Assembly (NCBI RefSeq): GCF_022343685.1
Contig: NZ_CP092123.1
Coordinates: 1,612,001-1,676,000, forward strand
Direction: 5' to 3'
Origin: Marinobacterium sediminicola
GTDB lineage: Bacteria > Pseudomonadota > Gammaproteobacteria > Pseudomonadales > Balneatricaceae
Length of the DNA stretch: 64,000 bases
The notes beneath the pieces are model-generated. The model saw nothing but the letters and a program-made list of their open reading frames with translations. It did no database searches and was not told the origin of the DNA. The position numbers were made by a program, and so were the translations under genes. This document shows positions 1 through 64,000 of this stretch, piece after piece. Every line of letters starts with the position of its first letter. The stretch's first letter is position 1.

Positions 1-476
1 TTGCAACCGATAACTTCGGTGTGCCGCTGGCAGGCTCGCTGATCCCCTGGATCGACAAGGCTGTGGCCGATGGTCAGAGCAAGGAAGAGTGGAAGGGATT
101 TGTTGAGACCAACAAGATCCTGGGCCTCTCCGACAGCCCGATTCCGATTGATGGTACCTGCGTACGTATCGGTGCCATGCGCTGTCATAGCCAGGCGTTC
201 ACCATCAAGTTGAAGCAGGACCTGCCGATGGATGAGATCGAGCAGATGATTGCTGAAGCCAATGACTGGGTCAGCGTAGTACCTAACGACCGTGAGACCA
301 CAATCAGTGATCTGTCACCGACTAAAGTGACAGGTACGCTGAATATCCCGGTCGGACGACTGCGTAAGATGAAGATGGGGCCTGACTTCCTGAACGCATT
401 CAGCGTCGGCGACCAGTTGCTGTGGGGGGCCGCTGAGCCTCTGCGCCGTATCCTGCGTATCCTCATCGAACGCTGA
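1..476 (+). CDS. asd: Aspartate-semialdehyde dehydrogenase, C-terminal part (5' end outside window)
   Basis: This is the C-terminal half of the enzyme that reduces aspartyl phosphate to aspartate semialdehyde, the branch point to lysine, methionine, threonine and diaminopimelate. The reading frame is open from base 3 to the TGA at 474-476, so the gene enters from outside the window. The visible part closely follows the enterobacterial/Pseudomonas-type Asd. It has the RCHSQAF motif holding the catalytic histidine and the closing block [15 protein letters not shown]. The catalytic cysteine lies in the missing part. A paralogue without catalytic residues follows at 551. Confidence 0.95.
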
Positions 477-502
477 TAGCAGTTCTGATGTAACACCTCC
501 TC

Positions 503-530
503 AGCCCGGCGTATGTCCGGGCTGTTTTGC
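503..530 (+). terminator. Probable terminator after asd
   Basis: A 7-bp stem AGCCCGG/CCGGGCT (503-509 with 517-523) is followed by GTTTTGCTTT. The U-tract is interrupted, so termination may be partial and some transcripts could run into the next gene. Confidence 0.5.
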
Positions 531-550
531 TTTGTGAGACCCTTCAAAAT

Positions 551-1549
551 ATGTCAATGAATGTTGCTTTAATTGGACCGAATACCCTTAAAGGGGAAAA
601 ACTGCTGGAATTGCTGGATGAATCAGAACTGCAGGTTGACAGTCTGACCCTGTATGAAGAATCCGATACGGCAGGACGTAGTCTCATGTTCAGGGGGAGC
701 GCTTGCAGAACCAAAGCGTTGGAAACCTTTACCGGTGAAGGATTGGCACTGGTTTTTGTGGCCGATCCTGAGCTTGGTGAAGAAACCGTCCAGGTACTTG
801 AAGCGCAGACATCTGCAGTTGTGATCGATCTCTTTCCTCAGCGCTACAGTAAGGAGCCTCTGCTGGTGCTTCCTGCCGTCAACGGTGAGGCGCTCGCTTC
901 GATTGACGCAGGTCGTATTATCGGTGTGCCGGGATCGGCTACTATAACCGCTGCGCTGGCCCTGTTGCCGTTGCATCATGCTTATCAGATACTTAAGCTC
1001 AATCTCACGGTGCTGTGCGCGGCATCTGAAGCCGGGCGCAAAGGGGTTGAAGCACTGGCGTCAGAAACAGCCAAGCTGCTCAATGGCCGAGAGGTTGATT
1101 CTGGATACTTTGCTCGCCAGATCGCCTTCAACCTGATCCCGGATGTGGGAGAGGTTCTGGCATCAGGATATAGCACACTGGAAGCACAGGTCATGCATCA
1201 GTTGCCTCAGTTGCTGGGAGATGAAGAGCTTGAACTTGAGGTGAGTGCTGTACGTGTGCCTGTTTTTTATGGCGATATGGTCGTCGCGCAGGCAGAAACA
1301 CGCCAGCCTCTCAAGGTTGAGGAACTCCAGTTGCTGATGGATAAAGCGGCCGGTGTGCGTTTTGATCAAGGGGCCAAAAAGCCGGCCAGTTTGGTAAATG
1401 ACGTTATCGGGCAGGATGTCGTTATCGTTAACCGGATCAGGCCTGACGTGACTGGCGAAAGCGGATTTGCCCTCCAGGCGCTTAGTGATGATCTGGGCAG
1501 GGGGAGTGCACTGGTCGCGCTGGAAATTGCGCTTGCACTACAGGCATAG
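551..1549 (+). CDS. usg: Usg-like aspartate-semialdehyde dehydrogenase paralogue, probably not catalytic
   Basis: A 332-residue protein with the Asd fold. An N-terminal nucleotide-binding segment (NVALIGPNTLKGEKLLELL) leads into a dimerisation domain. It is the homologue of the Usg protein found beside asd and truA in enterobacteria and Pseudomonas. The active-site block that reads NCSTxQ in true Asd reads VPGSATITAAL here, so the nucleophilic cysteine is absent. In the second block, RVPVFxGHSEA is replaced by RVPVFYGDMVV, so the catalytic histidine is Asp. Usg proteins have no established reaction. The ATG at 551 is chosen over an upstream TTG because family similarity begins at MNVALIG; the ATG at 557 is also possible. 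Confidence 0.85.
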   Translation: MSMNVALIGPNTLKGEKLLELLDESELQVDSLTLYEESDTAGRSLMFRGSACRTKALETFTGEGLALVFVADPELGEETVQVLEAQTSAVVIDLFPQRYSKEPLLVLPAVNGEALASIDAGRIIGVPGSATITAALALLPLHHAYQILKLNLTVLCAASEAGRKGVEALASETAKLLNGREVDSGYFARQIAFNLIPDVGEVLASGYSTLEAQVMHQLPQLLGDEELELEVSAVRVPVFYGDMVVAQAETRQPLKVEELQLLMDKAAGVRFDQGAKKPASLVNDVIGQDVVIVNRIRPDVTGESGFALQALSDDLGRGSALVALEIALALQA

Positions 1550-1560
1550 TCGCAAAATGG

Positions 1561-1595
1561 CAGCAGAGTGAATGGTTGACCCTCTGCTGTTTAAA
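1561..1595 (+). terminator. Possible terminator after usg
   Basis: An 8-bp inverted repeat CAGCAGAG/CTCTGCTG (1561-1568 with 1582-1589) has a 13-base loop and is followed by a short run TTTAAAC. The U-tract is weak. It lies in the 135-base gap before fimV. Confidence 0.35.
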
Positions 1596-1684
1596 CATAA
1601 TACTTGCACAGAATATGGATCCGTAACCCTCTGATTCGTAGAGAAATGGAGAGGGCGCGCATACTACACCAAAGGGAGTAACCG

Positions 1685-4366
1685 ATGCTGCGTAAACTAG
1701 CCTTAAGCCTTGCGGTCTCAGCAGCTCTGGGGGCGTCACAGGTTAATGCCCTTGGGCTGGGCGAAATTCAGGTTAACTCAGCCCTGAATGAGCCGCTTGA
1801 TGCTGAGATTAAACTGACGCAGGTGCGGGACCTCTCTCCGCTGCAGATTCAGCCCAGAATGGCCTCGCTGGACGAGTATGCGACTTCCATGGGTAGCAGT
1901 CAGGCACGTTACCTGCGCGATATTCAGTTCCAGGTGCTGGTGTCTCCTGAAGGAACTGGTCGTATTCGTCTGAAATCGACTGAGCCGGTACAGGAGCCCT
2001 TCCTCAATTTCATGGTTGAGGTGAACTGGCCAAGTGGACGTCTGGTTCGTGAGTACACGTTGCTACTGGATCCTCCTGTTTTTGAACCCTCTCCGGTCCG
2101 TCAGCGTCTGACGCCAGCCAGTGTTCAACCGGCTGCCGCCGTTTCGCAGCCCGCGAATCCAAGGGCTTCAGTAACAGCCAGTAATATTCGAACTCGCGCC
2201 AACAGTGACACCCAGGTGTATGTTGGTGTGAACGATACTCTTTGGGAAATTGCCAAGAAAACCAAACCCCAGGGAATCAGTGAGCATCAGATGATGCTTG
2301 CATTGCTGCGCAAGAATCCGCAGGCGTTCCCGTCCGGTAACATCAATAACCTCAAGGCGGGAACCGTAATGGATATCCCGTCCCTCGCAGAGGCCCAGCA
2401 GCTTAGCCATCGAGAGGCAGTTGCAGAGGTTGCGCGGCAGATGCAGGCTTGGCGTCAAGGCCGCAGTTCAACCAATGCACCGGTAAAGGCGCCTTTGGAT
2501 GTCAGTAAAACGGCTGAAGCCCCTGCTGATGACAGCAAGGGCTCAAGTGCGGCTGCACCTGCTAACGAAGCGGCTGAAGAGGGCAAGCTGACGATCGTTG
2601 CGCCGCCGCCAGAGTCTGCCGCCCCCGAACAGGTATCTTCTGCGACCAGCAGTGTCGATAGTGATGCTGAACAGAGTGCAGCTGTGGAGCCTGTCGGCGA
2701 ACAGGTGATTTCAGCTGCAGCTGAGCGCCTTGAAGATGAAGTCTTGATGGCTCAGGAAAAGATCGATCGGCTTGAACGAGATAACGCTGATCTGAACGAT
2801 AAACTGAGCTCTGTGCTCGAACAGCTGGAGTCTCAGAGTCGACTGCTGGAATTGCAGTCTCAGCAGATGTCTACTTTGCAGGCTGAGTTGAGTAAACCGC
2901 GGCCGGCTCCGGTTGTGCCCCCCGCGCAGCCTGTACAGTCAGAGGCCACGTCTCCCTCGCTGTTTGAAAATCCGACTGTGCTGGGTGGGCTGGGTGCTGG
3001 AGCTATTGCCCTGTTGGGCGGGATATGGTTCCTGTTGCGTCGCAAGCGTCCTGAGCCGGCAGCCAAGAAAGAACTGGTAAATGTGCCGGATGACTTGCGA
3101 GAGCGAGAAGAGCGCGATGCCGTGCCTGATGTGGCTGCAGCTGCCGTGGCGGGTGGTGCTGCGGTTGTGGCTGCGGATGCACTGTCTGGTGGTGACGAAA
3201 AAAGTGACACCGATTTCGTGCGCCCGCCAATGGACTCATTGGCGCCGGCTGAAGAAGAGGTGGCGGTAGAAGACCTCGAGAAGGATCTTCAGGAATTGGA
3301 TCTGGATATGGATCTGGATCTGGATGACCTTGACCAGTCGGACCTCGATGCTGATGCCGAAGGTGTTGACTCAAGCGAATTTGACCTTGGTCTGGATGAT
3401 GAGCCACCCATGAAGGGATTGGCAGATGCAGACGAAGAACTGGAAGATACAGAACTTGCAGCAGAACTCGAAACTGGCGAAGCTGCTGATGATGTCGATG
3501 ATCTGGCGTTCACGCTTGATAACGGCGTTGAGGCTGAAGAAGATGACACATCCAGTGAGCTCGATGCCATGCTGGCTGATCGGGATGTGGATGATGAGCT
3601 GGATTTTCTGCTCAATGACAGTATCGCGTCCGACGAGGCTGAAAGCGAAGCGCTTGACTTGGATGTCGATTTCAACTCTGATTCATCGGATACCGATGAG
3701 CTCGATTTTGAAACGCTAGCGGCTGATGTTACCGACCCGGCTCCTGTGTCATCCACTGAGGTCGAACCTGACGCGGATAACAGTCTGCACGAAACTGTAG
3801 AAGCCGCTGAGGAAGTCGAGTTTGAGATTGATCCTGATCTGGAAGCGATGCTGAAAGGTGGTGATGAGCCATCTGCGGTAGATTCCGGTTCAGACGATGA
3901 TGGGCTTGAATTCGATATGGGCTTTGCGGATGATTCGGCGACCCAGTCAACTGATACGGCCGAAGATGATCTGGATAGTCTGTTGTCTTCATTTGATCCA
4001 GAAGATGACGTTGAGATTGATCAAGTCTCTGCACGCCTCACCAATGACGAGGTTGAAGAGGAATTGACAGCCAATATTTCTCATGATCTTGAGATGGATC
4101 TGGATGCTGAGGTAGACGAGCTGCTTGGCGGAACAGATGATGATATTGAGCTGGAAGAGCTGCATAACGAAGAACAGGACGAAGTACTGGATAAGCTGAA
4201 CCTGCTCAGCGATGCAGACGAAATCGAAACCAAGCTGGATCTTGCACGCGCTTATATAGAAATGGAAGATACCGAGGGTGCGCGCGATATCCTTAACGAA
4301 ATTACCGGCGAAGGCTCCGATTCTCAGCGCGAAGAGGCGCGGAAACTCCTGGAGACGCTGGCCTGA
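1685..4366 (+). CDS. fimV: FimV, polar peptidoglycan-binding hub protein
   Basis: FimV is an inner-membrane protein that organises type IV pilus assembly, polar localisation and cAMP signalling in Pseudomonas. The 893-residue product has a signal peptide (about 1-22), an N-terminal FimV domain, a LysM peptidoglycan-binding domain (about 176-232) and a coiled coil (about 344-402). A single membrane helix (about 431-455) precedes a very acidic cytoplasmic region rich in DLD, DELD and DDLD repeats. The C-terminal FimV domain starts near 835 (LLSDADEIETKLDLARAYIEMED), a TPR-like segment. The position between usg and truA is the Pseudomonas arrangement. The start ATG has a GGGAG Shine-Dalgarno sequence at 1675. 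Confidence 0.95.
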   Translation: MLRKLALSLAVSAALGASQVNALGLGEIQVNSALNEPLDAEIKLTQVRDLSPLQIQPRMASLDEYATSMGSSQARYLRDIQFQVLVSPEGTGRIRLKSTEPVQEPFLNFMVEVNWPSGRLVREYTLLLDPPVFEPSPVRQRLTPASVQPAAAVSQPANPRASVTASNIRTRANSDTQVYVGVNDTLWEIAKKTKPQGISEHQMMLALLRKNPQAFPSGNINNLKAGTVMDIPSLAEAQQLSHREAVAEVARQMQAWRQGRSSTNAPVKAPLDVSKTAEAPADDSKGSSAAAPANEAAEEGKLTIVAPPPESAAPEQVSSATSSVDSDAEQSAAVEPVGEQVISAAAERLEDEVLMAQEKIDRLERDNADLNDKLSSVLEQLESQSRLLELQSQQMSTLQAELSKPRPAPVVPPAQPVQSEATSPSLFENPTVLGGLGAGAIALLGGIWFLLRRKRPEPAAKKELVNVPDDLREREERDAVPDVAAAAVAGGAAVVAADALSGGDEKSDTDFVRPPMDSLAPAEEEVAVEDLEKDLQELDLDMDLDLDDLDQSDLDADAEGVDSSEFDLGLDDEPPMKGLADADEELEDTELAAELETGEAADDVDDLAFTLDNGVEAEEDDTSSELDAMLADRDVDDELDFLLNDSIASDEAESEALDLDVDFNSDSSDTDELDFETLAADVTDPAPVSSTEVEPDADNSLHETVEAAEEVEFEIDPDLEAMLKGGDEPSAVDSGSDDDGLEFDMGFADDSATQSTDTAEDDLDSLLSSFDPEDDVEIDQVSARLTNDEVEEELTANISHDLEMDLDAEVDELLGGTDDDIELEELHNEEQDEVLDKLNLLSDADEIETKLDLARAYIEMEDTEGARDILNEITGEGSDSQREEARKLLETLA

Positions 4367-4378
4367 TCAAGATGTTTG

Positions 4379-5218
4379 ATGAGTAAAGAGAACTCTTCCG
4401 GGGCGATTTCGATCGCCCCTTTTCGTTATGCGCTGGGCGTGGAGTATGTTGGAGCGGCTTATCGAGGCTGGCAGCTGCAGGCATTCGATAATGTCCCGAC
4501 CATACAGGCTGAAGTTGAACGCGCGCTTTCGGTAATTGCTGATCATCCGGTACAGGTTGTCTGTGCCGGGCGGACGGATGCTGGCGTTAATGCCAGTCAT
4601 CAGGTTATTCATTTTGATAGCTGGTCCGAGCGAGATGAGCGCGCCTGGGTGCTGGGTACCAACAGCCATTTGCCGGATGATATATCGATCAAGTGGGCGA
4701 CCAAGGTGCCTGGGTGTTTCCATGCGCGTTTTTCGGCCAAGGAACGTCGTTACCGTTACCTGATTTATACGTCTCCGTCCCGCCCTGCGATTCTTGCCGG
4801 TGGCGTTACCTGGACTCATCGCAAGCTGGATACCGAAAAGATGCAGCAAGCGGCAGAGCACTTGCTCGGTGAGCATGATTTCACCTCATATAGAGCCGTT
4901 GGCTGTCAGGCGCGAAGCCCAGTCCGTGAAATTCGTCAACTGAGTGTCTACAGAAGCGGCCAGCTGATTGTCATTGATGTCAGTGCCAACGCTTTCTTGC
5001 ATCATATGGTCAGAAATATTGCCGGGGTGTTGATGGCGGTGGGCTCAGGGCAGCGATCACCGGATTGGGCGCTTGAGGTTCTGCGGGCAAAGGATCGACG
5101 CCAGGGTGGGGTTACGGCACCTCCTGATGGGTTGTACTTTGTCGATGTGCGATACCCTGACCTGTTTAAACTGCCGAAGGTGCCGTTGGGGCCTCATTTT
5201 CTGCAAACATCAGACTGA
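4379..5218 (+). CDS. truA: tRNA pseudouridine(38-40) synthase TruA
   Basis: TruA isomerises uridines 38-40 in the anticodon arm of tRNAs. The 279-residue product carries the catalytic block [14 protein letters not shown] with the nucleophilic Asp near residue 67. The usual histidine after GV is Asn here (GVNA rather than GVHA). The start is taken at the ATG at 4379, since the residues before FRYALGVEY are not conserved; the preceding in-frame TTG at 4376 is less likely. The gene follows fimV by 12 bases and is probably cotranscribed with it. Confidence 0.93.
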
Positions 5219-5274
5219 CGCCCCGAAGCGGCTTTGATAATATTAGCCGCTTGCGTCACTTTTCGAGAGGCAGC

Positions 5275-5892
5275 ATGACTACACGGGTGAAAATTTGCGG
5301 CATTACCAGTCTTGGTGATGCGCTGTGTGCAGTTGAAGCAGGCGCCAGTGCGTTGGGGTTTGTGTTCTATGAACCAAGTCCGCGTTATGTGTCGCCGGAG
5401 GTGGCAGCAGACATCATTCGGCAGCTACCGGCCTTTATCACCACTGTGGGGCTGTTCGTGAATGCTTCCGGGGATGAAGTGGAACGGGTGTTGAATGAAA
5501 CCGGTCTGGATCTGATCCAGTTTCATGGCGATGAGCCTGAAAGCTTCTGTCGTGGATTCAAGCGTCCATACATCAAGGCGTTCAGGGTGCGCCCCGGCCT
5601 GGATGTGAAGGAACAGGTAGCGCTGTACCCCACTGCGAGGGGGGTCTTGTTGGATGCTTACCGTCCCGGTGTGCCTGGCGGTACAGGTGAAGTGTTCGAT
5701 TGGGCGCTTATTCCTGCGGAACTGGCGCCACGAGTGATTCTGGCGGGAGGCCTGAATCCCGGGAATGTGGCTCAGGCGATTGCTCAAGTATCGCCCTATG
5801 CGGTCGATGTTTCGGGTGGTGTTGAAGCCGGGCCGGGACGCAAGGACGCCGAAAGAATCTACGCTTTTATGGCTGCGGTTAAGCAGTCTTAA
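5275..5892 (+). CDS. trpF: Phosphoribosylanthranilate isomerase
   Basis: TrpF catalyses the Amadori rearrangement of phosphoribosylanthranilate in tryptophan synthesis. The 205-residue (beta/alpha)8 protein has the N-terminal motif VKICGIT, whose cysteine is the general base. The block [15 protein letters not shown] holds the catalytic Asp, and the phosphate-binding loops [10 protein letters not shown] and VDVSGGVE follow. The ATG at 5275 is preceded by GAGAGG at a proper distance; an upstream TTG at 5251 would add an unconserved tail. As in Pseudomonas, the gene stands apart from the other trp genes, between truA and accD. Confidence 0.95.
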
Positions 5893-5969
5893 AGCAACTT
5901 GAATTAGAGTATGTGATTTCCATTAGGCCGCTTCCATCGTTGAAGCGGGCGTCAACAGGAATGTGAAAC

Positions 5970-6899
5970 ATGAGTAACTGGCTGGAAAAAATCGTACCTT
6001 CTCTGGTGCGCAGTGAGAAGAAACGCACCAACATCCCTGAAGGTTTGTGGAAGAAGTGCCCCAAGTGCGATTCCATCCTCTATCGGCCTGAGCTTGAGAA
6101 GAACCTCAACGTTTGTCCAAAGTGCGATCATCACATGCGCCTGAATGCGCGTCGTCGCCTTGAGCTGTTTCTGGATGAGGACGGGCGTCAGGAACTGGCT
6201 GCTGAAGTTGCCCCTGTGGATCGCCTCAAGTTCCGCGATTCAAAAAAATACAAGGACCGTCTGAGTGCTGCGCAGAAGCAAACCGGTGAGAAAGACGCGC
6301 TGATTGCGATGCGTGGCAACTTGCAGGGACTTCCTGTGGTCGCAGTAGCCTTCGAGTTCAACTTCATGGGTGGGTCCATGGGGGCTGTAGTGGGTGAGCG
6401 TTTCGTTCGGGCAGCGCGTGTTGCACTGGAAGAGCGTATTCCACTGATCTGTTTTGCTGCTTCAGGTGGTGCGCGTATGCAGGAAGCGCTGATTTCATTG
6501 ATGCAGATGGCTAAAACCAGTGCGGCGCTGGAGAAACTGAAGCAGGCGGGCATCCCATACATCTCCGTACTGACCGATCCCGTTTACGGAGGCGTGTCAG
6601 CTTCGCTGGCAATGTTGGGTGACTTGAATGTTGCTGAACCCAATGCGCTGATTGGCTTTGCGGGTCCGCGTGTTATTGAGCAGACCGTTCGTGAAAAGTT
6701 GCCTGAAGGCTTCCAGCGTAGTGAGTTCCTGCTTGAGCATGGTCAGGTTGACATGATCATTAGCCGTAATGACTTGCCGACTCGTCTGGCTGATATTCTG
6801 CGCAAGCTGACCCATCAGGCGGCTGATGTAGCTGCGCAATCAGCGGATCAGGCGACTGATCAGTCCCAGTCTGAAGCTGTGGACGCTGATAAAGAATGA
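5970..6899 (+). CDS. accD: Acetyl-CoA carboxylase carboxyltransferase subunit beta
   Basis: AccD pairs with AccA to move the carboxyl group from biotin to acetyl-CoA, giving malonyl-CoA for fatty-acid synthesis. The 309-residue protein has the N-terminal zinc ribbon with Cys30, Cys33, Cys49 and Cys52, followed by the crotonase-like carboxyltransferase core ([31 protein letters not shown]). The C-terminal tail after about residue 285 is Ala/Gln/Asp-rich and probably disordered. Its stop overlaps the folC start in an ATGA junction, which points to translational coupling. Confidence 0.97.
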
Positions 6900-8176
6900 G
6901 CGAAACCTATCCGGTGACGCTTGATGGGTGGCTCAGTCATATTGAGGCTTGTCACCCCAGCGAAATAGAGCTGGGGCTGGCGCGTTTGTCGAATGTGGCT
7001 TCACGTCTGCCCATTGACCTGTCGAACACTACCCGCATTGTGGTGGGTGGAACCAATGGCAAGGGGTCGACGCTTGCGATGCTCAACGCCATTCTGCTAC
7101 AGCAGGGGTTGAGTACCGGCATGTATACCTCGCCGCACTTCTTGCACTACAACGAGCGTATCGCCATCAATGGCGAGCCGGTTTCGGATGCAGTGTTGTG
7201 CGAGGTTTTTGCGTCAATCGAGAAGGCCAGAGGTGATACGCCACTGACCTATTTCGAGTATGGTACTTTGGCCGCTCTGCTGGTATTCAGTCAGCAGCAG
7301 GTTGATGTGGCATTACTGGAAGTAGGGCTTGGTGGTCGTCTGGATGCGGTTAACATTGTTGATGCTGACATCGCTGTCGTAACTACGGTGGCACTGGATC
7401 ACACCGACTGGCTGGGGCCGGATCGGGAATCGATCGGCTTTGAGAAGGCGGGGATCTTTCGCTCTGCAAAACCCGCGCTCTGTGGAGATCCTGAAGCCCC
7501 GGAACGACTGATCGAGCACGCGAAGGCAATTGGTGCAACCCTGTGCCGTAATGGCATCGACTATCATTATCAGCAGCAGGGCGATGGCTGGTGCTGGGAT
7601 GGAGTCTCGGCTGATGGTGATGCCTGCCATTTTGAGCAGCTCCCAGTACCCATGCTTCCGTTGGCTAATGCAGCACTGGTGTTGCAGATCCTACAGTTCC
7701 TTCCTGTCAGCATCAGTGAGGTCTCGATCAGGGAGGGCTTGGCCCATGCCAGCTTGACGGGGCGTATGCAGCACACCTGTATAGGTGAGTTGCCGGTCAT
7801 ACTGGATGTCGCACACAACCCCGAAGCAGCAGCCTATCTGGCCGATCGCCTGTGCCAAACGTCAAACGAGCCGGTACACCTGGTATTCGGCATGCTGGCC
7901 GACAAGGATATTCCGGCGGTCATTGATGTGCTGAAGCCTGCTGTCGATCAATGGTACCCCGTGAGCCTGGCGGTCCCGCGTGGCACTGATTCCGGTGTGC
8001 TCGTCGCAGCCTTGAGTGAGGCGGGTGTGTCAGCTGATACCGTTCATCCTGGTGCGAATGTCAAAACCGTGGTCGAAGCGCTGCAACAGGATATGCCTGA
8101 GGGCCGCGTTGTGATTGCGGGGTCTTTCTTTACGGTTACGGAAGCCCTTGCAATGAAAACTGGAGTTGGTTGCTGA
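6896..8176 (+). CDS. folC: Bifunctional folylpolyglutamate synthase/dihydrofolate synthase
   Basis: FolC adds glutamate to dihydropteroate and extends the polyglutamate tail of folates. The 426-residue Mur-ligase-type enzyme shows the ATP-binding loop [15 protein letters not shown] near residue 50. It also has the Mg/ATP segment [12 protein letters not shown] and the C-terminal block [11 protein letters not shown], where the glutamate-binding domain begins. It overlaps accD by 4 bases and the next gene by one base (TGATG), so accD, folC and the SPOR gene form one operon. Confidence 0.96.
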
Positions 8177-8730
8177 TGATGACCGAGCAGCAGAAAAAAC
8201 GGTTGGTAGGTGCGGCGGCTGTCATCGTGTCAGCTGTTATTCTGTTACCGTTACTGCTGGATGGGAGTGGCTATCGCGAGCGTCATCTGCAGGATCGTAT
8301 TCCTCCAGCGCCCGAGATGCCTGCTCTTGTCGATATCGAACCATCTCAGCGGGCGCTGCCTGATACGGCTGCGCCCGCCGACCCTGCCGCTCCGGCAGTG
8401 GTTAAGGTGCCATCGCCGGCCTTGCGTCCGGCCATCGCACAGTCGCAGCCCAGTATCGACGCAACTAACGATACTCCGGTTCTGGATGAGCAGCAGGTGC
8501 CGGTGGCGTGGACATTGCAGTTGGCCAGCTTTCGAGATGAGGCCAATGCGCGCTCGCTCAGGAAGGAGCTTGTTGAAGCAGGCTATAAGGTTTACATACG
8601 CCACAGTCCCGGTATGGTGCGGGTATTTGTTGGTCCAGACCTGCAACGCAGTCGCCTTGAACAGCTGCAGATGCGTCTGAAACGTGACTACTCCCTTGAG
8701 GGTATGATCGTGCGATTTACAACGCAGTGA
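8176..8730 (+). CDS. dedD: SPOR-domain inner-membrane protein (DedD-like)
   Basis: A 184-residue protein with a short cytoplasmic N-terminus and one membrane helix (about 11-28, VGAAAVIVSAVILLPLLL). A Pro/Ala-rich periplasmic linker leads to a C-terminal SPOR domain (about 110-184; WTLQLASFRDEANARSLRKEL, YIRHSPGMVRVFVGP). SPOR domains bind denuded peptidoglycan at the division septum, and DedD in this position contributes to cell division. The ATG at 8176 overlaps the folC stop by one base. Confidence 0.85.
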   Translation: MMTEQQKKRLVGAAAVIVSAVILLPLLLDGSGYRERHLQDRIPPAPEMPALVDIEPSQRALPDTAAPADPAAPAVVKVPSPALRPAIAQSQPSIDATNDTPVLDEQQVPVAWTLQLASFRDEANARSLRKELVEAGYKVYIRHSPGMVRVFVGPDLQRSRLEQLQMRLKRDYSLEGMIVRFTTQ

Positions 8731-8738
8731 ATTCACCA

Positions 8739-8767
8739 TTGGGTTGCCACTTGGGCTCTGTTAGAAT
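8739..8767 (+). promoter_or_regulatory. Predicted sigma-70 extended -10 promoter for cvpA-purF
   Basis: TAGAAT (8762-8767) is preceded by TG one base upstream, forming an extended -10. A weak -35 TTGGGT (8739-8744) lies 17 bases further up. The cvpA start codon follows 30 bases downstream. Confidence 0.45.
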
Positions 8768-8797
8768 GCGCGCTGTTTTCGATACTGGCGAACGACA

Positions 8798-9292
8798 ATG
8801 AACTGGGCTGATTGGACCATTCTTGCCATCATAGCGATTTCTAGCCTGATGAGTCTCAAACGAGGCTTTGTTCGGGAAGCTATATCTCTTGTGACCTGGG
8901 TGTCCGCCTTCGTATTGGCGCGTCTGTTCTCGCCATCATTAACCGTTTTACTTGAGTCCTATATCCAGACGCCATCCCTGCGCCTGGTATCGGCCTTTGC
9001 TATTCTATTTATAATTACGCTGATCGCCGGTGCCCTCGTCGGTGCCCTGTTTTCCGCGCTGATCAATGCCACCGGGCTTACCAATTCCGACCGCGTGTTG
9101 GGTATGGGGTTTGGTGCCGTTCGCGGTGGGCTTGTGATTGTTGTAATTGTCGCCCTGCTGGGCATGACGCCTGCGGTTCAGGACCGTTGGTGGCTGGAAT
9201 CTCAGCTGATTCCCCATTTTGTATTGCTTGAAGGCTGGACGCGGCAGGTGGCCAGTGACGTCGGGCAAATGATCTGGAATATCGGACGCTGA
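8798..9292 (+). CDS. cvpA: CvpA family membrane protein
   Basis: A 164-residue integral membrane protein with about four hydrophobic segments (about 3-22, 28-46, 62-88 and 102-121). CvpA was named for colicin V production and is linked to envelope homeostasis; its molecular activity is not settled. The location directly upstream of purF is conserved in gammaproteobacteria, and the two are probably cotranscribed from the promoter at 8739. Identification rests on the motif MNWADWTILAIIAISSLMSLKRGFVREA split across the start, and on its neighbours. Confidence 0.9.
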   Translation: MNWADWTILAIIAISSLMSLKRGFVREAISLVTWVSAFVLARLFSPSLTVLLESYIQTPSLRLVSAFAILFIITLIAGALVGALFSALINATGLTNSDRVLGMGFGAVRGGLVIVVIVALLGMTPAVQDRWWLESQLIPHFVLLEGWTRQVASDVGQMIWNIGR

Positions 9293-9343
9293 GCTCGAAG
9301 CTTGGCGCCACTCTTTTAGTGACATCCTTCTGAGGTGGATTGA

Positions 9344-10870
9344 ATGTGCGGTATCGTGGGCATTGTTGCCAAGTCCTATGTAAACCAGACTATTTTTGAT
9401 GCGTTGACGGTGCTGCAGCACCGTGGCCAGGATGCGGCCGGCATGGTCACCTGTGAGGGCAACCGGTTCTATCTGCGCAAGGACAACGGCTTGGTCAACG
9501 AGGTGTTCCGCACCCGTCATATGAAAAAGCTGAACGGTAACATGGGTATTGGTCATGTCCGTTACCCGACAGCGGGCAGTTCCAGCTCTGCAGAAGCACA
9601 GCCGTTTTACGTAAACTCCCCATACGGCATTGCATTGGCGCATAACGGTAACCTGACCAACGCCGACCAGCTGGCGGATGAGATTTTCCGCTCAGACCTG
9701 CGTCATATCAATACGACGTCTGACTCCGAAGTGCTGCTGAACATCTTTGCTCACGAATTGCAGCAGATTGGAAAACTGACCCCTGAAGCGGATGACATTT
9801 TCCAGGCCGTTGAGAAAGTTCATCGCCGTTGTCAGGGTGGTTACGCGGTTGTGGCTATTATCACCGGTTATGGCATTGTTGCTTTCCGTGACCCCTGCGG
9901 TATTCGTCCGCTTGTTTATGGCAAGCGCGTGTCGGATCAGGGAGAGGAAGAATACATGGTGGCGTCTGAAAGCGTTGCACTGGACACTTCCGGCTTCGAG
10001 CTGGTGCGTGACCTGGTTCCGGGGGAAGCGATCTTTATCGATACTCAAGGACGGGTGTCCACGCGTCAGTGTGCGGCAACCAGCAAAATTGCTCCCTGTC
10101 TGTTCGAATATGTTTACCTGGCCCGTCCTGACTCCATCATTGATGGTGTTTCCGTACATCATTCCCGAATGGAAATGGGTGTGAAGCTGGCCGAGAAGGT
10201 CAAACGTGAAATGCCGGAGCATGATATTGATGTGATCATCCCCATTCCGGATACCAGCAGGACTGCAGCGCTGGAGATGGCCAATGCACTTGGGGTGACT
10301 TTCCGTGAAGGCTTCATCAAGAATCGCTACATTGGCCGTACCTTCATCATGCCGGGCCAGACGCTGCGCAAGAAATCAGTGCGTCAGAAGCTGAACCCGA
10401 TTCAGGCCGAATTCCGTGACAAGGTAGTGATGCTGGTTGATGACTCAATCGTACGTGGCACGACCTCCAAGCAGATTGTCCAGATGGCTCGTGATGCTGG
10501 TGCACGCAAGGTCTATTTTGCGTCAGCAGCGCCGGAAGTACGTTACCCCAACGTATACGGTATAGACATGCCGTCTGCAAGCGAGTTGATTGCCCATGGG
10601 CGTACGGCTGATGAAGTCGGTGAGTACATCGGCTGTGACTGGATGCTGTATCAGGATCTTGATGACCTCAAGGCATCAGTAAGCTGTTTTAACCCCGATA
10701 TCAAGGAATTCGATACCTGTGTCTTCGACGGTAATTATGTGACCGGAACCGTTGATGCGGACTATCTTGAGCGAATTGATGCCAAGCGCAATGATGGCGC
10801 TAAGGCTGCCGCTGACAACGCAGCGGAAGACGGCAATGAATCCGCTGATCTGCATAATAAAATCGACTGA
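9344..10870 (+). CDS. purF: Amidophosphoribosyltransferase
   Basis: PurF catalyses the first committed step of purine synthesis, making phosphoribosylamine from PRPP and glutamine. The 508-residue product begins MCGIVGIV. Cys2 is the glutaminase nucleophile after removal of Met1, which fixes the start codon (GTGGATTGA-ATG with GAGGTGG upstream). The glutaminase domain runs to about residue 235. The phosphoribosyltransferase domain carries the PRPP loop [18 protein letters not shown] near residue 365. The C-terminal tail is Ala/Asp-rich. metZ follows after 8 bases. Confidence 0.97.
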
Positions 10871-10878
10871 GGTAGTTC

Positions 10879-12105
10879 ATGAGTCAGTCCAGCTACGAAC
10901 GTGCTCAGCGGATTCAGTTTGACGCAGCAGAAGGGTACGACATCGATACACTGTCGGTGCGTGCCGGCCAGAGTAGAACCGCTGAGGGTGAGCATTCTGA
11001 TGCCATCTTCGCGACCTCCAGTTTTGTCTTTTCAAGTGCCCGTGAAGCGGCGGCGCGATTTGTGGGTGAAGAGGATGGCAACATCTACTCTCGCTTTACC
11101 AATCCGACCGTCCAGGCATTTGAGGAGCGCATTGCCGCCCTGGAAGGGGGGGAGCGTGCCGTTGCCACGTCTTCTGGCATGGCGGCCATCCTGAATCTCG
11201 GTCTTGCGCTGCTTCAGCATGGTGATCATGTAGTCTGTTCACTCAGTGTATTTGGTTCCACAGTATCGCTGTTCACCAAGTATTTGAGTCGTGCCGGCAT
11301 TGAAACCACCTTTGTCGATCCTACAGATCTGGCGGCCTGGGAAGCAGCGGTGACTCCCAAGACGCGTCTGTTCTTCATGGAAACGCCGTCCAATCCCTTG
11401 GCCGAGTTGACGGATATCGGAGCGGTCGCAGAGATTGCGCACCGCAATAATGCGTTGTTGTGTGTCGATAACTGTTTCCTGACGCCAGTGTTGCAGCGAC
11501 CGTTGGCACTAGGGGCCGATATTGTCATGCACTCGGCAACCAAGTACCTCGATGGCCAGGGGCGCTGTGTCGGTGGCGTGCTTGTCGGGCGTAACAAAGA
11601 GATGGAAGAGGTTTTCGGACTTATCAGGACCGGTGGTTCATGTCTGAGCCCATTCAACGCCTGGGTATTCCTCAAAGGTCTGGAAACCCTGCCGTTGCGC
11701 ATGCGTGCTCATAGTGAGAGTGCATTGGCTGTAGCAACCTGGCTGCAGCAGCAGCCCGGTATTCGCAAGGTTTATTATTCAGGTCTGCCTGATCATCCCC
11801 AATATGAACTTGCCTGCAAGCAGCAGTCGGCTTTTGGTGGTGTCCTGGCATTTGAAGTTGAAGGTGAGCGTGAGGAAGCCTGGCGCTTTATTGATGCTAC
11901 ACGCATGGTATCGATCACCGGTAACCTGGGCGACGTAAAGTCAACTATTACTCATCCTGCCACGACAACTCATGGTCGAATGAGTGCGGAAGAGCGTGAG
12001 GCGGCGGGTATCCGTGAGGGGCTGATTCGCTTCTCGGTGGGTCTAGAGTCACTGGATGATATCAAAGCCGACCTGCAGCGCGGTTTGGATGCCTTGCGCG
12101 GTTGA
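10879..12105 (+). CDS. metZ: O-succinylhomoserine sulfhydrylase
   Basis: MetZ converts O-succinylhomoserine and sulfide directly to homocysteine in methionine synthesis. The 408-residue PLP enzyme of the Cys/Met metabolism family has the cofactor lysine in MHSATKYLDGQG (Lys222). It also has the conserved blocks YSRFTNPTV, TSSGMAAI and TPSNPLAE. The C-terminal SLGDVKS-type block reads GNLGDVKSTITHPATTTH. The 8-base distance from purF and the GAGGTAG ribosome site indicate cotranscription with purF, as in Pseudomonas. MetB or MetC are less likely because of the purF linkage and the LGDVKST block. Confidence 0.92.
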   Translation: MSQSSYERAQRIQFDAAEGYDIDTLSVRAGQSRTAEGEHSDAIFATSSFVFSSAREAAARFVGEEDGNIYSRFTNPTVQAFEERIAALEGGERAVATSSGMAAILNLGLALLQHGDHVVCSLSVFGSTVSLFTKYLSRAGIETTFVDPTDLAAWEAAVTPKTRLFFMETPSNPLAELTDIGAVAEIAHRNNALLCVDNCFLTPVLQRPLALGADIVMHSATKYLDGQGRCVGGVLVGRNKEMEEVFGLIRTGGSCLSPFNAWVFLKGLETLPLRMRAHSESALAVATWLQQQPGIRKVYYSGLPDHPQYELACKQQSAFGGVLAFEVEGEREEAWRFIDATRMVSITGNLGDVKSTITHPATTTHGRMSAEEREAAGIREGLIRFSVGLESLDDIKADLQRGLDALRG

Positions 12106-12118
12106 TTTGCCTCCGGCC

Positions 12119-12144
12119 GGCCACTCGTTCTGAGTGGCCTTTGT
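12119..12144 (+). terminator. Terminator after metZ
   Basis: A perfect 8-bp stem GGCCACTC/GAGTGGCC (12119-12126 with 12132-12139) has a 5-base loop and is followed by TTTGT. It closes the cvpA-purF-metZ unit. Confidence 0.65.
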
Positions 12145-12163
12145 CATACCGAAATTACAGTCG

Positions 12164-13120
12164 ATGAAAATCTACCTTGCTCCGATGGAGGGTGTCCTTG
12201 ATCACTCTCTGCGCGACATTTTGACGCGAATATCCGGCATTGATGTGTGTGTTACCGAGTTCATTCGAGTAACGGATCAGTTGCTGCCTGAGTCCGTATT
12301 CCAGCGGCTTGCGCCTGAATTAAGCAGAGGGAGTCGCACTCCCACGGGTACGCCGGTGCTGGTGCAGTTGCTTGGTAATGACCCTGTTGCCATGGGAGAG
12401 AATGCTGTACGTGCTGTTGAAATGGGTGCGCCCGGTATTGATCTGAACTTTGGCTGCCCTGCCAAGACCGTCAACAAGAGTCGAGGTGGCGCAATACTGC
12501 TAAAGGACCCGGAAGAGGTCCATGACATTACGCTCGGTGTGAGTCGAGCCCTGTCGTCCAGGGTGCCGCTCAGTGCCAAAATGCGCCTGGGTTTTCAGGA
12601 CAAGTCACTTGCGATCGAGAATGCGCAGGCGCTTGAAGCGGCGGGTGCTGTGCGGTTGACGGTTCATGCGCGTACCAAGGTTGAAGGTTATAAGCCGCCA
12701 GCACATTGGGAATGGATCGCCCGTATACGAGAGTCAGTTTCGATTCCTGTGATAGCCAACGGCGATATCTGGACGGTTGATGATTACCATCGCTGCCGTG
12801 CGGTTAGCGGCTGCAATGATGTCATGATCGGTCGTGGTCTCATTGCCAACCCTTTTCTCGCCAACGCCATACAGACCGGCCAGGGTCAGTTGGATGCATT
12901 GAGTACCTGGGATAGGACTCTTGAGCTGATAAGGCTTTATCACGAGATGGTAGCTGCACGACTGGAAGCCAAGCATGTCAACGGTCGCACGAAGCAGTGG
13001 CTAAGAATGATGCAGCGTCATTATCCGCAGGCAGAGAAACTCTTTCACAGCGTCAGAGCCGAACGAGATCCTGAGCGCTTTGCCGAGTTGCTCCGGGAAT
13101 GGAGCGTCACTGGCGACTGA
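12164..13120 (+). CDS. dusC: tRNA-dihydrouridine(16) synthase
   Basis: DusC reduces uridine 16 in the D-loop of tRNAs using FMN and NADPH. The 318-residue TIM-barrel protein opens with KIYLAPMEG. It has the catalytic cysteine at residue 98 in NFGCPAKTVNKSRGGA, the same position as in E. coli DusC, and the FMN phosphate loop IPVIANGDIW and MIGRGLIANPF. The ATG at 12164 is used because homology starts at MKIYLAPMEG; an in-frame upstream start at 12134 lies inside the metZ terminator. The 3' end overlaps the convergent amrS by 14 bases. Confidence 0.93.
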   Translation: MKIYLAPMEGVLDHSLRDILTRISGIDVCVTEFIRVTDQLLPESVFQRLAPELSRGSRTPTGTPVLVQLLGNDPVAMGENAVRAVEMGAPGIDLNFGCPAKTVNKSRGGAILLKDPEEVHDITLGVSRALSSRVPLSAKMRLGFQDKSLAIENAQALEAAGAVRLTVHARTKVEGYKPPAHWEWIARIRESVSIPVIANGDIWTVDDYHRCRAVSGCNDVMIGRGLIANPFLANAIQTGQGQLDALSTWDRTLELIRLYHEMVAARLEAKHVNGRTKQWLRMMQRHYPQAEKLFHSVRAERDPERFAELLREWSVTGD

Positions 13121-14189
13121 TGTTCACGGGCAGGCGTCTTGAGCCCCAGTGCCCGGGTGTCGGTTCAAAGTATCCCGGAATCCTATGTCCGCAGTGACCA
13201 CATTTCCCCTGTGGGGTCAGTGCCCAGTCAAGAATCATGTACCCGGAGCGTTTGATCAGGGGCGAGTTGCATTCAGGGCAGTAAGTTGTATTGCCCTCGG
13301 GGTCCGGCAGGTTTCCTGTGTAGACGTATTTCAGCCCTTCTTCTCGGGCAATCATTCGGGCTCGCTGAAGTGTATCCAGAGGTGTTGGACGGTGGTTCAT
13401 CATTTTCCAGTCCGGGTGAAAAGCCGTAAAGTGCACAGGTACCTCATCGCTGAGATGTTCTCCGATCCAGCGTGACAGTTGTGCAATCTCTCGATCTGTG
13501 TCGTTTTCATCCGGTATCAGCAGTGTGGTGATCTCAAGCCACGTGTTCGTTTGGTGGTAAATGTATTCCAGTGTTTCCAGTACCGGAGCAAGGTGACCGC
13601 CACATATATTCTTATAAAACCGCTCGCTAAACGCTTTCAGATCGATATTGGCAGCGTCCATGTGGCGGTAAAATTCCTCGCGTGGCGCCGGGCAAACATA
13701 CCCGGCACTCACGGCTACGCTGTTCAAGCCATGCTGATGGCATGCCTTGGCAACATCAATGGCATACTCGTGAAAAATTACCGGGTCATTGTACGTAAAA
13801 GCGATGCTGCGGCAGTCGTGGGCAACTGCGGTGCGTACCAGTTGTTCCGGCGAGGCGCTGTCGCATAGGCTCTCCGTGTAACGCGAGCGGCTAATATCCC
13901 AGTTCTGGCAAAAGCGGCATGCAAGGTTGCAGCCGGCAGTGCCAAATGACAGAACGGGCGTACCCGGCAGGAAGTGGTTGAGCGGTTTTTTTTCGATAGG
14001 GTCGATGCAAAAGCCACTGGACAGTCCATAGCTCAACAGACGTATTTCGTTTCCGACTCGGCCGCGGACAAAACAGAGGCCGCGTTGTCCGTCATTCAGC
14101 TTGCAAAAGCGCGGGCACAGGTCGCACTGGAGTTTGCCATTTTCCAGCGCGTGCCAGTAACGCGTACTGCTGCTATGGTCAGTATTCAT
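13107..14189 (-). CDS. amrS: AmmeMemoRadiSam system radical SAM enzyme
   Basis: A 360-residue radical SAM protein. The SAM/[4Fe-4S] motif is CNLACRFC (Cys87, Cys91, Cys94), in the PFL-activase-like form followed by QNWDIS. An extra N-terminal cysteine set (Cys22, Cys25, Cys29, Cys39) and a C-terminal zinc-ribbon-like CPEC...CGHCG block mark the AmrS family. This family is encoded with Memo and AMMECR1 proteins and has no established substrate. Both partners lie next door in divergent orientation (14248-15622). The ATG at 14189 is preferred over an in-frame TTG six bases upstream. Confidence 0.9.
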   Translation of the reverse strand: MNTDHSSSTRYWHALENGKLQCDLCPRFCKLNDGQRGLCFVRGRVGNEIRLLSYGLSSGFCIDPIEKKPLNHFLPGTPVLSFGTAGCNLACRFCQNWDISRSRYTESLCDSASPEQLVRTAVAHDCRSIAFTYNDPVIFHEYAIDVAKACHQHGLNSVAVSAGYVCPAPREEFYRHMDAANIDLKAFSERFYKNICGGHLAPVLETLEYIYHQTNTWLEITTLLIPDENDTDREIAQLSRWIGEHLSDEVPVHFTAFHPDWKMMNHRPTPLDTLQRARMIAREEGLKYVYTGNLPDPEGNTTYCPECNSPLIKRSGYMILDWALTPQGKCGHCGHRIPGYFEPTPGHWGSRRLPVNISRQ

Positions 14190-14247
14190 GATCAAAATTC
14201 TGATCGGCCTCTATACTGATAAGCATAGCAGAAGCTGGAGATCGGTC

Positions 14248-15048
14248 ATGAGTGGTATGTTGAGGCCTGCAGCCGTTGCAGGTCTGTTTTATCCCGCTGA
14301 TAAAACTGCACTTCAACATCTGGTGATCAGTATGCTCGAGGATGCGCCAGAGCCTCCCACGCTGCCAAGAAGGCCCCGCGCGCTTGTTGTACCTCATGCC
14401 GGACTTGTTTATTCCGGACCTGTGGCTGCGGCGGCCTATCGGCTGCTGCAGGCAAGCCAGTTGGGTCAGGAGTGGAAGCGAATCGTGCTATTGGGGCCGA
14501 ATCACCGAGTGCCTCTGGTTGGCATGGCGGTTCCGGATGAAGCCGATTGGAAAACGCCTCTGGCGATAACGCATTTGGATCGTGAATTTATTGCGGAACT
14601 TCGTAAGCACTTTTCACTGTCGATTCGTCCGGATGTCCACCTCCCTGAGCATTCTCTTGAGGTGCAGTTGCCCTTTATTCAGCTATTGGCTCCCGGTCTG
14701 CCGCTGGTGCCGATTCTTGTTGGGCCTGAGAGTGCGGCTGATGTTGCAGCGTTGATCGAGTATTGCTGGCAAGACAATGCCTCGCTCGTTCTGATCAGCA
14801 GTGATCTGAGTCACTATCACCCTTGGGAGGATGCTCAACGGCTGGATGAAATGACCAGCAAGATGATTTGTCGCGCGGACCCTCATTTGGAATCAGAGCA
14901 GGCATGCGGGTGCTACGCGTTGAATGGCCTTTTGCTGGCAGCGCGGCATCACCAGTTGTCGATTAATTGTCTGAGCAGAATGACTTCAGGCGATACGGCA
15001 GGAACCAGGGAGCAGGTAGTGGGGTACGGAGCTTATGTCTGTTATTGA
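14248..15048 (+). CDS. amrB: AmmeMemoRadiSam system protein B (Memo family)
   Basis: A 266-residue Memo-like protein, a fold related to class III extradiol dioxygenases. Candidate metal-binding histidines lie in VVPHAGLVYSGP, GPNHRVPL and PEHSLEVQLPF, and SSDLSHYHP and ACGCYALNG are also conserved. Human Memo binds copper, but the bacterial role is unknown. The ATG at 14248 has a GGAG ribosome site seven bases upstream. The in-frame start at 14188 would reach into the divergent gene and lacks one. It overlaps the AMMECR1 gene by 14 bases. Confidence 0.9.
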   Translation: MSGMLRPAAVAGLFYPADKTALQHLVISMLEDAPEPPTLPRRPRALVVPHAGLVYSGPVAAAAYRLLQASQLGQEWKRIVLLGPNHRVPLVGMAVPDEADWKTPLAITHLDREFIAELRKHFSLSIRPDVHLPEHSLEVQLPFIQLLAPGLPLVPILVGPESAADVAALIEYCWQDNASLVLISSDLSHYHPWEDAQRLDEMTSKMICRADPHLESEQACGCYALNGLLLAARHHQLSINCLSRMTSGDTAGTREQVVGYGAYVCY

Positions 15049-15622
15049 ATTTTCACCGGAGCAGCAGGCAGCGATTCTGTCTCTGGCGCGCAAGGGGGTG
15101 TGTGAAGCCGTTGAGCATGGCAGTGTTGCGTTGCCGGATATTAATCAGTTTGCAGACTTTCTGAGGACCAGCAGAGCCTGTTTTGTCACGCTGGACAGCC
15201 AGGGAGAGCTGAGAGGTTGTATAGGTTCACTGCAGGCCACGCGTCCTCTGGCGCATGATCTGCTTCACAATGCCTGTGGTGCGGCATTGCATGACTATCG
15301 TTTTCCTCCGTTAAAGACTGACGAGCCGATTCAGGTTGCGGTTTCCATACTGTCGCCGTTGGTGGAGATGCGTTTTGAGACTGAAAAAGACTTGTTAAAG
15401 CAACTGGTGCGGGATCGGGACGGTGTGTTGTTGCAGGCAGGGCGAAATCGAGCCACGTTCTTGCCCGTCGTCTGGGAGGGCTTGCCTGTGCCTGAGCTGT
15501 TTTTGCGCGCACTCAAGCGGAAGGCGGGGTTGTCACCGGATTACTGGTCGGATCAGGTTAAGGTCTGGCGTTATCAGAGTGAATATTTTTCGGAAGAGGG
15601 CGAAAAGCCGGCATGCGAATGA
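15035..15622 (+). CDS. amrA: AmmeMemoRadiSam system protein A (AMMECR1 family)
   Basis: A 195-residue AMMECR1-domain protein. The hallmark LRGCIG block is present (GELRGCIGSLQATRPL), followed by AALHDYRFPPL and the closing FLPVVWEGLPVPELFLRALKRKAGL. The reaction catalysed by the family is not established. It begins inside the last codons of amrB, so the two are translationally coupled. With the divergent amrS they form the complete three-protein AmmeMemoRadiSam set. Confidence 0.92.
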   Translation: MSVIEFSPEQQAAILSLARKGVCEAVEHGSVALPDINQFADFLRTSRACFVTLDSQGELRGCIGSLQATRPLAHDLLHNACGAALHDYRFPPLKTDEPIQVAVSILSPLVEMRFETEKDLLKQLVRDRDGVLLQAGRNRATFLPVVWEGLPVPELFLRALKRKAGLSPDYWSDQVKVWRYQSEYFSEEGEKPACE

Positions 15623-15640
15623 TGCCGGCAGAGTGAGCTT

Positions 15641-16063
15641 TTAGCTGCCTTCGCGTTGCTGGCTGAAACGGTCGACGTCATTGGTAATGTCGACTTCAAC
15701 CCTCGGGGCAGGAATCCGAAAATCATAAACGCGTTCCCAGCCCTCTGAGTCGGGAGTGCGTTCCCATACGGTGCCTGCATTATATTCAACAAGTTCAGTC
15801 AGAGATGGATCAAGCTGGCAGATGCGCTCCAGCGGGATCGGCATCATGTTGACCAGCTCGTTTTCGAGAAACTCTTCGGTTTCATAACCGGTAAACATGC
15901 GCCATCCGGTGTCGTTGAGATGTTCGGGTACTGTCTTGTACATGAAACGAATTGGGAGCTTTTCCTCGAGCAGCAGGCGTGAAACCAGTGCCAGATAGCC
16001 GTTCTTGGTTTGAGCGGTCTCCTGTTCCTGTGTCAGTGGCTGGTCGGGAGTTGGTGTTTTCAT
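15641..16063 (-). CDS. DUF2185 (Imm33-like) domain protein
   Basis: A 140-residue soluble protein that I assign to the DUF2185 family. The evidence is the order of conserved blocks: ALVSRLLLEEKLPIRFMYK, a DTGWRMFTGYETEEF segment, and LDPSLTELVEYNAGTVWER. Related domains are annotated as Imm33-type immunity proteins of polymorphic toxin systems, but no toxin gene lies nearby. The C-terminal 30 residues are charged. The start is set at 16063, where MKTPTPDQ begins behind AGGTCAAG. The in-frame upstream extension to 16153 runs into the acnB terminator. It is transcribed in the same direction as acnB but lies beyond its terminator. Confidence 0.75.
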   Translation of the reverse strand: MKTPTPDQPLTQEQETAQTKNGYLALVSRLLLEEKLPIRFMYKTVPEHLNDTGWRMFTGYETEEFLENELVNMMPIPLERICQLDPSLTELVEYNAGTVWERTPDSEGWERVYDFRIPAPRVEVDITNDVDRFSQQREGS

Positions 16064-16152
16064 GGTGCTTGACCTGTATGCGCTGTTCTTTTCGGATATG
16101 ACCATCAGTATATCAGCTTGTGCGGGCTGAGCCGATGCCACGCAGGTAAACA

Positions 16153-16173
16153 AAAACCCCGCCGAAGCGGGGT
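16153..16173 (-). terminator. Terminator of acnB
   Basis: Read on the - strand, ACCCCGC-TTCG-GCGGGGT is followed by TTTTG. This is a 7-bp stem with a stable UUCG tetraloop and a U-tract, 39 bases after the acnB stop. Confidence 0.85.
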
Positions 16174-16211
16174 TTGGTATTTACTGCAAGGACAAGGGTG
16201 TCCTGTCAGTA

Positions 16212-18833
16212 TCAGGCTTCAACTGTCGGGATAACAGAGGATGCCTTGGCGACGTAGGTGTCCATCTGGTCGAAGTTCAGGTAGCGGTAGATTTCGCCAG
16301 CCATGCTGTCGATCTTGCTCGCGTATGCCATGTACTCTTCGACGGTCGGCAGTTTGCCTTCCAGTGCCGCAACAGCCGCGAGCTCGGCAGACGCCAGGTA
16401 GACGTCCGCGCCGTCACCCAGACGGTTCGGGAAGTTACGGGTAGAAGTGGAGACTACAGTCGACTTGGCAGCTACACGTGCCTGGTTGCCCATGCACAGG
16501 GAGCAGCCCGGCATCTCCATGCGTGCGCCGGCCTTGCCGAACACGTTGTAGAAGCCTTCTTCAGTCAGCTGGGCAGCGTCCATCTTGGTCGGCGGAGCGA
16601 TCCACATGCGAGTCGGGATCGACTTGCCTGAAGCTTCCAGCAGCTTACCAGCGGCACGGAAATGGCCGATGTTGGTCATGCAGGAGCCGATGAACACTTC
16701 ATCGATGTTGGCGCCCTGTACTTCAGACAGCAGGCGAGCGTCGTCCGGATCGTTCGGAGCACACAGGATCGGCTCCTTGATTTCGGACAGATCGATCTCG
16801 ATGACTTCAGCGTATTCAGCGTCAGCGTCAGCGCGCATCAGGCTCGGGTTGGCCAGCCACTCTTCCATGCCCTTGATACGACGCTCGATGGTGCGAACAT
16901 CGCCGTAGCCTTCAGCGATCATCCACTTCAGCATAACGATGTTGGAGCGCAGGTACTCGGCAACAGAGTCTTCAGACAGGGTGATGGTGCAACCGGCAGC
17001 TGAACGCTCTGCAGATGCGTCGGACAGTTCAAATGCCTGCTCGACAGTCAGGTCTTCAAGACCTTCGATTTCCAGTACACGACCGGAGAATGCGTTCTTC
17101 TTACCCGCCTTTTCTACGGTCAGCAGGCCCTGCTTGATCGCGTAGTAAGGAATGGCGTGTACCAGATCACGCAGGGTGATGCCGGGGTTGCGCTTGCCTT
17201 TGAAACGTACCAGAACGGATTCCGGCATATCCAGCGGCATAACGCCGGTGGCCGCAGCAAACGCTACCAGACCAGAACCGGCCGGGAAGGAGATGCCCAG
17301 CGGGAAACGGGTGTGGGAGTCACCACCGGTACCCACGGTGTCTGGCAGCAGCATGCGGTTCAACCAGGAGTGGATTACCCCATCGCCCGGACGCAGGGAA
17401 ACACCGCCGCGGTTCATGATGAAGTCCGGCAGAGTGTGGTGCGTATTAACGTCAACCGGCTTCGGATAAGCAGCGGTGTGGCAGAAAGACTGCATGGTCA
17501 GGTCGGCAGAGAAGCCAAGGCACGCCAGGTCTTTCAGCTCGTCACGAGTCATCGGGCCGGTAGTGTCCTGAGAGCCGACAGTGGTCATCTTCGGCTCGCA
17601 GTACATGCCCGGACGTACGCCGTCCATGCCGCAGGCCTTGCCAACCATTTTCTGTGCCAGGGTGTAACCCTTGCCAGTGTCTGCAGGCTGCTCTGGCTTG
17701 CGGAACAGGTCAGACGGACCCATGCCCAGTGCTTCACGAGCCTTCTCGGTCAGACCGCGGCCGATGATCAGCGGGATACGGCCGCCAGCGCGGACTTCGT
17801 CGATCAGAACCTGAGTCTTCAGACCGAAGGTGCAGATCACTTCATCAGTACCGTGCTTGCATACCTTGCCTTCGTACGGGTAAACGTCGATGACATCGCC
17901 CATGTTCAGGTCGTCAACCGGCATTTCGATCGGCAGAGCACCGGCATCTTCCATGGTGTTGTAGAAGATCGGAGCGATCTTGCCGCCGAAGCAGTAGCCA
18001 CCGGCACGCTTGTTCGGTACGTACGGGATGTCGTCACCGAAGAACCACAGAACAGAGTTGGTTGCGGACTTACGGGAAGAGCCGGTACCAACAACGTCAC
18101 CTACATAAGCAACAGGGAAGCCCTTGGCTTTAACTTCTTCGATCTGTGCCAGCGGGCCTTTGACGCCGGGCTCTTCCGGGTTGATGCCTTCACGTTCCAT
18201 CTTCAGCATGGCGTTGGCATGCAGCGGGATATCAGGACGTGACCAGGCGTCCGGAGCCGGAGACAGGTCGTCAGTGTTGGTTTCGCCCGGTACCTTGAAT
18301 ACGGTAACGGTGATCTTTTCAGCCAGTTCAGGCTTGGAGGTGAACCACTCGCCCTCAGCCCAGGACTGCATAACCTGCTTGGCATGAGCGTTACCAGCTT
18401 CTGCCTTTTCCTGAACGTCATGGAAAGCGTCAAACATCAACAGAGTGTGGGACAGAGCCTTGGCTGCAGTCGGAGCCAGTTCTTCGATGTCCAGGCACTC
18501 GATCAGCGGTGCGATGTTGTAGCCGCCCAGCATGGTGCCAAGCAGTTCAACGGCCTTCACCTTGTCGATCAGGGGAGAGGAGGCTTCACCTTTGGCGATA
18601 GCTGCCAGGAATCCAGCCTTGACGTAAGCTGCCTGGTCCACACCCGCGGGAACGCGGTTGGTGATCAGGTCGACCAGGAACTCTTCTTCGCCGGCAGGCG
18701 GGTTCTTCAGCAGTTCGACCAGAGCGGATGTCTGTTCAGGATCAAGCGGCTTCGGCGGGATGCCTTCAGCAGCGCGTTCTTCTACATGTTTACGATAAGC
18801 TTCAAGCACGATATGGCCCTCATCTGTTTTCAC
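16212..18833 (-). CDS. acnB: Aconitate hydratase B
   Basis: AcnB isomerises citrate to isocitrate in the TCA cycle and can also act on 2-methylisocitrate. The 873-residue protein has the AcnB domain order: an N-terminal HEAT-like domain, a swivelling domain (about 165-370), then the core. Cluster cysteines are visible in [10 protein letters not shown] and in CSLCMGNQA. AcnB apoproteins can bind mRNA when the cluster is lost, which is known for the family but not shown here. The gene stands alone, with 265 bases between its start and the insertion sequence at 19099. Confidence 0.97.
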
Positions 18834-18935
18834 CGCCGGACGCCGGAGTGGTATACCCCCACCGACGGCGTATCGACTAGGTATCGAATGGTGATTGGCG
18901 AGCGAATTCTAGCGGAAGGGCGTCGCAAAGTTAAG

Positions 18936-18949
18936 ATTGTCGACACAAT
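18936..18949. promoter_or_regulatory. Inverted repeat upstream of acnB, possible operator
   Basis: ATTGT-CGAC-ACAAT is a 14-base site with perfect 5-bp arms, about 100 bases upstream of the acnB start codon. The spacing and symmetry resemble GntR-type operators. No regulator gene is adjacent, so the assignment is tentative. Confidence 0.3.
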
Positions 18950-19094
18950 TACCTGACCAAAGTATTAGACACTTAACCTTACGGGTTACAAGGGGTTGCA
19001 CGTTACATGAGCGTTGCTTTTACAATTTTGACATTGCTTATAGTGTAAAACTTGGCAGACGCTTAAAGAGACTCTATACATTAACTCCTAATGA

Positions 19095-19098
19095 GCAT
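19095..19098 (+). repeat. Left 4-bp target-site duplication (GCAT)
   Basis: GCAT directly precedes the left inverted repeat and recurs directly after the right one at 20285-20288. A 4-bp duplication is the size known for IS407-group elements. Confidence 0.8.
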
Positions 19099-19169
19099 GG
19101 TAATCCCCCCGAAAAGTAGCAGTGCTCAAAAGTAGAATTTTCTCGTAATGTATACGCAGGAGGTTCTGC

Positions 19170-19436
19170 ATGAAGAAGTCCCGATACACCGACAGCCAGA
19201 TCATGGCGATACTGAAACAAGCGGAAGCAGGTACCCCAGTTCCCGAACTATGTCGTGAACATGGGATGAGCAGCGCCACATTTTATAAGTGGCGGGCGAA
19301 ATACGGCGGCATGGATGCTTCGTTGATGGCTCGGCTGAAAGAGCTTGAAGATGAAAACCGCCGCCTGAAGAAAATGTATGCTGAAGAGCGGCTGAAGGCC
19401 GAGATCGTCCAGGAAGCACTGCAAAAAAAGTGGTGA
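19170..19436 (+). CDS. IS407-group transposase OrfA (helix-turn-helix part)
   Basis: An 88-residue protein with an N-terminal helix-turn-helix that recognises the element ends ([38 protein letters not shown]). A leucine-zipper-like helix follows ([15 protein letters not shown]). An AGGAGG ribosome site precedes the ATG. The heptamer A_AAA_AAG at 19424-19430, in the zero frame six bases before the stop, is a standard -1 slippery site that would fuse this product to OrfB. Confidence 0.93.
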
Positions 19437-20245
19437 AGCCGTCTCGGCGCAAGGAGATGGCACAGACCTATGTTGCTTCCCGTGGCGTCAGTATCCGGCT
19501 TGCCTGTGCTGCCTTTGGTATCAGCGAATCCTGCTACCGGTACCAACCCAAGCTGTCATCGGAGAATGCTGAGATTGCAGATTGGTTGATCCGCCTGACT
19601 GAACAGGATTCAGACTGGGGCTTTGGTATTTGCTTTGACTACCTGCGTAATGTGAAAGGCTTCGGCTGGAACCATAAGCGCGTATACCGTATCTACTGTG
19701 AACTTGCATTGAATCTGCGCATACGGCCTCGGCGGCGCCTAAAGCGCCATAAGCCGGAGCCGTTGAAACAGCCCCTGCGACGCAACCAGGTGTGGTCGAT
19801 CGACTTCATGCACGATCAGCTGTCGGATGGCAGAAGCTACCGGCTGCTCAATGTGATCGATGACTACCGGCGAGAAGGACTGGCAATAGAAGCAGGCTTC
19901 TCTCTGCCATCCATGCGAGTGATACGCACCCTGTCTCAGTTGATTGAGTGGAGGGGAAAACCATCGCACATTCGCTGTGACAACGGCCCAGAATTCATCA
20001 GTCACGAATTCACCAACTGGGCTCGTAAACATGACATCCGGATTGAGTATATTCAACCCGGCAAGCCTCAACAGAACGCTTACATCGAGCGTCACAATCG
20101 AACGCTCCGCTACAGCTGGGTCAGTAAGCATCTATTCGAAACACTGGAGGACGTTCAGGATTATGCAACGCAGTGGCTCTGGTTTTACAATCATGAGCGG
20201 CCGCACAAAGCCAATGGTGGCCAGCCACCACTAAAAGTGGCTTAG
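19430..20245 (+). CDS. IS407-group transposase OrfB (DDE integrase domain)
   Basis: This is the catalytic part of the IS3-type transposase, 271 residues in the -1 frame relative to OrfA, probably made as an OrfAB fusion. The retroviral-integrase-like core shows all three acidic residues: [17 protein letters not shown] and the [10 protein letters not shown] glutamate. No stop or frameshift interrupts it, so the element should be able to transpose. Confidence 0.93.
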
Positions 20246-20284
20246 CCTCTACTTTTGGCATCAGCTAAAAAGGGGAGGATTACC

Positions 20285-20288
20285 GCAT
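20285..20288 (+). repeat. Right 4-bp target-site duplication (GCAT)
   Basis: This matches the GCAT at 19095-19098 on the other side of the element and marks the original target site. Confidence 0.8.
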
Positions 20289-20594
20289 CATTTTGGGGTG
20301 TTGTATCCCTTGACACATTTTAATGGCGAGCAGATTAAACATCTGTTTGTTATGAGTCAGAGACGCTTTTGGAGTTTGTTTTTTGTGATCGAAATTTTCT
20401 ACCACATCTGGCATAAACGATATGTGGTGTGATCTTTAGATGTTGTGTAACCTGTTGTTTAATCAGATCGAAGTGACAGGTTTGTCCATTTCTGAATGTG
20501 GGCTCTGGTCGCTACCGGATAGCGGTAAGAATTATTCTGCTGGTTTTCAAGTGCTGGTTGCAGTTGATACCGGTCAACTTTCAATTACCTGTGT

Positions 20595-20623
20595 TTGAAT
20601 TCCGTTTAAAAGCTACGTATAAC
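20595..20623 (+). promoter_or_regulatory. Predicted sigma-70 promoter of the six-gene sensory operon
   Basis: A -35 TTGAAT (20595-20600), a 17-base spacer and a -10 TATAAC (20618-20623, five of six consensus bases) lie 36 bases before the first start codon. A second consensus -35, TTGACA, occurs at 20310 but has only a poor -10 partner. The rest of the 371-base stretch between the insertion sequence and the operon shows no gene. Confidence 0.6.
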
Positions 20624-20659
20624 AAGTGAATACATTATCTCAGGCAGGAGGTAGCCTTG

Positions 20660-21130
20660 ATGAGTTCAGCAGACAGTCCGGCTGAAGTCGCACAGGATGG
20701 GCGCATGGTGAAAGCGGATCTTCAACTTTCCAAGTTGCAGATCATGTTCAATTTGCAAGCTGACAAGCGTCTGATCTACGTTGGTGCTCAGCCAACAGTT
20801 GCCCTGCGTTACTTGACACGCCTGGTTGCTGCCCGCCCCCGTATTCTGCGAAATCACATTCGCCGCGTATATCTTGCTATTCAGTGTGCGGACAACGAGC
20901 AACTGACGGGTGCCTTGATCGATCTTTTGCTGGTGCTGCGTGGTCGCGGTCAGTTTTTGGTAAATCGTCTTATCCAGCAATCTGGGCCTCTGTTGCAGAG
21001 TGATTATCGGATCATCATGAATAAGGCTGTTGATACACGTGACTTGTCGCGACTGGCGGAGCTGCCGCTTGAGCACGCAGTGCTGAGTAATGGCCGTTGT
21101 ATGCAGTTTTCCAGGCAGAAATTACACTGA
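20660..21130 (+). CDS. Hypothetical helical protein, first gene of the sensory operon
   Basis: I do not recognise the family of this 156-residue protein. It appears soluble and mostly helical, with no signal peptide or membrane segment. The N-terminal 30 residues are polar. The middle (about 55-115) is rich in Arg and Leu (YLTRLVAARPRILRNHIRRVYLAI, split over two helices), and ALIDLLLVLRGRGQFLVNRLI suggests a packed helical bundle. AGGAGG lies seven bases before the ATG, which settles the start against a TTG three bases earlier. The next gene follows after 25 bases. Confidence 0.7.
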   Translation: MSSADSPAEVAQDGRMVKADLQLSKLQIMFNLQADKRLIYVGAQPTVALRYLTRLVAARPRILRNHIRRVYLAIQCADNEQLTGALIDLLLVLRGRGQFLVNRLIQQSGPLLQSDYRIIMNKAVDTRDLSRLAELPLEHAVLSNGRCMQFSRQKLH

Positions 21131-21155
21131 GTACCGCCTGTAGAAGGATATAAAT

Positions 21156-22382
21156 ATGTCGGTCGGTGGTAAGCACTCAATTGGAATCGTCGGTTTTGCA
21201 GCTAATGAAGCGGCAATGCTGGAGATATTCTTTAAGGGTAACAAGGGCGAGGGTTTTGCTCTCTCTGATTCCAGTCAGGCAGATGCACTGATTGTGGGCT
21301 GTAGCGAGAAGGAAGATCACTCCCAGATTGAAAAGTTGCTTGGCGACCAGAAGCTTCCGGTTATAGCGGTTGTTGATCAGTCTACAGAGCATTTGGCTTC
21401 GAATGCCAGTGTGACAATTCGTCGACCTCTGACTCTGGGTGCGCTTCAGGATGCGTTGGCAAAGCTGCGGGGCAGGCTTGATTCTGCTTCGGTCGCCAGT
21501 GGAGTGGCTGTGGCAGTTAGCGAGCAGGAAAAAGCTCGAGAGGAAGTTTTTGCAGAATGGCAGGCTCGCAAACAACGCAGCAGTGAAGCGCTTTCCGCCT
21601 GGAAAGGCGACAGTGCGCAACGAGAGGGTGAAGCGCTGCGGAGTCGTTTCAGTCTTGAGCGGAACGAACTGAATAGCCTGATTCTGGAAGCTCAGCACGA
21701 GTTGCAAAAGCAGCAGGCCTCACGTCCTCCCAAGCCTGCTCCAGAGCCTTTTGTTGAGCCTGAAGAGAAGATTCAAACGCCTAAACTCTCCGCTGAAATG
21801 ATCCAGCAGTGTTGCGGCAGTTTGCCGGACGTAAATCTTGACTCGCCTCATGAGCGTCGCCGTGCCTACTTCAGTCTGGACGGACTGCTTTTGCCTTGGG
21901 TGCAGCGATGTGTGCGTCAAGGAGATGAGACTGGTAACGTGCAACAGGTGTTGGGGGTGCCAGGAGCGTTTTTCTATTTGCCTGCCGAGAAAGTGTTTCT
22001 TGTTGGAATTGATGCTGACCTGTTGTTGCAGCTGACCCGTACTCGCTTTGGTTTCGATGAGATATCGTTGCAGGAGCGCAGTGCGGAGGCTGAGCTGCCT
22101 CAGGGTCGTAAAGTTGCGGCTGATGAATTGCTTTGGCAATTGGCGCTGTTTACATCGCGTGGCCGTGTGCCTGATACGCTCTCTGCAGAACAGCCAAAAC
22201 TGCTGGACGAAATGCCCGATTTCGAGCGCTTGCTTGAAACTCCGCATGCAAGGAGTATTGCTGAGTTGTGGCAGAGTCAGCGCCTGTCAGCACAGAATAT
22301 TGCGTCTATGTTGGGTGTGCCTCAGCGTTTTGTGTTCTCGTTCTTTGTGGCAGCGGACGCCATCGGTCTGTTCTGTCCCTGA
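21156..22382 (+). CDS. Receiver-like protein without phospho-acceptor, with helical C-terminal domain
   Basis: A 408-residue soluble protein. Residues about 7-100 have the alternating strand/helix layout of a response-regulator receiver (IGIVGFA, ADALIVGC, LPVIAVVDQ, VTIRRPLTLGALQDAL). The Asp expected at the end of strand 3 is missing (VGCSEKED) and the strand-5 Lys-Pro is Arg-Pro, so phosphorylation is unlikely. A charged helical linker (about 115-200) precedes a C-terminal domain. That domain ends in a helix-turn-helix-like segment (SAQNIASMLGVPQRFVFSFF). The assignment to the receiver fold is my inference from pattern. Its neighbours suggest a signalling adaptor. Confidence 0.6.
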   Translation: MSVGGKHSIGIVGFAANEAAMLEIFFKGNKGEGFALSDSSQADALIVGCSEKEDHSQIEKLLGDQKLPVIAVVDQSTEHLASNASVTIRRPLTLGALQDALAKLRGRLDSASVASGVAVAVSEQEKAREEVFAEWQARKQRSSEALSAWKGDSAQREGEALRSRFSLERNELNSLILEAQHELQKQQASRPPKPAPEPFVEPEEKIQTPKLSAEMIQQCCGSLPDVNLDSPHERRRAYFSLDGLLLPWVQRCVRQGDETGNVQQVLGVPGAFFYLPAEKVFLVGIDADLLLQLTRTRFGFDEISLQERSAEAELPQGRKVAADELLWQLALFTSRGRVPDTLSAEQPKLLDEMPDFERLLETPHARSIAELWQSQRLSAQNIASMLGVPQRFVFSFFVAADAIGLFCP

Positions 22383-22426
22383 CCGGAAACGTGTGTATCA
22401 CACCATGGATCTTTCGGAGTTTAACC

Positions 22427-23059
22427 GTGAATCAAGAGCAAAATGATACCCCGCGGTATTTTCAGGTCACGCCTAGTGGGGCGTACTATGCAACCCTGAA
22501 TACCGAGCCGGAAACGCTGCGGGCGCTGCTGTTGCAGCTGCTGAGTGCTGATACGCATATTCCGTATCTCGGCTCGTTATTGCAAAAACTGACAGGTCTG
22601 CCGGAGGCTGAAGCGGAGACGCTTCTGGATAAGGCTGTGCAACATGGCTTTATTGATCTTCCGGAAGCCCCGGAAACGATCGCTGCAGGGACAATTGAGG
22701 AGCTGCTGCCGAAGCTGCTGCCGAGTCTTGCTGATGGCCGAGTGTTGCTGGCTGATGATCAGGGTTTCTGTCTGGGGCAGTCAGGCTTCGAAGATGAAGA
22801 AGCTGAGGCTATTGCAGGTATGGCCGCTGATTTGGTGTCCATGCATGAGCGTCATCAGGCATTGCTGGGACGTCATCTGGGTATTGATGGCTCATCCTGG
22901 GCATTGATCGATGCAGTTGGTCAAAGTGAATTGGGTTTTTGGACCCTGCATGTAGGGGAGCAGAAGTTCCTCCTGATTCTGGAAGGGATGCCTCATCTGA
23001 ACCGGCAACCTTTTGTTGATTTGATGTCGGTTCTGATCCGACGTTATCTGGATTACTGA
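22427..23059 (+). CDS. Unrecognised protein with roadblock-like C-terminal half
   Basis: A 210-residue soluble protein with no family I can name. Residues about 10-90 look like a helical winged-helix-type domain (LRALLLQLLSAD, EAETLLDKAVQHGFIDLP). Residues about 100-205 follow the strand-strand-helix-strand order of roadblock/LC7 proteins: VLLADDQGFCLGQSGF, a long helix EEAEAIAGMAADLVSMHER, then FWTLHVGEQKFLLILEG and a closing helix. The following gene encodes a clear roadblock protein, so the two may pair. The GTG at 22427 is chosen because GGAG lies seven bases upstream; the longer frame overlaps the previous gene. Confidence 0.6.
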   Translation: MNQEQNDTPRYFQVTPSGAYYATLNTEPETLRALLLQLLSADTHIPYLGSLLQKLTGLPEAEAETLLDKAVQHGFIDLPEAPETIAAGTIEELLPKLLPSLADGRVLLADDQGFCLGQSGFEDEEAEAIAGMAADLVSMHERHQALLGRHLGIDGSSWALIDAVGQSELGFWTLHVGEQKFLLILEGMPHLNRQPFVDLMSVLIRRYLDY

Positions 23060-23123
23060 TAAAACGGGTTGTCCGTTTTATGCAGAATTACAACCAGCGC
23101 TAATGGCCTAAAAGGAGACTACC

Positions 23124-23486
23124 ATGCGCTCAGAAATGTTGACTTCTATTCTTAACGATCTCAACGGTACCTCTGCTGAAATCGAAGCGTCCGCAGTGAT
23201 TTCTACAGATGGTCTGGTGATTGATGCGCTCCTGCCGGCTGGTATGGATGAAGACCGGGTGGGTGCTATGAGTGCGGCAATGTTGTCGCTGGGTGAACGC
23301 ACCTCTCAAGAGCTTGCGCGTGGTGAGTTGGAGCAGGTCCTGGTGAAGGGTAAGAATGGTTATATCCTGATGACCCATGCTAACCAGGAATCTGTACTGA
23401 CCGTGGTCGCTAAAACAAATGCTCGTCTGGGTCTTATTTTCCTGGACGTGAAGCGTGCGGCCGACGCAATCGGCAAGATTCTCTAA
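23124..23486 (+). CDS. Roadblock/LC7 domain protein
   Basis: A 120-residue protein that is almost entirely one roadblock/LC7 domain: MLTSILNDLNG, AVISTDGLVIDALL, the helix EDRVGAMSAAMLSLGERTSQEL, then QVLVKGKNGYILMTHA and a closing helix. Bacterial roadblock proteins such as MglB dimerise and act as GTPase-activating partners of MglA-type GTPases. No such GTPase is encoded in this operon or elsewhere in the window. AAAAGGAG precedes the ATG. The partner may be the upstream gene product, with its similar but diverged fold. Confidence 0.88.
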   Translation: MRSEMLTSILNDLNGTSAEIEASAVISTDGLVIDALLPAGMDEDRVGAMSAAMLSLGERTSQELARGELEQVLVKGKNGYILMTHANQESVLTVVAKTNARLGLIFLDVKRAADAIGKIL

Positions 23487-23559
23487 ATCGATCACATGCA
23501 CTGGCGTGCATTAGCATCGGTTAGTCGAGTGCACGCTTCTTTTCCGGTTTGGAGTTATT

Positions 23560-24021
23560 ATGTCCGAAAATGATACAGGTTCAGTTCAAGAGGTGCTGAT
23601 CAAGTACTTTGACGGCACAGAGCGGCTGGCCAAGATCGTTGACCGAGAAGTCCCTTATCCCGATGGCAAGTTGATCGTCTCCCGTACGGATCCCAGTGGC
23701 ATTATCACTCATGCCAATCGTGCCTTTGTAGAGATGTCTGGCTATTCCCGTGAAGAGTTGCTCGGCGTGAATCACTACATTTTGCGGCACCCGGATATGC
23801 CGGCTGTCGCGTTCAAGGACCTCTGGGATACGGTGGCTCAGGGTAAAAAGTGGCAGGGTTATGTGAAGAATTTGCGCAAGGACGGTGCATACTACTGGGT
23901 TAAAGCGACCGTCATCCCCAATATTCGCAATGGTGAATTGGTCGGATACACCTCTGTGCGCCGCAAACCATCTCGCAGCAAGATCAAGGAGAGCGAAGCT
24001 CTTTATGAGACGTTGCGATAG
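23560..24021 (+). CDS. Free-standing Aer-type PAS domain protein (probably FAD-binding)
   Basis: A 153-residue soluble protein consisting of one PAS domain (about 35-140) that matches the N-terminal sensor of the aerotaxis receptor Aer. Shared blocks include ITHANRAFVEMSGYSREEL, RHPDMPAVAFKDLWDT, and KWQGYVKNLRKDGAYYWVKA. In Aer the corresponding Asn, Arg and His residues bind FAD, so a redox- or oxygen-sensing flavin is likely. Unlike Aer there is no membrane anchor, HAMP or methyl-accepting domain. The protein ends soon after the PAS fold. A GGAG ribosome site precedes the ATG. Confidence 0.85.
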   Translation: MSENDTGSVQEVLIKYFDGTERLAKIVDREVPYPDGKLIVSRTDPSGIITHANRAFVEMSGYSREELLGVNHYILRHPDMPAVAFKDLWDTVAQGKKWQGYVKNLRKDGAYYWVKATVIPNIRNGELVGYTSVRRKPSRSKIKESEALYETLR

Positions 24022-24034
24022 CTGAGGTACTGCG

Positions 24035-24781
24035 ATGACATTAAATTTATCGGTGAGCCCTGACTTTCCGCCAGCTCATCTATCGGGATGGTTCATTTTC
24101 AATACCTGGTTGCAGCGTCAGCTGGGTACCGGCGTTCACTTGGAGCTTTATGACAGCTTCGAAGAGCAGCGTGAAGATATTCGTAGTGGCAAGATCGATC
24201 TGATCTATGCAAATCCATACGATGCTTCCATGCTTGTGCGTGAACTTGGGTTCAAGGTACTGGTGCGCCCCCGCAATCGTGCAGATGAGACGGTAATTGC
24301 CGTTCGTAAGGATGATGGGCGCAATGCGGTCGAAGATCTTCAGCCCGGCATCACGGTAGCGACGACTGCCGATCCGGATGTTCATATCATGGGTATGATT
24401 ATGCTTGAATCCGCGGATCTGGATAAAAGCAATGTCACCTTCCGTGAGTATGATAATTATGTTCTCGTAGCTAAGGCGCTGCTGAACGGTCAGGCGGACG
24501 TCGGCTTTTTCCTTAAGGCCGGTTACGATGAGTTGTCCGAGTTGGTTCGCAGTAAAACCAAGTCGCTTGTCGATAGTCAGATCAGTGTAGTCCATCATAC
24601 GCTGGTTGCCGGTCCGCGTATGCAAGAGCATATAGAGCTTCTCACGGAGCGCCTGCTGAACATGGAAGAAGATCTCAAAGGCCGAGAAGTCCTCAAAAGC
24701 ATGGGGCTGGATGGTTGGGATCGAATGGAAGATGAGCAGACAGAGTTCATGATCGACCTTATTGATACGCTTATCGATTAA
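24035..24781 (+). CDS. PhnD-like substrate-binding protein without signal peptide
   Basis: A 248-residue protein of the phosphate/phosphonate-binding (PhnD-like) periplasmic protein family. It shows the typical order LSVSPDFPPAH, FNTWLQRQLG, YDSFEEQREDIRSGKIDLIYANPYDASMLV across adjacent strands, and a later VAKALLNGQADVGFFLKAGYD block. The N-terminus (MTLNLSVSPDF) goes straight into the first strand. No signal peptide or lipobox precedes it, and no ABC transporter genes are adjacent. It therefore probably works in the cytoplasm as a ligand-sensing domain. It starts 13 bases after the PAS gene and ends before a strong terminator. Confidence 0.8.
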   Translation: MTLNLSVSPDFPPAHLSGWFIFNTWLQRQLGTGVHLELYDSFEEQREDIRSGKIDLIYANPYDASMLVRELGFKVLVRPRNRADETVIAVRKDDGRNAVEDLQPGITVATTADPDVHIMGMIMLESADLDKSNVTFREYDNYVLVAKALLNGQADVGFFLKAGYDELSELVRSKTKSLVDSQISVVHHTLVAGPRMQEHIELLTERLLNMEEDLKGREVLKSMGLDGWDRMEDEQTEFMIDLIDTLID

Positions 24782-24797
24782 GGTTGTAAGGTGGTCG

Positions 24798-24825
24798 AAA
24801 AAGGCGCCCTCAGGGCGCCTTTTTT
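24798..24825 (+). terminator. Terminator closing the sensory operon
   Basis: A stem AAAAAGGCGCCC/GGGCGCCTTTTT with the loop TCA is followed by a run of T. It lies 16 bases after the PhnD-like gene. Confidence 0.92.
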
Positions 24826-24939
24826 GTTTTGGGTCATCTTCAAGGCTTGGTGTTATTGGTAATCAGCTACCTAAGTTTGTAGAATCCTGCGTCTGCCGAG
24901 TGGCAGTTCTGTTCATTATTTGAAATTGGTTTGGCTCTG

Positions 24940-25581
24940 ATGGATGTGTTGACCGAAATAAAAGGCTTTCTGGGCTGCGAGACGCCAACAGAATGGCTTC
25001 AACTTGCTGCAAGGCCTGAAGCGATGCGATTGCTGTTGACGGATCATGCGCATTGCGAGAAGAAGGCAGCATCAACAGCAATGACGTTGATGTTTCGTTA
25101 TGTTGATCGGTCCGATCTGTTAAACAAAATGTCACGCCTGGCGCGTGAAGAGCTGATCCATTTTGAGCAAGTGCTCGGGATTATGGATGCTCGCGGTCTT
25201 GAGTACGGTCACCTGAGCCCTGCGCGCTATGCTGCAGGATTGCGCAAGGATGTTCGTACTTCGGAACCCGGTCGGCTGATAGATGTTCTGATTATCGGTG
25301 CCTTCATTGAGGCGCGCTCATGTGAGCGCTTTGCTGCTTTGGCGCCGGATTTGGATGATGAATTGGCGCGTTTTTACCGGTCACTGCTTAAATCAGAGGG
25401 GCGTCATTATCAGGATTACCTGTCACTGGCAGAGGCCTATGCGGGTGAGCCTATCGATGAGCGCGTCGAATACTTTCGTCAGTTGGAAGCGGAGCTTATT
25501 CTGGCTGAAGATGAAGAGTTCCGCTTCCATAGTGGCAAGCCTAGCCTGGCACTCCTAAAGAGTCCCGCAGCTCTGCAGTGA
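24940..25581 (+). CDS. miaE: tRNA-(ms2io6A37) hydroxylase
   Basis: MiaE is a non-haem diiron enzyme that hydroxylates the isopentenyl group of ms2i6A37 in tRNAs reading UNN codons. The 213-residue protein shows the paired iron-binding helices, including HAHCEKKAAS, REELIHFEQV, FIEARSCERF and SEGRHYQDYL. The ATG at 24940 is preferred; two in-frame TTG/CTG codons lie just upstream and no clear Shine-Dalgarno sequence decides between them. Its 3' end overlaps the convergent lpxH by 41 bases. Confidence 0.92.
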   Translation: MDVLTEIKGFLGCETPTEWLQLAARPEAMRLLLTDHAHCEKKAASTAMTLMFRYVDRSDLLNKMSRLAREELIHFEQVLGIMDARGLEYGHLSPARYAAGLRKDVRTSEPGRLIDVLIIGAFIEARSCERFAALAPDLDDELARFYRSLLKSEGRHYQDYLSLAEAYAGEPIDERVEYFRQLEAELILAEDEEFRFHSGKPSLALLKSPAALQ

Positions 25582-26314
25582 GCCCTTCCTTGCAAGGCAG
25601 TTCGAAGGCGTAAAGCCGGCTGCCTTGTTCGTCCTGTTCCAGGTACCAGCCGTGACTGTCCCAGTCTCCCAAAACAACTCTCATGCCGCCTGAAGGGCTC
25701 TGTTGAGAGTGTATGCCCGGACGGTGAGTGTGACCATGGATCATTAGGTTTGCACCATGCGCTGTCAGTTGTTGACTGACTGCGGCGGGAGTGACATCGG
25801 TGATGTCAGCTGATTTCATGGCTCCCTGCTCCTTGCTGGCTGCTCTCAGCTTTTGAGCGATTTCCAGTCGCTCGTTAATCGGTTTTGCCAGGAATTGCTG
25901 TTGCCACTGAGGGTTGCGTACCAGGTTGCGGAAGGCCTGATAGTCCTCGTCTTCAGTGCATAGCTGGTCGCCGTGTAGTATTAGCGTTTTTCCGTGAGGG
26001 CTGTTAGTACAGTGCAATTCGCTGATGAGATGACTACCGGTTCGATGGGCAAAGCCTTCACCCACAAGAAAGTCCCTGTTTCCATGCTGGAAGAAAATCT
26101 TGACGCCACTAAGGCTTAATTCCTGGAGTTGACTCAGCAGGGGGGCAAGGTATTCGGGTGTGGCATCGTCACCGATCCAGGCTTCGAAAATGTCGCCCAG
26201 AAGGTATAGCTCGTTGGCATGACACGCTTTTTCATGGAGAAACATGCTAAACGCCCGGATAATATCCGGGCGTTTGGCATCGAGATGCAGGTCTGCAATG
26301 TAATAGCGCAGCAT
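25541..26314 (-). CDS. lpxH: UDP-2,3-diacylglucosamine diphosphatase
   Basis: LpxH hydrolyses UDP-2,3-diacylglucosamine to lipid X in lipid A synthesis at the inner membrane. The 257-residue calcineurin-like phosphoesterase has the expected metal motifs in order: IADLHLDAKRP (usually DLHL), GDIFEAWIGDD, HGNRDFL and HGHTHRPG. The start codon overlaps the ppiB stop by one base (TGATG), so the two are translationally coupled. Confidence 0.95.
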   Translation of the reverse strand: MLRYYIADLHLDAKRPDIIRAFSMFLHEKACHANELYLLGDIFEAWIGDDATPEYLAPLLSQLQELSLSGVKIFFQHGNRDFLVGEGFAHRTGSHLISELHCTNSPHGKTLILHGDQLCTEDEDYQAFRNLVRNPQWQQQFLAKPINERLEIAQKLRAASKEQGAMKSADITDVTPAAVSQQLTAHGANLMIHGHTHRPGIHSQQSPSGGMRVVLGDWDSHGWYLEQDEQGSRLYAFELPCKEGLTAELRDSLGVPG

Positions 26315-26817
26315 CAGCCCTCCGGCTGTTCGATGCTTGCAGACTCAATAATGATGTCTTCTACCGGTACATCCTGGTGACCTGCACGCATGGTTGTGCT
26401 GGCTTTCTTGATCTTGTTGACCACGTCCATGCCTTCAACAACCTTGCCGAATACGGCATAGCCCCAGCCTTCAGTGGTCTTGGCTGTGTGGTCGAGGAAG
26501 GTATTGTCTGAAACGTTGATAAAGAACTGGGCTGAAGCAGAGTGGGGGTCCATGGTGCGGGCCATGGCAATGGTGCCTGCCTGGTTGGAAAGGCCGTTGT
26601 CTGCTTCGTTCTGGATGGGTTCACGCGTTTCTTTCGGGATCATACCTGGTTCAAAACCGCCGCCCTGGATCATGAAGCCATCAATGACCCGGTGGAAAAT
26701 GACGCCGTCATAGAATCCGTCACGGACATACTGTTCAAAGTTGGCAGCGGTAACCGGAGCCTTCTCATGGTCCAGTTCAAGAGTGATTGTGCCGACGTTG
26801 GTTTTCAGGATGATCAT
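26314..26817 (-). CDS. ppiB: Cytoplasmic peptidyl-prolyl cis-trans isomerase B (cyclophilin)
   Basis: A 167-residue single-domain cyclophilin that catalyses proline isomerisation in proteins. The core motifs are [38 protein letters not shown] and [11 protein letters not shown]. It has no signal peptide, so it is the cytoplasmic form. The start is the ATG at 26817 ([11 protein letters not shown]), where cyclophilin similarity begins; 15 further in-frame residues upstream are unconserved. It is followed by lpxH, an order common in gammaproteobacteria. Confidence 0.95.
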
Positions 26818-26851
26818 TTCCAGTTTCCCTGTTTCTCTTATGTGTCCGCCC

Positions 26852-26857
26852 ATTATA
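26852..26857 (-). promoter_or_regulatory. Predicted -10 element for ppiB-lpxH
   Basis: TATAAT is perfect on the - strand, 35 bases from the ppiB start codon. No convincing -35 is visible at 16-18 bases, so the promoter may need an activator. Confidence 0.35.
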
Positions 26858-26941
26858 CTCAAGTATTAAGTTGCTGCATCCATTGGCAGACGCTTTATTC
26901 TTTTCATGGTGATCCAGGTGCGTCTGAGTAGCTTCTACGGT

Positions 26942-26947
26942 TATAAT
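26942..26947 (+). promoter_or_regulatory. Predicted -10 element for glnS
   Basis: A perfect TATAAT ends in the in-frame ATG at 26946. Transcription would then start near 26954, which rules that ATG out as the glnS start and supports the ATG at 27000. The -35 region is poor. Confidence 0.45.
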
Positions 26948-26999
26948 GCCTGGCACTGTATCCGGCGTTCTGGCCGGCCTTTTTCAGCTTCGACAAGAC

Positions 27000-28685
27000 A
27001 TGGATATGACCAAAAACGACAGCACCAAGCCGAACAACTTTATCCACCAGATTATTGAAGATGACCTCGCAAAAGGCCTGAATAATGGGCAGGTGGTGAC
27101 CCGTTTTCCGCCTGAGCCCAATGGCTATCTGCACATTGGTCATGCTAAATCGATCTGTCTGAACTTTGGTACGGCACAACGCTTCAATGGTCAGTGTAAT
27201 CTTCGCTTCGACGACACCAACCCTGAGAAGGAAAGCCAGGAGTATATCGACTCCATAATTGAAGATGTTCGCTGGCTTGGCTTTGAATGGAGTGGTGATA
27301 TTCGTTACAGCTCCGAGTATTTCGATCAGCTGTACGCCTGGGCCGTTCATCTCATCAAGGCAGGCAAAGCCTACGTTGATAGCCTCAGCGCGCATGAGAT
27401 GCGCGAATTTCGCGGCACCCTGACTGAACCAGGTAAAAACAGCCCATACCGTGACCGTAGCGTTGAAGAGAACCTCGAGCTGTTCGAAAAGATGCGCAAT
27501 GGTGATTTCGAGGAGGGTGAGTGTGTCCTCCGTGCGAAGATCGATATGGCTGCGCCCAACATCAATATGCGCGATCCGGTCATTTATCGAATTCGTCATG
27601 CCCATCATCACCAGACCGGCGACAAGTGGTGCATCTATCCTTCCTATGATTTTACGCATGGCCAATCAGATGCGCTGGAAGGCATTACACACTCCATCTG
27701 TACTTTGGAGTTTGAAGACCATCGCCCGCTGTATGACTGGTTCATCAATAATCTGCCGGTGCCGGCTACGCCGCGTCAGTATGAATTCGCTCGTCTGAAC
27801 CTGAATTACACAGTAACCAGTAAGCGTAAGCTGAAGCTGCTCGTCGATGAAGGTCATGTTGATGGCTGGAATGATCCGCGTATGCCAACGATCTCGGGTA
27901 TGCGTCGTCGCGGTTTTACGCCGGCATCCATTCGCAATTTCTGCGAGATGATTGGTGTAACCCGCTCTAATGGAACCGTGGATATGGGGATGCTGGAGGC
28001 TGCGATCCGTGATGATCTGGATGCCAATGCGCCTCGCGCCATGTGTGTCATAGATCCGATCAAGGTTACCATCTCCAACTTTGCTGAAGGCGACGAGGAG
28101 TGGTTTGAGCTGCCGGCGCACCCGAAAGATGAATCCATGGGGATTCGCAAGGTGCCTTTCACGCGCAATCTGCTGATTGAGCGGGAAGACTTCGCCGAAG
28201 AGAAGCCTCGCAAGTGGAAGCGTATGGCGCCGGGTGATGCCGTTCGTCTGCGTGGCTCCTATGTCATTCGTTGCGATGAAGTGATCAAGGATGAGCAGGG
28301 TGAGGTGGTTGAGCTGATTTGTAGCTATGACCCTGCAACCAAGGGCGAAAACCCGACGGATTACAAACCCAATGGTGTTATTCACTGGGTGTCCGCCGAT
28401 AACTCCGTGCCTTGCGAAGTGCGCCTCTATGACCGTCTGTTTACGGAAGCTAACCCTGACGGTGACAAGACGCGTGACTTCCATGAATTCCTGAATCCGG
28501 AATCGCTGAAAGTGATGTCTGAAGCGCGTGCCGAGATTGGGCTTAAGCATGCCGTCACCGAGAGTCGCTATCAGTTCGAGCGTACGGGCTATTTCTGCGT
28601 GGATACAAGCACGACAGAACACAAGCTGGTGTTTAACCGCACCGTTACGCTGCGTGACTCCTGGGCCAAGATTCAGGGTAAATAA
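27000..28685 (+). CDS. glnS: Glutaminyl-tRNA synthetase
   Basis: GlnS charges tRNA-Gln with glutamine. The 561-residue class I synthetase has the HIGH motif in [12 protein letters not shown] and the adenylate-forming core ([26 protein letters not shown]). It closely follows E. coli GlnS (554 residues) along its length. The KMSKS-type loop reads VTSKRKL, with Thr where E. coli has Met (VMSKRKL). The start at 27000 (or ATG 27006) matches E. coli GlnS in length. The longer frame from 26946 begins inside a predicted -10 element. Confidence 0.96.
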
Positions 28686-28688
28686 AAG

Positions 28689-29573
28689 ATGCGGTTGAGA
28701 GCGGGCGCGGCGCGCTTGCTGGTGGCTATGGCACTGCTGGCAGGTGGCTGTGCGTCCACCATGCTCACGACACAGTATCCCGTGCTTTCAGTTGAGCGCA
28801 CGGCGTTGTTGGTCAGTGAAATCAGTGAAACGTCCGGGCTGGCTGCGCAGGGCAGTCAGCTTTGGACCCACAATGACAGTGGTGACCGGCCGCGTCTGTA
28901 CAAAATCTCACCTGAGAAGGGCGAGGTTGTTCAGCGTCGCGCTGTTCTGGATGCGCTGAATTTCGATTGGGAAGAATTGGCGCAGGATCGGGATTACCTT
29001 CATATTTTTGACTGCGGCAATAATGCTGGGCTGCGGGAATGGATGCAGGTTTACTCGGTTCGCTGGGATGATCTTGCCACTGATACCGAGGAAGCAGTGC
29101 CTTCGCGCCTGACCGAGTTCAGGTTTGCGGATGCCCAGCCTTCAGCGGGTGTGCATGAGCATAACAACGATTGCGAGGCGGCCACTGCGGTCGGTGATGA
29201 GCTCTGGGTATTCAGCAAGAACTGGCAGGATCAGCAGACCCGTCTGTATAGGCTGTCAGCGGATGGTGAGCGCCATGCTCTGGTGAGTCAGGCTGCTTAC
29301 CCGGTTGGCGGTTTGATAACCGCGGCTGATTACGACCCTGATCGTCAACGCCTGGTGTTGCTGGGTTATACCCGGAATCGCTTTAGTTCGTCGGCTTTTA
29401 TCTGGTTGATACCGGTCGTTCAGAATGCGCCGGATTGGTCAAATGCTCGTCGCCATCCGCTTTCGCCAGCAGGGCAGTGGGAAGCAGTGCTTTGGCGTCC
29501 TGATGGTCTCGTGTTGACGCGGGAATCCAGTCTGCTGGGACAGAGTTGGCTTGGGTTCATCCCGTTGCCCTGA
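28689..29573 (+). CDS. Predicted lipoprotein, probably beta-propeller
   Basis: A 294-residue protein with a lipoprotein signal (LLAGGCAS), making Cys21 the lipidated residue; the next residues do not signal inner-membrane retention. The mature part has repeated blocks typical of propeller proteins, such as SGLAAQGSQLWTHNDSGDRP, NFDWEELAQDRDYLHIFDCG, DCEAATAVGDELWVFSKNW and GGLITAADYDPDRQRLVLLGY. The first two resemble SdiA-regulated/esterase-like propeller families. No enzymatic function can be assigned. It follows glnS by three bases and is probably cotranscribed with it. Confidence 0.75.
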   Translation: MRLRAGAARLLVAMALLAGGCASTMLTTQYPVLSVERTALLVSEISETSGLAAQGSQLWTHNDSGDRPRLYKISPEKGEVVQRRAVLDALNFDWEELAQDRDYLHIFDCGNNAGLREWMQVYSVRWDDLATDTEEAVPSRLTEFRFADAQPSAGVHEHNNDCEAATAVGDELWVFSKNWQDQQTRLYRLSADGERHALVSQAAYPVGGLITAADYDPDRQRLVLLGYTRNRFSSSAFIWLIPVVQNAPDWSNARRHPLSPAGQWEAVLWRPDGLVLTRESSLLGQSWLGFIPLP

Positions 29574-29618
29574 TCGCAGTTGCTTGAATCTTCAGGCATA
29601 ATCCTGAAATATTTTTGT

Positions 29619-29640
29619 CCCGCCCTGGGGCGGGTCTCTT
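29619..29640 (+). terminator. Weak terminator-like hairpin before cysS
   Basis: CCCGCC-CTGG-GGCGGG (29619-29634) is followed by TCTCTTGATTTT. The stem is strong but the U-tract is broken, so termination is uncertain. Confidence 0.35.
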
Positions 29641-29666
29641 GATTTTACAGAATTCGGCTGACCCTA

Positions 29667-31058
29667 ATGCTTCATATCTACAATACCCTGACCAACAGCA
29701 AGACGCTATTTACTCCGATCGAGCCGGGCAAAATCCGCATGTATGTATGTGGTGTCACGGTCTATGACTTCTGCCATATTGGTCATGCACGCGTTATGGT
29801 GGCTTTTGATGTCATCACCCGTTACCTGCGAGCGCGTGGCTGGAATGTTGATTATGTGCGCAACATCACCGATGTGGATGACAAGATCATTCGCCGTGCG
29901 GCTGAGAATGGTGAAACCGTTGAGCAGTTGACGGAGCGCATGATTGCAGCAATGCATGAAGATGAAAGTCGGCTCAATGTGCTGCGTCCAGATCAGGAGC
30001 CACGTGCTACGGCTCATATCGGTGACATTATTGATATGGTGAGCACGTTGATCGATAAGGGCTTTGCTTACGCTGCAGACAATGGTGACGTTTACTACCG
30101 TGTTGAAAAATTTGAAAGCTATGGTCGGCTGACCAATAAGGTTATCGAGGATCTGCGGTCCGGCGCTCGGGTTGAGGTTGGGGAAGCCAAGGAAAGCCCG
30201 CTGGACTTCGTGCTTTGGAAAGCAGCCAAGGCGGGTGAGGTGAGCTGGGAGTCTCCATGGGGAGCAGGGCGCCCGGGTTGGCATATTGAATGCTCCGCGA
30301 TGTCCAAGTGCTGCCTGGGAGACAGCTTTGATATTCATGGTGGTGGGCCTGATTTGCCGTTTCCACATCACGAGAACGAAATTGCCCAGTCTGAGGCTGC
30401 CAACGGCTGTACCTACGCAAACTTTTGGATGCATGCAGGTCCTGTGCGAATGGGCAAGGAAAAAATGTCCAAGTCGCTTGGCAACTTCTTCACCATTCGC
30501 GAAGTGCTGAAGCACTATAACGCCGAGGTGGTACGCTACTTCCTTGCAAGTGTGCACTACCGTAGTTATATCGACTACTCACAAGACGGCTTGAAAGAAG
30601 CCCAGAGTGCGCTTGAGCGTTTCTATCAGGCCCTTGCTTCAGTCGAGGCTGCAGAGACTTCTGAAGGGCTTGATAATGACTTTGAATCACGCTTTTTTGA
30701 GGCGATGGATGATGACTTCAATACTCCGCGTGCATTGGCAGTCTTGTTCGAGCTGGTGAGTGAACTTAACAAGTCTGTTCGTGAGGGGCATGCTGATGCT
30801 CCGGCTCTGGCTGCACAGCTTAAACAGCTTGCGGGTATGATCGGTTTGCTAGAGCAGTCTCCCAGGGCTTTCCTTCAGGGAGAGGCTGGAGAAGGTGATC
30901 TGACCTCCGATGAGGTAGAGGCTCTGATTGAACAGCGTAATCAGGCACGCAAGGACAAGGATTTTGCAGAGGCTGACCGTGTACGTGACCTGCTTGCTGA
31001 AAAGGGAATCGTGCTCAAGGATGGTCGCGAGGGAACCAGCTGGTACCGGGAACAATAA
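29667..31058 (+). CDS. cysS: Cysteinyl-tRNA synthetase
   Basis: CysS charges tRNA-Cys with cysteine. The 463-residue class I enzyme has the HIGH motif in CHIGHARVMVAFD and the KMSKS motif in KEKMSKSLGNFFTIRE. The zinc site uses a Cys in MYVCGVTVYD, a Cys in WHIECSAMS, and His/Glu in PFPHHENEIAQSE, which sits next to DIHGGGPDL. The C-terminal DALR-type helical domain ends FAEADRVRDLLAEKGI. Length equals the family norm. Confidence 0.97.
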   Translation: MLHIYNTLTNSKTLFTPIEPGKIRMYVCGVTVYDFCHIGHARVMVAFDVITRYLRARGWNVDYVRNITDVDDKIIRRAAENGETVEQLTERMIAAMHEDESRLNVLRPDQEPRATAHIGDIIDMVSTLIDKGFAYAADNGDVYYRVEKFESYGRLTNKVIEDLRSGARVEVGEAKESPLDFVLWKAAKAGEVSWESPWGAGRPGWHIECSAMSKCCLGDSFDIHGGGPDLPFPHHENEIAQSEAANGCTYANFWMHAGPVRMGKEKMSKSLGNFFTIREVLKHYNAEVVRYFLASVHYRSYIDYSQDGLKEAQSALERFYQALASVEAAETSEGLDNDFESRFFEAMDDDFNTPRALAVLFELVSELNKSVREGHADAPALAAQLKQLAGMIGLLEQSPRAFLQGEAGEGDLTSDEVEALIEQRNQARKDKDFAEADRVRDLLAEKGIVLKDGREGTSWYREQ

Positions 31059-31084
31059 TCGGTAACGGTGTCGTTTTCATTGGG

Positions 31085-31110
31085 GCGCCGCCTTTGGGTG
31101 GCGCTTTTTT
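31085..31110 (+). terminator. Terminator of cysS
   Basis: An 8-bp stem GCGCCGCC/GGTGGCGC (one G-T pair) with the loop TTTG is followed by six T. Its U-tract touches the stop codon of the convergent sensor gene. Confidence 0.9.
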
Positions 31111-33370
31111 ATGCCTGATCTGCGCGATTTTTTGCTACCAGCATCAGGCTCTCAAGGTCGCAGCCGTCCTCCGGATAGCGAGCGATGGCAACAGTGATAT
31201 CGGTTCTGCTCTCGCTCGCAGGAGGCAGGTGCTTGAGAATGTATTTTCTCAATTGGGCGCCATCGCAGACCGATGCTGTTCCGTCCTTGGCTATGGCCAG
31301 TTCATGATCGCTCAGGAGTGCAACCCTGATGTTGTTGGTCGCTGATTCCAGTATCTGTGCAACCAGTGAAAGTCGCTCAAGTTGATCATGATTTTTGTCG
31401 GTCCCATCAACAGGCGTGCTTGGGTGTCCGATTCGGATGATGCCAACCTCAAAGGGTGTATTTGTCTCTTTGGCTCTGCGCAGATCGCTCTCGGCACTGG
31501 CATGGAAATGAAGGCGATTAGGCAGTTTGGACGGCTGTTGCGCAGTCGTGGAGCTGACATCTATTTCGAGGCCATCGCGTTGTTGGGTTACATCACGCAT
31601 AAAGCAGACGAAATGGGTTATATCCTGTGTCTCGTTGCGCAATGAATGTATTTCGGTTTCCTGAATATAAAGTTGTCCATTCTTGCGCCGATTGACAATG
31701 TCACCGCGCCAGAAACCATTCCCTTTTGCGGATGACCAGAGCTTGTAGAAAAACTCACTGCTGTGATGCCCTGCATTGAGCAGATCGGGAGTGCGCCCGA
31801 TGACGCTTTTGCTGCTGTAACCGGTAAGGCGTTGAAACGAAGGGTTTGCCATCTCGATCTTGCCTCGGTTATCCGTAACCATGATCGAGTCCGCGCTATG
31901 TTCAAACAGGGTGCTTGCCATTCTGTGCTCAAGCCGCTGCTGCTTGGCTGCAGTGATATCCCTGAATACGACCTGTATGCCCTCCTGGCCCTGATAGTTG
32001 ATCAGTGAGCTTGATACTTCTGCCATGAATGGCTGGCCATTGCAGCGCAAAAGGAGCTGCTCGGCGGGTTCAAGCGGTGAGCCGCTGCTCAGGATTTCGC
32101 GTCGTCGCTCAACAAATTCAATGCTCGTGGGATGAACTAGCTCAGTAATGTCACGCTGATAAAGTTCATCAGGGGACCCGCAGCCAAAAAGGCGAGCAGC
32201 GTGCTGATTCGCAAGTTCTACCTTGCCATTTACATGTACAACAATCGCTTCAGGAGACTGGGCGAAAAGGGATTCATAGCGTTGATACATCTCTTCAGCC
32301 TGTGCTGCCATGTTTCGGCTGAGCTGAAGGGCTTGTTGTCGAGTGACAATAAAGAACATTGAAATCAGTGTGAGCATCAGCGTGATCGAGATGCCTGACA
32401 TCAGGGTAGCGGTATCATAGTGACGACTAAAGGCTGAGATGGCGCTCGGATCCAGACTGGAAATGCGCAGAGTCAGCGAGTGTTTGCCGATAGTGATAAT
32501 ACGGGTCATGCTGAGCAAGGGGGGGGTATTGCCGAGATCGGGATGAGTATCGAAACCGGGAGTTTCCAAAGACTCGCGCGTATCGATCAGCTGGATACGC
32601 ATGGGAGTAGGCAAGTCCTCAAGGCTGGAATTGATCAGCATGCTCATGCTGAACCCAATGGTCACGACGCCAAGAAAATGCGTTTCACCGTCACTCAGTA
32701 CTGATCGAACAGGCAGCATCTGGAGGTAATCCAGGGAATTGATATCAGTCGGCAGCAGGGATAAGGGCCGGCTCAAAACCATCTTGCCCGTGCGCAGGGT
32801 TTCCAGTACAGCCTGACGGCGTTTTTCCTCGCTCATGATATCGTAGCCGAGTACGCGATCTTCAATGCTTTTGGGTACAAGATGCATAACCACCAGACTG
32901 GGTTGATTGTCAGCCGGTGGTGGAAAAATCGTCAGTTTACGGGAGTTGTTCCGGTTGAACTCATCTATAAATGTCTCACGGCTATGTGCCGCGATGAAGC
33001 GTGTGAAGCTGAGGCCAACGACGCCAATATCACCGTAATTCACGTTGAATGAATCGAACATGCGATGCCAGCGTACATTCAGCTCGGCAGAGTTGAGCGA
33101 TGGGTTGTTCAGAACCAGTCCGCGCCCAGCCATCATTAACAGGGAAAATCGGTCGACTTTTTCCTGAATAACGCGTGTGGTCTGCTGTACCGTGGCTTGA
33201 AAGCGATCCTGGAGGCGTTCCCGAGACTGTTTGGCGAAATGGGATGACAGGTAAAAACTGAGCGCCAGTCCCGAGACGAGAATCAGTAATGCAAGTACCG
33301 GGCTTTGCCAAAATTGAAGGTGACGACGGCTATCCCTGGAGCTTTCATCAAGCTTGGCGTCAATTTGCAT
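31109..33370 (-). CDS. Membrane sensor with CHASE, two PAS domains and a degenerate GGDEF domain
   Basis: A 753-residue inner-membrane protein. A membrane helix at about 21-43 and another at about 322-342 enclose a periplasmic CHASE-type ligand domain (RGLVLNNPSL, GYDIMSEEKRRQAVLETLRTG). Two cytoplasmic PAS domains follow (about 360-470 and 483-600). The C-terminal 140 residues align with a diguanylate cyclase domain (KLPNRLHFHASAESDLRRAK, TDITVAIARYPEDGCDLESLM). Where GGDEF belongs the sequence is LLSDHELAI, and the final ADxAMYxAK helix is shortened. It should not make cyclic di-GMP and may act as a sensor or scaffold. Confidence 0.85.
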   Translation of the reverse strand: MQIDAKLDESSRDSRRHLQFWQSPVLALLILVSGLALSFYLSSHFAKQSRERLQDRFQATVQQTTRVIQEKVDRFSLLMMAGRGLVLNNPSLNSAELNVRWHRMFDSFNVNYGDIGVVGLSFTRFIAAHSRETFIDEFNRNNSRKLTIFPPPADNQPSLVVMHLVPKSIEDRVLGYDIMSEEKRRQAVLETLRTGKMVLSRPLSLLPTDINSLDYLQMLPVRSVLSDGETHFLGVVTIGFSMSMLINSSLEDLPTPMRIQLIDTRESLETPGFDTHPDLGNTPPLLSMTRIITIGKHSLTLRISSLDPSAISAFSRHYDTATLMSGISITLMLTLISMFFIVTRQQALQLSRNMAAQAEEMYQRYESLFAQSPEAIVVHVNGKVELANQHAARLFGCGSPDELYQRDITELVHPTSIEFVERRREILSSGSPLEPAEQLLLRCNGQPFMAEVSSSLINYQGQEGIQVVFRDITAAKQQRLEHRMASTLFEHSADSIMVTDNRGKIEMANPSFQRLTGYSSKSVIGRTPDLLNAGHHSSEFFYKLWSSAKGNGFWRGDIVNRRKNGQLYIQETEIHSLRNETQDITHFVCFMRDVTQQRDGLEIDVSSTTAQQPSKLPNRLHFHASAESDLRRAKETNTPFEVGIIRIGHPSTPVDGTDKNHDQLERLSLVAQILESATNNIRVALLSDHELAIAKDGTASVCDGAQLRKYILKHLPPASESRTDITVAIARYPEDGCDLESLMLVAKNRADQA

Positions 33371-33448
33371 CCTGCAGGTCCTGCTTTTTGTGGGGCTGTG
33401 AGGTCTGTTGGCTCAGTCAGGCCGCCGAAAGATAGCGTAGTAAGAAAT

Positions 33449-33475
33449 GCCCGACTTGAGTGTGGCAAGTCGGGC
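33449..33475 (-). terminator. Probable terminator of folD
   Basis: A perfect 10-bp stem GCCCGACTTG/CAAGTCGGGC with a 7-base loop lies 8 bases beyond the folD stop. On the - strand it is followed by ATTTCTTAC, a short U-rich tail. Confidence 0.6.
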
Positions 33476-33482
33476 GTAATGA

Positions 33483-34337
33483 TCAGTCATCCAGTCGATT
33501 GGCGGCTTCAAGCGTGTTTTCCATCAAGCTTGCGACGGTCATGGGGCCGACGCCGCCAGGTACAGGTGTGATCCAGCCTGCACGTGCGGCAGCAGGTTCA
33601 TACTCAACATCACCGACCAGACGTCCGTCATCCAGACGATTAATGCCTACATCAATGACGATTGCACCCGGTTTGATCCAGTCACCTTTGACCAGTCCGG
33701 GGATTCCGACACCCACTACAACAATGTCAGCGCGGCGTACATGCGCTTCGAGGTCGCGAGTGAAGCGGTGAGTTGTGGTGGTCGTACAGCCGGCCAGCAA
33801 GAGCTCAAGTGTCATTGGGCGTCCGACGATATTCGATGCACCAACAATGACTGCTTCCTGACCATGAAGGTCAACTCCGGTGGACGCCAGCAGGGTCATG
33901 ACACCTTTAGGAGTGCACGGGCGGAGTACAGGGATGCGCTGTGCCAGTCGTCCCAGGTTGAAAGCATGAAAGCCATCTACATCCTTGTCAGGGCGGATTC
34001 GCTCCAGTACTTCGGTGGAATCCAGGTGGGCAGGCAGTGGAAGCTGGACCAGAATGCCATCCACTTCGGAATCGTTGTTCAGGTCATCGACCAGCTGCAG
34101 CAGTTCTTCGCGAGCTGTCTCGGCGGGCAGGTCATACGCTTTTGATGTAATGCCTACCTCGGTACAGGCGTTCTTTTTGTTGCGAACATATACTTGGGAG
34201 GCAGGGTCGCTGCCAACCAGAACTACAGCCAGGCAGGGCGCGCGCTTGCCAGCCTCCAGGCGGGCGTCAATACCTGCGCGAACCTGTTGACGGACTTGGG
34301 CAGCGATCTGTTTGCCATCAATGATCTGAGCGCTCAT
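33483..34337 (-). CDS. folD: Bifunctional methylenetetrahydrofolate dehydrogenase/cyclohydrolase
   Basis: FolD interconverts 5,10-methylene- and 10-formyl-tetrahydrofolate using NADP, supplying one-carbon units for purines and formyl-Met-tRNA. The 284-residue protein matches E. coli FolD along its length. It has the substrate segments [13 protein letters not shown] and [10 protein letters not shown], the NADP loop [13 protein letters not shown], and the closing [19 protein letters not shown]. The start is set at 34337 ([12 protein letters not shown]), matching the E. coli N-terminus. The longer frame from 34364 adds nine residues without support. Confidence 0.95.
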
Positions 34338-34479
34338 GAGTGAGGTCTTTTCCTTTAAGTACATTGTAGATGCAGAGAATGCGCTGATTTTCTCATCTTT
34401 ATCGTCTGGGAGCCAATGGACTTTTATCGCTCTTTTGGTTACAGGGTGTTGTTATTGTTAAAAAAATTAAAAAAAGGTG

Positions 34480-34508
34480 TTGACGCTCAAAAGAAGCGTG
34501 TCTAATAT
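34480..34508 (+). promoter_or_regulatory. Sigma-70 promoter of the tRNA operon
   Basis: TTGACG (34480-34485), a 17-base spacer and TAATAT (34503-34508) are followed by a C-rich discriminator, 50 bases before the first tRNA. An AT-rich stretch just upstream (34456-34476) could act as an UP element. Confidence 0.75.
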
Positions 34509-34557
34509 ACGCACCTCCTCGACACGGGGACTTACTCAAGGCGAGGCGGCGTGTTAT

Positions 34558-34634
34558 GCGCTCGTAGCTCAACCGGATAGAGCAACGGCCTTCTAAGCCG
34601 TAGGTTGCAGGTTCGAGTCCTGCCGGGCGTGCCA
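34558..34634 (+). tRNA. tRNA-Arg (anticodon TCT)
   Basis: A 77-base tRNA with a paired acceptor stem (GCGCTCG/CGGGCGT), anticodon loop CTTCTAA giving TCT, T-loop GTTCGAGTC and an encoded 3' CCA. It reads AGA/AGG codons. Confidence 0.97.
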
Positions 34635-34668
34635 GGTCGTCTGGATGGTTGAGTAAAAAGAGGTTGTG

Positions 34669-34744
34669 GTGGGCGTAGCTCAGTTGGTAGAGCCCCGGAT
34701 TGTGATTCCGGTGGTCGTGGGTTCGAGCCCCATCGTCCACCCCA
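34669..34744 (+). tRNA. tRNA-His (anticodon GTG), first copy
   Basis: A 76-base tRNA with acceptor stem GTGGGCG/CGTCCAC, loop TTGTGAT giving GTG, an encoded CCA and the histidine-type C discriminator. G at 34668 provides the extra 5' G. It is identical to the copy at 34886. Confidence 0.97.
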
Positions 34745-34777
34745 TTACCTCAGGCAACATCATCGGCGTTTGCTGAT

Positions 34778-34862
34778 GCGGACGTGGTGGAATTGGTAGA
34801 CACGCTGGATTTAGGTTCCAGTGCCGCAAGGTGTGAGAGTTCGAGTCTCTCCGTCCGCACCA
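34778..34862 (+). tRNA. tRNA-Leu (anticodon TAG)
   Basis: An 85-base type II tRNA with a long variable arm. The acceptor stem is GCGGACG/CGTCCGC, the anticodon loop TTTAGGT gives TAG, and CCA is encoded. It reads CUA-type codons. Confidence 0.97.
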
Positions 34863-34885
34863 TGAACACCCGATACACTAATGTG

Positions 34886-34961
34886 GTGGGCGTAGCTCAG
34901 TTGGTAGAGCCCCGGATTGTGATTCCGGTGGTCGTGGGTTCGAGCCCCATCGTCCACCCCA
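34886..34961 (+). tRNA. tRNA-His (anticodon GTG), second copy
   Basis: Identical over all 76 bases to the copy at 34669, including the encoded CCA, with G at 34885 as the extra 5' residue. It ends the tRNA operon. The duplication probably arose within the cluster. Confidence 0.97.
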
Positions 34962-35054
34962 GTGTATCTCCTCCTTGTATCCTATCTTATTGTTTCAATT
35001 CCAATTTCGGCGCTATTGTGCGCTGTTTTTGCGTTCTGTTATGCGGCGTTTTGC

Positions 35055-35083
35055 TTGACTAATGGCTGCGCTTGCATGAAAAT
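35055..35083 (+). promoter_or_regulatory. Possible sigma-70 promoter of tig
   Basis: TTGACT (35055-35060), a 17-base spacer and GAAAAT (35078-35083) lie about 100 bases before the tig start. A better -10 (TAGAAT, 35093-35098) lacks a matched -35. Read-through from the tRNA operon is also possible. Confidence 0.3.
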
Positions 35084-35184
35084 TTCGCGCTTTAGAATTT
35101 TTGGCTCTGCTGGTCGGTCGTTCTATATTAAGACGAGCCTGCAGGTCGCTACATCATGCTGCAAAACTATTTGTGAGGATCTCC

Positions 35185-36528
35185 ATGCAAGTTTCTGTTG
35201 AAACGACTTCCGGCCTTGAGCGTCAGATGACCATCACTGTTCCGGCTGAGCGCATCGACCAGGACGTCGACAAACTGGTTGCTCAGCAGGCACGCACTCG
35301 CCGTCTGGATGGCTTCCGTCCGGGTAAAGTACCGCCCAAGGTGATCAAGCGCATGTTTGGCAGCGCGATCCGTCAGGACGTCCTGGGTCAGGTAGTTCAG
35401 GAAACCTTCTACACCGCTGTTGAGCAGGAAAAACTGCAGCCGGCTGGTGGCCCGAGCATCGAATTCAAGAACGACAAAGAAGGCGAAGATCTGCAGTACG
35501 TCGCTACTTTCGAAGTGTACCCGGAGATCGAACTCAAGGATCTCAGCGGTGTTGAGCTTGAAAAGCAGACTGCCGAAATCGCTGACGCTGATCTGGACAA
35601 AATGATCGAAACTCTGCAGAAGCAGCAGGCCAACTGGGTTGAAGTTGACCGCGCTGCTGCTGATGGCGATCGCATCAAGATCGATTTTGAAGGTTTCATC
35701 GATGGTGAAGCGTTTGAAGGCGGCAAGGCTGAAGGCCACGATCTGGTACTGGGCTCCGGCGCAATGATTCCGGGTTTCGAAGCCGGTCTGGAAGGTAAAA
35801 AGGCGGGCGAAGAGTTCGATCTGGAAGTTAGCTTCCCAGAAGACTACCACGCTGAAAACCTGAAAGGTAAAGCAGCCGTATTCAAAACCAAGGTACAGTC
35901 CGTATCTGCTCAGGAGCTGCCGGAACTGAATGAAGAGTTCTTCTCTCGTTTCGGTATCGAAGAGAAGGATCTGGACGGCTTCAAAGGTGAAGTTCGCAAG
36001 AATATGGAACGTGAACTGAAGCAGGCTCTTAAGATGAAGCTGAAGGATCAGGTCTTCACGCAGCTGCTGAAAGTAAACGACATCGAAGTACCGTCTGCTC
36101 TGATCGACAGCGAAATCGACAACCTGCGTCGCCAGGCGATCCAGCAGTTCGGTGGTCCGAACGCCAACATCGATCCGAACATGCTGCCGAAGGAAATGTT
36201 CGAAGATCAGGCCAAGCGTCGTGTTAGCGTCGGTCTGCTGGTGCAGGAAGTGGTTAAAACTGCTGAGCTGAAAGCCGACGAAGATCGCGTTCGTGAAACT
36301 ATTGAAGAAATGGCTTCTACTTACCAGGATGCCCAGCAGGTCATCGACTGGTACTACGGTAACGACCAGATCCTGAACCAGATCAAGAGCCTGGTACTGG
36401 AAGATCAGGTAGTTGATCATCTTGTTGCATCTGCTAAAGTCACTGAAAAGGTAGTTCCTTATGAGGAAGCCATTCAGCCGGCACAGCAGCAGGCAGAAGC
36501 TGCTGAAGCAGAAGAAAGCGAAGCCTGA
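35185..36528 (+). CDS. tig: Trigger factor, ribosome-associated chaperone
   Basis: Trigger factor binds the ribosome exit tunnel and shields nascent chains. The 447-residue protein has the N-terminal ribosome-binding domain with the signature loop GFRPGKVPPKVI near residue 45, and a central FKBP-type prolyl isomerase domain (about 150-240; DFEGFIDGEAFEGGKAE). The helical C-terminal chaperone domain follows, and the last 20 residues are Ala/Glu-rich. The ATG at 35185 (MQVSVETTSG) has GAGGAT upstream; the longer frame from 35101 adds an unconserved tail. It begins the conserved tig-clpP-clpX order. Confidence 0.96.
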   Translation: MQVSVETTSGLERQMTITVPAERIDQDVDKLVAQQARTRRLDGFRPGKVPPKVIKRMFGSAIRQDVLGQVVQETFYTAVEQEKLQPAGGPSIEFKNDKEGEDLQYVATFEVYPEIELKDLSGVELEKQTAEIADADLDKMIETLQKQQANWVEVDRAAADGDRIKIDFEGFIDGEAFEGGKAEGHDLVLGSGAMIPGFEAGLEGKKAGEEFDLEVSFPEDYHAENLKGKAAVFKTKVQSVSAQELPELNEEFFSRFGIEEKDLDGFKGEVRKNMERELKQALKMKLKDQVFTQLLKVNDIEVPSALIDSEIDNLRRQAIQQFGGPNANIDPNMLPKEMFEDQAKRRVSVGLLVQEVVKTAELKADEDRVRETIEEMASTYQDAQQVIDWYYGNDQILNQIKSLVLEDQVVDHLVASAKVTEKVVPYEEAIQPAQQQAEAAEAEESEA

Positions 36529-36561
36529 TCCGGATTCCCGGTCAGGGCGTAAGCCATAAGG

Positions 36562-36596
36562 AAAACGACAGTTGGCTTGGCTGACTGTCGTTTTTT
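36562..36596 (+). terminator. Terminator between tig and clpP
   Basis: A 9-bp stem AACGACAGT/ACTGTCGTT (36564-36572 with 36584-36592) is followed by a run of six T. It lies 13 bases before the clpP Shine-Dalgarno sequence, so clpP needs read-through or its own promoter. Confidence 0.8.
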
Positions 36597-36624
36597 CGCT
36601 TATCAGGGTAAGGAGAATTTGTGC

Positions 36625-37260
36625 ATGGCAGATATCTACACTGGGCGCTCCAGCGAAATTACCAACTCCGGCCTGGTGCCGATGGTTGTCGAGCAGAGTT
36701 CACGCGGCGAACGTGCCTATGATATCTACTCACGCCTGCTCAAGGAGCGGGTAATTTTTATGGTGGGCCAGGTCGAAGACCACATGGCTAACCTGATCGT
36801 GGCTCAGCTTCTGTTCCTGGAGGCCGAGAACCCCGATAAGGACATTCACCTGTATATCAACTCCCCTGGTGGCTCCGTCACGGCGGGTATGGCGATCTAC
36901 GATACCATGCAGTTCATCAAGCCTGATGTGAGCACCATGTGTATCGGCCAGGCTTGCAGTATGGGGGCTTTCCTGCTGGCTGGCGGTGCCAAGGGCAAGC
37001 GTTTTGCGTTGCCTAATGCACGCATGATGATTCATCAACCACTGGGTGGGTATCAGGGGCAGGCGACGGATATCGAAATCCACACCCGCGAAATCCTGAC
37101 CATCCGTGAGAAGCTGAATCGCCTGCTGGCAGAGCATACTGGCCAGGAGCTCGAAACCATCGTGCGTGATACTGATCGCGACAACTTCATGGATTCGAAG
37201 ACCGCAGCCGAATACGGCCTGATTGACTCGGTTCTGGAACGCCGTCTGGGCACCGACTGA
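36625..37260 (+). CDS. clpP: ATP-dependent Clp protease proteolytic subunit
   Basis: ClpP is the serine protease barrel that degrades substrates fed by ClpX or ClpA. The 211-residue product has the catalytic serine in [14 protein letters not shown], the histidine in MMIHQPLGG and the aspartate in the [14 protein letters not shown] region. The short N-terminal propeptide precedes [10 protein letters not shown]. The ATG at 36625 follows AAGGAG; an in-frame start at 36577 lies inside the preceding terminator. clpX follows after 112 bases. Confidence 0.96.
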
Positions 37261-37372
37261 TGTCATCACCGGTACCGGGAGAGTCAGGCCGAAACAACGA
37301 TTAGGGTTTCGGGGTTGAAATTTCCCGGTATCGGGCGCATACAAAGAGTAAACGGTTTTTTGAGGTAATAAG

Positions 37373-38647
37373 ATGGCAGACGAGACGACCGGCAAGGGAG
37401 GCGAGGGCAGCAAGCTGTTCTGTTCCTTCTGTGGCAAAAGCCAGGACGAAGTGCGTAAATTGATCGCAGGTCCCTCTGTCTTTATCTGTGATGAGTGTGT
37501 CGATCTCTGTAACGATATTATCCGTGAGGAGATTCAGGAGAGCGACGAGCAAGAGCCGCGCGAAACCCTGCCGACACCGGCAGAGATCAAGGCAACCCTG
37601 GATGACTATGTAATTGGTCAGGAGCGCGCCAAGAAAGTATTGGCAGTTGCTGTATACAACCATTACAAGCGTCTGCGTTTCCAGCAGAAGGGCGATGTAG
37701 AACTTGGCAAGAGCAACATACTGCTGATCGGTCCTACCGGCAGTGGTAAAACCTTGCTGGCTGAAACCATGGCACGACTGCTGAACGTGCCATTCACGAT
37801 TGCAGATGCAACCACGCTGACCGAAGCCGGTTATGTGGGTGAGGATGTGGAAAACATCATCCAGAAGCTGCTGCAGAAGTGCGATTACGATGTTGAGAAA
37901 GCCCAGCTGGGCATTGTCTACATTGACGAGATCGACAAGATTTCCCGCAAGTCGGACAATCCTTCAATCACGCGTGATGTGTCCGGTGAAGGCGTACAGC
38001 AGGCACTGCTGAAGCTGATCGAGGGCACTGTTGCCTCGGTTCCGCCGCAGGGTGGGCGTAAGCATCCGCAGCAGGAGTTCCTGCAGGTGGATACATCCAA
38101 TATCCTGTTTATTTGCGGCGGTGCCTTCGCAGGACTGGAAAAGATCATCCGTGATCGCAGCGAACGCAGTTCCATCGGTTTCAGTGCTGTGGTGAAGAGC
38201 AAGGACGAGAGCCGTCTGAGTGAAGTACTGCACGACGTTGAAGCGGAAGATCTGGTCAAGTTCGGGCTCATCCCCGAATTTGTCGGTCGTCTGCCGATGG
38301 TGGCTACGTTGTCCGAGCTGGATGAATCAGCCCTGATCCAGATACTGACCGAACCGAAGAACAGTCTGGTCAAGCAGTACCAGGCTCTGTTTGAAATGGA
38401 AGGCGTTGAGGTCGACTTCCGAGAGGAAGCGCTCAAGGCTGTTGCATCCAAGGCGCTTGAGCGTCGTACGGGTGCTCGTGGTCTGCGTTCAATCCTTGAG
38501 GCGACCTTGCTCGAAATCATGTATCAACTGCCGTCACTTGAGAATGTGGCCAAGGTTGTGATTGATGAAGGCGTGATCAATGGTACATCCGAACCGATCC
38601 TCATTTATGAGAATCAGGATGCGCCCAAGGTTGCTCCTGATCATTAA
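37373..38647 (+). CDS. clpX: ATP-dependent Clp protease ATP-binding subunit ClpX
   Basis: ClpX unfolds tagged proteins and passes them to ClpP. The 424-residue AAA+ protein has the N-terminal C4 zinc-binding domain ([23 protein letters not shown]). Walker A is GPTGSGKT, Walker B is [10 protein letters not shown], the pore loop is GYVGEDV, and the IGF loop that docks on ClpP is RSSIGFS. Sensor 2 lies in [10 protein letters not shown]. Length matches the E. coli protein. Confidence 0.97.
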
Positions 38648-38671
38648 ACCTTGGTCTAACGCACCTTCTCA

Positions 38672-38697
38672 AATCCCCGCAACAGCGGGGATTTTTC
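38672..38697 (+). terminator. Terminator of clpX
   Basis: A stem AATCCCCGC/GCGGGGATT with the loop AACA is followed by TTTTCG, 24 bases after the clpX stop. Confidence 0.88.
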
Positions 38698-38702
38698 GTT
38701 TC

Positions 38703-38722
38703 TTGTTTCAAATTTGAAACAA
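38703..38722. promoter_or_regulatory. Perfect 20-bp palindrome, likely operator of dctPQM
   Basis: TTGTTTCAAATTTGAAACAA is self-complementary over all 20 bases. It sits directly after the clpX terminator and 6 bases before the predicted -35 of the TRAP transporter operon, a position that suits an activator or a repressor. No regulator gene is adjacent, and the binding protein is unknown. Confidence 0.65.
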
Positions 38723-38728
38723 TTCATT

Positions 38729-38758
38729 TTGCGCCAGCTTCAATCACGACCTTATAAT
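38729..38758 (+). promoter_or_regulatory. Predicted sigma-70 promoter of dctPQM
   Basis: A perfect -10 TATAAT (38753-38758) has a weak -35 TTGCGC (38729-38734) 18 bases upstream. The weak -35 next to the palindrome at 38703 suggests regulated initiation. Confidence 0.6.
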
Positions 38759-38841
38759 CCCTGAGAGGCTGTTTTGCTCCATGCGGTTTTGGAGCTGAAA
38801 TGAACCCTGCCTGCTGGATCATATTGATAAAGGACTGATAG

Positions 38842-39849
38842 ATGCTCAAACGTCGTACATTCATGGCTGCAGCAGCTGCCTGCATGCTGATGAGCCCCAT
38901 CGCCCATGCCGAATACAAGGCTGAATACACCGTATCCACTGTATTGCCGTCTGCCTTCCCCTGGGGACAGGCTGCGGACAAATGGGTCGAGCTGGTCAAG
39001 GAGCGCTCAGAAGGGCGTATCAACATGAAGATCTACAGCAGCGCACAGCTGGTGTCAGGTGACCAGACCAAGGAATTCTCGGCCATGCGTTCCGGCCTGA
39101 TCGACATGGCGGTGGGCTCAACCATCAACTGGTCGCCGCAGGTGCCTGAACTGAATCTGTTCTCGCTGCCATTCTTGATGCCGGACCATGCTGCCATTGA
39201 TGCGATTACGCAAGGTGAGGCAGGTAAAGCCGTTTTTGCCGCAATTGAGAAACGTGGAGTGACCCCGCTGGCCTGGGGTGAAAACGGTTTCCGTCAGCTG
39301 TCGAACTCTAAACTGACCGTTGACGAGCCAGCCGATCTGCAAGGGCTGAAAATTCGCGTAGTCGGTTCGCCGCTGTTCCAGGATACCTTCTCTGCGCTGG
39401 GTGCCAACCCGACCCAGATGAGCTGGGCTGATGCGAAGCCGGCACTGACAACCGGTGCGGTTGATGGTCAGGAAAACCCGCTTTCCGTTTTTGACGTTGC
39501 GCGTATCGATCAGGTTGGTCAGAAGTACCTGACTCGTTGGGGCTATATGGCCGATCCTCTGGTATTCGCTGTCAGTACACGTGTTTGGCAACAGTTCTCA
39601 CCGGAAGATCAGCAGTTGCTCCAGCAGGCTGCGATTGATGCCGGCAAGTGGGAAATCGAAAAGTCCCGTGCCGAACTGGATGAAACGCTGGCCAAAATCA
39701 AAGAGCGTGGTGTAGAAGTAACGGATCTGACGCCGGAGCAGCATGCTGCTTTTGTTGAAGCGACCCAATCCGTCTATGAGAAATGGGTACCGCGTATTGG
39801 TGAAGACCTGGTGAAACAGGCTCAGGAAGCGGTTGCCAATCGCAATTAA
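38842..39849 (+). CDS. dctP: TRAP transporter substrate-binding protein (DctP family)
   Basis: A 335-residue periplasmic solute receptor of a tripartite ATP-independent transporter. The signal sequence MLKRRTFMAAAAACMLMS ends near AHA (residue 23) and carries a twin-arginine-like KRRTFM motif. The mature protein has the DctP core, with GLKIRVVGSPLFQDTFSALGANP containing the carboxylate-binding arginine and WADAKPALTTGAVDGQENPL. The ligand is probably an organic acid, but the exact substrate cannot be read from sequence. A hairpin separates it from the membrane subunits. Confidence 0.92.
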   Translation: MLKRRTFMAAAAACMLMSPIAHAEYKAEYTVSTVLPSAFPWGQAADKWVELVKERSEGRINMKIYSSAQLVSGDQTKEFSAMRSGLIDMAVGSTINWSPQVPELNLFSLPFLMPDHAAIDAITQGEAGKAVFAAIEKRGVTPLAWGENGFRQLSNSKLTVDEPADLQGLKIRVVGSPLFQDTFSALGANPTQMSWADAKPALTTGAVDGQENPLSVFDVARIDQVGQKYLTRWGYMADPLVFAVSTRVWQQFSPEDQQLLQQAAIDAGKWEIEKSRAELDETLAKIKERGVEVTDLTPEQHAAFVEATQSVYEKWVPRIGEDLVKQAQEAVANRN

Positions 39850-39866
39850 CCTCCCTGAACCGCCTG

Positions 39867-39891
39867 AACGCCCGCCTATTGTGCGGGCGTT
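39867..39891 (+). terminator. Hairpin between dctP and dctQ
   Basis: A perfect 9-bp stem AACGCCCGC/GCGGGCGTT with the loop CTATTGT is followed by GTTGTCTTG. With an imperfect U-tract it could reduce transcription into dctQM or stabilise the dctP message, giving more receptor than membrane subunit. Confidence 0.6.
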
Positions 39892-39912
39892 GTTGTCTTG
39901 AACGGAGCTGAA

Positions 39913-40407
39913 ATGTCTACTCGACGCCCCAAGTTCAGGCCGGAGGCCTGGCTAGCCAGTCTGGCGCTGATCGCGATCTGTTTGATCAGTCTTGGCAATG
40001 TCATCGTGCGCTATGCGACCGATGCATCTTTTGCCTTCACCGAAGAGTTTTCGGTTTTCTTCCTGGTTCTGCTGACATTTGCCGGGGCTGCAGTGGCAGC
40101 ACGGCATAACCAGCATATCCGCATAGAGCTTATTGAACACCACTTGCCGAAGGGGATGCTTAAGCTGGTCTATGTGTTGCAGTGGCTGGCCGGAGTGGTG
40201 GTGCTGGGCATTACTACCTGGTACGGATCATTGTTTGCCCTTGAAGAGTATCAATGGGAGTCCTTATCGCCGGGGCTGGGTCTTCCCAACTGGATTTACG
40301 TAATCTGGCTGCCATTGATGGCGGCGGCGATCATCATTCGCATGACGCAGAACCTCCTGGATCGCTTGCGTGGTCAACAGGACGAGGAGGTGATACATGA
40401 GTCCTGA
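39913..40407 (+). CDS. dctQ: TRAP transporter small permease subunit (DctQ family)
   Basis: A 164-residue membrane protein with four hydrophobic segments (about 14-36, 44-66, 84-108 and 126-148). It has the DctQ pattern of a conserved NVIVRY block after the first helix and an EEFSVFFLVLLTF block in the second. The ATG at 39913 has CGGAGC upstream. Its 3' end overlaps dctM by 11 bases. Confidence 0.9.
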   Translation: MSTRRPKFRPEAWLASLALIAICLISLGNVIVRYATDASFAFTEEFSVFFLVLLTFAGAAVAARHNQHIRIELIEHHLPKGMLKLVYVLQWLAGVVVLGITTWYGSLFALEEYQWESLSPGLGLPNWIYVIWLPLMAAAIIIRMTQNLLDRLRGQQDEEVIHES

Positions 40408-41701
40408 TCTGTTGATGATTGGCAGTTTTCTGCTGGCTCTATTGTTGGGGGTGCCGGTTGCCATCGCGCTTGGGCTTGGCGGTGTCGTTGGCATTCTCAC
40501 AGGTCTGTCACCGGATATGCTGGCAACGCTCGGTACCAATACCTACAACAGTGTTGCCAAGTATCCGCTGATTGCGATTCCGCTGTTTATACTCACGGGT
40601 CTGATCTTCGAAAGAGCTGGGGTGGCTGCGAGTCTGGTACGTTTTGCTCAGGCTATCATCGGCCCGCGTCACGGAGGCCTGGCTGTCGTGGCTGTTCTGG
40701 TCTGTCTGATCATGGGCGGGATGAGTGGTTCAGGGCCGGCTGATGCGGCAGCTGTGGCGATGGTGATGCTGCCGAGCATGCGAAAGGCCGGTTATCCTCA
40801 GCCATTCTCAGCAACGCTCATTGCGGCCTCTTCATCTACAGCGATTCTGATTCCACCGTCGATTGCGCTGATTCTTTACTCCATCGTGGTGCCGGGCGTG
40901 GATTTGCGTGCGCTGTTTGCGGCCGGGTTGTTCCCCGGCATTCTGGCCGGTCTTTCGTTGTTGGTGCCTGCGCTGCTGCTGGCGCGAAAATATGGCTGGG
41001 AAGACCCGGAAGCATCTGAGCGCCCACCGCTATGGGCCAGTTTCAAGGCTGCAATTCCGGCGCTGCTTGCACCGGTGATCATTCTGGGTGGCTTACGCTC
41101 AGGGTTGTTCACTCCGACGGAAGCTGCGGTCGTAGCGGTAACCTATGGTGTTGTAGTCGGTAGCCTGATCTACCGTAATCTCGGCATTAAAGATTTGTTT
41201 AATCTGGTCACTGAGGCGGCGGTAACCTCCGGGGTCGTGATGTTGATTATCGCACTGGCAGGTATCTTCGCCTGGGCGGGGACAACATTGGGAACCTTCC
41301 AGCATCTGGCAGAAGGGTTGCTGTCACTGTCCGACAATGGCTGGGTGCTGTTGCTGCTGGTGATGTTGTTGGTGCTGTTGGCGGGGATGTTGCTCGACGC
41401 CGTGTCGATCTATCTGATCCTGATCCCGATTCTGTTGCCACTGATGAATCACTTTGGCTGGAATCCGGTCTGGTTTGGTATTTTGTTGGCGATGAACATT
41501 GCCATCGGTCAGTTTACCCCTCCGGTTGCTGTGAACCTGATGGTCACTACACGTATTGCACAGATTCGTCTGGAGCACACCATGGGGTGGGCATTGATAT
41601 TTATCGCCGCAATGGCCTGTAGCCTGTTGCTGGTGATGCTGGTGCCAGGCATTGCGCTCTGGTTACCGGAAAAACTCGGTTACGTTGTCGGCAGCTGGTG
41701 A
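40397..41701 (+). CDS. dctM: TRAP transporter large permease subunit (DctM family)
   Basis: A 434-residue protein with about 12 hydrophobic segments that carries out sodium-coupled uptake in the TRAP complex. Typical DctM blocks are GGMSGSGPADAAAVAMVMLPSM, TLIAASSSTAILIPPSIALIL and FTPTEAAVVAVTYG, with NIAIGQFTPPVAVNL near the C-terminus. It closes the dctPQM operon. A G/C-rich hairpin (41715-41736) follows without a U-tract. Confidence 0.95.
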   Translation: MSPDLLMIGSFLLALLLGVPVAIALGLGGVVGILTGLSPDMLATLGTNTYNSVAKYPLIAIPLFILTGLIFERAGVAASLVRFAQAIIGPRHGGLAVVAVLVCLIMGGMSGSGPADAAAVAMVMLPSMRKAGYPQPFSATLIAASSSTAILIPPSIALILYSIVVPGVDLRALFAAGLFPGILAGLSLLVPALLLARKYGWEDPEASERPPLWASFKAAIPALLAPVIILGGLRSGLFTPTEAAVVAVTYGVVVGSLIYRNLGIKDLFNLVTEAAVTSGVVMLIIALAGIFAWAGTTLGTFQHLAEGLLSLSDNGWVLLLLVMLLVLLAGMLLDAVSIYLILIPILLPLMNHFGWNPVWFGILLAMNIAIGQFTPPVAVNLMVTTRIAQIRLEHTMGWALIFIAAMACSLLLVMLVPGIALWLPEKLGYVVGSW

Positions 41702-41895
41702 CGTGACTTACACCGGGCAGGGGGCTACTCCTGCCCATTCTGCCCCTTCAGAAACTTCATCCTGTTTACTACTAAAGAGCCACATTCTCAGGCCCAAGGC
41801 ACTATACTCGGATATCGTTGGCGGTAGCTAAGATTGAATCGTCAATCGTTACTGCTCTTCGAGCGTGATGCGAATAACAACAAGAGGCCAAGAAT

Positions 41896-43416
41896 ATGAT
41901 CTACGCACAGCCAGGACAGGCAGATTCCATTGTCACTCTGAAGCCGCGTTACGGCAACTTTATCGGCGGCGAGTGGAAAGCTCCGGTCAAGGGTGAGTAC
42001 TTCCAGAACATCTCTCCGGTGACAGGCGAAGCCTTCTGTGAAATCCCGCGTTCCACTGCTGAAGATATCGAACTGGCTCTGGATGCGGCTCACGCTGCCA
42101 AGGATGCCTGGGCACGTACCTCTGTTACCGAACGCTCTAACCTGCTGTTGAAAATTGCTGACCGTCTGGAAGCCAACCTGGAGCAGATCGCTGTCGCAGA
42201 AACCTGGGATAACGGTAAAGCCGTTCGTGAAACGCTGGCTGCTGACGTGCCGCTGGCCGTTGACCACTTCCGTTACTTTGCCGGTTGTATCCGTGCTCAG
42301 GAAGGCTCTATCGGCGAAATCGACGAAAACACTGTAGCTTACCACTTCCACGAGCCGTTGGGCGTTGTTGGACAGATCATTCCGTGGAACTTCCCGCTGC
42401 TGATGGCCGCCTGGAAGATCGCTCCGGCCCTGGCGGCAGGTAACTGCATCGTGATGAAGCCGGCCGAGCAGACTCCCTGGTCAATCCTCAAGCTGATTGA
42501 AGCAATCGAAGACCTGCTGCCGGCAGGTGTGCTGAACGTGGTGAACGGTTTCGGTGCTGAAGCTGGCCAGGCTCTGGCAACCAGCACTCGTATCGCCAAG
42601 ATCGCATTCACCGGTTCTACCCCGGTCGGTTCTCACATCCTGAAATGCGCTGCTGAAAACATCATTCCGTCTACCGTCGAGCTGGGCGGCAAGTCTCCGA
42701 ACATCTACTTCGAAGACATCATGGATCATGAAGATGCTTTCATCGACAAGTGTGTCGAAGGTACCGTACTGGCGTTCTTCAACCAGGGTGAAGTCTGCAC
42801 CTGCCCGTCACGACTGCTGGTTCAGGAAACCATCTACGACCGCTTCATTGAGCGTGTTATTGACCGCATCAAGAAGATCAAGCGTGGTAACCCGCTGGAT
42901 ACCGAAACCATGGTCGGTGCTCAGGCTTCTCAGGAGCAGTTCGACAAGATTCTGGGCTACCTCGACATCGGTCGTAACGAAGGCGCTGAAGTGCTGATCG
43001 GTGGTGACAAGGAGCAACTGGACGGCAGCCTGGGCAACGGCTACTACATCCAGCCGACTCTGCTGAAGGGCACCAACGACATGCGTGTCTTCCAGGAAGA
43101 GATCTTTGGCCCGGTTGTGTCTGTAACCACGTTCAAAGATGAAGCTGAAGCACTGGCCATCGCCAACGATACCGAATTCGGTCTGGGTGCGGGCGTTTGG
43201 AGCCGTGACATGAACCGTTCTTACCGTATGGGTCGTGGTATCCAGGCTGGCCGTGTTTGGACCAACTGCTACCACCAGTACCCGGCTCATGCAGCCTTCG
43301 GTGGCTACAAGAAGTCCGGCGTAGGTCGCGAGACTCACAAAATGATGCTCGATCATTACCAGCAGACCAAGAACATGCTGGTGAGCTACGACATCAACCC
43401 GCTCGGCTTCTTCTAA
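41896..43416 (+). CDS. NAD-dependent aldehyde dehydrogenase (ExaC/AldB type)
   Basis: A 506-residue aldehyde dehydrogenase that oxidises aldehydes to acids in the cytoplasm. The general-base Glu262 lies in VELGGKSPN and the nucleophilic Cys301 in [12 protein letters not shown], the motif form of the AldB/ExaC/AcoD branch. [20 protein letters not shown] marks the cofactor fold. The position directly upstream of the PQQ genes suggests that it oxidises acetaldehyde or longer aldehydes made by a PQQ alcohol dehydrogenase, as ExaC does in Pseudomonas. No such dehydrogenase is in the window. Codon use is strongly biased to preferred codons, suggesting high expression. Confidence 0.92.
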
Positions 43417-43504
43417 GTCGCGCGCTTTCTCTGAAGCTCAGCACAAGGATGTGCAATTCACGGCTGCTTTACCCTGGCAGCATTTGCTCTGCAGCAATAT
43501 TTTA

Positions 43505-43526
43505 ACGGCCTTCGGGCCGTTTTTTT
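43505..43526 (+). terminator. Terminator of the aldehyde dehydrogenase gene
   Basis: ACGGCC-TTCG-GGCCGT with a UUCG tetraloop is followed by seven T. The remaining 200 bases up to pqqA contain no gene I can support and no promoter with both elements clear. Confidence 0.93.
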
Positions 43527-43726
43527 ATGTGTGGATGGAGGAGCGTTTGCGCCTCTGTCTGTGGAGCGGCCCGGTACCAGAAGATTCGGTCATCAATGGT
43601 GCCGCCAGTCACTATACCAAATCAGCCCTGAATTCGTTCCAAAGTACCATGTTGGGGCAGGGGGGCTCTTGCCTACTATCAGGGTGTCTAAAGTGACAAA
43701 TCGATAACAAAAAAGAGGAAAGCATC

Positions 43727-43798
43727 ATGTGGACTAAACCTGCCTACACTGACCTGCGTATCGGCTTCGAAGTAACCATGTACTTCGCTAACCGCTAA
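43727..43798 (+). CDS. pqqA: PQQ precursor peptide PqqA
   Basis: A 23-residue ribosomally made peptide ([20 protein letters not shown] and three more residues) that is the backbone of pyrroloquinoline quinone. Glu15 and Tyr19 form the ExxxY motif that PqqE crosslinks, matching Glu16/Tyr20 of other PqqA peptides. AGAGGAA lies 8 bases before the ATG. It is the first gene of the pqq cluster and is separated from pqqB by an attenuator-like hairpin. Confidence 0.95.
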
Positions 43799-43806
43799 GC
43801 AAACCG

Positions 43807-43831
43807 GGCAGTCCCTTGGGCTGCCTTTTTT
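43807..43831 (+). terminator. Attenuator-like hairpin between pqqA and pqqB
   Basis: GGCAG(T)CCC-TT-GGGCTGCC forms a bulged 8-bp stem followed by six T. Partial termination here would keep the precursor message far above that of the processing enzymes, as known for pqqA in other bacteria. Confidence 0.75.
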
Positions 43832-43872
43832 CTGCCTACAGGCAATTCCTACCCCCAGCGGACATCAGAATA

Positions 43873-44793
43873 ATGAAAATACAGATTTTAGGCTCAGCGG
43901 CCGGGGGCGGCTTTCCGCAGTGGAACTGTAACTGCGATAACTGCAAAGGCTTGCGCAACGGCACCCTGAATGCCAAAGCACGTACCCAGTCTTCTATTGC
44001 GGTCAGCATGAACGGCCGTGACTGGATTCTCTTCAACGCCTCACCGGATATCCGTGCTCAGCTGGAAAGCTTTGAGCCTCTGCAGCCCAAGCAGGGCAAG
44101 CGTGATACCGGCATTGCTGCCGTCGTTCTGATGGACAGTCAGATCGATCATACCACCGGGTTGCTGATGCTTCGTGAAGGTTGCCCGCATCAAGTCTACT
44201 GCACCGATATGGTTAAACAGGACCTGAGTACCGGTTTTCCGGTCTTCAATATGCTCGAGCACTGGAATGGCGGCCTGGTCTGGAACCAGATTCCCAGCAG
44301 TGACACCTATAACGAATTCACCATCCCCGAGGTGCCCGGTATTACCCTGACGGCCGTGCCGCTGCGCTCCAGTGCGCCGCCTTACTCGCCGCACCGTAAT
44401 GATCCGCACCCGGGTGACAACATTGGCATCCTGCTGAAGGATGATGAAACCGGGCGTTCACTGTTTTACGCACCGGGGCTGGGGCAGATTGAGGATCACT
44501 TGCATCCGATAATGGAGCAGGCTGATTGTCTTTTGGTCGATGGAACGCTTTGGCGTGAGGATGAAATGATCCATGCTGGCGTAGGCGACAAGCTGGGTGT
44601 TCACATGGGACACCTGCCGCAGTCCGGTGAGGACGGCATGATCGCTTATCTGGATACCCTGAAGAAGCCACGCAAGATACTCATCCATATCAACAATACC
44701 AACCCGATCCTGATCGAAGATTCGCCCGAGCGGGGTGTACTGGCCGAGCATGGCATCGAGGTCGCTTTTGACGGCATGAGCATTGAACTCTGA
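43873..44793 (+). CDS. pqqB: PQQ biosynthesis protein PqqB
   Basis: A 306-residue protein of the metallo-beta-lactamase fold, thought to hydroxylate the excised Glu-Tyr intermediate. The N-terminal block [19 protein letters not shown] is a PqqB signature, followed by SSIAVS and [16 protein letters not shown]. The latter holds a family variant of the metal-site region. The histidine-rich C-terminal part ([23 protein letters not shown]) completes the fold. The ATG at 43873 begins the conserved sequence; the longer frame reads through the attenuator. Confidence 0.95.
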
Positions 44794-44804
44794 GGATACC
44801 TGAG

Positions 44805-45563
44805 ATGAGCAACAAAGAACCGATGAGTCGCAGTGAGTTTGAACAGGCGTTGCGCGCCAAAGGCGACCTTTATCACATCCACCACCCTTACCACATTGCC
44901 ATGTACGCAGGGGAGTCTACTCCCGAACAGATCCGCGGCTGGGTGGCCAACCGCTTCTACTATCAGGTCAACATTCCGCTCAAGGATGCCGCCATTCTGG
45001 CGAACTGCCCCCACCGTGACGTGCGTCGTCAGTGGATGCAGCGGATCATGGACCATGATGGTTATGACGGCGCCGTAGGGGGTATTGAAGCCTGGCTGCA
45101 GTTGGGTGAAGCCGTGGGACTGTCTCGAGAAGAAATCCTGTCTCAGGAACATGTGCTGCCGGGTGTGCGTTTCGCTGTTGATGCCTACGTCAACTTTGCT
45201 CGCCGTGCGACTTGGCAGGAAGCAGCCAGCTCTTCATTGACCGAACTGTTTGCGCCGCATATCCACCAGTCCCGTCTGGATACCTGGCCCACGCATTATC
45301 CGTGGATCAAGGCAGAGGGCTATCAGTACTTCCGCAACCGCCTGACCGAAGCACGGCGTGATGTTGAGCATGGGCTGCAGATCACGCTGGATCACTATAC
45401 GACCCGTGAGCAGCAGGATCGGATGTTGGAAATCCTGCAGTTCAAGCTGGATGTGCTCTGGAGCATGCTGGATGCCATGAGCATGGCGTATGAATTGGCG
45501 CGCCCGCCTTATCACACGGTTACCAGGGACAAGGTATATCACCGGGGGCTGTTCAATGAGTAA
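44805..45563 (+). CDS. pqqC: Pyrroloquinoline-quinone synthase PqqC
   Basis: PqqC is the cofactorless oxidase that carries out the final ring closure and eight-electron oxidation to PQQ. The 252-residue all-helical protein has the expected blocks [34 protein letters not shown], and [14 protein letters not shown]. It follows pqqB by 11 bases and overlaps pqqD by 8. Confidence 0.97.
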
Positions 45564-45834
45564 ACCTGAATTGGAGCAGACACCCAGTCTGAATGCCATG
45601 TTCCGGTTTCAGTGGGAAGAGGCGCAAAACTGCCACGTCTTGCTTTACCCTGAGGGGATGATCAAGCTTAATGACAGCGCCGGAGCCATTCTGGCAGAAG
45701 TAGACGGCGAGCAGGACTGCGCAGCCATTATCCGCTCTCTGGAGGCTCGTTTCCCTGAAGCAGGGGAGCTTGGGCCTGATGTACTGGAGTTCCTGGAGGT
45801 CGCTCGTGAACAAAACTGGATCCGCTTCAACTGA
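45556..45834 (+). CDS. pqqD: PQQ biosynthesis peptide chaperone PqqD
   Basis: A 92-residue member of the RiPP recognition element family that binds PqqA and presents it to PqqE. The fold is seen as [24 protein letters not shown] over strands, then [12 protein letters not shown] and a three-helix part. The ATG at 45556 overlaps the pqqC stop, so translation is coupled. Its 3' end overlaps the pqqE gene if pqqE uses its GTG start. Confidence 0.94.
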
Positions 45835-46957
45835 TGCAATGCCAAGCCAGAGCCCTCCGCTCTGGCTGTTGGCTGAGCTGACCTATAAGTGCCCGCTGCA
45901 GTGCCCCTACTGCAGCAACCCGCTCGATTTCGCTGATCATGGCGAAGAACTGACCACTGACCAGTGGATCGATGTCTTTCGTCAGGCGCGAAAAATGGGT
46001 GCGGCGCAGCTTGGTTTTTCCGGTGGAGAACCTCTGGTACGACGTGACCTTGAGCAGCTGGTCGCCGAAGCTCGCAAGCTGGGTTATTACACCAATCTGA
46101 TCACGTCCGGTATTGGACTCAACGCCGACCGTATTGCGGCCTTTCGTGAAGCAGGCCTGGATCATATCCAGATCAGCTTTCAGGCCTCTGACGAAACGGT
46201 CAATAACATGCTGGCCGGTTCAAGCAAGGCGTTTGAGCAGAAGTTGAAAATGGCACGCGAGGTAAAGGCCCAAGGCTATCCGATGGTGCTTAACTTCGTC
46301 ACTCACCGCCACAACATTGACCGTATCGATCGTATTATTGAGCTTTGCGTCGAACTGGAAGCAGATTACGTGGAGTTGGCGACCTGCCAGTACTATGGCT
46401 GGGCGCATGAGAACCGCGAAGCGCTGCTGCCGACCAAAGGCCAGCTTGAGCGTGCCGAGCGGATCACCAATGAGTACCGTGAAAAGCTTGCAAAAGAAGG
46501 CAACCCGATCAAGCTAATCTTCGTAACGCCAGATTATTACGAGGAGCGGCCGAAAAAATGCATGAACGGCTGGGGTGAGATTTTCCTGACCGTGACGCCG
46601 GATGGCACTGCGCTGCCGTGCCACAGCGCCCGCATGCTGCCAATTGAATTTCCCAATGTGAAAGACAACAGTCTGCAACATATCTGGCACGATTCATTTG
46701 GCTTCAATCATTTTCGTGGTGACGACTGGATGCAGGAGCCTTGTCGCTCCTGTGACGAGAAGGAAAATGATTTGGGGGGTTGTCGTTGCCAGGCCTACCT
46801 GTTGGCCGGCGACATGAATGCCGCCGATCCGGTTTGCAGCAAATCGCCACATCACCAGAAAATTCTGGATGCCCGCGAAGCAGCTGAACATGTTGCTGAC
46901 GACACCCCGATTACGTTCCGCAACGAGCGCAATTCACGTGTATTCGCCCGAGGCTGA
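45806..46957 (+). CDS. pqqE: PqqA peptide cyclase PqqE (radical SAM/SPASM)
   Basis: PqqE joins the Glu and Tyr side chains of PqqA, the first step of PQQ formation. The 383-residue protein has the radical SAM motif CPLQCPYC (Cys29, Cys33, Cys36) followed by SNPLDFA. The C-terminal SPASM region has cysteines in [32 protein letters not shown] and PVCSKSPHH. The GTG at 45806 has GGAGG six bases upstream inside pqqD. The alternative ATG at 45839, five bases after the pqqD stop, would give 372 residues. Confidence 0.94.
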
Positions 46958-48806
46958 GCATCCGCTCAGTGCTGATGCGGCTGTTGCCGCCCTGCATGAT
47001 TATTCCACCCTCCGGTTTTACCGGGGGGATGTCATCGGCATCAGTTTCGATGCAGCCAGTGGGCGCAACCGTCTCTGCCGATTCGCGCAGGCCAATGCCG
47101 TCAGTCTGTTGCCGGATTCCTTCAGCGTACGCAGCCGAGTACATGAATATGGCGGCGGCGCCTGGTGTCTGGTCAATGATCATGCCTGCTTTATCAACGA
47201 CAGTGATCAGCAGGTGTGGCTGAGTCCCCTGGACATGTCTGCACAGCCAGAACCCTTGACCCGTTCCAAAGGAAATCGCTTCGCGGATCTTCAGTATGAT
47301 GCCATACGTAACCGCTTGATCGCCGTTTTCGAGGCTCATGACAGCGGTGAAGAGGCAATCAACTCCCTGGTGTCGATTGACCTTGAAACAGGTGACGTTG
47401 AGGTTCTCGTTAAAGGTGCTGATTTTTACAGTTCGCCTGTCATACGCCCTGATGGCAATCAGCTGGCCTGGATCGAGTGGGATCATCCGTCGCAGCCCTG
47501 GCGCTGCACACGGCTCATGCTGGCGCAGCTGGACCAACAGGGTCGCTTGATCCAGCCGCGTCAGCTGTCAGATAAGGGCGACGTTGCCTGGGCTCAGCCA
47601 CGTTTTTCGCCTCAGGGCGTTTTGCATGTCGTTGGTGACCGACGTGGCTGGTGGCAGATCGAAATGGTGACCGAACAGGGGATACGACCACTTGCGGGCG
47701 TCAGCCCTGAACACACGGAATTCACCACCGCTCCGTGGCAGTTTGGCCTGAGTACCTACGCCTGGGATGCAGAAGGGCATCTGCTGGCACTGGGGCAGAG
47801 TGAGGGGTATTCGCGCCTCTGGCGTCATGAAGGTGATGACTGGCAGCCAGTTGAACTGAGCCTGATGCCCGCCCGTTTGCACGCATTGATCGCTGACGGT
47901 AAGCGGTTGGCCTGTGTTGCCGAGTTCAGTGACCGTTTGTCGGGGATTCTCGCTATCGACAGCGAATTGACGCCTGACGACCCCGATCAGTGCGAGTTAC
48001 TCCGTGGTGGGGAAATGCCGCACTACACTCCGAGCCTGCCGCTGAGCCTGAGCGTGCCAGTGGCAGAGTTCGAGGTCCCGTTTTTTCTCTATCGTCCGGT
48101 CGGCGCTCCCTCCGGCCAACCCCTGCCACTGATTATCTGGACCCACGGAGGTCCCACCGCGGCCACGGCGCCTGTGTTCAAACCGGCGGTCCAATTCTGG
48201 ACACAACGTGGCTTCATGATTGCCGATGTCAATTATCGGGGAAGTACCGGTTATGGCCGTGATTACCGCCTCCAGTTGGCAGGCAAGTGGGGCACAAGTG
48301 ATGTTGAAGATGTGGAGGCCGTGGCCTCTGACTTGATCGCTCAGGGACTGGCTGATTCTGAAGCCGTCTTCATTCGCGGTAACAGTGCAGGGGGCTATAC
48401 GACACTTAGCGCACTCTGCCGGTCAGAGTTGTTCCGCGGTGGTGCCAGCCTCTATGGCGTCAGCGACCCGGCACGGCTGAACGAGCTGACCCACAAGTTC
48501 GAATCACGTTACCTGCACTGGCTGATAGGCAACCCTGAAACGGAGCCTGAGCGCTATACGGCTTGCTCGCCGCTGGAGCAGGCGCATCACATTGGGGTGC
48601 CGGTGATCTTCTTTCAGGGTGAACAGGACAGGGTGGTTCTGCCGCAACAAACAGAGGTCATGGCTGAGCGTCTGCGGGCCAATGGCGTGCGTGTAGAAAC
48701 GCATTACTTTGCCGACGAAGCCCATGGATTTCGTCAGCCCGAAAATCAGGCGCTGGTTCTGGAGCGCGAGCTGGCATTCTATCGCAGCATCATTGAAAGC
48801 CGCTGA
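46938..48806 (+). CDS. pqqH: S9 family prolyl oligopeptidase-like peptidase PqqH
   Basis: A cytoplasmic S9 serine peptidase of about 622 residues, homologous to the peptidase that follows pqqE in Pseudomonas (PqqH). It probably helps process the PqqA peptide, since pqqF is not in this window. A beta-propeller domain occupies about 1-370. The hydrolase domain has the nucleophile serine in [14 protein letters not shown] (about residue 483), the Asp in [12 protein letters not shown] and the His in DEAHGFRQ. The start is uncertain: the GTG at 46938 is used, and the ATG at 46890, deeper inside pqqE, is possible. Confidence 0.85.
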
Positions 48807-48876
48807 CCGACAATAGACCACCGACTTTACCCTGTAGCTGGGCCCTGGCTGATCCGGGCATTCCTGAATGCCAATA

Positions 48877-48902
48877 TGCCTGCCGGAACGGACCGGCAGG
48901 CA
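48877..48902. terminator. Perfect inverted repeat between convergent pqqH and the DUF1329 gene
   Basis: TGCCTGCCGG/CCGGCAGGCA is a 10-bp perfect stem with a 6-base loop. Neither side has a U-tract, so any termination would be weak or factor-assisted. Confidence 0.45.
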
Positions 48903-48915
48903 ATGGGGCGTATGA

Positions 48916-50256
48916 TCAGCGTCCCAGGCGGCGAATGGCCTGAGGAGTGAAGTCGCTGTATTTGAAGCGCTGGGTGAAGTCGAAGCCCTGCCCCTCTTCA
49001 TTGGTCAGGCTACCGACGAGATAACGCCCGGACTGAAGATCATAGAGCGCTTCTGCACTGTACCAGGGGACCAGCGCATCGCGGTAAGGGAAGAAATGCC
49101 CTTCTGCGACACGCCATAACTGGCCTCGGGTATCGTAATGATCTGCGATGGCGATCTGCCAGCTATCCTCGTCGATATAGAACACCCGCTTGCCATAGAT
49201 ATGCCGCTCGCCATCTTTCAGCGTTGCTTCCACTTTCCAGACACGGTGCAGTTCATAACGGGTATGGTCAGGGTTGAGGTGGCCCGGCTGCAGCAGATCA
49301 TCATATTTGAGGCTACGATCTGCGAGGCGGAAGCTGTTATAAGGAATATAGAGTTCCTGCTTGCCAATCAGCTTCCAGTCATAGCGATCCGGTGCCCCGT
49401 TGAAGATGTCGAGGTTATCTGTAGTGCGCTGACCATCCGAGGCGGTGCCGGGGGCATCATAAGCGATCTGCGGTGCACGTCGCACGCGGCGCTGGCCGGC
49501 GTTATAGGTCCATGCCTGACGCGCCTGCTGTACCTGATTCAGGGTTTCATGCACCAGCAGTACTTCACCGGTCAGGCGTGCCGGGGCCTGAACCTGCTGT
49601 ACGAAGTAAAGCAGGATATTGCTTTCATCCGAGTCGGCCTTGTCATTCAGGTACTCAGGCCAGCTGGTCTTTTCATTGATCCGTATGGGAGTGAAGGCAC
49701 CGTTGGCCTGTACGGGGACCTGTACAAAGGTGCGTTCCAGTGCACCACCACGGTAGCGGGTGATGTGATTCCAGATGACTTCGAGCCCGTTTTGAGGGAT
49801 CGGAAACGCGATGGTTTCATCGAAATTGTTCAGGCCGTTACCGTCGTCGGTCAACTCGGTCTGAAGCGCGTTTTTGCGTGCTTTTTCGTACACCGATGCC
49901 GGGTAAGCCGCTGTTCGATGGGTTGGATACACCGGCATGCGGAAACTGTCCGGGTAGCGCTGGAACAGTGCCTGCTGCCCGGGACTGAGCCTGTCTGCAT
50001 ACTGGTCCGCATTGTCAGCGGTGATCACGAACAGGGGTTGTTCGTCTGCAAAAGGATTGGCATAACGTTCATTACTCTGGGTCAATCCACCCTTCCAGGC
50101 AGGGATGGTGCCCTCGGCATTGCCCTGCATCTCAGCACCCACAGGTGTCAGTGTCTGTCCCAGTTTGGCTGCCTGGTCGGGGGATACGGCGGCGTGAACC
50201 GGAAGGGTGACCGCCAGTGCCAGCAGTAAGGGTTTGGTCGGAAAGCGTGTTGTCAT
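48916..50256 (-). CDS. DUF1329 family envelope protein
   Basis: A 446-residue exported protein with a signal peptide ending near VHA (residue 22). It belongs to the DUF1329 family, which is usually encoded beside DUF1302 proteins and RND-type exporters. Typical blocks are PAWKGGLTQSNERYANPFADE, FPIPQNGLEVIWNH, and YELHRVWKVEATLKDGERHIYGKRVFYIDEDSW. The fold is predicted to be a LolB-like beta structure, which suggests handling of a lipid-like ligand in the periplasm or at the outer membrane. It follows the DUF1302 gene by 22 bases. Confidence 0.85.
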   Translation of the reverse strand: MTTRFPTKPLLLALAVTLPVHAAVSPDQAAKLGQTLTPVGAEMQGNAEGTIPAWKGGLTQSNERYANPFADEQPLFVITADNADQYADRLSPGQQALFQRYPDSFRMPVYPTHRTAAYPASVYEKARKNALQTELTDDGNGLNNFDETIAFPIPQNGLEVIWNHITRYRGGALERTFVQVPVQANGAFTPIRINEKTSWPEYLNDKADSDESNILLYFVQQVQAPARLTGEVLLVHETLNQVQQARQAWTYNAGQRRVRRAPQIAYDAPGTASDGQRTTDNLDIFNGAPDRYDWKLIGKQELYIPYNSFRLADRSLKYDDLLQPGHLNPDHTRYELHRVWKVEATLKDGERHIYGKRVFYIDEDSWQIAIADHYDTRGQLWRVAEGHFFPYRDALVPWYSAEALYDLQSGRYLVGSLTNEEGQGFDFTQRFKYSDFTPQAIRRLGR

Positions 50257-50278
50257 TGTTCTGTCTCCTCAACCTGTA

Positions 50279-52219
50279 TCAGAAGGATACCGATGCACTC
50301 AGTGAAAGGAAGTCCCGGTCCGAGATGGCGTTGAAGTCACCACCAAAGAAGTTGGTATACCCCAGTTGAAGGCGATACTGATTCAGGTAATCGGCTGTCA
50401 GTGTCAGACCCAGGGCCTTTTCATCCTCACGGAAAGCGGCGCCCGGCTCCGGGCCGTTGCCGTAAATGCCGTGCTTGAAGCTGATCTCCGGTGTCAGGCT
50501 GGCACCGGCAATGGCATTGGGGTAGGTCAGGGATGCGCGTACCACATATCCCAGTGAGTCCTGAGTCACAAAGCCTTCATCATCCCCGGCGCTGTAGCCG
50601 TAGGTGCCGGCGCGTCCGTATTTGAGCGCATTCACGCCTTCATCCAGACCATGAACATGTGTCCAGCCCAGCTCCCCTATCAGTGCAAGGCGGCTGGCGC
50701 CCAGAACACGGTCGTGGAAACTGACCAGGCTGGTTTGAACCTGAGTGATGTCAAAGAGCCCATAGCCTTTCACTTCGCCCCCCGCGCCAGCCGTTGCCAC
50801 CAGCTGGTCAGCGGCCGTATTGCCGATACCGCCCGAGAACTGTGTCAGGATGGCGCCCACCAGCAGGGGGCCGTTGACCTGTACCGGGACATCACGCTTG
50901 TGGGAGACTTCACCAGACCAGGCCAGATTGCCCAAGTTGGTGTTGAAACTCAGCCCCACCATGTCGATCTCTTCCGGATAGGAGGTGAAGTAGCGGCTCT
51001 GAAAAACGCCAGCAGCGCCGGCCTGAGCCGCGGCGGTTTGTCCTGCAGTGGCCGCGGCGGCCAGCTCGTCCGCAGTGGGGGCGGCGGGATTAACCGCATT
51101 GTTCAAGATATATTGCTCAGCAGCTGCCTGGCCGATTGCGGCCAGATCCGAGGCCGAAACCGGTGTGTTGACCCCGCTCGTCACAGGCAGGCGGCTGTGA
51201 TAACGCGCGTAGAACAGGCCGAATTCGGTGTTGTTCAGCGCTTCGGAGAAGTATCTGAAGGCGACACCAAACTGGCCATCATCATCCGCTTCCCGGCGTC
51301 CGTTGGCATGGCGGTAGACCACCGGATCGAAGCCCAGTGCAACTGCGGTGAACGCCGTATCGAAATACTGCTGATCCGTGAGTGGCAAGGGGATGCGTAT
51401 CCCGTTACATCCCTCGGCAGCAAAGTCATTGGTGGAGAAATAGGTGCCACAACCGTCGATGGCGGTCGGCTCCCACTGGAGTTGATAAAAGCCTTCAACG
51501 CTCAGGTTCTCGTTGAGGCCAAGAGAGGCGAAAATCTGATTGGCCGGAAGCAGGGCGTCCCTGACTTCGGCGCCGGGGCGACGAATGGCACTGACGTCAA
51601 TCGTGTTGATGCTGTTGATGCCGCCCTGAATGAAAGCGCTTTCACCCCAGTTGACGACCTGGCGGCCGATACGCAGATCCAGAGGGTGTTGGCCTTCGCT
51701 GCCCAGATCAAAGCCGCCATAGAGATAGGCATCCAGCAGCTCGGCGCCGGAAAACTGCGCATAATCATTGAATTCGTCGTCATTCAGTTCGGCACCTGGC
51801 TGATAGCCGTTGGCAGCATGCCCGTGTGGACGTCCCTCCTGTTCCAGTTCGAAGTCGAACCAGTATTTGCCGCGTGCGAAGAGACCGATATTGTCGTACC
51901 GCAGGTCAAGCTCGTGCATGCCCTTGAAGACCTTGGAGAAGGTTTCGCCCCGCTCGAAGTTCTGATTGCCGTCGTCATAACTGCCGGAGCCATTGCTGGT
52001 GCCGCCATTCGGAGCGGAAATCAGCGCAGGGTCAGGTGCATTCAGACGCCAGCTGGCACCGACGGAAAGCTGGGAATCGAATCGTCCTTCGACGTCACCC
52101 AGATTGAACTGAAGCGCCTGGGCAAAGGGCGCGGCTGCTACCAGCAGTGAAAGCAGTGCTGGACGGGTGCCCGGAACCTGTCTGAATCTTTGTGAAAGTG
52201 TGCCGTTTTTTATTTCCAT
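50279..52219 (-). CDS. DUF1302 family outer-membrane beta-barrel protein
   Basis: A 646-residue protein with an N-terminal signal ending near AQA (residue 36), followed by LQFNLGDVEGRFDSQLSVGASW, the DUF1302 opening. Further family blocks are LRIGRQVVNWGESAFIQGGINSINT and ASLGLNENLSVEGFYQLQWEPTAIDGCG. The final residue is Phe in a closing strand (FLSLSASVSF), as in outer-membrane barrels. It probably forms a channel or porin for hydrophobic compounds. An Ala-rich insertion lies near residues 420-455. The ATG at 52219 is used; the longer frame runs into the divergent regulator region. Confidence 0.85.
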   Translation of the reverse strand: MEIKNGTLSQRFRQVPGTRPALLSLLVAAAPFAQALQFNLGDVEGRFDSQLSVGASWRLNAPDPALISAPNGGTSNGSGSYDDGNQNFERGETFSKVFKGMHELDLRYDNIGLFARGKYWFDFELEQEGRPHGHAANGYQPGAELNDDEFNDYAQFSGAELLDAYLYGGFDLGSEGQHPLDLRIGRQVVNWGESAFIQGGINSINTIDVSAIRRPGAEVRDALLPANQIFASLGLNENLSVEGFYQLQWEPTAIDGCGTYFSTNDFAAEGCNGIRIPLPLTDQQYFDTAFTAVALGFDPVVYRHANGRREADDDGQFGVAFRYFSEALNNTEFGLFYARYHSRLPVTSGVNTPVSASDLAAIGQAAAEQYILNNAVNPAAPTADELAAAATAGQTAAAQAGAAGVFQSRYFTSYPEEIDMVGLSFNTNLGNLAWSGEVSHKRDVPVQVNGPLLVGAILTQFSGGIGNTAADQLVATAGAGGEVKGYGLFDITQVQTSLVSFHDRVLGASRLALIGELGWTHVHGLDEGVNALKYGRAGTYGYSAGDDEGFVTQDSLGYVVRASLTYPNAIAGASLTPEISFKHGIYGNGPEPGAAFREDEKALGLTLTADYLNQYRLQLGYTNFFGGDFNAISDRDFLSLSASVSF

Positions 52220-52373
52220 TTCGTTCACCGAGACCTTCTTATTTTTATCCTGATTCGGCCATGCGGACGTCAGTCGGGGTAATATTCTGAAAAACCGTTG
52301 GTTTTTGTGGCTGCCTGAAGACAACTCCGCTGATCCATGTTGCTCATAATCCACTGCGATGAGGGGCTTCTCA

Positions 52374-53507
52374 ATGACAATGCTGTGCAGAATGACTGAC
52401 AAAAGTGGTCCAGATGAAGTAGATTCGACTGCAACAACAAGAAAAAGACAGGTGGGTAAGGTGATACAGCGCACAGTGATGGTGCCATCGGGCTATGTGG
52501 TCAATCTACTTCAACATGCACAGGCTCAGGGCTTTGATACCGATGAGTTGCTGCAGGCGGTCGGCATCGATCCGGCGGAGTTGGACACACAGACCGAGTT
52601 CAGTGCCGAACGTTTTGGAGCGCTCTACCAGCGACTCATGTATGTCGCTCAGGACGAGTATTTCGGCATGATCAGTGGCGGCAAGGTTCCGAACGGGACC
52701 TTCCGCATGATGTGCCATGCGATCATTCACTGCTCGACGCTGGAGAAAGCGATTTATCGAGCCAGTGCTTTCCACGAAATCTGTCGGGGCGCCCAGGTCA
52801 AGCCTGTGCTGGTGCGTAAGGGGCGCTACGCCAAGGTCTCCTTTGCGCCGACTGATCATGCCGAGCTGGATCTCGAAACCCTGCTTCAGCAGGAAACTCC
52901 GGAGCGCATTCGGACTTCACTTTCCATGTGGCATCATTTCATCAGCTGGTTACTGGGGGCTCAGGTAGAGCTCAAGGCTGCGTATTTCACCTTTCCGCCA
53001 CAACAGGATATTGAGGTCTACCACAAGCTGTTCCGTTCAGAAGTGCGTTTTGATCAGCACGATAATGCGTTTGTGTTTGCCGCCAGATATCTTGACCAGC
53101 CACTGGTGCAGACCGAGCAGACGTTGCGCAGCTTCCTGAAGACGGCGCCTTATCAGCTGATCGCCATGGTCAATGATGATGCGTCGTTGACGTCTCAGGT
53201 TGAAGCATTGATCGGCAAGGATTTCAGTCGTCCCTTGCCCAGTGCCGAAGAGATCGCTTCGTCATTGAACCTGTCGGTATCCACCCTGAGACGACGGCTG
53301 CTGGAAGAGAATACCTCCTACCAAACGGTCAAGGATGAATGCCGCAAGAGGGCTGCACTCCACTACATGGGATCACCCCAGCTTTCAATTAACGATGTGG
53401 CGGAACTGATGGGGTTTGATGACCCCTCTGCCTTTTTCCGTTCCTTCAAGCGCTGGACGGGGATGACTCCCGGTGAGTATCGCCGCAGTGACGTCTATCG
53501 CCAGTAG
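52374..53507 (+). CDS. AraC family transcriptional regulator
   Basis: A 377-residue regulator with an N-terminal ligand-binding domain of the type found in OruR/ArgR-like AraC proteins (VVNLLQHAQAQGFDTDELLQAVGI, FRMMCHAIIHCSTLEKAI). The C-terminal double helix-turn-helix reads SLNLSVSTLRRRLLEENTSY and INDVAELMGFDDPSAFFRSFKRWTGMTPGEYR. It lies divergent from the DUF1302-DUF1329 pair and upstream of the YCF48-like and RND genes, so it probably controls both units. AGGGG precedes the ATG at 52374; internal starts near 52461-52479 are possible. Confidence 0.9.
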   Translation: MTMLCRMTDKSGPDEVDSTATTRKRQVGKVIQRTVMVPSGYVVNLLQHAQAQGFDTDELLQAVGIDPAELDTQTEFSAERFGALYQRLMYVAQDEYFGMISGGKVPNGTFRMMCHAIIHCSTLEKAIYRASAFHEICRGAQVKPVLVRKGRYAKVSFAPTDHAELDLETLLQQETPERIRTSLSMWHHFISWLLGAQVELKAAYFTFPPQQDIEVYHKLFRSEVRFDQHDNAFVFAARYLDQPLVQTEQTLRSFLKTAPYQLIAMVNDDASLTSQVEALIGKDFSRPLPSAEEIASSLNLSVSTLRRRLLEENTSYQTVKDECRKRAALHYMGSPQLSINDVAELMGFDDPSAFFRSFKRWTGMTPGEYRRSDVYRQ

Positions 53508-53696
53508 CTGGCACCTGGTGAGCAACTGCCCAAACGAGAGTAAACAGCGCCTTTTGGCTCTTTGACGTTTAATGTCAGTAATACAGGTGGGTTTTGCCAT
53601 TGCGGTCGCAGCAGCTGAACCTGATCCTGTAGCCTACCAAGATGCCGGAGCTTTCGTTTCCGGCCTCCCGATAATGACAACAAAAACGGGGGCTTC

Positions 53697-54797
53697 ATGC
53701 GCAAAATCCTGTTGTCCAGCCTGGTGCTGGCATCTCTTCTGGCACCGCCCGGACAGCCGCTGCTGGCTGCCGCTCCAGATCGGCTTAGTCAGCCTGCACT
53801 TCACTCGATCAATGCCGCACGTGGGCTTCTGCTGGATCTTGTAAAAGTCCCGGAACGTGAGCGGCTGCTGGCCGTTGGCGAGCAGGGCAGTATTCTCTAT
53901 TCCGACGACAGCGGGCAGTCCTGGCATCAGGCCCAGAGTCCGGTGTCGGTTCTGCTGACGGCGGTCCAGATGGTAACGGCCTTTCGCGGCTGGGCCATCG
54001 GCCACGACGGAGTCATTCTGCACACTGAGGACGGAGGCGAAAGTTGGCAAATACAGGCGGCAGGTCAACAGTTGCTGCGCCAACAGGAAAAGGCTCTGGA
54101 GCAGGAGCTGGCGATAAAGGACCGTTTGGCAGAAACCGAGGCCGTGGAAGAGATTCAGTGGCAACTTGACGATCTTCAGGTGTCACTTGAAGAGGGTGCC
54201 ATGCCAACCCTGATGGATCTTCTGTTTGTGGACAGTCAGCGCGGCTTTGTCATCGGTGCCTATGGCGTTATTTTCGGCACGATCGACGGGGGCGAAAGCT
54301 GGCACAGCCTGGGTCATCGCCTGCCCAACCCGGATCGCATGCATTTGAACGCCATACTGATGGATAGTCGTAATCGCCTTCTGGTTGCAGGTGAGGCGGG
54401 GCTGCTCATGAAGAGTGATGATCTTGGGGGCAGCTGGCAGTCAGTAGACACACCCTATGAAGGTTCCTTCTTTGCGCTGGCGAACCATGATCAGGTGTTT
54501 CTGCTGGGGCTGCGAGGTCATCTGTATCGTTCATCAAATGGCATTGATTGGCAAATGGAGCCTGTTCCGACCCAGGCGTCATTGAACGGAGCCGTCTCCG
54601 CAAAGGGGGAGCTGTACTTACTGGGACAAGGGGGCGTCGTGTTGAAGCGGCAGGGCAATCGGTTTGTACCCGTGCAGCCGGTGCCTCGCTACAGCTTTAC
54701 CTCGGGCGTCTTGCTGGATGATCGTTTGCTGCTCGCAGGAGAGGGAGGCATTCACAGGATCGATTTGACCTCTGTGGCAGAAGGAGCTGAACAATGA
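53697..54797 (+). CDS. Exported YCF48/BNR-repeat beta-propeller protein
   Basis: A 366-residue protein with a signal peptide (about 1-25). Its BNR/Asp-box repeats resemble the photosystem II assembly factor YCF48/HCF136: GEQGSILYSDDSGQSW, GHDGVILHTEDGGESW, GAYGVIFGTIDGGESW and GEAGLLMKSDDLGGSW. The bacterium need not be photosynthetic; such proteins are common beside RND exporters. A helical stretch at about 120-165 interrupts the propeller. Its stop overlaps the RND gene start by 4 bases, so the two products probably act together in the periplasm. Confidence 0.85.
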   Translation: MRKILLSSLVLASLLAPPGQPLLAAAPDRLSQPALHSINAARGLLLDLVKVPERERLLAVGEQGSILYSDDSGQSWHQAQSPVSVLLTAVQMVTAFRGWAIGHDGVILHTEDGGESWQIQAAGQQLLRQQEKALEQELAIKDRLAETEAVEEIQWQLDDLQVSLEEGAMPTLMDLLFVDSQRGFVIGAYGVIFGTIDGGESWHSLGHRLPNPDRMHLNAILMDSRNRLLVAGEAGLLMKSDDLGGSWQSVDTPYEGSFFALANHDQVFLLGLRGHLYRSSNGIDWQMEPVPTQASLNGAVSAKGELYLLGQGGVVLKRQGNRFVPVQPVPRYSFTSGVLLDDRLLLAGEGGIHRIDLTSVAEGAEQ

Positions 54798-57163
54798 GTC
54801 GTCTTGATAACCTGCTTCTGGCACCGATCAGAGGCAGTGAAAAATTGATTGAACAGCTGCTGTTCGGCTATCGCCTGCCGGTGGCATCGATCTTCCTGAT
54901 GCTGACGGTCCTGCTGGGGTGGCAGGCGTTGCAGATTCGTCCCGATGCCAGCTTCGTCAAAATGATTCCGGCTTCACATCCCTACGTGGCCAATTATCTG
55001 GAGCACCGGGATGATCTTGCCGGGCTGGGCAATAGTATTCGTGTGGTAGTGGCAGCGCGGGAGGGCGATATCCTCCAGGCCGACTTTCAGCAAAAGCTCA
55101 AGGAGATAACGGATGAGCTGTTCTTTCTGCCCGGTGTTGATCGCTCGGCGTTGAAGTCGATCTGGACACCGAACGTCCGCTGGACGGAAGTGACTGAAGA
55201 AGGCTTTGTGGGTGGCCCGGTTATTCCCGAGGACTACGATGGTTCGAGTCGCGCGCTTGAGCAGCTGAAGGTCAATATCTTGCGTTCCGGGCAGCTGGGC
55301 CGCCTTGTGGCCAATGATTTCCGCTCGGCCTTGATTCAGGTCCCACTGTTTGAACGGATTCCGGAAACCGGGGAGAAGCTCGATTATCACCAGTTCTCCG
55401 AGCGCCTGGAAAGCCTCGTCAGAGACAAGTACCAGTCGCCGCTGATCGATATTCACATCACGGGCTTTGCCAAGGTGGTGGGTGATCTGATTGATGGCGC
55501 CGCACAGGTGGCGGCCTTTTTCGGTATTGCGTTTGTGGTGACGCTGGTCCTGCTGTACCTCTACTCCCACAGTCTGGCCGGGACCTTGATTCCGCTGCTG
55601 TGCTCGGTCATTGCGGTGATATGGCAGCTGGGTTTGCTGCACCTTCTGGGATATGGCCTTGATCCCTATTCAATGCTGGTGCCGTTTCTGGTCTTTGCTA
55701 TCGGCGTCAGTCATGGCGTTCAGGTTGTGAACAATGTCCGTCTGGAAGCGGCAGCCGGTGCGGACAAGGTGACGGCTGCACGCAAGGCGTTCAGGACCAT
55801 TTTTATCGCCGGTTTCACGGCGTTGCTGTCTGATGGACTGGGTTTCGTCACGCTGATGGTGATCGATATTCAGGTGATTCAGGATCTGGCAGTGGCCGCC
55901 TCACTGGGGGTTCTGGTCATTGTGGTCACTAATCTGCTGCTGTTGCCGCTGCTGATTTCATGGACCGGTGTAGGTGACAGGGCGATACACAAGGCCCGCC
56001 ACGGTGTAGAGCGCAGCGCAGTTGTCTGGCGTGCGCTGGTTCGCTTTTCTCGCCCCAGAGGCGCGATGATCGCCCTTGGTGCGGCTGCGCTCCTGGCCTG
56101 GGTCGGATTGGAGGCCAGCCGCGACCTGCAGATCGGGGACCTCAGTGCCGGTGCGCCGGAACTGAGAGCCGAGTCGCGCTATAACCTGGATAATGCCTAC
56201 ATCACCTCCAACTACAGTAACTCCAGTGATGTGTTTGTGGTGATGGTGAAGACGCCGCCCGATCAGTGCAGTCGCTTCGAGACCCTGCAGCTGGTAGATC
56301 GCTTCCAGTATTTCCTGAGTGATGTGGCCGGTGTGCAGACGAGCCTGTCTCTGGTTGATGTGGCGGAGCGTGTGACGGCCGGTCTCAATGAAGGCAGTCT
56401 GAAGTGGCGCAGTGTCAGCCGTAATCAGTACATCATCAACTCCTCGCTGCGGTATGTGCCTTCAGGGCTGATGAACTCTGACTGTTCACTGTTGCCCGTA
56501 ATCCTGTTCCTTGAAGATCACAAGGCGGCAACACTGCAGACGGTTTCAACGGCGGTTGAGCACTTTGCCTCAACGCACAACACCGATGAGATCAGCTTTC
56601 TGATGGCAGCCGGAAATGCAGGATTTGAAGCGGCCACCAATGAAGTCATTGCTGATGCGCAGTATGAAATGCTGCTCTGGGTCTACGGCGTGGTCAGCCT
56701 GCTCTGCCTGCTGACGTTCCGTTCAATTCGCACCGTAGCCTGCATTATTCTGCCGCTGGCGCTGACCTCATTGCTCTGTCAGGCGCTCATGGCCAGGCTG
56801 GGCATTGGCGTCAAGGTAGCAACACTGCCGGTCATTGCGCTTGGGGTGGGCATCGGCGTTGATTACGGCATCTACATCTACTCACGCCTGAACACCTATC
56901 TGCAACAGGGGCTGGAGCTGCCGGAGGCCTATCTTGCAACCTTAAGAAGTACAGGCAAGTCAGTGGCCTTTACCGGCCTGACCCTGGCGATCGGGGTGGT
57001 GCTTTGGACGTTTTCTCCCATTCGCTTCCAGGCCGATATGGGCATCCTGCTTACCTTCATGTTCCTGCTGAACATGCTGGGTGCGTTGATTCTGCTGCCC
57101 GCGCTGTCTTGCCTGCTGAACTATCGCCGTGCTCCCCGTGAGGTCGCGCAAACAGTTCTCTGA
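54794..57163 (+). CDS. RND superfamily (MMPL-like) exporter
   Basis: A 789-residue inner-membrane protein with two RND repeats. Each has one leading helix (about 28-48 and 420-440), a large periplasmic loop and five further helices (about 225-395 and 615-775). Characteristic blocks are LVPFLVFAIGVSHGVQ, GLGFVTLMVI and ALGVGIGVDYGIYIYSRL. It is of the shorter predicted exporter class, related to MmpL and hopanoid transporters rather than to AcrB. No membrane fusion protein is present. With the YCF48-like, DUF1302 and DUF1329 proteins it may form a lipid or hydrophobic-compound transport route. Confidence 0.9.
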   Translation: MSRLDNLLLAPIRGSEKLIEQLLFGYRLPVASIFLMLTVLLGWQALQIRPDASFVKMIPASHPYVANYLEHRDDLAGLGNSIRVVVAAREGDILQADFQQKLKEITDELFFLPGVDRSALKSIWTPNVRWTEVTEEGFVGGPVIPEDYDGSSRALEQLKVNILRSGQLGRLVANDFRSALIQVPLFERIPETGEKLDYHQFSERLESLVRDKYQSPLIDIHITGFAKVVGDLIDGAAQVAAFFGIAFVVTLVLLYLYSHSLAGTLIPLLCSVIAVIWQLGLLHLLGYGLDPYSMLVPFLVFAIGVSHGVQVVNNVRLEAAAGADKVTAARKAFRTIFIAGFTALLSDGLGFVTLMVIDIQVIQDLAVAASLGVLVIVVTNLLLLPLLISWTGVGDRAIHKARHGVERSAVVWRALVRFSRPRGAMIALGAAALLAWVGLEASRDLQIGDLSAGAPELRAESRYNLDNAYITSNYSNSSDVFVVMVKTPPDQCSRFETLQLVDRFQYFLSDVAGVQTSLSLVDVAERVTAGLNEGSLKWRSVSRNQYIINSSLRYVPSGLMNSDCSLLPVILFLEDHKAATLQTVSTAVEHFASTHNTDEISFLMAAGNAGFEAATNEVIADAQYEMLLWVYGVVSLLCLLTFRSIRTVACIILPLALTSLLCQALMARLGIGVKVATLPVIALGVGIGVDYGIYIYSRLNTYLQQGLELPEAYLATLRSTGKSVAFTGLTLAIGVVLWTFSPIRFQADMGILLTFMFLLNMLGALILLPALSCLLNYRRAPREVAQTVL

Positions 57164-57182
57164 GCCGGACATGATGCCCTGA

Positions 57183-57226
57183 AAAGGGCCGGATCGCCTG
57201 ACGGGTGCTCCGGCCCTTTAGCTTTT
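57183..57226. terminator. Bidirectional terminator between RND gene and the convergent hypothetical gene
   Basis: An 11-bp stem AAAGGGCCGGA/TCCGGCCCTTT (57183-57193 with 57209-57219) is flanked by AGCTTTT on the + side and CCCTTTTC on the - side. It serves both converging genes. Confidence 0.8.
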
Positions 57227-57619
57227 CTGTACGTTTGGCTCAGCTGAAGCACTGCCACCCAGCTGGCGCTCGATTTCATCCTGAATCATCTGTTCAATTC
57301 TCATCCGCTCATCAAAGGGCAGGGCCTGGAGTGTCTCTTCGGTGAGGCCCATCTCCTTGAGCATCTGATAGCGAATGCGCTCGGCGGGACACATGGCGGC
57401 CAGTCGCAGCAGTTCTTCCCTGAGGTCTGCTTCACTGCGTTTCTCTATTTGCTCAAGAGCGTTAGCCGTGTGGTCCTGCTCCAGTACACGTTTGGCCTCT
57501 GCGGCGGTTTTGGCGGCCTGCTCTGCCAGCATGGCAGCAAAATCGTCCTGAGATGCCGGGCGCTGACTGCTGCTGGTGGGGCTGTTTATACTCCGCATAT
57601 GGGGGTCGAGATTGATCAT
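57218..57619 (-). CDS. Small charged hypothetical protein
   Basis: I do not recognise a named family for this 133-residue soluble protein. The first 30 residues are Ser/Gln/Pro-rich and probably disordered. Residues about 30-80 form a charged helix (FAAMLAEQAAKTAAEAKRVLEQ). The C-terminal segment MLKEMGLTEETLQALPFDER, followed by MRIEQMIQDEIERQL, is a helical motif seen at the ends of many proteobacterial hypothetical proteins. The ATG at 57619 lacks a strong ribosome site. No operon partner is visible. Confidence 0.6.
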   Translation of the reverse strand: MINLDPHMRSINSPTSSSQRPASQDDFAAMLAEQAAKTAAEAKRVLEQDHTANALEQIEKRSEADLREELLRLAAMCPAERIRYQMLKEMGLTEETLQALPFDERMRIEQMIQDEIERQLGGSASAEPNVQKS

Positions 57620-57895
57620 GAGTGGCTATCCATAAGGGTTCAGTCAATCTTCAGAAGCAAGATACGGACCATCACCGATTAGCCCCGCTCAGGGCTGTTG
57701 TGCCGTTGTTTCGAGCCGGTAAAGCAGCCAATGCTTGCCGATCATGGGCAAAGGGTTGCCGGTTGCTCAGGGTTGGAAAGAGGTATTGCTGGAGATCCGT
57801 GGTTTGTTTGGATCAGTCACCCTCACAGGCGAGGGCGAGGATTGAGCCTACCGGGTGGAGGGAAGGACAAGCCGGAATCGCCGGTCGCTGAATGC
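57620..57895. other. Non-coding stretch of about 275 bases with no supported gene
   Basis: This gap between the hypothetical gene and the fadA terminator has only short, unconvincing open frames. Small inverted repeats occur, such as AGCCC/GGGCT near 57679 and CCCTC/GAGGG near 57821. I could not match it to a known structured RNA. Confidence 0.5.
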
Positions 57896-57925
57896 AAAAA
57901 GCCCCGGAAACGTGACCGGGGCTTT
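57896..57925 (-). terminator. Terminator of fadBA
   Basis: On the - strand, AAAGCCCCGG/CCGGGGCTTT with an 8-base loop is followed by TTTTTGC, 46 bases after the fadA stop. Confidence 0.92.
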
Positions 57926-57970
57926 GATTTCAGGCTGCGCGCGGTGGAACTGAGCAGCAGCCTGCCGTGA

Positions 57971-59161
<1,191 letters not shown>

Positions 59162-61309
59162 TTATCCAAAATAGGTCTGACCGGCGGCGGCCATGGCGCG
59201 CATCTTGTCGGTGGGCTGATAAAGTTTGCCAAGATCGGCATGGCGATCGGCCAGATCACAGAAGGCCTGCAAGCCCATCTGGTCGATGTAGAAGAGGGCG
59301 CCGCCACGGAACATCGGGAAACCGATGCCGTAGATAAGACCCATATCCACTTCGGCAGCTGTATTGACGATGCCATCTTCAAGGCAGCGTACGGCTTCAA
59401 TGCACAGCGGAATCATCATGCGGGCAATGATGTCCTCATCGCTGAAGTCACGCGGAGCCGCCGAAACACCCTGGATCAGTGCGGACAGTTCCTCGTCTAC
59501 CAGCTTTTTCGGTTTGCCCTTGCGGTCCTGCTCATAACGGTAGAAGCCCTTGCCATTCTTCTGGCCGAGACGCTGCTGCTGGAACAGGTGCGAGATAACC
59601 GTTTCACCATCGGCCGCCATGCGGTCGGGGAAGCCTTCGGCCAGCACGGCCCCGGCGTGGAAAGCGGTATCAATGCCGACCACGTCGAGCAGGTGTGCAG
59701 GCCCCATGGGCCAACCGAAACGCTCCATGACCCTGTCGATCTGCTGGTAGTCGGCGCCGTCACGCACCAGCCCGGTAAAGCCCGCGAAATAGGGGAAAAG
59801 CACCCGGTTGACCAGGAACCCCGGACAGTCGTTGACCACGATGGGGGTCTTGCCCAGTGCCTTGGCGAAGGCAACCGTGCGCGCAATTGCCTGTTCCGAA
59901 CTCTTCTCGCCGCGGATCACCTCGACCAGCGGCATGCGATGTACCGGGTTGAAGAAGTGCATGCCGCAGAAGTTTTCAGGTTTTTTCAGTGACTTGGCCA
60001 GCGTTGTGATGGAGATGGTTGAGGTATTCGACGTCAGGATGGCGCCCTCAGGCAGCTGAGCTTCCACCTCGGCGAGCACGCTCTGTTTGATTTTCGGGTT
60101 TTCCACCACGGCTTCGACCACCAGGTCCACATTGCCGAAATCACCATAGCTGAGTGTCGGACGGATGCGGGCAAGACTGGCGGCCATTTTAGTGCCGTCC
60201 AGTTTGCCGCGTTCCAGTTGCTTGTTCAGAAGTTTGGAGGCCTCGGTCAGGCCAAGCTGCAAGGCGTCCTCATTGATATCCTTCATCAGGATCGGCGTGC
60301 CCCGCGAAGCGCTCTGGTAGGCGATACCGCCACCCATGATGCCGGCACCCAGCACGGCGGCTTGACGGACAGGCTGAGCGTCCGCTTCATAGTGCTTGCT
60401 GATGCGCTTGACCTGTTGGTCCTTGAGGAAAAGCCCCACCAGTGCCGGTGTGACCGCGTTGGTGGCCAGGGTGGCAAAGCCCTTGGCTTCAACCGCCTGA
60501 GCCGCATCACGGGTCAAATTGGCGTGGGCCTGAATCGTTTTCAGCGCGGTCATGGGCGCCGGGTAATGAGGGCCTGCCTTGGCGCCGATCATGCCCTTGG
60601 CTGATTCGAACGCCATCATCTGTTCAATCTGGTTGAGTCGAATCGGGCTCTGTTTTTCCGCTCGGCGTGCCTGATAGTCAAAGTCACCGGCGATACAGTC
60701 GCGCAGCAGTTCAAGTCCGGCTTCACGCAGCAATTCAGGTGCTACCACGGCATCGACGGCACCGGCTTGCAGCGCCTTGTCGGCGCGCTGTTCGCTGCCG
60801 GTACAGATCCATTCGTTGGCATTATCGACACCGATCAGCCGTGGCAGACGAACCGTGCCGCCCCAGCCCGGGTAAATGCCCAGTTTGACTTCCGGCAATC
60901 CCACCTTGGCACTCTGGGTCATCACACGGTAGTCGCAGGCCAGACACAGCTCGAAGCCTCCGCCCAGCGCAACACCGTTGATCGCTGCAACGGTAGGACA
61001 GGGCAGGTCTTCGACGCTGTTGAAAATGGCATTCATCTGCTGCAAGCCCTGCTGGATCTCATCCGGGCCAGCGGAGAACAGACCGATAAACTCTGTGATG
61101 TCGGCACCCACAATGAAGCTGTCCTTGTCACTTCGAATCAGCACGCCACGCAGATTATCCTGAGCGGTCAGCGTACTGATCGCCTGTTTGAGCTCCGCCA
61201 GGGTTTCCTGGTTCAGCTTGTTGACGCTGTCATCCCGGTTGGCAAAGATCAGCTCATAGAGCCCGGGTTCGATTGCGGCAACCTGTATCGTTTTTCCTTC
61301 CATCAGCAT
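59162..61309 (-). CDS. fadB: Fatty-acid oxidation complex alpha subunit
   Basis: FadB carries enoyl-CoA hydratase, 3-hydroxyacyl-CoA dehydrogenase, cis/trans isomerase and epimerase activities. The 715-residue protein has an N-terminal crotonase domain ([43 protein letters not shown]). The C-terminal dehydrogenase domain has the NAD loop [16 protein letters not shown] and the block [17 protein letters not shown]. It aligns with E. coli FadB along its length. The ATG at 61309 has TTGGAG nine bases upstream; six more in-frame residues from 61327 are not supported. Confidence 0.96.
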
Positions 61310-61563
61310 GGTCAGACTCCAAGGCAATCGCGGTCGAGTGGGGTCGACCGGTTTTTGTTGTTATGTACTCTGTTAATTCAGTCTAGTGAACTGTGCCTGC
61401 GCCACAATGACAGGATTCGCCAAGCTGTTTGACGTTATCGTTCAAGAGCCTGTTTAAAGGCGCATCCGGTCATTAAATTGAGTGACATTTTCGTGCATGG
61501 GCGGCATTCATGGCCTTCAGCCCGAGTGGGGCCCGTGCCGCCGGTGGTGGCAAGGCCTGGGGC

Positions 61564-62307
61564 TCAGCCCGCCTTCAGAAAAGCCGTAAAGGCCGCGCGT
61601 GCTTCTGCGGATGACAGGCGGGCTGCGAAATGCTCAACTTCCTGGTCAATCACGCGATGCAACTGTTCCTTCTGATGCCCTCGGAGCAGCTGTTTACTGA
61701 GCGCCATAGCGTCGGGTGGCAGTTCGGTCAGCGCCTGCGCACGCTGCAACGAGACGGCTTCAAGCTCCGGTCTGGGTACAATCTGGTTAACCAGTCCTGC
61801 GTCCAGAGCGGTTCGGGCATCAAAGGGAGCGCCCTCGATGAGCAGCTCAAACGCCTTTCGTTGTCCGATCATCTGCGGCAGCAAAAAAGAACTGCCGCCT
61901 TCCGGCACCAGCCCCAGACGTGTAAAGGGCAAGCAGCAGCGCAGATCGTCGGCTGCAATGACAAGATCGCAGTGTAGCAGCAGGGTCGTGCCGATGCCGA
62001 CGGTATCCCCCTGTACAGCTGCCAGCAAGGGCTTGGGAAAATCGACCAGGGTATGCAGGAAACGGACAACGGGGGCCAAAGACTCCAGGTTGTCGCCGCC
62101 CGCCAGAAAGTCGGCGATGTCGTTGCCGGCACAGAAGCTTTCGCCGGCACCGCTGATCAGCACGGCCCGAATGTCATCAGACCGGGCGGCATCCTCCAGC
62201 GTGTTGATCAGCAGGGTGTACATGTCCAGTGTCAGCGCGTTCTTCTTCTCGGGGCGTGTCAGCCTGACTTCCAGCAGGCGAGGGTGGTGGATGGTCTCAA
62301 TGCCCAT
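61564..62307 (-). CDS. Enoyl-CoA hydratase/isomerase family protein
   Basis: A 247-residue crotonase-fold protein. The oxyanion-hole segments are GESFCAGNDIADF and VQGDTVGIGTTLLLHCDLVIAADD. The Glu of FTRLGLVPEGGSSF matches one catalytic position of crotonases, as in isomerase-type members. The exact substrate cannot be told; PaaG-, CaiD- and enoyl-isomerase-like roles are possible. It follows the DUF2889 gene by three bases and stands 254 bases from fadB, so it belongs to the fadD-like operon upstream. Confidence 0.85.
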   Translation of the reverse strand: MGIETIHHPRLLEVRLTRPEKKNALTLDMYTLLINTLEDAARSDDIRAVLISGAGESFCAGNDIADFLAGGDNLESLAPVVRFLHTLVDFPKPLLAAVQGDTVGIGTTLLLHCDLVIAADDLRCCLPFTRLGLVPEGGSSFLLPQMIGQRKAFELLIEGAPFDARTALDAGLVNQIVPRPELEAVSLQRAQALTELPPDAMALSKQLLRGHQKEQLHRVIDQEVEHFAARLSSAEARAAFTAFLKAG

Positions 62308-62310
62308 TGA

Positions 62311-62883
62311 TCAACTCTCCGAGTCGTTGTATTGAAGTGTTTCCTCTTCCACATAGAGATGCGGAACATATTTGCGGACAAAGTCGCTGTGCCTTGACCA
62401 TCCGTGACAGGTATCCAGCATGCGCTCGGTTGCCTTTTCGACCGTGATCTCTTCTGTCAGCGGCCAGAGCGTCTGCACCGCCGTGGTGGCCAGGGGTGTC
62501 AGCAGCTCATGCAAATGGGTACACCCCTGGATACCGCTGAACATGTCGCGTGCCATACGATGCCAGCCGGGCCCTATGCGGGTACCTTCAAGTAGACGAA
62601 AGCGTCCGACGATGCCCGGACAATGTCTGAACGGTGAGGCGTCCATTTCGGCTTCAACCTGATGAATCTTCAGCGACCTGTCGATGGTCAGGCGCATCCA
62701 CATGTCGTGGAAAGGCTCACCCGCACCGACATACCCGCCGCGTTCGGCATTGTCGACGTTATGCGTTTTGACATCGGTCATGTGGGCTTCGATATCCCAG
62801 AGACCATCCTCGCGCTCAAAACCCTGACACTGGATCTGCCGGGTGTGATGAAGTGCGCGCCGTACCGGTTTATTCAATGGCAT
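62311..62883 (-). CDS. DUF2889 family protein
   Basis: A 190-residue soluble protein that I assign to DUF2889 from the block order RALHHTRQIQCQGFEREDGLWDIEAHMTD, then GEPFHDMWMRLTIDRSLKI, then GCTHLHELLTPLATTAVQT. Several conserved Asp/His/Cys residues (DMW, CTHLHEL) could bind a metal or form an active site. Function is unknown. It sits between an acyl-CoA ligase (11 bases) and an enoyl-CoA hydratase (3 bases), which links it to acyl-CoA metabolism. Confidence 0.8.
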   Translation of the reverse strand: MPLNKPVRRALHHTRQIQCQGFEREDGLWDIEAHMTDVKTHNVDNAERGGYVGAGEPFHDMWMRLTIDRSLKIHQVEAEMDASPFRHCPGIVGRFRLLEGTRIGPGWHRMARDMFSGIQGCTHLHELLTPLATTAVQTLWPLTEEITVEKATERMLDTCHGWSRHSDFVRKYVPHLYVEEETLQYNDSES

Positions 62884-62894
62884 GTGGTTACCCG

Positions 62895-64000
62895 TCAGGC
62901 TACGTTCTGAGTGTCTTGCTTCAACATCCTACGCAGAATCTTGCCGACATTGGATTTGGGCAGCTCAGGCACAAACTCGATGATCTTGGGAACCTTGTAA
63001 CGGGTCAGCCGTTCCTGGCACCAGGCACGAAGCTCCTCTTCCGACAGGGTGTCGTCGCTGCGTACGGCGATCAGTTTGACCACCTCGCCACAGATTGAGT
63101 CGGGTATGCCGATGGCGGCGCATTCGATAACGCCGGGGTGATCCGTCGCTGCGTCTTCGACTTCGTTAGGGTAGACGTTGAAGCCGGACACGATGATCAG
63201 GTCCTTGGCGCGGTCAACGATGCGCAGATAGCCCCCCTCCTCAAGGACGGCGATATCGCCGGTAATCAGGTAGCCATCGTCGGTGAAACTGGCCCGGGTT
63301 GCCGCCTCGTTATGCCAATAGCCTGGCATGACCTGCGGGCCTTTCACGCAGAGTTCGCCGGGAATGCCTTCGGGCAGGTGTTCACCCTGGGGCCCGATGA
63401 TGGCGACTTCGGTTTCAGGCACAGGAATGCCGATGGTGCCGGTTCGGATGGCGTGTGGTGGGTTAATCGACACGGCGGGGGAAGTTTCAGTCAACCCGTA
63501 GGCCTCAAGGACAGTACAACCGGTCACCTCTTTCCAGCGGTCCGCCGCGGCATGCGTCAGGGCCATCCCGCCCGACAGGGTCATTCTGAGTGAACTGAAA
63601 TCCAGCGCACGAAATTCGGCGTTGTTGCATAGACCGACAAAGAGCGTGTTAAGCCCCAGGAAGGTGGTGATTTTCCAGTGGCTGATCTCCTTGACCAGAC
63701 CGGGCAGATCTCGGGGATTGGGAATGAGAATGCTGTGTCCCCCGGCGGCCAGGATGATCTGTGCGACGGTAAAGGCATAGATATGGTAAAGGGGCAGCGG
63801 CGACAAGACGTTATCGGCCCAGTCGCTGCCCACTTCACGGATAACGGCGACCCCCTGCAACATGTTCGAGAGCAGGTTCGCATGGGTCAGCATGGCGCCC
63901 TTTGACACTCCCGTCGTGCCGCCGGTGTACTGCAATACCGCCAGATCGGAGCAGCTGCGCTCAACGGCTGCAGGCTCCTGATCCAGATAACGGAGCAGGG
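62895..64000 (-). CDS. Long-chain fatty-acid-CoA ligase-like AMP-binding enzyme (5' end outside window)
   Basis: This is the C-terminal 368 residues of an acyl-CoA synthetase that activates fatty acids with ATP and CoA. The reading frame stays open to the window edge. The visible part has the ATP loop YTGGTTGVSKGAMLTHAN, LEAYGLTETSPA, YLITGDIAVLEEGGYLRIVDRAKDLI across the hinge, and the C-terminal lysine region PKSNVGKILRRML. It closely resembles FadD of gammaproteobacteria. It heads an apparent operon with DUF2889 and enoyl-CoA hydratase genes, all transcribed toward fadBA. Confidence 0.92.
   Translation of the reverse strand, partial: LLRYLDQEPAAVERSCSDLAVLQYTGGTTGVSKGAMLTHANLLSNMLQGVAVIREVGSDWADNVLSPLPLYHIYAFTVAQIILAAGGHSILIPNPRDLPGLVKEISHWKITTFLGLNTLFVGLCNNAEFRALDFSSLRMTLSGGMALTHAAADRWKEVTGCTVLEAYGLTETSPAVSINPPHAIRTGTIGIPVPETEVAIIGPQGEHLPEGIPGELCVKGPQVMPGYWHNEAATRASFTDDGYLITGDIAVLEEGGYLRIVDRAKDLIIVSGFNVYPNEVEDAATDHPGVIECAAIGIPDSICGEVVKLIAVRSDDTLSEEELRAWCQERLTRYKVPKIIEFVPELPKSNVGKILRRMLKQDTQNVA

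Follow-up and report, generated by a model that had tools for sequence, protein, structure and literature searches.

A conserved operon of sensor and roadblock proteins in Marinobacterium sediminicola that resembles a Group 3 mgl locus without its GTPase gene

Introduction

In bacteria, MglB-type roadblock proteins are viewed as regulators that act on GTPases of the MglA type, and the question raised by the locus described here is what such a protein does in a conserved operon from which the GTPase gene is missing. The locus lies in a 64,000-nt stretch of Marinobacterium sediminicola DNA (hereafter the window), and its six genes are called g1 to g6 in order. A first-pass annotation of this DNA had claimed that the operon holds no GTPase, kinase, chemoreceptor or transporter, and the open reading frames and Pfam matches bear this out, together with the parts list and the sensor assignments. 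In the consulted portions of PMC4316618, a Group 3 MglA locus comprises a receiver-like protein, MglA and one or two roadblocks. The same portions describe a GTPGQ motif in Groups 2-5, a DAR motif in Groups 2 and 3 and a G4 lysine that is often missing, as well as an Asp-Gly pair in the MglBs coupled to Groups 2-5, the Asp of which is predicted to lie near MglA.

Results

All six + strand genes that had been annotated at 20660-24781 are present as open reading frames. They are followed by an intrinsic terminator at 24796-24826 (+ strand; 14-pair stem and T-run), where a strong terminator had been placed near 24798. The promoter proposed at 20595 was not recovered, as no promoter-like site was listed near that position, and the operon region held four such sites, where shuffled sequences gave 6.0 on average. 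The annotated composition (a helical protein, a receiver-like protein, two roadblocks, an Aer-type PAS domain and a PhnD-like protein) stood in every part, with the qualification that the roadblock match of g3 is weak.

The most conserved member is g4 (23124-23486, + strand; 120 aa), an MglB-type roadblock/LC7 protein with a Robl_LC7 match in Pfam at E 1e-16, whose Asp-Gly pair, D29-G30, is invariant in 23 rows. The PAS domain of Aer binds FAD, and g5 (23560-24021, + strand; 153 aa), a solo Aer-type PAS domain, is predicted to bind FAD as well. PAS families are the sole matches of g5 (PAS_3 in Pfam, E 1.5e-17), which carries no MCP signalling domain and matches the PAS domain of E. coli Aer (8dik) at E 2.2e-35. 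The last gene, g6 (24035-24781, + strand; 248 aa), encodes a PhnD-like ligand-binding protein that matches Phosphonate-bd (PF12974) at E 2.2e-41 from residue 6, and therefore has no room for a signal peptide. An ABC transport or chemoreceptor operon was considered and rejected, as neither a signal peptide nor a match to a permease, an ATPase or an MCP turned up among g1-g6.

At the other end of the operon, g1 (20660-21130, + strand; 156 aa) encodes a protein modelled as all helical (pLDDT 88.5). TPR domains were among its top matches in a fold search, none of them significant, and 25 of 53 g1 homologues matched TPR_19 at E<=0.1. The 408-aa product of g2 (21156-22382, + strand) has a degenerate receiver domain (residues ~1-113), a helical linker and a conserved C-terminal domain (~213-408) in a model with a mean pLDDT of 89.4. 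AmiR (1qo0, E 2.4e-4) is the best solved structural match of its N-terminus, and the 50 listed fold matches, given without aligned range, are mostly receiver or flavodoxin-like chains. Strand 3 of the model ends in G48, without an Asp, in line with the earlier claim that the phospho-acceptor expected at this position is lacking. The C-terminal domain may, in the model, end in a winged helix; helices are modelled at 365-402, and HTH-type Pfam matches occur in a few of 48 members. The remaining gene, g3 (22427-23059, + strand; GTG start, 210 aa), encodes a divergent roadblock-like protein, which may be a roadblock on weak sequence scores: alone it matches Robl_LC7 at E 0.049, 23 of 33 homologues match this family at E<=0.1 (best 1.7e-4), and aligning the g3 and g4 profiles directly gave no significant score.

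The 44-bp junction between g2 and g3 (22383-22426, no strand) is the site at which GTPase-bearing relatives carry an MglA-type GTPase gene, their full cluster order being g1-g2-GTPase-g3-g4-g5-g6. Among the named loci, which are the best 80 of 583 confirmed stretches and are biased towards close g4 relatives, 57 of the 65 outside the window's family (L135-L200 minus L196) carry an MglA/Ras-type small GTPase gene between g2 and g3; no such gene was found in the cluster of the 14 family loci that have g1-g4 (L121-L134) or in L196. GTPase-bearing clusters are hosted by methanotrophs, Thiothrix, Leucothrix, Sphaerotilus and Chromatiales. Locus counts throughout are not species counts, since loci overlap partly (L097/L197, L051/L153, L048/L131, L049/L134); identical rows were merged in residue comparisons and left unmerged in the GTPase-position, neighbour and g5/g6 counts. 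In a g3+g4 tree of 117 rows (the window plus those of the 125 loci where g3 and g4 share a strand and lie at most 2.5 kb apart), the 33 GTPase-less rows, including the window, form one clade (SH-aLRT 100), and the GTPase was probably lost rather than gained, on a tree that the data leave unrooted. The 14 operonic GTPases of relatives that make up our profile A2 all carry GTPGQ (G3); G5 is DAR in 11, DGR in two and DPR in one, and the G4 lysine is missing in 12 and kept in L101 and L103. Neither a GTPase protein nor profile A2 found a match in the window genome, in the same searches that find the GTPase in relatives.

The missing phospho-acceptor of g2 is a trait typical of the window's GTPase-less clade. 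Scored by what we take to be the receiver residue pattern, the receiver-like set is kept in 57 of 77 GTPase-bearing rows versus 0 of 29 in the clade, with identical rows merged and gapped rows (at most 3 of the 77 and 2 of the 29) scored as not complete. L169, which sits on a long branch, was left out of residue comparisons, and L092, L105 and L165 were treated separately. Judged by total protein lengths, most g1 homologues from loci with a GTPase exceed the window's protein in size; their additional C-terminal stretch, which is TPR-like, is absent in the window's clade. Near-invariant g3 residues of GTPase-bearing loci are also missing in the clade, and the roadblock, Aer-type PAS and PhnD-like genes remain conserved there. 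In L092 and L105, two other GTPase-less lineages, the receiver residues of g2 are retained, and g1 is still long in L092 despite the missing GTPase, so the changes in g2 and g1 are no simple consequence of GTPase loss. Decay of g3 as a sign of GTPase absence was likewise rejected: across 18 loci and the window, a mean of 11.4 of 37 near-invariant sites is altered in nine family genomes with a GTPase elsewhere and 9.1 of 37 in ten without one, that is, as many or more where a GTPase is found elsewhere. At most, the g3 changes track the exit of the GTPase from the operon. The g3 departures of L092 and L105 did not overlap significantly with those of the window's family (0.11 and 0.15).

Conservation beyond this strain, which the first-pass annotation had named as a check, was found: the six-gene order recurs in other genera and is retained in several, and conserved loci in relatives rule out an operon unique to one strain. 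Across the 108 of 130 loci with enough flank, g5 and g6 are both present in 75 and both absent in 31, with g6 alone in two and g5 alone in none; L041, beyond these 108, has g5 without g6. A protoglobin-like open reading frame adjoins g4 in 11 of 96 loci, three of them checked by Pfam, and protoglobin and bactofilin clusters (11/96 loci each) are the commonest neighbours from outside the operon. No output or effector gene was consistently conserved beside the cluster among the neighbours in these 96 loci. PilT-family matches occur in 96 of 96 relatives, above cut-off in 87, and this co-occurrence says little on a link to type IV pili because PilT is matched in all of them.

Could the operon still act through a GTPase in trans, with a roadblock-tailed or other GTPase substituting for the operonic MglA? 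GTPases of the A2 type encoded elsewhere in the genome are confined to operon-bearing genomes of the family (37 of 56 with g4 versus 0 of 43 without it). Most of them are longer proteins that end in a roadblock-like tail, although the tail's likeness is slight (of three searched with Pfam, one matched Robl_LC7, at 0.0067; the best profile match to g4, among 56 proteins, had E 0.001, and hhalign gave nothing significant), and the small open reading frames after the long GTPases gave no clear Pfam match. In a tree, the fused GTPases of the family branch from within the operonic group: 17 long and 2 shorter proteins form a clade (98) within a 31-row group that includes Thiotrichales operonic GTPases (95). 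These observations favour a trans-acting GTPase, as does the D29-G30 pair, because of which g4 may still meet a GTPase unseen by A2 and PF00071. However, 19 of the 56 operon-bearing genomes, the window's included, yield no such GTPase, and all PF00071 matches in the window genome fall in open frames 323-845 aa long. The MglA that the annotation suggested seeking elsewhere is thus not found in this genome, while long roadblock-tailed GTPases did turn up in many relatives, and we regard action in trans as rather unlikely for the operon.

A decaying remnant following GTPase loss is the reading that we disfavour most and consider very improbable. The fast evolution of g2, its absent receiver residues and the missing g1 tail would suit it; against it stand dN/dS values of 0.005-0.062 for g3 and 0.005-0.016 for g4, obtained between the window and four congeners without an A2-type GTPase and low where synonymous sites are unsaturated. 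Purifying selection on both genes is strong in this comparison, all six genes occur in 26 of the 31 family loci that have enough flank, and g4 is kept in all eight of the eight genomes from the genus, including the window's. Since gene order is kept and dN/dS is low, the conservation of the operon is more than chance. It is also improbable, if less so, that g5-g6 form an independent two-gene sensor that merely neighbours an mgl locus. Clusters of g1-g4 plus GTPase without g5-g6 are common outside the window's family (21 of the 77 loci there that have enough flank), but all seven genes occur together in 45 of these 77, and in distant groups g5-g6 come after g4 in the same orientation. Moreover, one genome, represented by both L050 and L196, has g4-g5-g6 as a trio; in Neptuniibacter CAU 1671 the g4-g5-g6 cluster (L196) is separate from g1-g2-g3-g4 (L134).

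Discussion

We consider it probable that the operon represents a Group 3 mgl (MglA/MglB) locus minus its mglA GTPase gene, with sensors on a roadblock platform and signalling that is free of a GTPase. The products of g1-g6 are best read as a putative cytoplasmic signal-integration complex, in which the roadblock g4 would be the docking platform for the sensors. The PAS domain of g5 may sense redox or oxygen state and g6, as a PhnD-like protein, a small ligand in the cytoplasm; the protoglobin adjoining g4 in some loci would be a further input. With g1 as a helical scaffold, g4 would relay the state of the sensors to g3 and from there to g2, whose C-terminal domain would be the output. In the ancestor, the state of MglA may have been determined by the platform; the GTPase would have left the operon within the window's family and been joined to a roadblock-like tail, and in the window genome it would be gone. 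If so, the signal would pass by protein contact alone, as with AmiC and AmiR. A more specific proposal, which we put forward tentatively and with somewhat less than even confidence, is that a degenerate receiver and a pair of MglB-type roadblocks take direct input from flavin, ligand and elsewhere haem sensors, with no GTP switch or phosphorylation, and that this arose after exit of mglA, fusion to the tail and then loss.

The cluster's conservation without the GTPase hints that its other proteins may be able to signal in the absence of the customary molecular switch. Relatives form a natural series, with the GTPase in the operon (distant relatives), outside it with a roadblock-like tail (Neptuniibacter and others) or not found (the window genome), and sensors and roadblock are kept throughout, which allows a direct test of the roadblock's role without a GTPase. 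Flavin, small ligand and haem become candidate inputs for Group 3 mgl loci, none being named in the consulted parts of the literature searched, and g3 sites 71, 123, 128, 150, 157, 173 and 201 become candidates for residues that may face the GTPase.

Several known systems share parts with the operon. Unlike a phosphonate/phosphate ABC transporter, g6 has no signal peptide and g1-g6 have no permease or ATPase match, and the Aer aerotaxis receptor shares the Aer-type PAS domain with g5 but has an MCP signalling domain that g5 lacks. In Pseudomonas aeruginosa, AmiC, a cytoplasmic protein with a binding-protein fold, controls the pseudo-receiver AmiR. AmiR has the receiver-like fold that is the best solved match of g2, and AmiC parallels g6 by analogy only. 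The MglA/MglB/RomR/SgmX polarity module of Myxococcus xanthus likewise combines a roadblock with a receiver-type protein and, as in relatives of the operon, a GTPase and a TPR-like helical protein. It is distant in sequence, however (MglB at E about 1e-3 to the g4 profile), and g1 resembles the TPR protein SgmX by analogy only. Actinobacterial conservons (Cvn, Group 2 MglA) unite a roadblock (CvnB), a small GTPase (CvnD) and sensory input in one operon, whereas the window operon has no GTPase and has a PAS domain and a PhnD-like protein in place of the histidine kinase CvnA; identity with a conservon was rejected, as no kinase domain is among the Pfam matches of g1-g6. The HGbRL protein of Methylacidiphilum infernorum, reported to be restricted to the genus Methylacidiphilum, joins a haem-sensing globin to a roadblock, comparable to the protoglobin beside g4, but is a single fused protein, for which the consulted parts of its description give no PAS or PhnD-like partner (PMC4476040).

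The closest counterpart is the Group 3 MglA locus (Wuichet and Sogaard-Andersen 2014, PMC4316618), which, as described in the consulted portions, has a receiver-like protein with a variable linker and one or two MglB-type roadblocks, and occurs in beta- and gamma-Proteobacteria. By model, fold search and alignment, g2 is a conserved protein with a receiver-like N-terminus and a variable linker; g4 is an MglB homologue with the Asp-Gly pair, g3 a weak one, and the operonic GTPases of relatives have GTPGQ and mostly DAR. The differences are that the locus of the window's clade lacks mglA, that those portions name no g1, g5 or g6, and that their counts cover GTPases of <=240 aa, a range exceeded by the long ones found here (316-343 aa). 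Both the association with sensors and a Group 3 locus free of its GTPase appear undescribed in the consulted parts of the literature searched (including PMC4316618, PMC11112851, PMC9481161, PMC4476040 and PMC7519303). The annotation's claim that no described system has such a composition is thus correct in part only, since g2-g4 correspond to the non-GTPase part of a Group 3 locus as those portions of PMC4316618 describe it.

Gene content and conservation of the operon

The six plus-strand genes at 20660-24781 lie in a host genome of 3.55 Mb (a single contig), and checking each gene singly bore out the content proposed by a first-pass annotation made from sequence alone: a helical protein (g1), a protein whose receiver-like part is joined by a helical linker to a conserved C-terminal domain (g2), a weak roadblock match (g3), a clear roadblock/LC7 protein (g4), a solo Aer-type PAS protein (g5) and a PhnD-like binding protein in which a signal peptide is absent (g6). 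The strong terminator that it placed after the operon was found 3' of g6 (24796-24826), and the promoter that it placed at 20595 was not recovered, none of the promoter-like sites listed for the operon region being near that position. An IS3-type transposase pair (HTH_Tnp_1 and integrase core in Pfam) occupies 19170-20245, between acnB and the operon; at L032, a locus of the same genus, Marinobacterium, the acnB-to-g1 gap is only ~0.6 kb.

The operon is real and conserved. All six genes occur in 26 of the 31 loci of the family (Balneatricaceae) with enough flank, so the co-occurrence in other genomes that the first-pass annotation had suggested checking is indeed observed. The pair g5-g6 is absent from three of these loci (L044, L049 and L134, the last two being one place in one genome), and g4-g5-g6 stand alone in two (L050 and L196, likewise one place). 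A g4 match was obtained in 32 of 96 relatives, including 8/8 genomes of the genus (the window's own counted). Of 369 genomes sampled across the class, 70 gave a match (E<=0.001), many of the 70 being weak. Identity of the main g4 copy is 82-100% across the 31 family genomes among those 32, and 78% in the genome G480. Between the window and four genomes of the genus without the GTPase discussed below, dN/dS was 0.005-0.016 for g4, 0.005-0.062 for g3 and, where synonymous sites were unsaturated, at most 0.083 for g1, g2, g5 and g6; many of the dS values are above 1 and rough.

A GTPase gene in distant relatives and its absence from the family

In distant relatives, a gene of ~180 codons between g2 and g3 encodes a small GTPase, in which G1 (GPVGxGK) and GTPGQ are invariant in 14 aligned rows (alignment and profile A2); the one tested in Pfam matched ATP_bind_1 (2.5e-14) and Ras (4.5e-7). 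Among the best 80 of 583 confirmed stretches (65 outside the family, 15 within), the GTPase was present in 59 of the 65 non-family loci, 57 times between g2 and g3, and no GTPase gene was found in the 15 family loci (L121-L134, L196). The six non-family loci without it are L146, L165, L167, L172, L173 and L200, some of which stop at a contig border or carry g4 with few other members. At L104, one ORF of 500 aa (10344-11846) has a putative Ser/Thr kinase domain (judged by eye) ahead of the operonic GTPase.

In a g3+g4 tree of 117 rows, where Marinobacterium halophilum is the closest named row to the window, the family's 33 GTPase-less rows, the window among them, form one clade (SH-aLRT 100), and the presence/absence label changes four times in total, the other GTPase-less rows being L092, L105 and L165. 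Because the root was placed at the midpoint, we infer, rather than observe, that the GTPase was lost and not gained. L165 is a short contig without the g3 departures described below, and its GTPase may therefore sit past the contig end. Searches for an A2-type GTPase found none in the genomes of L092 (G240, 98% complete) and L105 (G410, 79%), nor in G195, a congener of G410 that is 99% complete.

Across the family, an A2-type GTPase occurs in 37 of 99 genomes, all among the 56 with g4 (0/43 without g4), and 35 of the 37 carry one in an open frame of at least 316 aa; by genus this is 6/9 with g4 vs 0/7 without (P ~0.01 if genera are independent). Of 24 family non-operonic GTPases read in 20 fetched stretches, 17 are 316-343 aa long with a tentatively roadblock-like tail (L201, L202, L204-L206, L209-L216, some in tandem), and several of these long GTPases are followed by an ORF of ~110-124 aa with no clear Pfam match. 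The 17 and two shorter proteins group together (support 98), nested among the operonic GTPases within a set of 31 rows that also holds Thiotrichales (support 95); the GTPase-less operons likewise branch near Thiotrichales in the g3+g4 tree (support 82). The remaining five (L207, L217-L220) branch elsewhere. At L219:6091-7611, a separate locus in the window's genus, a g2-like protein adjoins a short MglA-type GTPase that branches apart from most operonic ones. In the window genome, where the first-pass annotation had advised looking for an MglA-type GTPase, searches with the GTPase protein and the A2 profile matched none, and every PF00071 signal fell in an open frame of 323-845 aa.

Changes in the GTPase-less clade

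Of 37 g3 sites conserved at >=90% in 74 distinct GTPase-bearing rows, the 29 distinct family rows have seven replaced; counted likewise, the figure was 0/33 in Methylococcales, 2/38 in a Thiotrichales-Sphaerotilus set, 0/39 in a Chromatiales set and 4/40 in L101-L103. For g4, 2 of 74 sites are replaced in the family, one in each of the first three sets and six in L101-L103. The g3 departures appear to go with the gene's exit from the operon rather than with the lack of such a GTPase genome-wide, since they are not fewer where a GTPase is present elsewhere (mean 11.4 in 9 family loci vs 9.1 in 10 rows without); they are not the main support for our reading of the operon. All of the receiver-like set of g2 (D48, D50, S/T73, K90) is present in 57 of 77 rows with the GTPase vs 0 of 29 family rows, and the GTPase-less L092 and L105 retain it, which speaks against a simple causal link between absence of the GTPase and loss of the set. 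In the g1 alignment, with rows picked between 130 and 290 aa, g1 measures 150-173 aa in 15/15 family rows vs 178-266 aa in 38/38 others; this split is not strict, because outside the alignment the GTPase bearer L096 has a g1 of 156 aa and the GTPase-less L092 one of 247 aa.

Sensor genes and a proposed route

The genes g5 and g6 almost always occur as a pair: among 108 loci, both are present in 75, both missing in 31 and represented by g6 only in two; L041, outside the 108, has g5 only. A protoglobin-like ORF adjoins g4 in 11 of 96 loci, and Pfam assigned Protoglobin (PF11563) in the three checked (L096:9056-9646, L173:7427-7987, L200:6113-6676); in L172, L173 and L200 no further cluster member was found nearby. 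A bactofilin-like gene lies upstream of the cluster at L141:3633-3992 and other Thiotrichales loci (one checked by Pfam), on the opposite strand in 10 of the 11 loci bearing it and on the same strand in L156. At L092:9484-10218, in a lineage without the GTPase, a second PhnD-like gene stands between g3 and g4.

The protein g4 looks like the sensor-facing roadblock, because g5-g6 lie mostly 3' of g4, the cluster of one genome is divided between g1-g2-g3-g4 (L134) and a second g4-g5-g6 (L196), protoglobin adjoins g4 in some loci, and Methylacidiphilum has a protein in which a globin is fused to a roadblock (PMC4476040). The weaker roadblock match, g3, may face the GTPase, since conserved residues of g3 are lost upon the GTPase leaving the operon. 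On this reading, g2 of the window genome would receive the state of g4 without a GTP switch. Among solved structures, the top fold match of g2 is AmiR, a pseudo-receiver under the control of a cytoplasmic binding protein; by analogy, g6 might act on g2.

Comparison with known systems

According to PMC4316618, Group 3 MglA systems comprise MglA, one or two MglB and a receiver-like protein (receiver-like N-terminus, variable linker, winged-helix-like C-terminus), and are found almost only in beta- and gamma-Proteobacteria. The relatives' operonic GTPases mostly fit the Group 2/3 motifs given there (DAR in 11 of 14 rows; G4 lysine absent in 12 of 14). Loss of the GTPase has a precedent, because conservons that lost theirs leave orphan MglB genes (PMC4316618). 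In Snodgrassella, a Group 3 bearer, PMC11112851 reports an orphan mglB mutation that is beneficial when the host is non-native, potentially via pilus-dependent motility. The first-pass annotation knew of no described system with this composition; this stands for the association of sensors with Group 3 loci and for a GTPase-free Group 3 locus, no description of either being found in the open-licence literature searched, and it does not stand for the core, of which the Group 3 counterpart is published (PMC4316618). The operon is a variant of the known Group 3 MglA locus, not a new category.
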